A DNA stretch of 35,568 nucleotides from Nitrospirota bacterium (GTDB lineage: Bacteria > Nitrospirota > Thermodesulfovibrionia > UBA6902), in contig DRDE01000083.1 of the NCBI GenBank assembly GCA_011040095.1, forward strand, positions 1-35,568. Direction: 5' to 3'. Below, piece by piece: positions 1 to 35,568 of this stretch (its first letter is position 1; each line of letters begins with the position of its first letter). The notes beneath the pieces were generated by a model. It did no database searches, was not told the DNA's origin, and saw only the letters and a program-made list of their open reading frames with translations. The translations under genes and the position numbers were made by a program.

Positions 1-80
1 AATAAGCGCTCGATGTGCTTATAGGTCATTTGTTTGCCTTCACCGTGAATCGCTGGTATAAACCCGGTTTTTATTGACAT
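1..80 (-). CDS. 5' end of an unidentified minus-strand gene running off the left edge (MSIKTGFIPAIHGEGKQMTYKHIERL...)
   Basis: Open frame from ATG (complement of 78-80) to the window edge, divergent from the DUF47 gene; only ~26 codons visible. Confidence 0.4.
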   Translation of the reverse strand, partial: MSIKTGFIPAIHGEGKQMTYKHIERL

Positions 81-142
81 TAACCTGCGATTTTAGTATG
101 CTTTAAGCCGAAATAACATAGATGAAAAGAGGCTGACAACCA

Positions 143-766
143 ATGTTCAAGAATTTCCTTCCCAAAGAGACCGATTTCTTCAGTATGTTTGAGAAAGCCG
201 CCCTTAATGTCAATAAAAGCGCCACCCTTCTTTTGGAGATGATGGAAGATCTCGGCGTATCCGAGATCAAAGCAAAGGAGATTTACGAGGCCGAGCAGGA
301 AGGAGACATGCTTACCCACGAGGTAATGCGAAAACTGAACAAGACCTTCCTGACCCCTGTGGACAGGGAAGATATTCACGCCCTTGTATGCCGTATAGAC
401 GATATCCTCGATTTAATCTGGGCCTCGGCGGACAGGACCGTATTATTCAAACTGACTACCCCGATGCCCGAGGCAATTGAGCTTTCAAAAACCCTCCTTG
501 AAACCACCGAATTTGTAACAAAAGCCATAAGATGCCTCAAGGACAAGAAGTATTCCTATATCCAGGAATACTGCATTGAGATAAACAGACTTGAAAACAG
601 GGGGGACAGGATATTCAGGGAGGCCCTTGCCAGGCTCTTTGATGATATAAAAGACCCGATCCTTGTTATCAAGTGGAAAGAGGTCTATGAACACCTTGAA
701 GATGCAAATGATACATGTGAAGACGTTGCAAACATCCTCGAAGGTATAGTCCTCAAACATGCCTGA
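143..766 (+). CDS. DUF47 family (PhoU-like) protein, probable regulator/partner of the adjacent PiT transporter
   Basis: 207 aa all-helical PhoU-like sequence, 8-nt overlap with downstream PiT gene, classic DUF47-PiT pairing. Confidence 0.9.
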   Translation: MFKNFLPKETDFFSMFEKAALNVNKSATLLLEMMEDLGVSEIKAKEIYEAEQEGDMLTHEVMRKLNKTFLTPVDREDIHALVCRIDDILDLIWASADRTVLFKLTTPMPEAIELSKTLLETTEFVTKAIRCLKDKKYSYIQEYCIEINRLENRGDRIFREALARLFDDIKDPILVIKWKEVYEHLEDANDTCEDVANILEGIVLKHA

Positions 767-1754
767 AACAATAATAATCGGCGTTGTCGCCATTGCCATT
801 CTTTTTGAAATCAGTAACGGCTGGAATGATTCCGCCAATGCAATCGCCACTGTAGTCTCCACAAGGGTGCTTACTCCCCTGCAAGCTGTGCTTCTGGCTG
901 CCGCCATGAATATTGCCGGCGCCTTTTTTTCAACAGCGGTTGCCAGGACCATAGGCATAGGCATAGTAAACCCGTCTGATATCACCCAGGTTGTTGTCGC
1001 CGCTGCATTGCTTTCCGGTTTTCTCTGGAACGGCGCTATGACATTTTTCGGCCTCCCGGTCAGCGCATCACATGCCCTGATCGGGGGAATAATCGGGGCA
1101 AGCGTTGCCCACCTGGGAGGATTTGACCAGCTTAACCTGTCGGGGCTTACAAAGATATTCACGGCCCTGCTTACCTCCCCGATCATCGGCATATTTTTCG
1201 GCTACTTTTTTATGAAATTGATTACGAGACTTTTCTGCAATGTCTCTCCCGGGAAAATCAATAAACACTTCGGGCGGCTGCAGATCGTTTCAGCGGGTTT
1301 TATGGCATTCAGCCACGGTATGAACGATGCGCAAAAAGTAATGGGAGTAATTACACTTGCCCTTGTCAGCGGTGGTTTCCTGACAAGTGTTGAAGTTCCT
1401 TTCTGGGTAATATTGATATGCGCGCTTGCCATGGGATTCGGCACTGCAGCAGGCGGATGGAGGGTAATTAAAACACTGGGGCATCAAATGATGAAACTCC
1501 AGCCTGTTCATGGATTTGCCGCTGAAACCGCTGCAACAGCGGTCATTTTAGGGGCCAGCTCATTAGGGCTTCCGGTCAGCACCACACATGTTATCACAAC
1601 AAGCATAATGGGTGTCGGCGCTACAAAGAGACTCACGGCAGTAAGGTGGGGAGTCGCAAGGAAGATAGTTATAGCGTGGATTTTCACACTGCCCATGACT
1701 GCAGCGGCAGCCTGGCTTACTTATCATTTACTATCATTGATAGGAATAAAATAA
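759..1754 (+). CDS. Inorganic phosphate transporter, PiT family
   Basis: Duplicated PiT motifs (NGWNDSANAIAT, FSHGMNDAQKVMG; GLPVSASHALIGG, GLPVSTTHVITTSIMG). Confidence 0.95.
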   Translation: MPETIIIGVVAIAILFEISNGWNDSANAIATVVSTRVLTPLQAVLLAAAMNIAGAFFSTAVARTIGIGIVNPSDITQVVVAAALLSGFLWNGAMTFFGLPVSASHALIGGIIGASVAHLGGFDQLNLSGLTKIFTALLTSPIIGIFFGYFFMKLITRLFCNVSPGKINKHFGRLQIVSAGFMAFSHGMNDAQKVMGVITLALVSGGFLTSVEVPFWVILICALAMGFGTAAGGWRVIKTLGHQMMKLQPVHGFAAETAATAVILGASSLGLPVSTTHVITTSIMGVGATKRLTAVRWGVARKIVIAWIFTLPMTAAAAWLTYHLLSLIGIK

Positions 1755-2377
1755 CCCTGTTGATTTTCAATAAATTCCAGCGATACACTTCCCTCTCTTA
1801 AGATTTCAGGCGGCGTAACCGTGACATCCACAATTGTCGACGGCCTTCCGCCAGGGGCTTTTCCGGTATCAACAATCATATCTATTTTTTCCCCGAAATA
1901 ACTAATGACTGCATACGGATCCTCAGCAGGCGGTTTCCCGGAGGGATTGGCGCTTGTAGCGGTAACAGGCAATTTCAGCGCCATCGCCAGATCAAGGGCA
2001 GCGCTTTTGCCGGGAATTCTAACCGCAACTTTGCCTGTGCCCCCGGTCAGCAGCGCGGGAATGTTTTCCCGCGCTTCGAATATCAGTGTTAATGGTCCGG
2101 GCCAGAACCTTTTCATCAAATCTTTTGCCCTGGGAGGAATTTCAGCTGCAATTGATTCAAGGGTATCCATATCACCGACAATTAAGGGCAAAGGTTTCTC
2201 TGCCGGTCTTTTTTTCAGTTCATAAAGTCTTTTAACTGCTTTTTCATCCGTAGCCAGCGCGCCTAATGCATAAGAACTTTCCGTAGAATAGGCTATAATC
2301 CCCCTGTTTTCAAGTATCGTTAATGATTCAGATATTGTTTTCTCAGCAGTTCTTTTTGTTAACGTCATAATCAGCAT
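1724..2377 (-). CDS. L-threonylcarbamoyladenylate synthase, Sua5/YciO/YrdC (TsaC) family
   Basis: YSTESSYALGALATDEKAVKRLYELKKRPAEKPLPLIV, PGPLTLIF, VAVRIPG, TATSANPSGKP; convergent 31-nt overlap with PiT. Confidence 0.92.
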   Translation of the reverse strand: MLIMTLTKRTAEKTISESLTILENRGIIAYSTESSYALGALATDEKAVKRLYELKKRPAEKPLPLIVGDMDTLESIAAEIPPRAKDLMKRFWPGPLTLIFEARENIPALLTGGTGKVAVRIPGKSAALDLAMALKLPVTATSANPSGKPPAEDPYAVISYFGEKIDMIVDTGKAPGGRPSTIVDVTVTPPEILREGSVSLEFIENQQGYFIPINDSK

Positions 2378-2501
2378 TTCCGATATTTTATCAGAATAGG
2401 CCTGTTAAATTAAAATATCATATCCGCTCGAAAATGATTTTCGTTTGACAGAAATCAAGCGAAGATTGTAGAGTGGATTAAACTACAGGAGGGGAAAGAT
2501 C

Positions 2502-3104
2502 ATGTCAAAAGAAAAGGAAAGTGAACTTGATTTTGAAGGCCTGCTCAATGAGTCTGTAAAAATACACGGCCATCTCTGTCCCGGACAGGTGCTTGGCGTC
2601 AGGCTGAGCATGCTCGGATTAAAACTTACGGGGATAACCGATCCCAAAGGCAAAGACAGAAAAAAACTGGTTGTTTATGTGGAAATAGACCGATGCGCTA
2701 CGGATGCAATCCAGTCCGTTTCAGGCTGCAGCCTTGGTAAAAGGTCATTAAAGTTCCTTGATTTCGGAAAGATGGCTGCTGCTTTTGTGAACCTTGAAAC
2801 AGGAGAGGCAGTCAGGATACTTGCAAAAGAGGAATCCAGAGATAAGGCGAAGAATTATATCCCTGATATTGAAGATAAATATAAATGCCAGCTTGAAGCC
2901 TATAAGATAATGCCTGACGATGAACTCTTTGAATGGAAAGAAGTAAAGATTTCGATTCCGGAGGAAGATATGCCCGGAAGACCGACCCGGAGAATCAAAT
3001 GCGAAAAATGCGGAGAATTTGTCCAGGACAACAGGGATGTCGGTATAGAAGGCAAGCTTTTGTGCAAGGCATGCGCAGAGGGGGCATATTATGAATTCCT
3101 GTAG
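2502..3104 (+). CDS. FmdE family protein (formylmethanofuran dehydrogenase subunit E-like) with C-terminal zinc ribbon
   Basis: KIHGHLCPGQVLGVR, DRCATDAIQSVSGCSLGKRSLKFLDFGKMAAAF; C-terminal CEKCGE...CKAC. Confidence 0.9.
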   Translation: MSKEKESELDFEGLLNESVKIHGHLCPGQVLGVRLSMLGLKLTGITDPKGKDRKKLVVYVEIDRCATDAIQSVSGCSLGKRSLKFLDFGKMAAAFVNLETGEAVRILAKEESRDKAKNYIPDIEDKYKCQLEAYKIMPDDELFEWKEVKISIPEEDMPGRPTRRIKCEKCGEFVQDNRDVGIEGKLLCKACAEGAYYEFL

Positions 3105-3126
3105 TGGCAATTCATGAATTGCCACT
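3103..3126. repeat. 24-nt perfect palindrome AGTGGCAATTCATGAATTGCCACT overlapping the fmdE-like stop codon
   Basis: Arms AGTGGCAATTCA / TGAATTGCCACT read directly. Confidence 0.9.
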
Positions 3127-3159
3127 GCATATTAATTTTTTTGTAATAGGGTCCGCGAA

Positions 3160-3491
3160 AAAACAACTTAACAATGTTAAGTAGAACTGTCACAAAAGAA
3201 TGATCGCAAATTTGTTGCCTTTAAAACAATGAGAAGCAAAAACGTCTTTATGCAGGATTAGAATCCGTAAAGACAGGCTATGGCGAAGACCAAATAATTT
3301 CGAAATTGTTAGGAATAGATTGCCACACCGTTGCAAAGGGGCGTAAAGAAATCATGGATTTTGATTTGGAAATTAAACGTATTCGTAGAAAAGGGGGCGC
3401 TGGATACCCGACTACAGATTTCGGGTATGACAAAAATAAAAAACAGGTAATAGTTCAGCTCCCTTTTCCTTTGCATTACCCACAAGACTGA
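3160..3491 (+). pseudogene. Decayed transposase remnant (ISAzo13-like)
   Basis: Readable ...SVKTGYGEDQIISKLLGIDCHTVAKGRKEIMDFDLEIKRIRRKGGA then divergent sequence; resembles the ISAzo13-type TVAKGR(K/R)EL...RIRR.GGGRK region; no intact ORF. Confidence 0.55.
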
Positions 3492-3611
3492 ACAGAACCT
3501 TCCCCCTTGGCTCTACTTTGTTTCCTCCAACTATACAATGTAATTGACAACAGGCGCTATTCTTGGATAGTATGTTCATAAATAATAAACCCTAAAACCG
3601 GTGAGGTTCCG

Positions 3612-4676
3612 ATGTTTTCAGATATATTGCAGAGGTCTTTTTTACAGAACAGTGTTCTGGATTATCTTATTTTTCTTGCAACATTCATTATCGGTATTTT
3701 TATTATTAAAATTCTCAAAGGCATCAGCCTGCACCGTCTGAAGGCCTGGTCAAAGAAAACGGCCACTACAATAGATGATTTTTTAATTCACATAATCGAA
3801 AAAAATTTAATCCCCCTCCTTTACTTCGGGGTCTTGTATTTCTCTGTTAAAAGCTTAAGGTTGGCTCCTTCTTTAAGCAAGACTATTGATGTTTCCGTAG
3901 CCATAATCCTGACTTTTTTCAGCGTGCGCTTTCTGGCGGCGCTGATTGATTACTCGCTTGAGATATACTGGACAAAGAAAGAGGTCGATGTAAACAGACA
4001 GCGAAGTTTGAAAGGAATTTTAAGAATAATAAAATTCCTTGTCTGGGCTATCGGCGTTACTTTCCTGCTGGACAACCTTGGTTTTAAAATATCCACCGTC
4101 ATAGCCGGGTTGGGGATCGGCGGTATAGCGGTCGCCCTGGCAGCGCAGACAATTTTAGGGGATCTCTTCAGCTACTTCACGATATTTTTTGACCGCCCCT
4201 TTGAGATAGGTGATTTTATCATAGTCGAGGATTTCCTTGGGACTATTGAACATATCGGTATTAAGACGACAAGGGTTCGCAGTCTGAGCGGTGAACAATT
4301 AGTATTTTCCAATACGGATTTAACTAATTCGCGCATAAAAAACTACAAGAGGATGGATAAACGCCGCGTGGTCTTCCGGCTCGGGGTCGTTTACCAAACC
4401 ACCCTTAAGCAGTTAAAGGAAATACCCGGGATAATCAAAGACACCATAAATAACGTCAGCAATACAGCCTTCGACCGCGCCCATTTTTTTTCATACGGTG
4501 ATTTCAGCCTTATCTTCGAGGTCGTTTATTATGTCCAGAGCAGGGACTATAATATATATATGGACATCCAGCAGGAGATCAATTTTACGATCAAGGAAGA
4601 ATTTGAAAAACGGGGAATTGAATTCGCCTATCCGACACAGACAGTGTTCCTGGAAAAAGCACAGGGGAACAGTTAG
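3612..4676 (+). CDS. Mechanosensitive ion channel, MscS family
   Basis: IAGLGIGGIAVALAAQTILGDLFSYFTIFFDRPFEIGDFI...GTIEHIGIKTTRVRSLSGEQLVFSN. Confidence 0.93.
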   Translation: MFSDILQRSFLQNSVLDYLIFLATFIIGIFIIKILKGISLHRLKAWSKKTATTIDDFLIHIIEKNLIPLLYFGVLYFSVKSLRLAPSLSKTIDVSVAIILTFFSVRFLAALIDYSLEIYWTKKEVDVNRQRSLKGILRIIKFLVWAIGVTFLLDNLGFKISTVIAGLGIGGIAVALAAQTILGDLFSYFTIFFDRPFEIGDFIIVEDFLGTIEHIGIKTTRVRSLSGEQLVFSNTDLTNSRIKNYKRMDKRRVVFRLGVVYQTTLKQLKEIPGIIKDTINNVSNTAFDRAHFFSYGDFSLIFEVVYYVQSRDYNIYMDIQQEINFTIKEEFEKRGIEFAYPTQTVFLEKAQGNS

Positions 4677-4679
4677 AAG

Positions 4680-5060
4680 GTGAAATACGGAGAAAAGAAA
4701 ATTTCAAAGGCCGGGCTTGAAAAATGGCCCAATCCCTATCAGGACAGGGATTATACCATTGATATAAGCTTCCCTGAGTTTACCTGTTTATGCCCGAATT
4801 CAGGCTATCCCGATTTTGCAATGATTAAGATCAATTATATTCCCGACAAATATATTGTAGAACTTAAATCGTTGAAACTTTACCTGAACAGTTTCAGGGA
4901 CCGGGGCATATCCCACGAGTCCGCAACAAACCGGATATTTGATGATCTTAAAAAGCTCCTTAAAGCAAGACACCTTGAGGTGATCGGGGACTTTAATCCG
5001 AGGGGAAATGTCAAAACAGTTGTCCGGGTTTCAACGCAGGAGAACGAGTCGGAAGACTGA
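4680..5060 (+). CDS. queF: preQ1 synthase (NADPH-dependent 7-cyano-7-deazaguanine reductase), GTG start
   Basis: [49 protein letters not shown]. Confidence 0.95.
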
Positions 5061-5127
5061 AGAACCGGCAATCCCCCTTTACAGCATGAAAACATAATAA
5101 CCGGTGTTTTAGTATTTTCCAAGTCCT

Positions 5128-5652
5128 TTACTTTTTCTCCGGCGATGACTTAAGTTTTTTGTGACATGCCAGAATGCTCTCTCTCAGTTTTTCTTTTGAA
5201 ATTTCTCCTTCTTCAATTACTGAAATTATACTTATCATCTCCGAATCAATATGTTTAACCAGGTATTCCTTGTTTCGCTGAGCCTTCTCAAGTTCCGCCA
5301 GTATCTTGTTTACTTCCGTAACAAAGGACATGATATATATGTCATCACTTTTTCTCACATTAAGCCGCCTGTGATAATCACCCGACCTGATCAGCTTCAT
5401 CTCCATCTTTAATCTCTGGAAAGGACCTATTAAGCGATGCGAAAAGAACATTGTTAATACAACAACTATGATTAAATATCCCAGCATAATAATTACGAAC
5501 AGTAACGTGCCGCTGCCTATTTTCTCACCGAGTTCTTTGGCAAAATATGTAAAAAAGCCGGCTACAAGAAGTGACCAGAGAATTATGAGGGCAATTGAGA
5601 TGCGAAGTTCTTTGGAAACGAAATATTTTTGTCTGACTACTTTTTTCAGCAT
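5128..5652 (-). CDS. Two-TM membrane protein with HAMP-like domain and no recognisable output domain
   Basis: Two hydrophobic segments then SHRLIGPFQRLKMEMKLIRSGDYHRRLNVRKSDDI (HAMP-like). Confidence 0.7.
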   Translation of the reverse strand: MLKKVVRQKYFVSKELRISIALIILWSLLVAGFFTYFAKELGEKIGSGTLLFVIIMLGYLIIVVVLTMFFSHRLIGPFQRLKMEMKLIRSGDYHRRLNVRKSDDIYIMSFVTEVNKILAELEKAQRNKEYLVKHIDSEMISIISVIEEGEISKEKLRESILACHKKLKSSPEKK

Positions 5653-5756
5653 TGTTTACTATTTTATCACTTAGGCTTTGACTTATACAATATAAATCAG
5701 GGAAAACGTGGAGAGCGGTTGATGCGGTTTTAAGAATGTATTGTATTAAATGTGTA

Positions 5757-6953
5757 TCAGGCCTTGGATACAGTCTGTTTCTCTGCTTTAGCCTTTTCCC
5801 TGGCAGCTTTTTTAGCCTCGTACGCCTGCAACACCTCTGTATAGTTGAATGTCCCTGTAATGGCGACTTTGGGGCACCTTGAAGCGCAGATACCGCAGCC
5901 GATACATTTATCCTGATTGACGGCATGCTGCTTTTTAAGCTCGCCGGAGACCGCATTGACGGGACAGACCTTGGCGCACGCATGGCAGCCGATACATGCC
6001 TCGGTAACAAATGCCTTTGGACGCTTGGGTATATAATCCACAATCGCCTTTGTCGGGCACTTTGTTATACAGAGTCCGCATACTTTACATTTATCAGGAT
6101 TAATCGTTGACAGGAAATTCTCAACCTTTACGGCATTATAAGGACAGACTTTCACGCAAAGACCGCATGCAATACATCCAACCTGACAATTTTTCTTGGT
6201 GGCAGGCCCTCTATCCTTTGAATGACAACTTACAAGGACTTCCTTTGCCATCGGTAAAATTGCTATCACTTTAGTAGGACATGTCTGTGCGCATATTCCA
6301 CAGGCTGTGCACTTTGCAGGATCTATTACAGGAAGGTTTTCTCCGCTCATGGTAATAGCGCCGAAAGGACAGGCACGCGAGCATGATCCATAACCGAGGC
6401 AACCGTAAATACATGCCTTGTCGCCTCCGTTTGCAAGTATTGCAGCCTTGCAGTCTTTAATCCCTTCGTATTTGAACCTGCGAACCGATTTCGAAGATCC
6501 GCCCCGGCAGAGAACCCTTGCGATCTTCGGTTCGGTTTGTTCCATTACCTTACCCGTGATTTTAGCAACGGCTTCAGCAGTTGCCGCCCCGCCTGGAGTA
6601 CATAAGGTTGGTTTGACATCGGGATTCAGAACAACCTGCTCTGCATATTGCCGGCATCCCGGAAAACCACACGCACCGCAGTGAGCATGGGCAAGCACAT
6701 CGGATACCTGATCAACCCTGGGATCTTCTTTTACAGCAAACTTTTTGGCTGCAAAAGCAAGGCCCATACCAAAAACAGCGCTGATTCCTAATAAGAATAC
6801 TGCTGTAAATTTTACAAGTTCCCAAAGATCAACCGTCTCCCTCACTTCAACTCCCCCACCGACACCGGCATAAAGAGCGGAAGAGCATAAGAGCAATAGT
6901 CCGGCAGTAAAGATTAATGCCTTTATTTTCACTCTGTTGTTAAAATCAATCAT
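5757..6953 (-). CDS. rnfB: Electron transport complex subunit RnfB, extended multi-[4Fe-4S] form
   Basis: CGACGFPGCRQYAEQVV...CTPGG plus six later ferredoxin-type cysteine quartets; adjacent to rnfA. Confidence 0.93.
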   Translation of the reverse strand: MIDFNNRVKIKALIFTAGLLLLCSSALYAGVGGGVEVRETVDLWELVKFTAVFLLGISAVFGMGLAFAAKKFAVKEDPRVDQVSDVLAHAHCGACGFPGCRQYAEQVVLNPDVKPTLCTPGGAATAEAVAKITGKVMEQTEPKIARVLCRGGSSKSVRRFKYEGIKDCKAAILANGGDKACIYGCLGYGSCSRACPFGAITMSGENLPVIDPAKCTACGICAQTCPTKVIAILPMAKEVLVSCHSKDRGPATKKNCQVGCIACGLCVKVCPYNAVKVENFLSTINPDKCKVCGLCITKCPTKAIVDYIPKRPKAFVTEACIGCHACAKVCPVNAVSGELKKQHAVNQDKCIGCGICASRCPKVAITGTFNYTEVLQAYEAKKAAREKAKAEKQTVSKA

Positions 6954-7000
6954 TTGCCACCTTTAAATTTATTATATATATATATATCGTTCTTATTTTT

Positions 7001-7030
7001 TGTAAGGGCACTTCATAAATTGCCTCTACA
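7001..7030. repeat. Imperfect palindromic repeat related to 3103-3126, overlapping the rnfA stop codon
   Basis: TGTAAGGGCACTTCATAAATTGCCTCTACA; minus strand reads TGTAGAGGCAATTTATGAAGTGCCC. Confidence 0.65.
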
Positions 7031-7613
7031 ATGTTATCAATCCCGAAAAACCTGTAAATGCAAGCGCTATAAGTCCTGCAATAATAAACGATATCGGCAG
7101 CCCCCTAAAAGGAGCAGGCACATCCGCGACCTCAAGCTTCTCCCGGATACTTGCCATAATAATAAGGGCAAGCCCGAATCCAATTCCGGAACCGAGGGCG
7201 AAGGCCATGCTTTCAAAAAAATTGTAATGCTCTCCGGCATTCTTCAGAGGGACTGCAATTATAATACAATTCGTTGTAATCAGCGCCAGGTATACACCAA
7301 GCTTGTAATACAGCGAAGGACTTACCTTTTTCATAATTGTATCGGCTGACTGCACGAATGCCGCAACAATGCCGATAAAAATAATAATCTTAAGGAATGT
7401 CAAATCAAGGGGTATCATTATAAACTGGTATACAACCCAGCTTAAGGCAGCGCTTACCACCATAACGGCAGTGAATGTAATACTCATTCCGACGGCGGTC
7501 TCCATCTTTTTGGAAACACCGAAGAATATACAGAGCCCCAGGAACATGGTAAAAACAAAATTATTGATTAATGCCGATGAAACAACTAATTCAAAAAGTT
7601 TGACAAAATCCAT
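7026..7613 (-). CDS. rnfA: Electron transport complex subunit RnfA
   Basis: Six-TM Rnf/Nqr subunit: NNFVFTMFLGLCIFFGVSKKMETAVGMS, TTNCIIIAVPL. Confidence 0.95.
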   Translation of the reverse strand: MDFVKLFELVVSSALINNFVFTMFLGLCIFFGVSKKMETAVGMSITFTAVMVVSAALSWVVYQFIMIPLDLTFLKIIIFIGIVAAFVQSADTIMKKVSPSLYYKLGVYLALITTNCIIIAVPLKNAGEHYNFFESMAFALGSGIGFGLALIIMASIREKLEVADVPAPFRGLPISFIIAGLIALAFTGFSGLITL

Positions 7614-7631
7614 ATTGATACCCCCGTAATA

Positions 7632-8258
7632 TTAGACGCCTGATGCGCCCTTGCCTCCATAAAATCTCATATCAATCCAGTTAAAAAATCCCATAAGCAG
7701 ACCAACAGCCAGAAAGCCTCCTGTCGGCAGGATCATAATAAGCAGTGGATTCCCTGAAATCAGAGAATACCCGAACAATTCTCCCTTACCCAAAAGCTCC
7801 CTGAAAAAGCTGATTACCAACATGGCCAGTAAAAAACCGAGACCCATGCCAAAACCATCTACCAGTGAAGGAAAGACCTTGTTTTTGTTTGCAAAGACCT
7901 CTGCCCTCGCAAATATCGATGCAAATGCAACTATTATCTGAATATACAAACCTATTTCTTTATATATGGGCCTTGCGTAAGTTGCCATCAACAAGTCTAT
8001 GATAGTGACATATCCTGCAATTATAAGCATGAATATAGGTATACGAATCTTGGGGTGAATAAAATTTCTCATTAATGAAACAGTGCCATTAACCATTGTC
8101 TGAACGAACATGACCGCTATTCCCAGGGCCATACCGTTCTTCATACCGTTAGTAACGGCTATTGAAGGACATAAGCTGATTGCCATACGGAATATCGTAT
8201 TTTCCCCGAACATCCCGTTCTTCAGTAATTCCCAGTTGCTCTTTTTCTGAATACTCAT
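7632..8258 (-). CDS. rnfE: Electron transport complex subunit RnfE
   Basis: NGMFGENTIFRMAISLCPSIAVTN, FASIFARAEVFANKNKVFPSLVDGFGMGLGF. Confidence 0.95.
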   Translation of the reverse strand: MSIQKKSNWELLKNGMFGENTIFRMAISLCPSIAVTNGMKNGMALGIAVMFVQTMVNGTVSLMRNFIHPKIRIPIFMLIIAGYVTIIDLLMATYARPIYKEIGLYIQIIVAFASIFARAEVFANKNKVFPSLVDGFGMGLGFLLAMLVISFFRELLGKGELFGYSLISGNPLLIMILPTGGFLAVGLLMGFFNWIDMRFYGGKGASGV

Positions 8259-8899
8259 CCCTGCATCTCACCTGATAATTTCTCTTTTAATAATTTTACT
8301 CCGTTTTTGACCCCATCCTCTGTAACGGCCCGGCTGGATATTGTCGCGCCTGTTATAGCCTGAATTTTATCAGGTGTTTCTCTCTTTATAACGACAAGAT
8401 TGTCAACGCTCTTACCTTTAAACTGATCAAGGAAATAATCTTTTTCAATTTCATCACCCAGTCCGGGGGTCTCCCCATGACCCAGTATACTGATTTTCTG
8501 CACAATGAAGTTCTTGTCTACTGATACAAGCACATGGATATAACTGGAATAGCCCTTTCCGAATCCTTCAACGATATAGCCGATGTCTTCAGGATTTATG
8601 CACTCTTTTTCCTCTTTCATTTCTCCTGTCTTCTCATCTTTAACACTTATTGTTTTTAGTTCTCCGCATTTTTGAGCAGCATAATATTCTGCCTGTTTCT
8701 CATGCGGCTCCCATTCTCCCAGTACGACAATCTTGTCTGCCTCGGGCACCATCAACTTAAGCGCTGCCTCTTTTTCTTCCTTGGCTTTGATAAACATAAT
8801 GGGAGATGTCTTGGCATATACAAATGCCATTATCAACCCTCCTATAACGTATATTACAATAAGGTTAACAGTTATTTTTACCATGTCCATTGCCGTCAT
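8255..8899 (-). CDS. rnfG: Electron transport complex subunit RnfG (covalent FMN)
   Basis: ILGHGETPGLG..., ITGATISSRAVTEDGV flavinylation motif. Confidence 0.94.
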   Translation of the reverse strand: MTAMDMVKITVNLIVIYVIGGLIMAFVYAKTSPIMFIKAKEEKEAALKLMVPEADKIVVLGEWEPHEKQAEYYAAQKCGELKTISVKDEKTGEMKEEKECINPEDIGYIVEGFGKGYSSYIHVLVSVDKNFIVQKISILGHGETPGLGDEIEKDYFLDQFKGKSVDNLVVIKRETPDKIQAITGATISSRAVTEDGVKNGVKLLKEKLSGEMQG

Positions 8900-9906
8900 T
8901 TCTTCTGCTCCTTAATTGCTCCAAACATTTTCGATTTTACGCTTCTGTCTATCAAAGGGGCAAAACAGTTCATAAGTAATATTGCAAACATTACGCCTTC
9001 AGGGAAACCACCCTTAAGCCTTATCAGCATGGTAATCGCACCGCAACCGATCCCGAAGATTATCTGCCCTTTCCTGATTGAAGGACATGTGACGTAGTCC
9101 GTGGCCATAAAAAATGCCCCGAGTATCAGACCGCCGCTGAGAAGATGAATAATGGGGTCTCCGGTAAAAAATCCGCTTTCACCTCCCAGTGCCCATGCCA
9201 TCACTCCTACTGTCGCAAGGAAAGAAAAAGGCACATGCCATGTTATATATCCCCTGTAAAAAAGCAGGGCTGCACCGATCAACAGGGCAATCACGGAGGT
9301 CTCACCAAGTGACCCGGCTCTGCTTCCCATAAGCAGGCTCATGTAAAGATCACCCTTGTCGCCGAAAACCTGCATGAGCTGATCCAGTCCCCCTTCTTTT
9401 AAAATACCTAACGGCGTAGCAGTGGTCTTTGCATCCAGGGCGACAAATTGCGCTGTGGGTTCAGACCATATTGTCATGAGCTTGGGGAATGATATCAACA
9501 GAAATGCCCTCCCGATAAGGGCAGGGTTAAAGACGTTATAACCCAGACCGCCGAAGAGTAATTTTGTAATAATAATCGCTACTATCGAACCTACTACCGG
9601 AATATAAAACGGGACACTGGGGGGCAGATTCAGTCCCAGGAGAAGCCCGGTTAAAAAAGCGCTCCCGTCGCCTATGGTAGTTTTCTTCTTGAGACTGACC
9701 TGATAAATATGCTCTGAAAGAACAGCCGATAAAATGCAGAGTCCGGTGACATATGCCGCCAGCGGGCCAAAATAATATACGGACATTATAAAAGCGGGTA
9801 AAAGGGAAAGATTGACCGTCCACATAATACGTTCGACAGTCTCTTTGCCCCTTACATGCGGACTTACAGAAACTATTAATTCATGAGCCTTTGCTTCGGT
9901 TGCCAT
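8896..9906 (-). CDS. rnfD: Electron transport complex subunit RnfD
   Basis: TIGDGSAFLTGLLLGLNLPPSVP, GLGYNVFNPALIGRAFLLISFP, TTATPLGIL. Confidence 0.94.
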   Translation of the reverse strand: MATEAKAHELIVSVSPHVRGKETVERIMWTVNLSLLPAFIMSVYYFGPLAAYVTGLCILSAVLSEHIYQVSLKKKTTIGDGSAFLTGLLLGLNLPPSVPFYIPVVGSIVAIIITKLLFGGLGYNVFNPALIGRAFLLISFPKLMTIWSEPTAQFVALDAKTTATPLGILKEGGLDQLMQVFGDKGDLYMSLLMGSRAGSLGETSVIALLIGAALLFYRGYITWHVPFSFLATVGVMAWALGGESGFFTGDPIIHLLSGGLILGAFFMATDYVTCPSIRKGQIIFGIGCGAITMLIRLKGGFPEGVMFAILLMNCFAPLIDRSVKSKMFGAIKEQKK

Positions 9907-9924
9907 TAAATCCTCTCTTAAAAT

Positions 9925-10028
9925 AAGATTAAAAATAAAAGATCAAAAATAAAAATTAAGGGAGCAAAAAATTAATTTAAAATATCTCCATATTTTTAAT
10001 CTTTGATTTTTCATTTTTAATTTTTTAT
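9925..10028. repeat. AT-rich imperfect inverted repeat in the rnfC-rnfD gap
   Basis: agattaaaaataaaagatcaaaaataaaaattaag ... atttttaatctttgatttttcatttttaatttttt. Confidence 0.6.
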
Positions 10029-11335
10029 GGTTTCACCTGGGACTTTGCAAGTCTTATAAACTGCACCATCGGCCTCTTTGCCGGACAGACATAAGCGCAT
10101 GAGCCGCATTCAAAACAATCAAACAGGTTATATTCCTTTGCTTCCTCAAAGAAACCTTTCTCGGACAATATGCTCAACATTGAAGGATTAAGCCCCATAG
10201 GACATACGTCAATGCAGCTTCCGCATCTGATACAGGTCGAATATTCTTCGGAAGACACATATTCATCTTCAGCAAGGACCAGGATTCCCGATGTTCCTTT
10301 TACAACCGGCACATCAAGAGTCCATTGGGCAAACCCCATCATCGGGCCCCCGGATATAACCTTGACAGCCCCTTCAACAAGTCCCCCGCATTGTTCAACA
10401 ATATCCGACATGAGAGTTCCGATCCGCACCATCATATTCGCGGGTTCTTTTATTCCCGCGCCCGTCACGGTTACGACCCTTTCTATTAAAGGTTTGCCGA
10501 AACGCACCGCCTCATAAACCGCAAGCGCAGTGCCGACATTCTGCACTACTACCCCCACATCCATCGGCAACCCCTTGGTCGGAACCTCCCTCTCCTTGAT
10601 GGCCTTTATCAGCATCTTTTCAGCGCCCTGCGGATATTTCATCTCAAGAGACCAGACTTCGATATTTGATTCTCCGGCCACGGCAGACTTCATTGCCTCA
10701 ATGGCATCAGGCTTGTTTTCCTCAATTCCGATATGCCCCTCATTTACCCCGAGAGCCTTCATGATTATTTTCAGGCCTTCTACAACTTCCCTTGGATGCT
10801 CCACCATGAGCCTGTGGTCGGCAGTCAGGTAGGGTTCACACTCGGCTCCATTTATTATTACCGTATCTATTGTTTTCTCTTTTGGCGGGGAAAGCTTTAC
10901 ATTTGTAGGAAACGCAGCGCCTCCCATCCCGACTATTCCGGCGTCTTTTATAACGGCCTTGATATCGTCGGCGCCCATATTCATATAATCCGGGTTCTCT
11001 TTAAAGTCAACGGACTCATTCTTTCCATCGCCTTCAATAACTATTGATTGAACCATCTTGCCGACTGCGGTGGGGAAATCAGCTATTGCTATCACTTTAC
11101 CCGATATGGAGGAATGAACGGGTGAACAGACAAATCCTGTTGTAGAACCAATGACCTGTCCCCTTTTCACTTCATCACCGATGCCTACTTCCGGCTTGGC
11201 AGGGGCGCCTATATGCTGGCTGACGGGAACTACTATTCTCTGCGGCAACTTTGCTTTTACAATAGGTTTCCCCGCAGCTAATTCCTTATGATACTCTGGA
11301 TGAATTCCTCTTTCAAATGTGGCGGTCTTGCCCAT
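10025..11335 (-). CDS. rnfC: Electron transport complex subunit RnfC
   Basis: GMGGAAFPTNVKL, VIINGAECEPYLTADHRLM, CIRCGSCIDVCPMGLNP...CFECGSCAYVCPAKRP. Confidence 0.96.
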   Translation of the reverse strand: MGKTATFERGIHPEYHKELAAGKPIVKAKLPQRIVVPVSQHIGAPAKPEVGIGDEVKRGQVIGSTTGFVCSPVHSSISGKVIAIADFPTAVGKMVQSIVIEGDGKNESVDFKENPDYMNMGADDIKAVIKDAGIVGMGGAAFPTNVKLSPPKEKTIDTVIINGAECEPYLTADHRLMVEHPREVVEGLKIIMKALGVNEGHIGIEENKPDAIEAMKSAVAGESNIEVWSLEMKYPQGAEKMLIKAIKEREVPTKGLPMDVGVVVQNVGTALAVYEAVRFGKPLIERVVTVTGAGIKEPANMMVRIGTLMSDIVEQCGGLVEGAVKVISGGPMMGFAQWTLDVPVVKGTSGILVLAEDEYVSSEEYSTCIRCGSCIDVCPMGLNPSMLSILSEKGFFEEAKEYNLFDCFECGSCAYVCPAKRPMVQFIRLAKSQVKP

Positions 11336-11661
11336 AATATATATTCCCTCAGTTATAAATTACTGATAAAAAAAGAAGAGTCTTAAGTTTTGCTTATAAA
11401 GCTATAAGCTATTCTTCTTAAAGGGATTTAAATTAAAACATATATGAATAACATTTATCAGACCCTATGTCAAGTAAATAATTTTTATATCATTTCAGGA
11501 AAATTTTATTGATGCGGATTTCTTTTTTTTATTTAAATTAACGGCCTGCTTGTGCCGGAGCTTCACTTCTCTTTTCCAGACAAATTCTATCTTGCTTATA
11601 GTATTAGCATTTTTCTTGCCAGAGACTTTACAAGGTATACCCCCTATGATAGACTATTTGT

Positions 11662-12180
11662 ATGATTAAAAGCAGATTCTTCCGGATATTATCTGCAACA
11701 TTAGTTGTCGGGGTTTTGATTTTACTGAGTTATAATGAACAAAATGTAAAAATACTCCCCTCATACCGGACATCTTCCATGAAAGATTTGCACCTGACGC
11801 ATAAAGAAGGCAGCAAAGTCAAATGGGAGCTTTCAGCAGATAAAGCAATTTTGCCAATTGGCAATAAAGAGGTCTTTCTTGAATCTTTATCTTTAAAAAT
11901 AAACCGGACCCCGGTAATTTTCCTTACAAGTGGAAGCGGCATCTATGAAATCGACAACGGAGACATTACCCTCAATAAGAATGTGGAACTCAATATAAAG
12001 GAGACAACCTTTACAACAGACACGATGAAATACAACAGTAAGGATGAAATAATAACCACAGATGACGACATCAAATTTAACGGCAACAATTTCCTGATCG
12101 AGGGAACAGGTCTTATTGCAAAAACAAAACAACAAAACATGAGGATAATAAAGAATGTCAAGGCCATTTTTTATCGTTAA
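11662..12180 (+). CDS. lptC: LPS export ABC transporter periplasmic protein LptC
   Basis: N-terminal TM, LptC-like beta strand pattern, overlaps lptA. Confidence 0.85.
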   Translation: MIKSRFFRILSATLVVGVLILLSYNEQNVKILPSYRTSSMKDLHLTHKEGSKVKWELSADKAILPIGNKEVFLESLSLKINRTPVIFLTSGSGIYEIDNGDITLNKNVELNIKETTFTTDTMKYNSKDEIITTDDDIKFNGNNFLIEGTGLIAKTKQQNMRIIKNVKAIFYR

Positions 12181-12634
12181 CTTTCTTTTAATAACCTTAA
12201 CATTTTATATTGCCGCATTTGCAGCCGGCCTCCCTGAAAATGCAAAAAAAGAAGCGGTAATTATAACATCTCAATCTCTTACTGCCGACAATAAAAACAA
12301 TACTGCGGTATTCGAAGGTTCGGTGGTTGCAAAAACCGGCGGCATAATAATGTATGCGGATAAGATGACGGTCTTTTACGACAATTCCGAGAGCAAAATC
12401 AAAAAAATCCATGCCATTGGAAATGTCAGGGTTCACAAAAAAGAAAGGGCGTTGTTTTCTGAAGAAGCCATATATCTTGAAGATGAAGAAAAAATCATTT
12501 TTACAGGGAACCCCAAGGCCGTTGAGGGAGAAAACGTAATCACGGGAAAACAGATAATCTTTTATTTAAAGGACGACCGCGCTGTGGTCGAAGGAAGCAG
12601 GGTAATCCTGCAAAACAAACAAGGTCTGAAATAA
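12155..12634 (+). CDS. lptA: LPS transport periplasmic protein LptA
   Basis: Signal peptide, ITSQSLTADNKNNTAVFEGSVVAKTGGIIMYADKMTVFYD...IHAIGNVRV; abuts lptB. Confidence 0.88.
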   Translation: MSRPFFIVNFLLITLTFYIAAFAAGLPENAKKEAVIITSQSLTADNKNNTAVFEGSVVAKTGGIIMYADKMTVFYDNSESKIKKIHAIGNVRVHKKERALFSEEAIYLEDEEKIIFTGNPKAVEGENVITGKQIIFYLKDDRAVVEGSRVILQNKQGLK

Positions 12635-13356
12635 TGCATTCTCTTGAGGTCAGGGAACTTAAAAAAAGTTATAACGGGAAACCCGTAGTTTCCGATATTT
12701 CCCTGAATATTAATTCAGGGGAAATTGTAGGTCTTCTCGGGCCGAACGGAGCGGGAAAAACCACCACATTTTATATGATACTCGGTCTCATAACTCCTGA
12801 TTCCGGCGACATCAGCCTTGACGGTGAAAACCTGAACAATTCGCCGATGTATAAGAGGGCAAGAAAAGGGATCGGGTACCTGCCCCAGGAAGCCTCTATT
12901 TTCAGGAAATTAAAAGTCGAAGACAATATCAAGGCGGTTCTCGAGATAATCGGCATCGATAAAAAGACAAAACAGGAAAAGCTTGAAAGCATTCTTCAGG
13001 AATTCAACCTCGTACCTATTGCAAAGAGTTACGGATATCATTTATCCGGCGGAGAACGGAGAAAGGTCGAAATAGCAAGGGCTATAGCCGTTGATCCCGT
13101 ATTCATACTGCTTGATGAACCGTTTGCCGGGATAGACCCCATTGCCGTTAATGAATTAAAAAAAACACTCCTACAGCTCACGGACAAGGGAATCGGGCTT
13201 ATTATTACGGACCACAATGTGCGCGAGACACTGTCAATAACCGACAGGGCGTATATAATAAGCGATGGGCAGATTCTGGCGCATGGGGCGCCGACAGACC
13301 TTATTTCAAATGAGCTGGTAAAAAGAAGTTATCTTGGAGAGGAGTTCAGATTATAA
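12634..13356 (+). CDS. lptB: LPS export ABC transporter ATP-binding protein LptB
   Basis: GLLGPNGAGKTTTFYMILGL, GIGYLPQEASIFRKL, LSGGERRKVEIARA, FILLDEPFAGIDP. Confidence 0.96.
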   Translation: MHSLEVRELKKSYNGKPVVSDISLNINSGEIVGLLGPNGAGKTTTFYMILGLITPDSGDISLDGENLNNSPMYKRARKGIGYLPQEASIFRKLKVEDNIKAVLEIIGIDKKTKQEKLESILQEFNLVPIAKSYGYHLSGGERRKVEIARAIAVDPVFILLDEPFAGIDPIAVNELKKTLLQLTDKGIGLIITDHNVRETLSITDRAYIISDGQILAHGAPTDLISNELVKRSYLGEEFRL

Positions 13357-14795
13357 TGGCAATGGAACAAAGACTCGAACTGAAACTCTCCCAGAAACTG
13401 ATACTTACACCACAGCTTCAGCAATCGATCAGGCTCTTGCAGCTTCCCCTGCTTGAACTTACTCAGGATATCAACCAGGAACTTATGAATAATCCGCTGC
13501 TTGAAGAAAGCGCTGAAAGAGATGCCGAATCAAAAAATGAAGAGCCGGGCATGGAGGAAGAGCCGCTTCCCAGGCCTTCCGAAGATACAGAGGCTCCCCT
13601 TGAAAAAATATTCGGTTTTACTACGGATAACTACTTTGAGGAAAGAGAAAGCGACGGCAGGGATTTCGGTTATTTCAATGAAAGCGCTGAAGACACAACC
13701 TCCCCTTTCGAACGAAACAGGAGCAAAACCGACTTATATGAACATCTTCTCTGGCAGTTAAGACTCTCGAATGTACCTGAATCAGTCGGCAGGACTGCTG
13801 AAATAATCATCAATAATCTTAACGACTACGGCTATCTGCAGGCATCCCTCGATGAGGTCACGGAGCTTGCAAATGTTGACATGGAAACCGCTGCAGAAGC
13901 TCTCAGGTTTATTCAGGGGCTTGATCCATCAGGGGTAGGCGCCAAGGACCTTCAGGAATGCCTGCTCTTACAGACAGGCGCTCTCAACCTTAAGGGAACA
14001 CTCGTGGAAGATATTTTGACCGATGGTTTCTCGGAACTCGAAGGGAAAAAATATAAACAACTCGCCGCTAAATTCAAGACATCAATTGACGAGGTCCTTG
14101 CAGCAGTTAAAATCATAGAGGGACTTGAACCGAGACCCGGAAGAAACTATTCAAGTGATGAGCCTGTTCACATAATCCCGGATGTTTACGTTGAAGAGTC
14201 CGAAGGTAAATTCATCATAACGCTGAATGATGAAGGTGTTCCAAGACTCAGGCTTTCAAATTACTACAGAAAACTCTTAACAAATAAAAAATCACTGGGA
14301 CCGGAAGAAAAACAGTTCCTGGAAGAAAAATTGCGTGCCGCCATATGGATGCTGAAAAGCCTTGACCAGAGAAACAGGACTATATACAAAGTGACGGCAA
14401 GCATTCTGAAGTTCCAGGAAGACTTTTTCAGAAAAGGACATAAATACCTCAAACCTTTGAACCTCAGAGATGTTGCAGAAGATTTAGGCTTACACGAAAG
14501 CACAATAAGCAGGGTAACATCCAATAAATATATTCAATGTCCCCAGGGACTTTTGAGTTTCAGATATTTTTTCAGCAATGCGGTGGCCACTGCAAGCGGA
14601 GATATGTCGTCATCAATTGTTAAGGACATTATAAAGCAGATTGTTTCCGGAGAGGATCCGCAAAAACCGCTGAACGATCAGAAAATAGTCGAGATATTGA
14701 AGAGCAAAGGCATAACTATTGCCCGCAGAACAACGGCAAAATACAGGGAAGAACTGAAGATACCGTCTCATTTGAAACGCAAGAAATGGTTCTGA
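13356..14795 (+). CDS. rpoN: RNA polymerase sigma-54 factor
   Basis: N-terminal LSQKLILTPQLQQSIRLLQLP; C-terminal RpoN box ARRTTAKYREELKIPSHLKRK. Confidence 0.97.
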   Translation: MAMEQRLELKLSQKLILTPQLQQSIRLLQLPLLELTQDINQELMNNPLLEESAERDAESKNEEPGMEEEPLPRPSEDTEAPLEKIFGFTTDNYFEERESDGRDFGYFNESAEDTTSPFERNRSKTDLYEHLLWQLRLSNVPESVGRTAEIIINNLNDYGYLQASLDEVTELANVDMETAAEALRFIQGLDPSGVGAKDLQECLLLQTGALNLKGTLVEDILTDGFSELEGKKYKQLAAKFKTSIDEVLAAVKIIEGLEPRPGRNYSSDEPVHIIPDVYVEESEGKFIITLNDEGVPRLRLSNYYRKLLTNKKSLGPEEKQFLEEKLRAAIWMLKSLDQRNRTIYKVTASILKFQEDFFRKGHKYLKPLNLRDVAEDLGLHESTISRVTSNKYIQCPQGLLSFRYFFSNAVATASGDMSSSIVKDIIKQIVSGEDPQKPLNDQKIVEILKSKGITIARRTTAKYREELKIPSHLKRKKWF

Positions 14796-14835
14796 TATAT
14801 AAATATCCGATAGCAATTGCACAAGGAGGAGCGGA

Positions 14836-15351
14836 ATGAACATAATTATTAATTGCAAACAAATGGATCTGACGAAAAACCTTAAAGAATATGCAGAGGA
14901 GAAAATCGGTAAATTTAAAAAATATCTCGGCAATATTGCCGAGGCAACCGTAACTTTAAGTGTTGAGAAATACAGGCACAAAGCGGAAGTTCTCCTGAAG
15001 GTCAACGGCTCGTTCATACAGGCGGAAAGCATAACCAATGAAATGTATTCATCCATTGACGAAGTAGTAGAAAAGCTTGCCCGCCAGGTAAGAAAATATA
15101 AGGAAAAAACCGTATCCCACAGAAAAAATAAAGACAGGCAGGAAGCCCTCCCGGCTGTTGAAGAGGCATTCCCGGTGATCATAAAGAACAAGTCGTACAA
15201 CATAAAACCCATGAGCGTTGATGAAGCCGCCATGCAGATGGACCTGTTGGATAAAAATTTCTTTATATTTACAAATGCATCCTCGGGGAATATCAATGTT
15301 TTATATAAAAGAACCGACGGGAACTTCGGACTCATAGAACCGATAAAATGA
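14836..15351 (+). CDS. hpf: Ribosome hibernation promoting factor (long HPF / RaiA type)
   Basis: HPF N-domain plus C-terminal VDEAAMQMDLLDKNFFIFTNASSGNINVLYKRTDGNFGLIEP. Confidence 0.93.
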   Translation: MNIIINCKQMDLTKNLKEYAEEKIGKFKKYLGNIAEATVTLSVEKYRHKAEVLLKVNGSFIQAESITNEMYSSIDEVVEKLARQVRKYKEKTVSHRKNKDRQEALPAVEEAFPVIIKNKSYNIKPMSVDEAAMQMDLLDKNFFIFTNASSGNINVLYKRTDGNFGLIEPIK

Positions 15352-16220
15352 AGGCTCACAAAAGCGACCGGCTCTCTACCATTATTTTAACCGGTCTTTC
15401 AGGATCAGGAAAAACAATAGCGCTGAACGCCTTTGAGGACAGCGGGTTTTTTTGCGTAGACAACCTCCCCTCCTCATTAATCCGGACATTTGTGAATCTA
15501 TGCACCAAGACGCCTACCATATCAAAAATCGCTATAGGGGTCGATATCAGGGAAAGGAAATTTTTAACTAACTTTTCAGATACAATATCCACCCTGAGAA
15601 AAAAAAGGAATATACAGATCATATTTCTTGAGGCAACAAATGAGGTGCTTATCAGGAGATTCAAGGAAACGAGAAGACCTCACCCCCTTGGCTACAAAGA
15701 CCTTAAAAAAGCGCTCCACAGAGAAGCACAATTGCTCTCACGTATAAGACAGGAAGCATCTACAATTATAGACACGTCTTCTTTAAGCCCACATCAGCTC
15801 CGCAAACTCATAATAGAATTTTACCTTAAAAAAGGCCCGAAAGAAATGACTATCAACCTTGTTTCCTTCGGGTATAAATACGGGATACCTTTAGAGTCGG
15901 ACCTCCTGTTTGATGTCAGGTTTTTGCCGAATCCCTATTTCATTGAGGAACTTAAACCACTGCCCGGAACATCCGCAAAAGTAAAAAAATTTGTTCTGTC
16001 CCAAAGAGACACAGGGGAATTCTTTGATAAACTCTATCCCCTTTTAAATCATATTATCCCTCTCTACAAAAAAGAGGGTAAGAGTTACCTGACAATAGGT
16101 ATCGGGTGCACAGGGGGCAGGCACAGATCACCGGCTATTGTCCAGGAAATAGGGAAAACATTAAAGAAACAGAAATTGGAGATAACGGTAAATCACAGGG
16201 ACCTGGATCATTTGTCTTAA
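15348..16220 (+). CDS. rapZ: RNase adapter protein RapZ (YvcJ family nucleotide-binding)
   Basis: GLSGSGKTIALNAFEDSGFFCVDNLP; SFGYKYGIPLESDLLFDVRFLPNPY; GIGCTGGRHRSP. Confidence 0.95.
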   Translation: MKAHKSDRLSTIILTGLSGSGKTIALNAFEDSGFFCVDNLPSSLIRTFVNLCTKTPTISKIAIGVDIRERKFLTNFSDTISTLRKKRNIQIIFLEATNEVLIRRFKETRRPHPLGYKDLKKALHREAQLLSRIRQEASTIIDTSSLSPHQLRKLIIEFYLKKGPKEMTINLVSFGYKYGIPLESDLLFDVRFLPNPYFIEELKPLPGTSAKVKKFVLSQRDTGEFFDKLYPLLNHIIPLYKKEGKSYLTIGIGCTGGRHRSPAIVQEIGKTLKKQKLEITVNHRDLDHLS

Positions 16221-16243
16221 TAAAAAACCTTTCTATAATAATC

Positions 16244-17410
16244 ATGATACAAAAAAGCTTATCACCGGCAAGTCCGGTATATCTCGACAACAATGCCACC
16301 ACGCCCTTAATTCCCGAAGTTGCCGATGTAATGGCCGGGTGTCTTAAAGAAAACTTCGGCAATCCTTCAAGCACACATTATTACGGCAATAAAGCACGAC
16401 AAGCGGTAGCGAAGGCACGAAAACAGTCAGCAGATTTAATAAATGCAAAACCGGATGAAATAATTTTTACATCCGGCGGCACAGAGGCAAATAACATGGC
16501 AATCCTCGGGACTGCGTCAAGGTTCCAATCAGGCCACATTATCACTTCCTGCATAGAGCATCCCTCGGTAATGAATCCATTGAAATATCTCGAAGGTCTC
16601 GGATTCAAAGTAACATATCTCCCGGTTGATAAAAGCGGGATCATTAATCCCGGCGATCTGGAGAAGATCTTAAGAAAAAGCACTATCCTCATAACAATCA
16701 TGCATTCAAATAATGAGACCGGCTCTATTCAGCCGATTGCGGAAACAGGAAAAATTGCAAACAGCAGAGGAATAGTTTTTCATTGCGATGCAGCCCAGTC
16801 AGCCGGCAAGGTACATCTCGATGTAAAAAAACTGAAGATTGATCTTTTAACCATGGTCTCTCACAAGTTTTACGGCCCGAAAGGCATAGGGGCGCTCTAT
16901 ATAAAGACCGGCGCTGAATTGAAACCGCTTCTCTACGGCGCCTCCCACGAAAAAGGGTTGAGACCCGGCACTGAAAATGTCGCCGGCATTGCGGGACTCG
17001 GGAAGGCATCCGAGATTGCAAAAAAAGAAATGAGGACAAGGGTAAGCGGCATGAGATATCTTGCAAAGATTTTATTTAATGAACTCCGCAAACAAATACC
17101 GGATATAAAACTGAACGGGCATCCGTCCAGGCGGATCCCCAACACACTAAACCTCTCCTTCCCGAACGTTCCCGGCTCACTTTTATTGGACAGGCTGAAA
17201 AATGAGATCGCCGCATCAACCGGCTCTGCATGCCATGAAGGCAGTTGCTCACCTTCACATGTGCTCAAGGCAATGGGGGTTAGTGACAGGGATATTTTTT
17301 CCGCGGTAAGGCTGAGTCTTGGAAGAAGTAATACTGAAGCTCAAATCAGAAAAGCCGCAAAGGTTATTGTAAAAGCTTACAGGGGTCTTTCGATCCAGCC
17401 GATATCGTAA
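16244..17410 (+). CDS. Cysteine desulfurase (NifS/IscS-like, class V aminotransferase)
   Basis: VYLDNNATTPL, FTSGGTEANNMAI, HCDAAQSAGK, SHKFYGPKGIGALY, STGSACHEGSCSPSHVL. Supplied ORF starts at 16106, but MIQKSLSPASPVYLDNN at 16244 is the natural start. Confidence 0.92.
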   Translation: MIQKSLSPASPVYLDNNATTPLIPEVADVMAGCLKENFGNPSSTHYYGNKARQAVAKARKQSADLINAKPDEIIFTSGGTEANNMAILGTASRFQSGHIITSCIEHPSVMNPLKYLEGLGFKVTYLPVDKSGIINPGDLEKILRKSTILITIMHSNNETGSIQPIAETGKIANSRGIVFHCDAAQSAGKVHLDVKKLKIDLLTMVSHKFYGPKGIGALYIKTGAELKPLLYGASHEKGLRPGTENVAGIAGLGKASEIAKKEMRTRVSGMRYLAKILFNELRKQIPDIKLNGHPSRRIPNTLNLSFPNVPGSLLLDRLKNEIAASTGSACHEGSCSPSHVLKAMGVSDRDIFSAVRLSLGRSNTEAQIRKAAKVIVKAYRGLSIQPIS

Positions 17411-17438
17411 CGCTTAAAACAGACTTAAATTCTAAACT

Positions 17439-17462
17439 ACCCTGCGGCAGAGACCGCAGGGT
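17439..17462 (+). terminator. Probable intrinsic terminator/stem-loop after the cysteine desulfurase
   Basis: ACCCTGCGG-cagaga-CCGCAGGGT perfect 9-bp stem, weak U tract. Confidence 0.6.
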
Positions 17463-17603
17463 GTTATATTTATAAATAAAAATCAAAAAAAGTGTCCTGG
17501 GGTTTTGCATTCTCCTGAGTAGTTACAAAAAATGTTTATATGATTTATCTCATACAATTTAAACTATAAATTTGTTTCTATAAATAGAGAAGGAGAAAAG
17601 ATT

Positions 17604-17798
17604 ATGAAAAAACCCGTTATTGATTTTGATGAGTGCGTTGGATGCGGTTCATGTGTTGAGATATGTCCCGAGGTGTTTGAACTTAATGAAGATGACAATA
17701 AAGCCTATGTCCGGGCAGAGGATAAATGCGATACCTGTGATTGCGGGGAAGCCGTAGATGTATGCCCGACAGAAGCAATAACACTTGCCGGAGAATAA
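17604..17798 (+). CDS. Small ferredoxin (copy 1)
   Basis: CVGCGSCVEICPEVF ... CDTCDCGEAVDVCPTEAI. Confidence 0.9.
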   Translation: MKKPVIDFDECVGCGSCVEICPEVFELNEDDNKAYVRAEDKCDTCDCGEAVDVCPTEAITLAGE

Positions 17799-17836
17799 GA
17801 GACTTCAACGGATAAATATTTCAATAGGAGGTTGAA

Positions 17837-18151
17837 ATGGCGATTCTTGATTTGAAAAAACTTATAAAATTTTATCCTGATAAAATATCCCGGGAGATGC
17901 TTGACGACAAGCCCGAGATGAGGATTGCGCTTATGTGCCTTGAGCCGGGGCAGAAACTGGATCCGCACAAAGCGCCTCTCAGGCTGTTAATGTATGTTGT
18001 TGAAGGCAGGGGCACATTTACAGTCGGGGATGAACGGATTGAGGCGGATGAGAAAACCTGCATCCCGTGTGACCCGATGGTCCAGCATGGTTTTTCGGCT
18101 GACAAGGGCGAAAGGCTTGTTGTGATGGCAATAGTGACTCCTGTTGAGTAA
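17837..18151 (+). CDS. Cupin-domain protein
   Basis: GQKLDPHKAPLRLLMYVVEGRGTFTVGDERIEADEKTCIPCDPMVQHGFSADKGERLVVMAI. Confidence 0.85.
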   Translation: MAILDLKKLIKFYPDKISREMLDDKPEMRIALMCLEPGQKLDPHKAPLRLLMYVVEGRGTFTVGDERIEADEKTCIPCDPMVQHGFSADKGERLVVMAIVTPVE

Positions 18152-18320
18152 AACCGGATGAGCTGCAGTTAATTAGAGTTTTTTATAAATAGATTAGCGC
18201 CTTATCCAACGACTTAATATGTGATAGAATACTATTAATACTTTTCAGTATCTTAAAAAAATTTACCATAGTAAACCAAGTCTGATTTTCAGGCTAAACT
18301 ATTTATAACGGGAGGTAAAT

Positions 18321-18506
18321 ATGCAAAAACCGGTAATTGACTATGACGGATGTGAGGGGTGCGGCACATGTGTTGAACTTTGCCCTGAAGTGTTTGATAT
18401 GGGAGATGATGAAAAAGCATTTGTCAAGGCAGAGGACAAATGTGACACCTGTGACTGTGAAGAGGCGGCTAATACGTGCCCTACAGAAGCAATAACTTTC
18501 GAATAA
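18321..18506 (+). CDS. Small ferredoxin (copy 2)
   Basis: CEGCGTCVELCPEVF ... CDTCDCEEAANTCPTEAI; clear paralogue of 17604-17798. Confidence 0.9.
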   Translation: MQKPVIDYDGCEGCGTCVELCPEVFDMGDDEKAFVKAEDKCDTCDCEEAANTCPTEAITFE

Positions 18507-18530
18507 TAAGAATAGTCTGCAAAAAACAGG

Positions 18531-18579
18531 ATAGATATCCCGCAGGCAATTATGTATCTGCTGCCGGCGGGATATCTAT
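18531..18579 (+). terminator. Probable terminator hairpin after ferredoxin copy 2
   Basis: ATAGATATCCCGC ... GCGGGATATCTAT perfect 13-bp arms with inner GGCA/TGCC pairing. Confidence 0.6.
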
Positions 18580-18876
18580 TATTGTAACCGTTCACGGTTA
18601 TCCTGATATAGCGTGAGTTAAAGGTATAAAGCAAAAGACTTTTTGGACAAATATTTCTAATCCCTTACCGTTGGAACAAACACACAACCCTGATCCTTAA
18701 AAAATCATAAAATCAGGTCCTGCGGGTTCTATTAATAAAATTATATATCTTATAATAATCTCTTATTTGACAATACAGGGGGGAAAATGATATAAAAGCG
18801 CATTCTATCAAACTGTTATAAGCATATCGACCTGCGCGGAAATTTCTGTTAAGTTTAAACATATAATACTTTCCTT

Positions 18877-19806
18877 TTGCTTAAAATGAAAAAATATTGT
18901 ATCTGCTATTTATTTGCCTTTATCTTTCTCTCTTCTGTCCTTGCATCGTCGGCATCAGGCGGGCAGGTCGTTACAAAAGAGTTACGGCAGTGGGCAAAGA
19001 AAACAGTGAAAGAAGAAAAGACGCTCCAGGCGCTCCAGGGGCAAAATACGGCGGCTGTCCTGTATTTCCGTAATAAAACCGGACAGCCGGAATTGGACCC
19101 CGTGCAAAAGGGCATGGCCATTATGCTCATAACCGATCTCTCCACCATAAAAGGCATCCGGGTAGTTGAAAGGATCAAGGTTCAGGCATTGACCGAGGAG
19201 ACAGGTCTCGGTGTCTCCGGGCTGGTTGACCCTGACACTGCTCCGCGTATCGGGAAACTGTTAGGCGCCCGCTGGATAGTAGGCGGGGACATCCTGCAGG
19301 ACAGCCCGGTCCGGATTCAGTCAAACCTTCTGGATGTGCCGGCAGCGGAGATACTCGGCAATGCAACAGCAGGGGGCAGTCTGACGGATTTATTCAGGAT
19401 GGAAAAAGAGCTTCTTTTTAAGATCGTTGATCTCCTGAAGATTGAGCTTACCCCCACTCAGAGGGAGGCGCTGAAAAAACCCTGTTCAACCAGCAGCAAC
19501 GCCCTTCTCGCTTTTTTTAAGGGGATTGATGCCGGCGACCGGGGGAATTATGAAGACGCAGCCCGGTTTTATGAAAGCGCTCTGAAAGACGACCCGTATA
19601 TCTGCAGCGCCGGGGACGCCCTCCGGGAGCTGCGGGCGCTTGGCCTGGTTACTGCCAGGAAGAGAAGCGGCAAACTTCTGCAGTCATTAAGGGACAGCGT
19701 TTCACTGACGGATCAGTTGACCGCGGAATATCCGGCCAAAAGGACAGGCAAGCCTGAAGATACGCCGACTCCCATTGGAATCGACATTACTTTTTCAGAT
19801 CAGTAA
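18877..19806 (+). CDS. CsgG/FlgO-like lipoprotein-family protein with C-terminal TPR-like segment
   Basis: AAVLYFRNKTGQPELDPVQKGMAIMLITDLSTIKGIRVVERIKVQALTEETGL...APRIGKLLGARWIVGGDI. Confidence 0.75.
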   Translation: MLKMKKYCICYLFAFIFLSSVLASSASGGQVVTKELRQWAKKTVKEEKTLQALQGQNTAAVLYFRNKTGQPELDPVQKGMAIMLITDLSTIKGIRVVERIKVQALTEETGLGVSGLVDPDTAPRIGKLLGARWIVGGDILQDSPVRIQSNLLDVPAAEILGNATAGGSLTDLFRMEKELLFKIVDLLKIELTPTQREALKKPCSTSSNALLAFFKGIDAGDRGNYEDAARFYESALKDDPYICSAGDALRELRALGLVTARKRSGKLLQSLRDSVSLTDQLTAEYPAKRTGKPEDTPTPIGIDITFSDQ

Positions 19807-19813
19807 ACAGGTT

Positions 19814-21010
19814 ATGAGGAAATCCATGAAAAAGATATTGATGATGCCGGCCCTTGCAATATTTTTATTAACCGCCGGCTGCGGCAGCGGGGACAGCGGC
19901 CTGTCCGGCAATACGCCCGGCACAACTGCCGTAACAATAAATTTTGGGAATACAGACGCGGCAGCCAATGCAGGCGCAGTGAGCGCAACATCCACCATCC
20001 CATCCGCTGTAGTCAGTATCAGGATAACAGTTTCAGCCGATGACATGGTTACCGTTGAAGAAGTTGTTCCGGTTGCCGGAGAGAGTTCCGTCTCCGTAAC
20101 ACTCGACATTTTAAACGGGCCTGACAGGCATATAGTGTTAGAGGCCATGACCTCATCAGGAGTTGTGCTTTACAGGGGCGAGACATGGCTTGACCTTAAC
20201 GGAAAATCTCTTACAATCACAATCGACCTGGCTGCGACAAGCTCCTGCCGTCTCTATGTCGATGTAAACGCAGGGGCTGATGATTCGGACTGTTCCAACC
20301 CCGATACTCCATGCAAAACGATTACTTATGCCCTTACACAAACGGACGGGAATGAAGAGATATGTATAGATGCGGGAACCTATGACAGCGCTGCAGGGGA
20401 GACATTCCCCATAGCTTTGAAGCAGGGCGCATCACTTAACTGCCGGGGAGATAACCACACAACAATAATAACCAACAGTAGTACCACAGATACGATAGTG
20501 GGCGCACCAAGCGCCTCTGTTGAAGGATGTAAAATAAGCGTCACCAACGTTGTTTCCGCAATAGATGACAACGGGGCCGTAATTACCGTCAATGACTGTT
20601 TTATAGATGGCGGCTCTGATATAAATGGAATATATCTGTCGGCCGGTTCTACTGTGAGCAATTCAACTATCACTAAGTTCAAGGTGGGAGAAGTAGGAGG
20701 CACAGGGATAATTGTAAGCAGCGGCAGTCCGTCCATCACAGGCAATACGATTACCGGAAATTCATACGGGATATCCATCCTGAGCGGCGGTACGCCCACG
20801 ATTAACAATAATGTACTGAGCTGTAATACTATCGTTGATCTGTTAAACAATACAACCGGCAGCACGATTAATGCACGCAGCAACCGCTGGGACAATAGCA
20901 CGCCTTCCGAGGTATCGGGTACCTGCAATCTGGGAGAGGATATCTGCAATTCCAATTTCGGCAGTGTTGACTATACAGGCAGCACCCAAGCAGCATCTCC
21001 GTGCCCGTAG
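19814..21010 (+). CDS. Lipoprotein with DUF1565-like right-handed parallel beta-helix
   Basis: Lipobox LLTAGCGSG; YVDVNAGADDSDCSNPDTPCKTITYALTQ; beta-helix repeats (GNTITGNSYGISI..). ATG 19814 or 19826 preferred over 19775. Confidence 0.75.
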   Translation: MRKSMKKILMMPALAIFLLTAGCGSGDSGLSGNTPGTTAVTINFGNTDAAANAGAVSATSTIPSAVVSIRITVSADDMVTVEEVVPVAGESSVSVTLDILNGPDRHIVLEAMTSSGVVLYRGETWLDLNGKSLTITIDLAATSSCRLYVDVNAGADDSDCSNPDTPCKTITYALTQTDGNEEICIDAGTYDSAAGETFPIALKQGASLNCRGDNHTTIITNSSTTDTIVGAPSASVEGCKISVTNVVSAIDDNGAVITVNDCFIDGGSDINGIYLSAGSTVSNSTITKFKVGEVGGTGIIVSSGSPSITGNTITGNSYGISILSGGTPTINNNVLSCNTIVDLLNNTTGSTINARSNRWDNSTPSEVSGTCNLGEDICNSNFGSVDYTGSTQAASPCP

Positions 21011-21022
21011 CAACCACGGCAA

Positions 21023-22177
21023 ATGACTATTATGAGACAAAAGACAATAACAGGCATATTTATACTGGTCTTGAGCGCTGTATATCTTTTTTTTAATGTT
21101 AATACAGTCGCGGCATCCGGCATCAGCGCTCAGACCGGTTTCCAGGTTGACTGGTGGAGAGACAATAAAGACAACAAGGCCGTACAGGCCAGTATCCCTG
21201 TTAAAATCGAGGCCCGTCAGGGAGACTATTCATTAAGCCTGCTGACCGGCTATGCCAATACCCACGTTGAGCCGGCCGACCGGGAAAACCGGACCTTATC
21301 CCATATCCTCGACACAAAGGTCAACTTTTCTTACGCTATATTGGAAAAGCTGCCTGTAGACGTGCTGCTCGGGCTTGATCTCAACCTCCCGACAGGCAAG
21401 ACGGATTTCGTGCAGGAGGAGCTGGTACTGATTATGGACCCTGATATTATTGCAATCAACACCTTCGGGGAAGGATATAATGTCAACCCGACTGTGTCTG
21501 TTGTCAAGGACTGGGGCATATGGACAGCCGGCATGGGCGTGGGTTATCTCTGGCGCAGGGAATATGATTTCAGCAAAAACCTGCAGGATTACGACCCGGG
21601 GGACATTGTCAATGCAACCGCCGAGGTCCGGTACTACTTTTCACCAGCCTGGAGCACCCGTTTTTTCGGCGGTTACGCATGGTACGGCAAAGACAGGGTG
21701 GAAGGTGAAGACTTCGCCCAGCCAGGGGAGCACTACCTCCTGGGGCTCGGTCTTTACTATGACGAGACCGGATGGGACGCAGGCTTTGAGATCAAGACGA
21801 TCCTGAGGGATAAGAGTAAATTCCAGGAGACAACAGGCGGACTTTTTACCGAAGACAGCAATGGCCGGGGCCGGGAGTTTACAACTGATCTTTTGCTGGC
21901 ATATATTGTAAACGACAAGACCGCCTTAAATGCGTCCCTCCGGGGACTTTATATCATGGATAATGACTATCCCGCGGATTCATCCCGCTTTGTGGGCAGC
22001 AGGATGAAAGCAGCGCTCAATCTGGGAGTCAGCAGGAGGATATACCGGAATTTTGAATATGAAGTAAATGTTAAAGGGTTTGTGATGCATGATGAAGAGG
22101 CCAACTTCCCGGAGACCCGTAATGCGCGCGACTTCACCGGACTTTCAACAGTGGTCGGGCTTACCACGAGCTTTTGA
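21023..22177 (+). CDS. Outer-membrane beta-barrel protein
   Basis: Signal peptide, alternating aromatic beta strands, C-terminal ...GLSTVVGLTTSF. Confidence 0.7.
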   Translation: MTIMRQKTITGIFILVLSAVYLFFNVNTVAASGISAQTGFQVDWWRDNKDNKAVQASIPVKIEARQGDYSLSLLTGYANTHVEPADRENRTLSHILDTKVNFSYAILEKLPVDVLLGLDLNLPTGKTDFVQEELVLIMDPDIIAINTFGEGYNVNPTVSVVKDWGIWTAGMGVGYLWRREYDFSKNLQDYDPGDIVNATAEVRYYFSPAWSTRFFGGYAWYGKDRVEGEDFAQPGEHYLLGLGLYYDETGWDAGFEIKTILRDKSKFQETTGGLFTEDSNGRGREFTTDLLLAYIVNDKTALNASLRGLYIMDNDYPADSSRFVGSRMKAALNLGVSRRIYRNFEYEVNVKGFVMHDEEANFPETRNARDFTGLSTVVGLTTSF

Positions 22178-22241
22178 GAGAATTCACATCACAGTTGCAT
22201 AAAAATATCGCAAGCCGGCAGGAGAACCTGCTTATACAGCA

Positions 22242-22466
22242 TTAAGAATTCTTCAGATTTCGTAATGCTGATCTCCTTCTTATAGAATGATACCTATTAG
22301 CGCCAACCACAGTAAACCCTTCTTCTTTTGCAGCCTGTTTTACCTTCTTCTCATTAGACAGGAAAAGAAAATATTTCAATTTTTCTCCAAGCGCTTTTAC
22401 ATGTGCTTACCCAGGATGGATATTGTGATTTTCTGCTATTTCTTCTGCTTTCTTTTTTTGATGCAT
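22242..22466 (-). pseudogene. Decayed small ORF (PIN/VapC-like C-terminus guess) with internal stop
   Basis: Reverse frame reads MHQKKKAEEIAENHNIHPG*AHVKALGEKLKYFLFLSNEKKVKQAAKEEGFTVVGANRYHSIRRRSALRNLKNS*. Confidence 0.35.
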
Positions 22467-22481
22467 TAAAAACCTTGAGAT

Positions 22482-22566
22482 AGTAAAGTAACCCCCTTAA
22501 TCCCCCTTAACCTAAGGGGAGGAGTAAACTCCCCTCTTAGGTTAAGAGGGGCCGGGGGGAGTTATC
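22482..22566. repeat. Dispersed-type palindromic repeat (CCCCCTTAACCTAAGGGGAG ... CTCCCCTCTTAGGTTAAGAGGGG)
   Basis: Imperfect inverted arms around gagtaaa, with outer C-rich/G-rich ends. Confidence 0.75.
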
Positions 22567-22645
22567 CAAATTCCTCTTTTATACTTTCAGCAGCCTCTAT
22601 CCATTGCTGGAGTTGATTTTCATTTGTGAAATATGAGTTTTTCAT
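22562..22645 (-). pseudogene. Truncated small ORF (MKNSYFTNENQLQQWIEAAESIKEEFG*)
   Basis: Reads cleanly from ATG and stops exactly at the edge of the 22482-22566 palindrome. Confidence 0.45.
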
Positions 22646-22664
22646 TTCTGTAATTCTATAATAA

Positions 22665-22807
22665 GAGGCTCTTGCAAAAGTCTTTATTCGTCATTCCCGA
22701 GGTCTTTATCAGGAATCCAGTATTTTTTAAAATCAAAGACTTCTGGATACCCGCTTTCGCGGGTATGACAACAACAGCGATTCTCTCGATACTTTTGCAA
22801 GAGGCTC
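22665..22807. mobile_element. MITE-like non-autonomous element, ~143 bp
   Basis: Near-perfect 17-bp terminal inverted repeats gaggctcttgcaaaagt / acttttgcaagaggctc (1 mismatch); inner inverted GTCATTCCCG..GGAATCCAG vs CTGGATACCCGCTTTCGCGGGTATGAC. Confidence 0.75.
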
Positions 22808-23006
22808 ATAATTCTAACCTTATTGTCTCGATATTAAATGAAGTGTAAAAGTTTGATTTAATTACTATCCTCATAAACTGTATTTGCATGTGTTTGGGCT
22901 TTTACTTCTTGCTGTTTAGAGGGATTTAGATTAAAATTAAACGATCGATTTTAAAGGGGAAACGGGCATCACGTTTTCAAATTACAAATCAAGACCCACT
23001 TAATGA

Positions 23007-23432
23007 ATGTATAAGACAACAAACATATTCAAGCTTCACGCTGATATCCTCTCAGACTATAAGCAATTCGTCGGCAGTTTCATTAACATTAGTGATGAAC
23101 AAATTAAGAAGATTGTAGAAGAAGAGATACGCACGGGACGATTCTGGCCGGACCCTCTTATACAATTCAATCCATCTTTTGAAATCCTTGGCCCTGCAAA
23201 TGAATTTTCTGGTGACGGGAAGCTTCTCCATCCGGATACAGCGCATATTTTTAAGGACTATCACCTGTTCAAACATCAGGTGGAAGCTATTGATCTTGGG
23301 AATCAATATCGTGATTTTATAGTTACTTCCGGCACAGGCTCGGGCAAATCGCTTACATATTTAGGAACTATATTCAACTATTTACTTAAGAGCAAACAGG
23401 GCAAGGGAATGATGGGGAGAAGCTGCTCATGA
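23007..23432 (+). pseudogene. N-terminal fragment of a large DEAD/DEAH-type helicase (ends just after Walker A)
   Basis: HQVEAIDLGNQYRDFIVTSGTGSGKSLTYLGTIFNYLLKSKQGKG then abrupt MMGRSCS*; no downstream helicase motifs. Confidence 0.65.
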
Positions 23433-26400
23433 CATCATCCGGCCTTGGAACATCCGGCATCCGGGACAACCACCATCGGGGATCAATTGGCAATTTTCTC
23501 AAAGAGAAGATTCTCCAAGACTCAGATCTCTCATTCGTCTCCGCTTATTTCACCATTTATGCCTATGCCGCCCTCAAGGACCAGCTTGACCAGGTTAATC
23601 ATCTCCGGTTCCTGTTCGGAGAACCACAATTCATCCAATCACTTGACCCTGACAAAACAGAGAAAAAGGCCTTCAGGATTGAGAACGACGCTCTTGCGCT
23701 TGAGAACAAGCTGCAACAGAAACGCGTGGCGAGAGAATGCGCTGACTGGCTGAAAGCGAAAGCAGAAATCAGATCGATTATCAAACCGGGCTTCCTTCAC
23801 GGCAAGATGTACCACATGGACAACAATGGCGTTCAAGAAGCCATTGTCGGAAGCTCGAACTTTACGGTGCGCGGCCTTGGTCTGGGCGCTTCGGGCAACA
23901 ACATCGAGCTTAATCTGGAAGTTGATAGCGCCAGAGATCGAAAAGACCTGAAAAATTGGTTCGACGAGGTTTGGAACGACACGGACCTCGTTGAAGACGT
24001 CAAGTCTGAAGTCCTGAACTACCTTTCTCTGTTATATCAGAATCATTCACCGGAGTTCGTTTACTTCAAGACGCTCTTTCACGTATTTGAAGATTACTTG
24101 TCGGAGGCAGAACGTGGTGGCCTCCTCAACGAGAAGACCGGCTTCTTTGAATCCGACGTGTGGGACATGCTCTATGAATTCCAGAAGGACGGCGTAAAGG
24201 GCGCGATCAATAAGATCCTGAAGCATCATGGCTGCATCATCGCAGACAGTGTCGGCCTGGGGAAAACATTCGAAGCGTTGGCAATCATCAAGTATTTTGA
24301 ACTTCTCAACGGTCGCGTGCTCGTCCTCTGCCCCAAAAAGCTGGAGGATAACTGGAAGGTCTACCGCGAAAACGACACACGCAACCCGCTCCTCAGGGAT
24401 CGGTTTGCTTTCACTGTGCTGGCTCATACCGATTTGGGGCGGGATGCCTATGAAACTCACAATTGGGGCAATTATGATCTCGTGGTTATTGATGAGTCTC
24501 ACAACTTTCGCAATAACGCCGGGGGTAAGGTTCAGGAAGACGGCACTCGCAAGACTACGCGTTACGAGTTTCTGATGGAACGGGTTCTTCAGACGGGCGT
24601 GGATACCAGGGTGCTGCTGCTCTCAGCAACCCCGGTGAACAATAGCCTCAAGGATTTACGAAACCAGTTCCTGCTGATCACACAAAATCAGGACATGGCC
24701 TTCCACGAGTCGCTTGGCATCTACAGCATCGCTCAGGCGATGAAGAATGCGCAGACCCACTTTACGCAGTGGGCGGACCCGAAAAAGAACCCGGAACGTA
24801 AGGTCAGCCGTCTACTCGACGTCCTGGATTCCACATTCTTCAAGTTGCTTGACGAACTCACAATAGCACGGTCCCGTCGACATATCATCAGCTACTACGG
24901 GACTAAGGATATGGGCGAATTCCCCAAAAGGCTTAAACCAATAGCCCTGCACCCGGCTACGGATATCAAGGGATACTTTCCGTCCTACGATGAATTGCAT
25001 GCGGCTATCTCGGAATATAAGCTGAGTATTTTTAATCCGACCGCCTATCTGGAAGACGCCCATGTGAACCGCTATATCAAGGACAGCGAGCAGTTGGTCA
25101 TTTTCAACGACCAGAAAAAACGCGAGTCCTATTTGATTGGCATGATGCGCGTGAACTACCTGAAGCGGCTCGAAAGCTCTGTGCACAGCTTCGAGGTCTC
25201 GATCGACCGAACGATCAAAAAAATCGAGGATCTGTTGACGAAGATCGACCACTTCGAAGGCAACTTCGATGAGTACACGAGTCCTGATATGTTCAAGGAC
25301 CAAGGAGAGGAAGAGGAGGCTGAGCTGCTGGAAAGGCTGATGGTAGGCAAGAAGCTCTCGATCCGGTTGGAGCACATGAAACGCGGGGAATGGAAAAAGG
25401 ACCTCAAGAAGGACCGCACACAGTTAATTGCCATCCACGAGAAGGCTGCGGCCGTCACTGCGGACCGCGACGCCAAGCTTCAGGAGTTGAAACGTCTGAT
25501 CCAGAACAAGATCAACCGCCCACTTAACAATGACAATCGGAAGGCGCTGGTTTTTACCGCCTTTTCCGACACTGCACAATACCTCTATGCAAACCTGAAG
25601 GACTGGGTGTCTGAGGAGATGGGCTTGCACTGCGCGCTGGTTACCGGCACTGGCGACAACCGTACCACCTTCAAGCAGGCTGGCTATGTCCGCCAGACCG
25701 ATTTCATCTCCATTCTGACCAACTTCTCGCCCCGCTCCAAGCTCCGTGAGAAGATGCCGAACATGCCGCAGGAGGGCGAGATCGACATCCTTATCGCTAC
25801 GGACTGCATTTCAGAGGGACAGAACCTGCAGGACTGCGATTATCTCATTAACTATGACATCCACTGGAACCCGGTGCGGATCATCCAGCGCTTCGGCCGA
25901 ATAGACCGCCTGGGCAGCATTAATAAGCAGATTCAGCTCGTCAACTTCTGGCCCACTGATGATCTGAATAAGTACATCAATCTCAAGGACCGCGTCGAAG
26001 CGCGTATGGCGATGGTGGACCTTGCTGCCAGCGGCGCGGACAACCTTCTCGATCCCGATCAACTCGAAGCCCTGGTAGCTGAAGAACTGACCTATCGTGA
26101 GAAGCAGCTTATCCGGCTCAGAGACGAGGTGATCGATCTGGAGGAGATGGACGACAACGTATCGCTCAGTGAATTTACGCTCGACGATTTCCGGGTTGAA
26201 CTCATGAATTTCCTGGCCAACAACCGCAAACAACTGGAGGAAGCCCCGTTGGGCCTCTATGCCGTGACACCGACGCTTGACGGAATGAAGGGCGCTGAGC
26301 TGTTTGACAAGAACTGGCACGAGATCGTGAAACCCGGTGTGATCTTCTGCTTGCGGCACAAGCACCCGCCGCAGGAGAAACGGTCCTCCAACATTAATCC

Positions 26401-26746
26401 CCTGGGGCGGTATTACCTGCTCTATATCCGCGATGACGGCACCGTCCGTTTCACCTTCACCCAGGCAAAAAACGCCCTCTCCATGTTCCGGAAGCTCAGC
26501 GTTGGAAAGGCCGAGTCCTATCAGGCGCTTTGCGACCTGTTTGACCAGGAGACGGAAAGCGGCGCGAAGATGGACAAGTACAGCGATTTGCTGATTAAGG
26601 CGATCAACGCTATCGTACGCACCTTCCAGAAACGGACCGCGGCCGGATTGCAGTCCGGCCGGGATTTTGTTATCCCTGACAAGAAGGAGCAGGCAAACAA
26701 GTCCTCTGATTTTGAACTGATAACCTGGCTGGTAATCAAGGAATAA
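23429..26746 (+). CDS. PLD (HKD)-domain SNF2-type helicase/nuclease
   Basis: HGKMYHMDNNGVQEAIVGSSNFT (HKD); GCIIADSVGLGKTFEALA (Walker A), VVIDESHNF (motif II), LLLSATPVNN (III), QRFGRIDRLGS (VI). Confidence 0.93.
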   Translation: MTSSGLGTSGIRDNHHRGSIGNFLKEKILQDSDLSFVSAYFTIYAYAALKDQLDQVNHLRFLFGEPQFIQSLDPDKTEKKAFRIENDALALENKLQQKRVARECADWLKAKAEIRSIIKPGFLHGKMYHMDNNGVQEAIVGSSNFTVRGLGLGASGNNIELNLEVDSARDRKDLKNWFDEVWNDTDLVEDVKSEVLNYLSLLYQNHSPEFVYFKTLFHVFEDYLSEAERGGLLNEKTGFFESDVWDMLYEFQKDGVKGAINKILKHHGCIIADSVGLGKTFEALAIIKYFELLNGRVLVLCPKKLEDNWKVYRENDTRNPLLRDRFAFTVLAHTDLGRDAYETHNWGNYDLVVIDESHNFRNNAGGKVQEDGTRKTTRYEFLMERVLQTGVDTRVLLLSATPVNNSLKDLRNQFLLITQNQDMAFHESLGIYSIAQAMKNAQTHFTQWADPKKNPERKVSRLLDVLDSTFFKLLDELTIARSRRHIISYYGTKDMGEFPKRLKPIALHPATDIKGYFPSYDELHAAISEYKLSIFNPTAYLEDAHVNRYIKDSEQLVIFNDQKKRESYLIGMMRVNYLKRLESSVHSFEVSIDRTIKKIEDLLTKIDHFEGNFDEYTSPDMFKDQGEEEEAELLERLMVGKKLSIRLEHMKRGEWKKDLKKDRTQLIAIHEKAAAVTADRDAKLQELKRLIQNKINRPLNNDNRKALVFTAFSDTAQYLYANLKDWVSEEMGLHCALVTGTGDNRTTFKQAGYVRQTDFISILTNFSPRSKLREKMPNMPQEGEIDILIATDCISEGQNLQDCDYLINYDIHWNPVRIIQRFGRIDRLGSINKQIQLVNFWPTDDLNKYINLKDRVEARMAMVDLAASGADNLLDPDQLEALVAEELTYREKQLIRLRDEVIDLEEMDDNVSLSEFTLDDFRVELMNFLANNRKQLEEAPLGLYAVTPTLDGMKGAELFDKNWHEIVKPGVIFCLRHKHPPQEKRSSNINPLGRYYLLYIRDDGTVRFTFTQAKNALSMFRKLSVGKAESYQALCDLFDQETESGAKMDKYSDLLIKAINAIVRTFQKRTAAGLQSGRDFVIPDKKEQANKSSDFELITWLVIKE

Positions 26747-26758
26747 AGCAGGAAAAAA

Positions 26759-29700
26759 ATGGAATTGAAAACGCAGATACAACAACGCCTTCAGGCCTTC
26801 TCTCAAGGCAATTTGCGCGACAACGCGCTCGCGCTTCTGAACACCCTCGGTTACGTAAGCGAGAAGACCCTCGACATCTCTTCTTTAGCCAAGCTGCAAG
26901 AGTACCTTGATCGTCACAAGTATCTAACGGAAGAGAATGCGCTTCTTTCCAGATGGATGGATGTTCAATTTCTGTTTCAGCTAACAAGTGCCGAGATCTC
27001 AGGTCGCACGACAGGCCAGCTCGAGCTGATAGAAAATACGGCATATGACGCCAAGGAAGTGAAGTCATACCTGTTCTTTGCGATAGAAATCTCTGGCGAA
27101 AAACCTACCCGAACCGAGCTGTCACTTATCACCAGATCACTCAATCGGCTTGTGCCAATGCCTGTGTTTCTGCTCTTCAAACATGATGATTCCCTTTCTC
27201 TGGCTATTATCAACCGTCGCCGCAATTTGCGTGACGGCACTCGTGATGTGTTGACTCGGGTATCTTTGATTCGCGATATTTCTCTTGAGAATCCCCATCG
27301 TGCGCATCTCGATATCCTTGGGCGCTTCTCGTTGCAGTCGCTCAGTACAGAGGTTGGCGCCATACGGACGTTCTCAGACCTGGATAATGCCTGGCAGAAA
27401 ATACTCTCAACCCAGGAGTTGAATCGGCGCTTCTATGCTGATTTGGTGGACTGGTTTACATGGGCTGTATCAGAGATTCGCTTGGCACATTTGCCTGATC
27501 ATGTGGCCGACACCAGCGAAGCAAGAGAAAAGTCCACGCACGAGTTTGTCATGCGCCTGATTTGCAGACTTCTCTTTACGTGGTTTCTGAAAGAGAAACA
27601 ACTGATTCAGGGAGAGTTGCTGGAGTTCTTTGATGCTGCTGACCGTCGGCATCTGCCGGTGCGGGATGCTGCTGATCCCGAAGTTCTTGAAAAGAACAGC
27701 TACTACCGTGGCATTCTTCAAAACATATTTTTCAAGGCCCTGAACAAACCGATGGAACAACGGCGCCGAACAACTGCTGAAGCCCGCAACGATCGGACAG
27801 TTGACGATCCGGAACTCAAGAAGCTGGACTACCTTGGCAAAAACTATCTGGAGGCTGACTTTGACTATGACTTGTTTGACCGTATTCCGTACCTCAATGG
27901 TGGGCTCTTTGACGCGCTACCCGAAGACAACGCATCGGATACCATTGATGATGGAGCTATCCGAATCCCAAACAAACTCTTCGCTGCCACGCTTGAGGAC
28001 GGATTCTCCATCGAGATCGGCACGGGACGGAGAACGCAACGGAGGCCGATTGAAGGTCTGAACCGCATATTCAGTCGGTATCGCTTTACGGTTACTGAGA
28101 ACACGGCACTGGAAGAAGATGTTGCTCTCGACCCCGAACTGCTCGGCTTGGTCTTTGAAAACCTGCTCGCGGAAATCAACACTACGGATAAAGCCGCTGC
28201 CAAAAGCGCACGCAAAGCATCGGGCTCCTACTATACGCCGCGTCGAATCGTGGACTACATGGTAAACGAATCTCTGCATCTTTACCTTCGCTCAAGATTC
28301 GAGCGAGAAGCGGCCACTCGTCAGGATCTGCAACTTGTCAGCCAGCTTTGTTACCGTGAGGAAGGCGCTGACTTTGCGTCTATCGCTGATCGTATTGTAG
28401 AGGCTCTTGATGAGGTCCGTGTACTTGATCCGGCATGCGGCTCAGGAGCATTTCCCATGGGTATGCTCCATCGCATGGTGGAATTGTTGAGAGTTGTAGA
28501 CCCCGGCAATGAAGGTTGGAAACAACGTTTGCTAGCCCGCCTCCCTGTGGATGTGCGTGCTGATGCCGAATGCGGCATGGCAGGCAAGAGCTACGACTAC
28601 CTTCGTAAACTCGGCCTGATCCAGAAGAATCTCTACGGTGTTGACATTCAGCCCTTGGCCGCCCTTATTGCCAAATTGCGTTTTTTCTTGACTCTGGTCA
28701 TAGAACAGGAAGTTGACCCGAATGACCGTCTTCACAACTATCATCTTCACGCTTTGCCCAATATCGAAACAAACCTGCTGTGCTGCAACACCCTCAAAGA
28801 GGCCCAGATAGGGTTATTTGAAGAACAGGCCATTCAGGCATACATCCAGGCTCGGGAAGATTATTACAATCCTGAGCTCTCAGCAGAAGAACGCGAACAA
28901 TTGTGCATCAGTATTGCTGAGATACTGAACGGGTTGTTTCCGTTATTCTCACAAGAAGCGCTTGGCATTACCCCACCGCAAGATCGCGCCACCGCGCAAG
29001 AGCAGAATATCGCCAATCTGCAGCGCTGGTTCCGCGATGCAACCATTCCTGCGCCATTCTTCAGCGCCCGCGCTTTCTTTCCTGAAATTGGAGATGCCGG
29101 ATTCCATATAGTAATCGGCAATCCGCCATACGGCGGTGATAAAATTCCAGATGATATCAAGAACGCGCTCGGACTCGGATGGAAAGATCCTTACGGTGCA
29201 TTCATAGCTCGATTCCTGAACGATGAATCCGAGGGTCGCCCGCCAACGCCGCTTGCACCTGACGGTGTGCTTGTCTACATCGTCAGTGATACTTTCATGA
29301 CCATCAAATCGCACCGTCCTCTGAGAAAACAGATGATGCAGCACCGTATCCACAAGATGCTTCGTGTCCACCCGGATACGTTCCATGCGACCGTAAACAC
29401 AGCCATTATCCTGTGCCAGCGTGGAGCGGTGATAAAAGGTCATACCTGCCAGATGGCTGACCTTACAAACGTTTCCATCCATGACCAGTTTGAACGTTTT
29501 CTACACCTTCTGTATCAAACCGAAGGTTTTGCCAGACGTCAGAATATCAGCAACCAGACCTACGCGATCTATCACTACCGCCAGTCTTTGATTGAAACTA
29601 ACTCTAACCTGCCGTTCTTTGTTGCGTCACCGAAGCTGTTTGTGTTGATGCAGGATATCGATAATTCCACGGTACTCAACGAGTCAGGCCTGCCGAAGGT

Positions 29701-31342
29701 ATCTTATGAGTGTTCATTGAATGACAGGGCTTTTCATTTGTTTAAGCTAGGTGATCAGTATCATGGCTCCGGTAGGTCACGCCGATGGAACAATGAAGGA
29801 CTGTTTCAGGTTGTATCGGGAATAAAAACGGGTTCTAATGTTTCTTACCTGCGAATCACAAGTCTGAATGCCCAGAAAAACTTTCCAGAAGTGTCATCTG
29901 ACGTTGTTCTTACCAAGGCTGAGATTGATGCGCTATCGGAATCCAAAAAAAGACAAGGTGTCGTGGGTGATAAGCACTACGTTCCTTTTGAAATGGGGCA
30001 GCCGTCAGATGCTTCAGGTGGCCTATTGCCGTGTTACTACCAGAAACCATCGCTCATAGTCATTGATTGGTCTCGAGAGTCAGTGGCAAGCATGCGTGTC
30101 GAACCTCACTCTGATCTCGCAAACGAGGAGTATCGATTTAGAAGCTTGGATGAGCAGATATCGTTTAGTTTTGCAGGTCAATACTGTCCAACGTTTCGCA
30201 AGGCAAACGCTCCTGTTTTCTTGAACGCTGCATCAAGAATCATGCTGAGAAGTGGGGATAGCGCAGTAGAGTGGCTGGGCTTCTTCAATTCTAAATTCCT
30301 CCGCTATATAACTCGCACATCGATCAACCATACGGTCAATTTTGGGGTTGATGACATCAAGGAGGTCCCAACTCTTGTTGCGTGGCAAGATCTTGGACCC
30401 TTAGTAGAACGTATTCTGAGTAACCAGGAATCCAATGATTCTTACGACTACGTATCAAACGAGCAAATCGAAATCGACCGTCTCGTATATGAAGCCTACG
30501 GCTTGAATGAAGACGACATTCAGGAAGTGGAAAACTGGTATGCACGGCGTTATCCGAAGCTGGCCAAAGCCCAGCGACGTGCTTTGGCAGCCAAAGAGGG
30601 CAAGACAGAAGAAGAACTTGTGGAGCGTACGACATTCCATCTTTATTGTGATGAGTCGCGGCACTTGCCCTATGATGGTGAACCATGCTTCCTGCTTGGC
30701 CTGCTGAGTTGTCCGGCAGAGAAAGTGAAAGCCGCACATACTGAACTGTCTGATCTCTGGAAAGCACATAGTCTGCCGCCTCATTTCGAATCTAAGTGGA
30801 CCAAGGTCAGCCCTGGCAAACTGGACTTCTACAAGGCACTGGTTGACTGGTTCTTCAATGCCGAGGGTGTCTCGTTCCGAACATTGATCCTGCCGGACAA
30901 ACAGCGTCTTTATGCGGCGTTGCCGGATGAGAGCCGGGACTATCTTTACTATCGCTTGTATTATCAGCTACTGCGGGGGGCTATCGAGCCGGAAAACCGG
31001 TATCGGGTCTTTATGGACCTCAAAGACACACGCGGTCGGGAGAAGCGGATACAGCTTGAACAGCTTTTGCATCAGGACGCCGACGATAATGATGGAAAGA
31101 TTGTGGAAAATCTTCAACATGTTCAAAGTCACCATATCCGTTTGCTCCAGGTGTGTGATCTGTTGCTCGGGGCGACCGGATTTGCCCGGCGTGAACAACA
31201 AGCGAATGAGAGCACGGCCAAGCGCGCCTTGGTATCCGTAATCGAAGAAAAACTCGGCCAGTCGCTGAGTATAGATACCCCGCCTGGGACAGAGAAAATT
31301 AATTTGCTTACGTGGCATGACCGGGAAGCGTTACTGCTATGA
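26759..31342 (+). CDS. Eco57I-class N6-type DNA methyltransferase fused to a C-terminal DUF3800-like domain
   Basis: SGSYYTPRRIVDYMVN, VLDPACGSGAFPMGML (motif I), FHIVIGNPPYGG (motif IV); residues ~1290-1527: FHLYCDESRHLPYDGEPCFLLGLL, FESKWTKVSPGKLDFYKALVDWF, YRVFMDLKDTRGREKR, IRLLQVCDLLLGATGFARRE. One uninterrupted ORF. Confidence 0.9.
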   Translation: MELKTQIQQRLQAFSQGNLRDNALALLNTLGYVSEKTLDISSLAKLQEYLDRHKYLTEENALLSRWMDVQFLFQLTSAEISGRTTGQLELIENTAYDAKEVKSYLFFAIEISGEKPTRTELSLITRSLNRLVPMPVFLLFKHDDSLSLAIINRRRNLRDGTRDVLTRVSLIRDISLENPHRAHLDILGRFSLQSLSTEVGAIRTFSDLDNAWQKILSTQELNRRFYADLVDWFTWAVSEIRLAHLPDHVADTSEAREKSTHEFVMRLICRLLFTWFLKEKQLIQGELLEFFDAADRRHLPVRDAADPEVLEKNSYYRGILQNIFFKALNKPMEQRRRTTAEARNDRTVDDPELKKLDYLGKNYLEADFDYDLFDRIPYLNGGLFDALPEDNASDTIDDGAIRIPNKLFAATLEDGFSIEIGTGRRTQRRPIEGLNRIFSRYRFTVTENTALEEDVALDPELLGLVFENLLAEINTTDKAAAKSARKASGSYYTPRRIVDYMVNESLHLYLRSRFEREAATRQDLQLVSQLCYREEGADFASIADRIVEALDEVRVLDPACGSGAFPMGMLHRMVELLRVVDPGNEGWKQRLLARLPVDVRADAECGMAGKSYDYLRKLGLIQKNLYGVDIQPLAALIAKLRFFLTLVIEQEVDPNDRLHNYHLHALPNIETNLLCCNTLKEAQIGLFEEQAIQAYIQAREDYYNPELSAEEREQLCISIAEILNGLFPLFSQEALGITPPQDRATAQEQNIANLQRWFRDATIPAPFFSARAFFPEIGDAGFHIVIGNPPYGGDKIPDDIKNALGLGWKDPYGAFIARFLNDESEGRPPTPLAPDGVLVYIVSDTFMTIKSHRPLRKQMMQHRIHKMLRVHPDTFHATVNTAIILCQRGAVIKGHTCQMADLTNVSIHDQFERFLHLLYQTEGFARRQNISNQTYAIYHYRQSLIETNSNLPFFVASPKLFVLMQDIDNSTVLNESGLPKVSYECSLNDRAFHLFKLGDQYHGSGRSRRWNNEGLFQVVSGIKTGSNVSYLRITSLNAQKNFPEVSSDVVLTKAEIDALSESKKRQGVVGDKHYVPFEMGQPSDASGGLLPCYYQKPSLIVIDWSRESVASMRVEPHSDLANEEYRFRSLDEQISFSFAGQYCPTFRKANAPVFLNAASRIMLRSGDSAVEWLGFFNSKFLRYITRTSINHTVNFGVDDIKEVPTLVAWQDLGPLVERILSNQESNDSYDYVSNEQIEIDRLVYEAYGLNEDDIQEVENWYARRYPKLAKAQRRALAAKEGKTEEELVERTTFHLYCDESRHLPYDGEPCFLLGLLSCPAEKVKAAHTELSDLWKAHSLPPHFESKWTKVSPGKLDFYKALVDWFFNAEGVSFRTLILPDKQRLYAALPDESRDYLYYRLYYQLLRGAIEPENRYRVFMDLKDTRGREKRIQLEQLLHQDADDNDGKIVENLQHVQSHHIRLLQVCDLLLGATGFARREQQANESTAKRALVSVIEEKLGQSLSIDTPPGTEKINLLTWHDREALLL

Positions 31343-31842
31343 CGACACCAACAACTGTAGCTTGGCTACCCGAAAAGCTTGCAGAGGCCGATTTTGACGA
31401 TCTCAATGCTCTTGAGGCAGCGGCATATGCTATATTTCAAAATGATTGGACAGATTTCCCGTCATTCCGTGGTGAAGACGTCCGTGTCCATCGTCGCCCT
31501 CACATAGCTAACGGCGACCGATGGAATACGTACTGGCACGCTGTATCCGAAGGCTCTCCAGAACATTTACGGACGTCTCCGATTCCTGAGAGGCTTGTGC
31601 GTGTTCCGTGGTGCAGACCGATGGTGGAAAACGAAAGCGATGCGGTGGTCAAGGTGTGGGCAAACGTCCGCGGACGTGATCAGCATATCTGCATATGGTT
31701 TGATCGCATCAATTACATTGTTATCCTGAAGCAGTGCCGAAACCATGTCTTGTTGAAGACAGCGTATTGCCCGAAATCGAGGAGAAAGCAACAACTGCAC
31801 AGGGAATATGCAGCCTGGAAAAAAACGGGCCGCGCTCTGTGA
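31339..31842 (+). CDS. Small protein of the helicase/MTase operon; C-terminus possibly BECR-fold RNase-toxin-like
   Basis: ATGA overlap with upstream stop; QHICIWFDRINYIVILKQCRNHVLLKTAYCPKSRRKQQLHREYAAWKK. Confidence 0.6.
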   Translation: MTTPTTVAWLPEKLAEADFDDLNALEAAAYAIFQNDWTDFPSFRGEDVRVHRRPHIANGDRWNTYWHAVSEGSPEHLRTSPIPERLVRVPWCRPMVENESDAVVKVWANVRGRDQHICIWFDRINYIVILKQCRNHVLLKTAYCPKSRRKQQLHREYAAWKKTGRAL

Positions 31843-31853
31843 AGAACGCGGCC
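31828..31853 (+). other. Hairpin overlapping the stop codon of the 31339-31842 gene
   Basis: GGCCGCG ctctgtgaagaa CGCGGCC; no U tract. Confidence 0.5.
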
Positions 31854-31936
31854 TAATGCACCTTCCACACATGGTGGATGTGACACTCTTATTATCGGCG
31901 AATTCGCCATGAATTGCAAGAGTAAATTTGAAAATA

Positions 31937-32371
31937 ATGAAAACAAATGGAAAACGCTTTTGGTTGGTAAAATTCGCCCCATTCCGTACTTCATGGAGCG
32001 AGATTGTGCGGCGCGGGACCTTTACTCTGCGTGGGGTACGCAGTCCGTCAGCACGGAATAACCTGAAAGATATGTTATTGCACGATCCTGTACTGTTCTA
32101 TCACAGTCAACAGGAACGTGCCATTGTCGGACTAATGGAGGTTTATAGAAAAGCCTATTCTGATCCTGCCAGCGCTGACCCTCAATGGTTAACCTGTGAT
32201 TTCGCGCCAATACGCAGTCTCGCACGCCCTGTGTCGCTTGCCGAGATAAAGGCAGACTTTCGACTTGCTGGAATAGGACTTGTGCGCCAACCCCGACTTG
32301 CTGTAATGCCGCTGACGGCCCAGGAATTTGATATCATCGCCAACGAAATGGCGAACAAATCAATGGAATAA
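31937..32371 (+). CDS. EVE-domain protein (PUA-like modified-base reader)
   Basis: RFWLVKFAPFRTSWSEIVRRGTFTLRGVRSPSARNNLKDMLLHDPVLFYHSQQERAIVGLMEVYRKAYSDP...VSLAEIKADFRLAGIGLVRQPRLAVMPLT. Supplied ORF starts at 31928; ATG 31937 also possible. Confidence 0.92.
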   Translation: MKTNGKRFWLVKFAPFRTSWSEIVRRGTFTLRGVRSPSARNNLKDMLLHDPVLFYHSQQERAIVGLMEVYRKAYSDPASADPQWLTCDFAPIRSLARPVSLAEIKADFRLAGIGLVRQPRLAVMPLTAQEFDIIANEMANKSME

Positions 32372-32373
32372 GA

Positions 32374-32532
32374 ATGAGCCTCTCAGAACTCAGGCTATGG
32401 AACTTCAGGGAGTACGGCAAAGGGAAAGCAGTTCAGGCGACGCTGTTCTATATAGGACATGATTATTTCGGTGGCCTACCGGGTATTGCCACCCGCTTTC
32501 GAATTTTGGCCACTCAGCGCTTGAAAGAGTGA
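32374..32532 (+). pseudogene. Truncated N-terminus of an AAA/OLD-like ATPase
   Basis: MSLSELRLWNFREYGKGKA... typical start of OLD/RecF-like ATPases, then frame degenerates and stops before Walker A. Confidence 0.5.
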
Positions 32533-32641
32533 GTGGTGTCAGGTCTATGAGTGGTGTCAGGTCTACACATTTTACATGCTTTGTGTAATGTGTAGACCTG
32601 ACACCGCGGATAGACCTGACACCGCGGATGACACCGCGGAT
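32531..32641. repeat. Composite inverted/tandem 18-bp repeat cluster
   Basis: GAGTGGTGTCAGGTCTAY x2 (32531-32566); perfect 19-bp inverted arms 32553-32571 / 32587-32605; AGACCTGACACCGCGGAT x2 plus a partial copy (32594-32641). Confidence 0.9.
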
Positions 32642-33056
32642 TGAAAAGGTATCAAAACAACCAACCACTATCTGTGAAAAAGGGTATCAAGACATCCTCA
32701 AGCTCCGTGAACTTCATGTCGAGATGGACAATGCTGTCCTTTCCGCCTACGGCTGGACAGACCTCAACCTTGCCCATGACTTCTACGAGGTGGACTACCT
32801 CCCCGAAAACGACCGTATCCGTTACACCATTAGCCCGGAAGTCCGCAAGGAAGTATTAAAACGCCTCCTCAAACTCAACCACGAAATCCACGAGCAGGAA
32901 GTCAAAGCAGGGCTGTGGGATAAAAAGAAGGGAAAGGGAAAAAAGGAAATCACAGGAGTCAAAGAGAAAGCCGCCTCTTACAAGCCTGGATCAGAAGAAA
33001 TAGAAAAGATACAGATCGGTCTTTGGAGCGCTGATACTCCCGTTGAAGGCACTTAA
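32628..33056 (+). pseudogene. C-terminal fragment of an Eco57I-type restriction-modification methylase
   Basis: ILKLRELHVEMDNAVLSAYGWTDLNLAHDFYEVDYLPENDRIRYTISPEVRKEVLKRLLKLNHEIHEQEVKAGL; no catalytic motifs; ATG lies inside the repeat cluster. Confidence 0.7.
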
Positions 33057-33315
33057 GGTAATGTTATTGACTACATTGACTTTCTCTTTTAGGATTGTTT
33101 GATGTTTTTCTTGCAATTTTTTAATAAAGAGAAGTAGACTTTGTTAATCTGATTGAGGGTAATGATACTTTTAACAGAAGTCGATGTAATATAGTAGACA
33201 CTTCCTGTAATGATAATGGTATATCATGGGTATTGCCTTTGTAACTAAAAGGACATCAAACCTGGTCTTTATTTCTTGTGGAATGTGCATAAAAAATACT
33301 TATCCGGTTTTCAGG

Positions 33316-33376
33316 ATAACGTATAGAGTTTTATCCATAGTGCCGCAGGCATTATGGATAAAACTCTATACGTTAT
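33316..33376 (+). other. 61-nt near-perfect hairpin (29-bp stem, 3-nt loop)
   Basis: ATAACGTATAGAGTTTTATCCATAGTGCC-gca-GGCATTATGGATAAAACTCTATACGTTAT; the single non-Watson-Crick position is G.U. Confidence 0.95.
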
Positions 33377-33425
33377 ACAAATTGATCCGCTTCACAACAC
33401 AACAGAGTGAATCTGAGGTAACCAC

Positions 33426-35309
33426 ATGAAAATTGTTTTTGTTGAAATCCAGAATTTCCGCAGGCTTAAATCCTGTCGGGTTGAAATCGCTTCACAGGAA
33501 ACGATTCTTGTCGGGGCAAATAATAGCGGTAAGACTTCTGCGATGGATGCGATGATTCTGTTTCTCAAAAAAAGCCGCCGTAAAGATATTGCAACCACAG
33601 ATTTTACATTGTCGAATTGGTCGCATATCAATCAAATAGGTACGCAATGGACAAATGCTGACGGCGATAATAAGCCTGATCTAGTGCTTGGACAATGGTT
33701 GTCGTATTTGCCATCTATCGACGTCTGGCTCGAGGCCAATGATACGGATATCCACCATATCATCCATCTCCTCCCAACACTTGACTGGAAACCGGATCAA
33801 AAACTTGGCGTGCGGCTGGTATTTGCCCCAAAGGACATTGAAAAACTGTACAAAGAATTTCGCGATGCCTATCAATCAGCTCGTGGTACCGAACCAACTG
33901 CTTTCCGCGAAGATAAACGCATACTATCCTTATGGCCGGAATCGCTGCGGGATTATCTGGACAGAGAGCTTCACCGGCATTTTAAAGTCAAAGCGTATAT
34001 TTTAGACCCAACGCAATGTTCTGATCCTTACAATGGTGTGGCTAAACCCCAGCCGCTTCCTGCCGACAGTGAGCCGATGGACAGAGAGCCATTTGACGGC
34101 CTCTTCAAGATTGATGTTATTAGTGCCCAGCGAGGCTTCTCTGATCCGAAAACTGAAGATGATTCACACAGCGGCTTTGCAAGTTTATCCACACAGCTTC
34201 GTCAGTATTTCTCCAAGCATTTAGACCCGTCAGAATCTCCTGATGCCAGTGATATTGAGGCACTACAGGCAATTGAAGCAGCCAAAACGGTATTTGACGA
34301 AAAGTTAAAGAGCAGCTTTGCGCCAGCAATTGGCGAGCTTGAAGGACTCAACTACCCAGGCTTTAGTGATCCACAGATTTCCCTTACAAGCAAGATTAAC
34401 CCTATTGATAGCTTGGATCATAAAACAGCAGTCCAGTTTAATGTGCTACCTGAAGATACCAATTCTATGCACCTGTCTCTTCCCGAAAAATACAACGGAT
34501 TAGGGTATCAGAATCTTATATCTATGGTGTTTAGCCTGATCAGGTTCAGAGATGAATGGATGCGTGTCGGCAAGGCGGCAAAAAGACAAAACAATGATGA
34601 AACCATCATCGAACCGCTTCACATTGTGCTTATTGAAGAGCCGGAAGCTCATCTGCACGCTCAAGTTCAACAGGTATTCATCAAAAAAGCTTATCAAGTA
34701 CTGCGTACCAACGATAGGCTCAAGAATGGCCAACTCAATACACAACTGATTGTCAGCACTCATTCGTCTCATATTGCTCATGAGTTGGACTTTACTTGTT
34801 TACGATACTTCCGACGTGAACCTGCAAGGAAAAAAGGAGAAATACCTTTGGCAACCGTTGTGAATTTATCGAAAACCTTTGGCGATGCTACAGAAACATC
34901 CAAATTCGCTACACGATACGTCGAGTCAACCCATTGCGATTTGTTCTTTGCCGATGCGGCCATTCTGGTTGAAGGCTCGGCGGAACGAATGCTTCTCCCA
35001 CATTTCATACGGCATAAATTCCAAAAGCTGGATCAAAGCTATATCTCCCTGCTTGAAATTGGCGGCAGCCATGCGCACCGCCTGAGGCCACTTATTGAAA
35101 CACTTGGACTTCTCTCGCTTGTGATCACAGATTTGGATTCGATTGGCAAATCTGACATTGCAAAGGTATTTCCTGAACGGAACAAGAATTATCGAACCGG
35201 CAACACGACACTTAAAGAATGGGTTCCGGGTAAAGAGTCACTGGATGAATTATTAGGCTTACCTGATAACGAGAAACAATCTGAAAATGAGTTGGTTAGT
35301 GTTGTATAG
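33426..35309 (+). CDS. OLD-family / GajA-like ATP-dependent endonuclease (AAA + TOPRIM), possibly C-terminally truncated
   Basis: ILVGANNSGKTSAMDAM (Walker A), HIVLIEEPEAHLHAQVQQVF (Walker B), LIVSTHSSHIAHEL; TOPRIM AILVEGSAERMLLP...LVITDLDSIG. Confidence 0.88.
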   Translation: MKIVFVEIQNFRRLKSCRVEIASQETILVGANNSGKTSAMDAMILFLKKSRRKDIATTDFTLSNWSHINQIGTQWTNADGDNKPDLVLGQWLSYLPSIDVWLEANDTDIHHIIHLLPTLDWKPDQKLGVRLVFAPKDIEKLYKEFRDAYQSARGTEPTAFREDKRILSLWPESLRDYLDRELHRHFKVKAYILDPTQCSDPYNGVAKPQPLPADSEPMDREPFDGLFKIDVISAQRGFSDPKTEDDSHSGFASLSTQLRQYFSKHLDPSESPDASDIEALQAIEAAKTVFDEKLKSSFAPAIGELEGLNYPGFSDPQISLTSKINPIDSLDHKTAVQFNVLPEDTNSMHLSLPEKYNGLGYQNLISMVFSLIRFRDEWMRVGKAAKRQNNDETIIEPLHIVLIEEPEAHLHAQVQQVFIKKAYQVLRTNDRLKNGQLNTQLIVSTHSSHIAHELDFTCLRYFRREPARKKGEIPLATVVNLSKTFGDATETSKFATRYVESTHCDLFFADAAILVEGSAERMLLPHFIRHKFQKLDQSYISLLEIGGSHAHRLRPLIETLGLLSLVITDLDSIGKSDIAKVFPERNKNYRTGNTTLKEWVPGKESLDELLGLPDNEKQSENELVSVV

Positions 35310-35494
35310 CAAATTAAACTAACCCCCCAAGCCGCAAATTAATCAAAATAAGCCAACCCAAAGAATAAGCCATTCAGATTAAAATAACCGGAACAAAGAT
35401 CAAAGAAAGGAACCCGAAGCAGGGAGAGTTATGTTTGGATGACGAAGAACCTCCACAGCTTCGGGCAAGGTGAATAGTATTGTCGCTTTTTTTC

Positions 35495-35568
35495 ATGTTA
35501 TGTTTCAAGGAAATAATAAGGCTTGGGCGGAGGTATCCGTTTCCAAGGCCGCCGAATTGTTTAAAAGA
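35495..35568 (+). CDS. 5' end of an ORF, possibly transposase-associated zinc-ribbon protein
   Basis: MLCFKEIIRLGRRYPFPRPPNCLKR... open to the window end; resembles the start of transposase-associated LGRRYP(W/F)PRP..C..C proteins. Confidence 0.35.
   Translation, partial: MLCFKEIIRLGRRYPFPRPPNCLK

Follow-up and report, generated by a model that had tools for sequence, protein, structure and literature searches.

A hairpin upstream of a GajA-like gene in a Nitrospirota bacterium is very probably a solo, palindromised IS91-family ori end

Introduction

The insertion sequences IS91, IS801 and IS1294, and the ISCR elements, share an HUH (Y2) transposase with a zinc-binding domain. A hairpin lies just inside the 3′ end, known as ori (oriIS), and the tip of this end abuts a fixed tetranucleotide target. 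The ter end is distinct. For IS1294, a preference for GTTC and CTTG targets has been reported, together with the absence of both terminal inverted repeats and direct repeats (PMC6052338). Solo right-end fragments also occur. For IS801, experiments have produced solo right-end miniatures by one-ended transposition, with the transposase acting in trans (PMC3189936). The miniatures (229, 360 and 679 nt) carry the right (ori) end without an intact transposase. They keep this end in its normal form and finish in a ter-like tetranucleotide.

Here, we describe a hairpin in 35,568 nt of DNA from a Nitrospirota bacterium (contig DRDE01000083.1 of assembly GCA_011040095.1). We refer to this whole stretch as the window. 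We conclude, with a probability of roughly 90%, that this hairpin derives from an IS91-family rolling-circle insertion sequence, as a solo, palindromised copy of its 3′ (ori) end. Unlike IS91, IS801, IS1294 and ISCR, the window copy has no transposase, and its tip is mirrored on both sides to give a near-perfect palindromic ori end. Like the IS801 miniatures, which are mobilised in trans, it is a right end without an intact transposase, and it may perhaps be mobile in the same way. Unlike them, it is 51 bp long and symmetric.

Results

The hairpin is strong and far outweighs its small neighbour

An earlier note on this sequence had described a 61-nt hairpin. An inverted-repeat search recovered it at the same place, with 29-nt arms at 33316-33344 and 33348-33376 that are 97% complementary across a 3-nt gap. 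Folding of positions 33290-33400 gave -46.7 kcal/mol, compared to a mean of -14.9 for shuffled sequences, and none of 200 shuffles folded as well. The longest exact arm in the window, for loops of 3-20 nt, is 24 nt. Five Markov shuffles gave 8-11 nt. The relevant features are as follows.

33316..33376, no strand assigned: whole inverted repeat with 29-nt arms, a 3-nt loop and one G.U pair (inverted-repeat search; fold z -9.8)
33300..33319, plus strand: small 6-bp hairpin, TTATCC/GGATAA, far weaker (-6.0 versus -42.8 kcal/mol) and probably incidental
33426..35309, plus strand: GajA/OLD-like ATPase-TOPRIM gene, a neighbour only (PF13175, 7e-55; PF20469, 3e-18; PADLOC GajA, 1e-250)

The lone G.U pair joins G at 33340 to T at 33352. 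The small upstream hairpin exists, as the earlier note had it, but it is weaker by ~37 kcal/mol. Hence, it cannot compete at equilibrium, and the mutually exclusive structures that the note envisaged are unconvincing as a switch.

The hairpin arm matches the ori tip of an IS91-family element

At its 3′ (ori) end, an IS91-family rolling-circle transposon encoding a Y2/HUH transposase and a tyrosine recombinase has a tip identical to the hairpin arm GGATAAAACTCTATAC. A complete element is present in a genome of the same genus (G001, contig C102; L116, about 2115-4697). Here, the tyrosine recombinase gene is followed by the IS91 transposase gene and a 3′ region ending ...GGATAAAACTCTATAC. The transposase matches PF04986 (Y2_Tnp, 1e-58) and PF14319 (Zn_Tnp_IS91, 2e-30). 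Both families were matched by all three parent-element transposases scanned (E-values 2e-30 to 1e-58), and the motifs HFHLHC and YLGRY can be read in the translation. In the window's own genome (G000), contig C39 carries a transposase gene 96% identical to that of G001 over 1284 nt. At seven further loci, spanning several phyla (L027, L036, L051, L064, L065, L080 and L093), IS91-type transposase genes of ~390-430 codons stop ~300-500 nt upstream of the motif.

The two ends of the parent element appear distinct. The ter (left) end starts GTTGAACTAAACCGC and is conserved in L116, L117, L124, L051 and L065, with unrelated flanks. The normal ori end is an imperfect hairpin plus a 7-nt single-stranded tip (NCTATAC), and the element stops at a GTTA-type target. 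We collected 21 distinct normal ends, some through a search with GTTA as a requirement and some through one without it; in this set, the four bases past the tip were GTTA (17 ends), GTTG (2), GTTT (1) or CTTG (1). The target is mostly GTTA, as opposed to the GTTC/CTTG reported for IS1294. Judged from its sequence, the parent is an ordinary member of the IS91 family. A Y2/HUH transposase with a zinc-binding N-terminal domain is present, as is an ori end with a subterminal hairpin and an abutting tetranucleotide target. On Sinorhizobium and Bradyrhizobium plasmids, genes annotated 'IS91 family transposase' also lie beside tyrosine recombinases. Those elements have the same gene pair and a similar 3′ architecture (TTTAGYCCAAC-NN-hairpin-tip) but a different stem sequence.

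Outward POUT promoters have been reported for ISCR1 (PMC6218425), and the normal IS91 3′ ends found here are similar. At L006:1990-2125, L007:1690-1824 and L116:4590-4700, a sigma-70-like promoter (TTTACA-17-TATATT) ~50 nt before the hairpin points outward into the next gene. It is missing from the window palindrome. We rejected a reading of the palindrome as a mobile promoter or leader RNA because this promoter belongs to the IS 3′ region.

Related tips are dispersed across genomes and phyla

Similar sequences occur in 13 of the 299 genomes searched (the own genome and relatives). In the own genome (354 contigs, 79% complete), the search for other copies that the earlier note had suggested yielded two, at C208:2078-2125 and C161:1777-1824. 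Both are non-palindromic, having the hairpin and right arm without the left outer arm, and read GTTCAAC-AT-GTTTTATCC...GGATAAAAC-TCTATAC-GTTA. They terminate solo 3′ stretches of 345 and 158 nt, respectively, which are comparable to the end of the complete element in G001. The exact right arm, GGATAAAACNCTATACGTTA, was found in 54 contigs. The metagenome-assembled genomes (MAGs) concerned are labelled as Nitrospirae, Deltaproteobacteria/Desulfobacterales, Acidobacteria, Planctomycetota, Omnitrophota, Deferribacteres and Gemmatimonadetes. The viral contigs searched gave no exact match to the tip motif. When copies are aligned, the left side is lineage-specific and the right side diverges immediately past CGTTA. 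Such instant divergence is the signature of a mobile-element end. The earlier note had listed a mobile palindromic repeat among its suggestions, and this was essentially correct, as homologous tips are scattered among genomes and phyla as parts of IS91-family elements.

Two other sites in the own genome, C335:1840-1911 and C270:2466-2541, are degraded IS91 3′ ends. They keep ...TTCGTTCAACATGTT, or nearly so, and have lost the hairpin tip. A tandem duplication of the final ~26 nt of the IS tip (GGACAACGGATAAAACGCTATACGTT) is present at L067:115-175, as if one ori end had been added onto another.

Normal copies show GTTCAAC, an imperfect hairpin and then GTTAGGC, with a new gene beginning right after. 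This arrangement made an integron attC recombination site, or an attC-derived scar, an attractive candidate. The motif nevertheless sits at the 3′ end of IS91-type elements. Around the integron-type integrases (IntI) that we examined in these genomes, it was absent to a distance of 1.5 kb, which also speaks against a cassette array beside intI. The spacers are asymmetric (2 versus 7 nt), the base after the motif is often T or C and, unlike in attC, the hairpin and tip sequence is conserved across phyla. Since IS91 transposases lie directly upstream and linkage to intI was not seen, we ruled this candidate out and regard an attC origin as extremely unlikely.

The window copy has a mirrored tip

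The functional core of the window hairpin, 33321-33371, reads GTATAGA-GTTTTATCC-loop-GGATAAAAC-TCTATAC and is flanked by TAAC and GTTA. It is identical to an IS end in genome G022 at 45 of 48 nt and to the complete same-genus element (L116:4654-4700) at 42 of 47. The loop orientation of normal copies (AATGCC..GGCACT) is found on the minus strand of the window palindrome. The parts are listed below.

33321..33371, minus strand: 51-bp palindromised ori end of an IS91-family element (alignment to IS ends)
33328..33364, minus strand: inner hairpin GTTTTATCC-loop-GGATAAAAC, inherited from the IS end, asymmetry kept (A.C on minus, G.U on plus)
33321..33327, read on the minus strand: 7-nt IS tip TCTATAC, probably the original (from loop orientation)
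33365..33371, read on the plus strand: 7-nt IS tip TCTATAC, probably the mirrored copy
33317..33320, minus strand: GTTA target-type tetranucleotide abutting the tip (compare the normal tips above)
33372..33375, plus strand: GTTA target-type tetranucleotide abutting the tip (flank comparison)

Where the palindrome has the mirrored tip, normal copies have only 2 unrelated nt between TTCAAC and GTTTTATCC. The G.U pair of the window is the complement-strand view of an A.C mismatch common in normal IS ends. Hence, a single G.U pair is indeed present, as the earlier note observed, but it is an inherited asymmetry, not recent decay. The window loop differs at ~5 positions from the IS ends now in the own genome. 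This indicates that the direct parent of the palindrome is absent from the assembly. Neither a transposase ORF beside the palindrome nor a ter motif in its flanks was found. Hence, the palindrome is a derivative and not an insertion sequence.

Being short and intergenic, the palindrome could be of REP/BIME or DDE-MITE type and unconnected to IS91. We find this scarcely credible. The match of its arm and loop to the IS91 end extends over 42-47 nt and includes inherited mismatches, and the own genome has few copies. There is no direct target-site duplication of the sort sought for a DDE-type MITE; the flanks, TAAC and GTTA, are inverted and not direct.

Two further repeats were seen in the window. 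The first, at 32535-32623, is a 42-nt inverted repeat of GGTGTCAGGTCTA units that also occurs at L006:2567-2657 in the same genome and, in part, near an IS end in L007. It looks like another dispersed, REP-like palindromic repeat. The second is a repeat of ~160 bp at 22654-22812. It shares 81% identity with G001 C79 (L121:14063-14221) and includes the inverted repeat TAAGAGGCTCTTGCAAAAGT.

Regulation of the GajA-like gene is improbable

The palindrome lies 50 bp before the start of the GajA-like gene. So placed, a strong hairpin might act on that gene as an attenuator, a protein-binding leader or a structured RNA. We consider this improbable. The earlier note correctly stated that the hairpin has no U tract; none was found after the stem, and a terminator-like site is absent. 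Rfam returned nothing above gathering score and, below threshold, only eukaryotic miRNA and snoRNA models. Furthermore, the sequence is a transposon end found beside many unrelated genes. Conservation upstream of homologous ATPases was not borne out in a comparison of limited power: the tip motif was not found upstream of the three best GajA homologues in relatives, the closest of which (55% identity, G194) is near a contig end with almost no upstream sequence. The attenuator and non-coding RNA proposals are unsupported on these grounds and on the energetics of the supposed competing hairpin. A protein-binding palindrome is unsupported in the gene-specific sense. It may hold in another, since the ori tip is presumably the site bound and cleaved by the transposase. 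Most likely, the 50-bp spacing is incidental and the palindrome is not a regulator of GajA. If the gene is affected at all, this would be a by-product of a strong hairpin or cruciform and not conserved regulation.

The GajA-like gene is the last in a run of defence-type genes (23007-35309). The others encode a PLD-SNF2 helicase, an Eco57I/DUF3800 fusion, a PDC-M04B-like protein, an EVE domain and a DrmD/DrmMI-like fragment (142 aa). The 141-aa DEAD ORF at 23007 looks like a gene fragment. At 627 aa, the GajA-like ORF is about 110-130 residues shorter than the best PADLOC GajA profiles. No GajB-sized ORF follows it up to the contig end (33426-35568).

Six loci carry the palindromic version

Six loci have the palindromised form: the window, G007 C62 (L118), G007 C55 (L119), G028 C146 (L120), G302/G131 (L048) and G301 (L061). 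The pattern was not seen in 395 genomes of another phylum. The palindromes are 51-59 bp long, lack a transposase and carry a mirror copy of the 7-nt tip on the other arm. Their outer arms, GTATAGN-GTTTTATCC and GGATAAAAC-NCTATAC, pair with zero mismatches at every locus. The base N co-varies (T, T, T, G, A and C across the six), such that A-T, C-G, T-A and G-C pairs are all seen. The inner part always retains mismatches of normal ends. Thus, L118 and L120 have T.C, A.C and T.C in common with the normal end of G001/G000, and L048 has exactly the same centre as the normal ends in its genome. Two genera share an identical core (G007 C62 and G028 C146), and a Y2 transposase was not detected in G028.

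Five of the palindromes are isolated (the window, both in G007, and those in G028 and G302/G131) and have unrelated surroundings. Their flanks are symmetric about the core: TAWC borders one end, and GWTA or GTTC borders the other. This symmetry fits either copying past the tip or insertion into a symmetric or near-palindromic target.

The sixth locus, in an Acidobacteria MAG, is more complex. At L061:6460-6560, a perfect ter-end palindrome, GTTGAACTAAACCGC-ACA-GCGGTTTAGTTCAAC, abuts the palindromised ori end; together they are perhaps a ter-ori mini-element of ~100 bp. We first took this locus as in-situ conversion by quasi-palindrome correction. The adjoining GTTGAACTAAACCGC...GCGGTTTAGTTCAAC palindrome makes that history ambiguous, and the interpretation was dropped.

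Discussion

The IS91 origin of the window hairpin is firm. From the comparison of palindromic and normal ends we infer how the palindrome formed and whether it moves. Template switching is known to turn a quasi-palindrome into a palindrome (PMC7202029, PMC3820800), and there, as here, an imperfect inverted repeat gains symmetry as one arm is copied from the other. The difference is that, in our palindromes, mirroring is confined to the unpaired tip and leaves the old stem mismatches in place. Hence, the hairpin had already formed, and nothing but the 7-nt tip outside it was copied. A 3′ end at the hairpin base, extended with the 5′ overhang as template, would account for this. A plausible snap-back route would run as follows. 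A displaced or nicked strand may fold into the IS hairpin. Its 3′ end, at the stem base, would then be extended by copying the 5′ overhang, comprising the tip and a few flanking bases. The product would be retained or inserted. In the window copy, both strands read hairpin-NCTATAC-GTTA. Counting against our explanation, only six palindromic loci were found.

Could the palindrome itself be mobile? The 51-bp unit may be moved in trans by an IS91-type transposase, which would use the ori tip present on each strand and target TAWC|GWTA-like sites. The isolated palindromes in unrelated surroundings, all five with the flanks described above, are consistent with this. Similarly, two genera have identical cores at different places, and in one of them a Y2 transposase was not detected; this leaves room for mobility. 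Against this, copy number is low (at most two per genome), and independent formation beside IS copies accounts for the data equally well. The inner part of the G302 palindrome, matching the normal ends of its own genome, suggests local formation. The scarcity of copies and their identity to local IS copies together speak for repeated formation on site. An empty site was not found, and we therefore treat mobility, with insertion of the palindrome as a unit, as a tentative possibility. Somewhat more doubtful still is the stronger proposal of a separate class of minimal rolling-circle mini-elements, made up of palindromised ori ends: 51 bp, generated by hairpin-primed copying, with a functional ori on each strand and moved in trans by IS91-type transposases into near-palindromic TAWC|GWTA sites.

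Explaining a striking hairpin without recourse to regulation removes a false lead on the control of a defence gene. The palindromes also provide a sequence-level trace of the fate of the single-stranded hairpin end of a rolling-circle transposon, whose tip can be copied back on itself to give a symmetric origin. This is a little-noticed route by which transposon tips become perfect palindromes. If palindromised ends are active, the one-strand polarity of IS91-type transposition would be lost and both flanks would be mobilisable.
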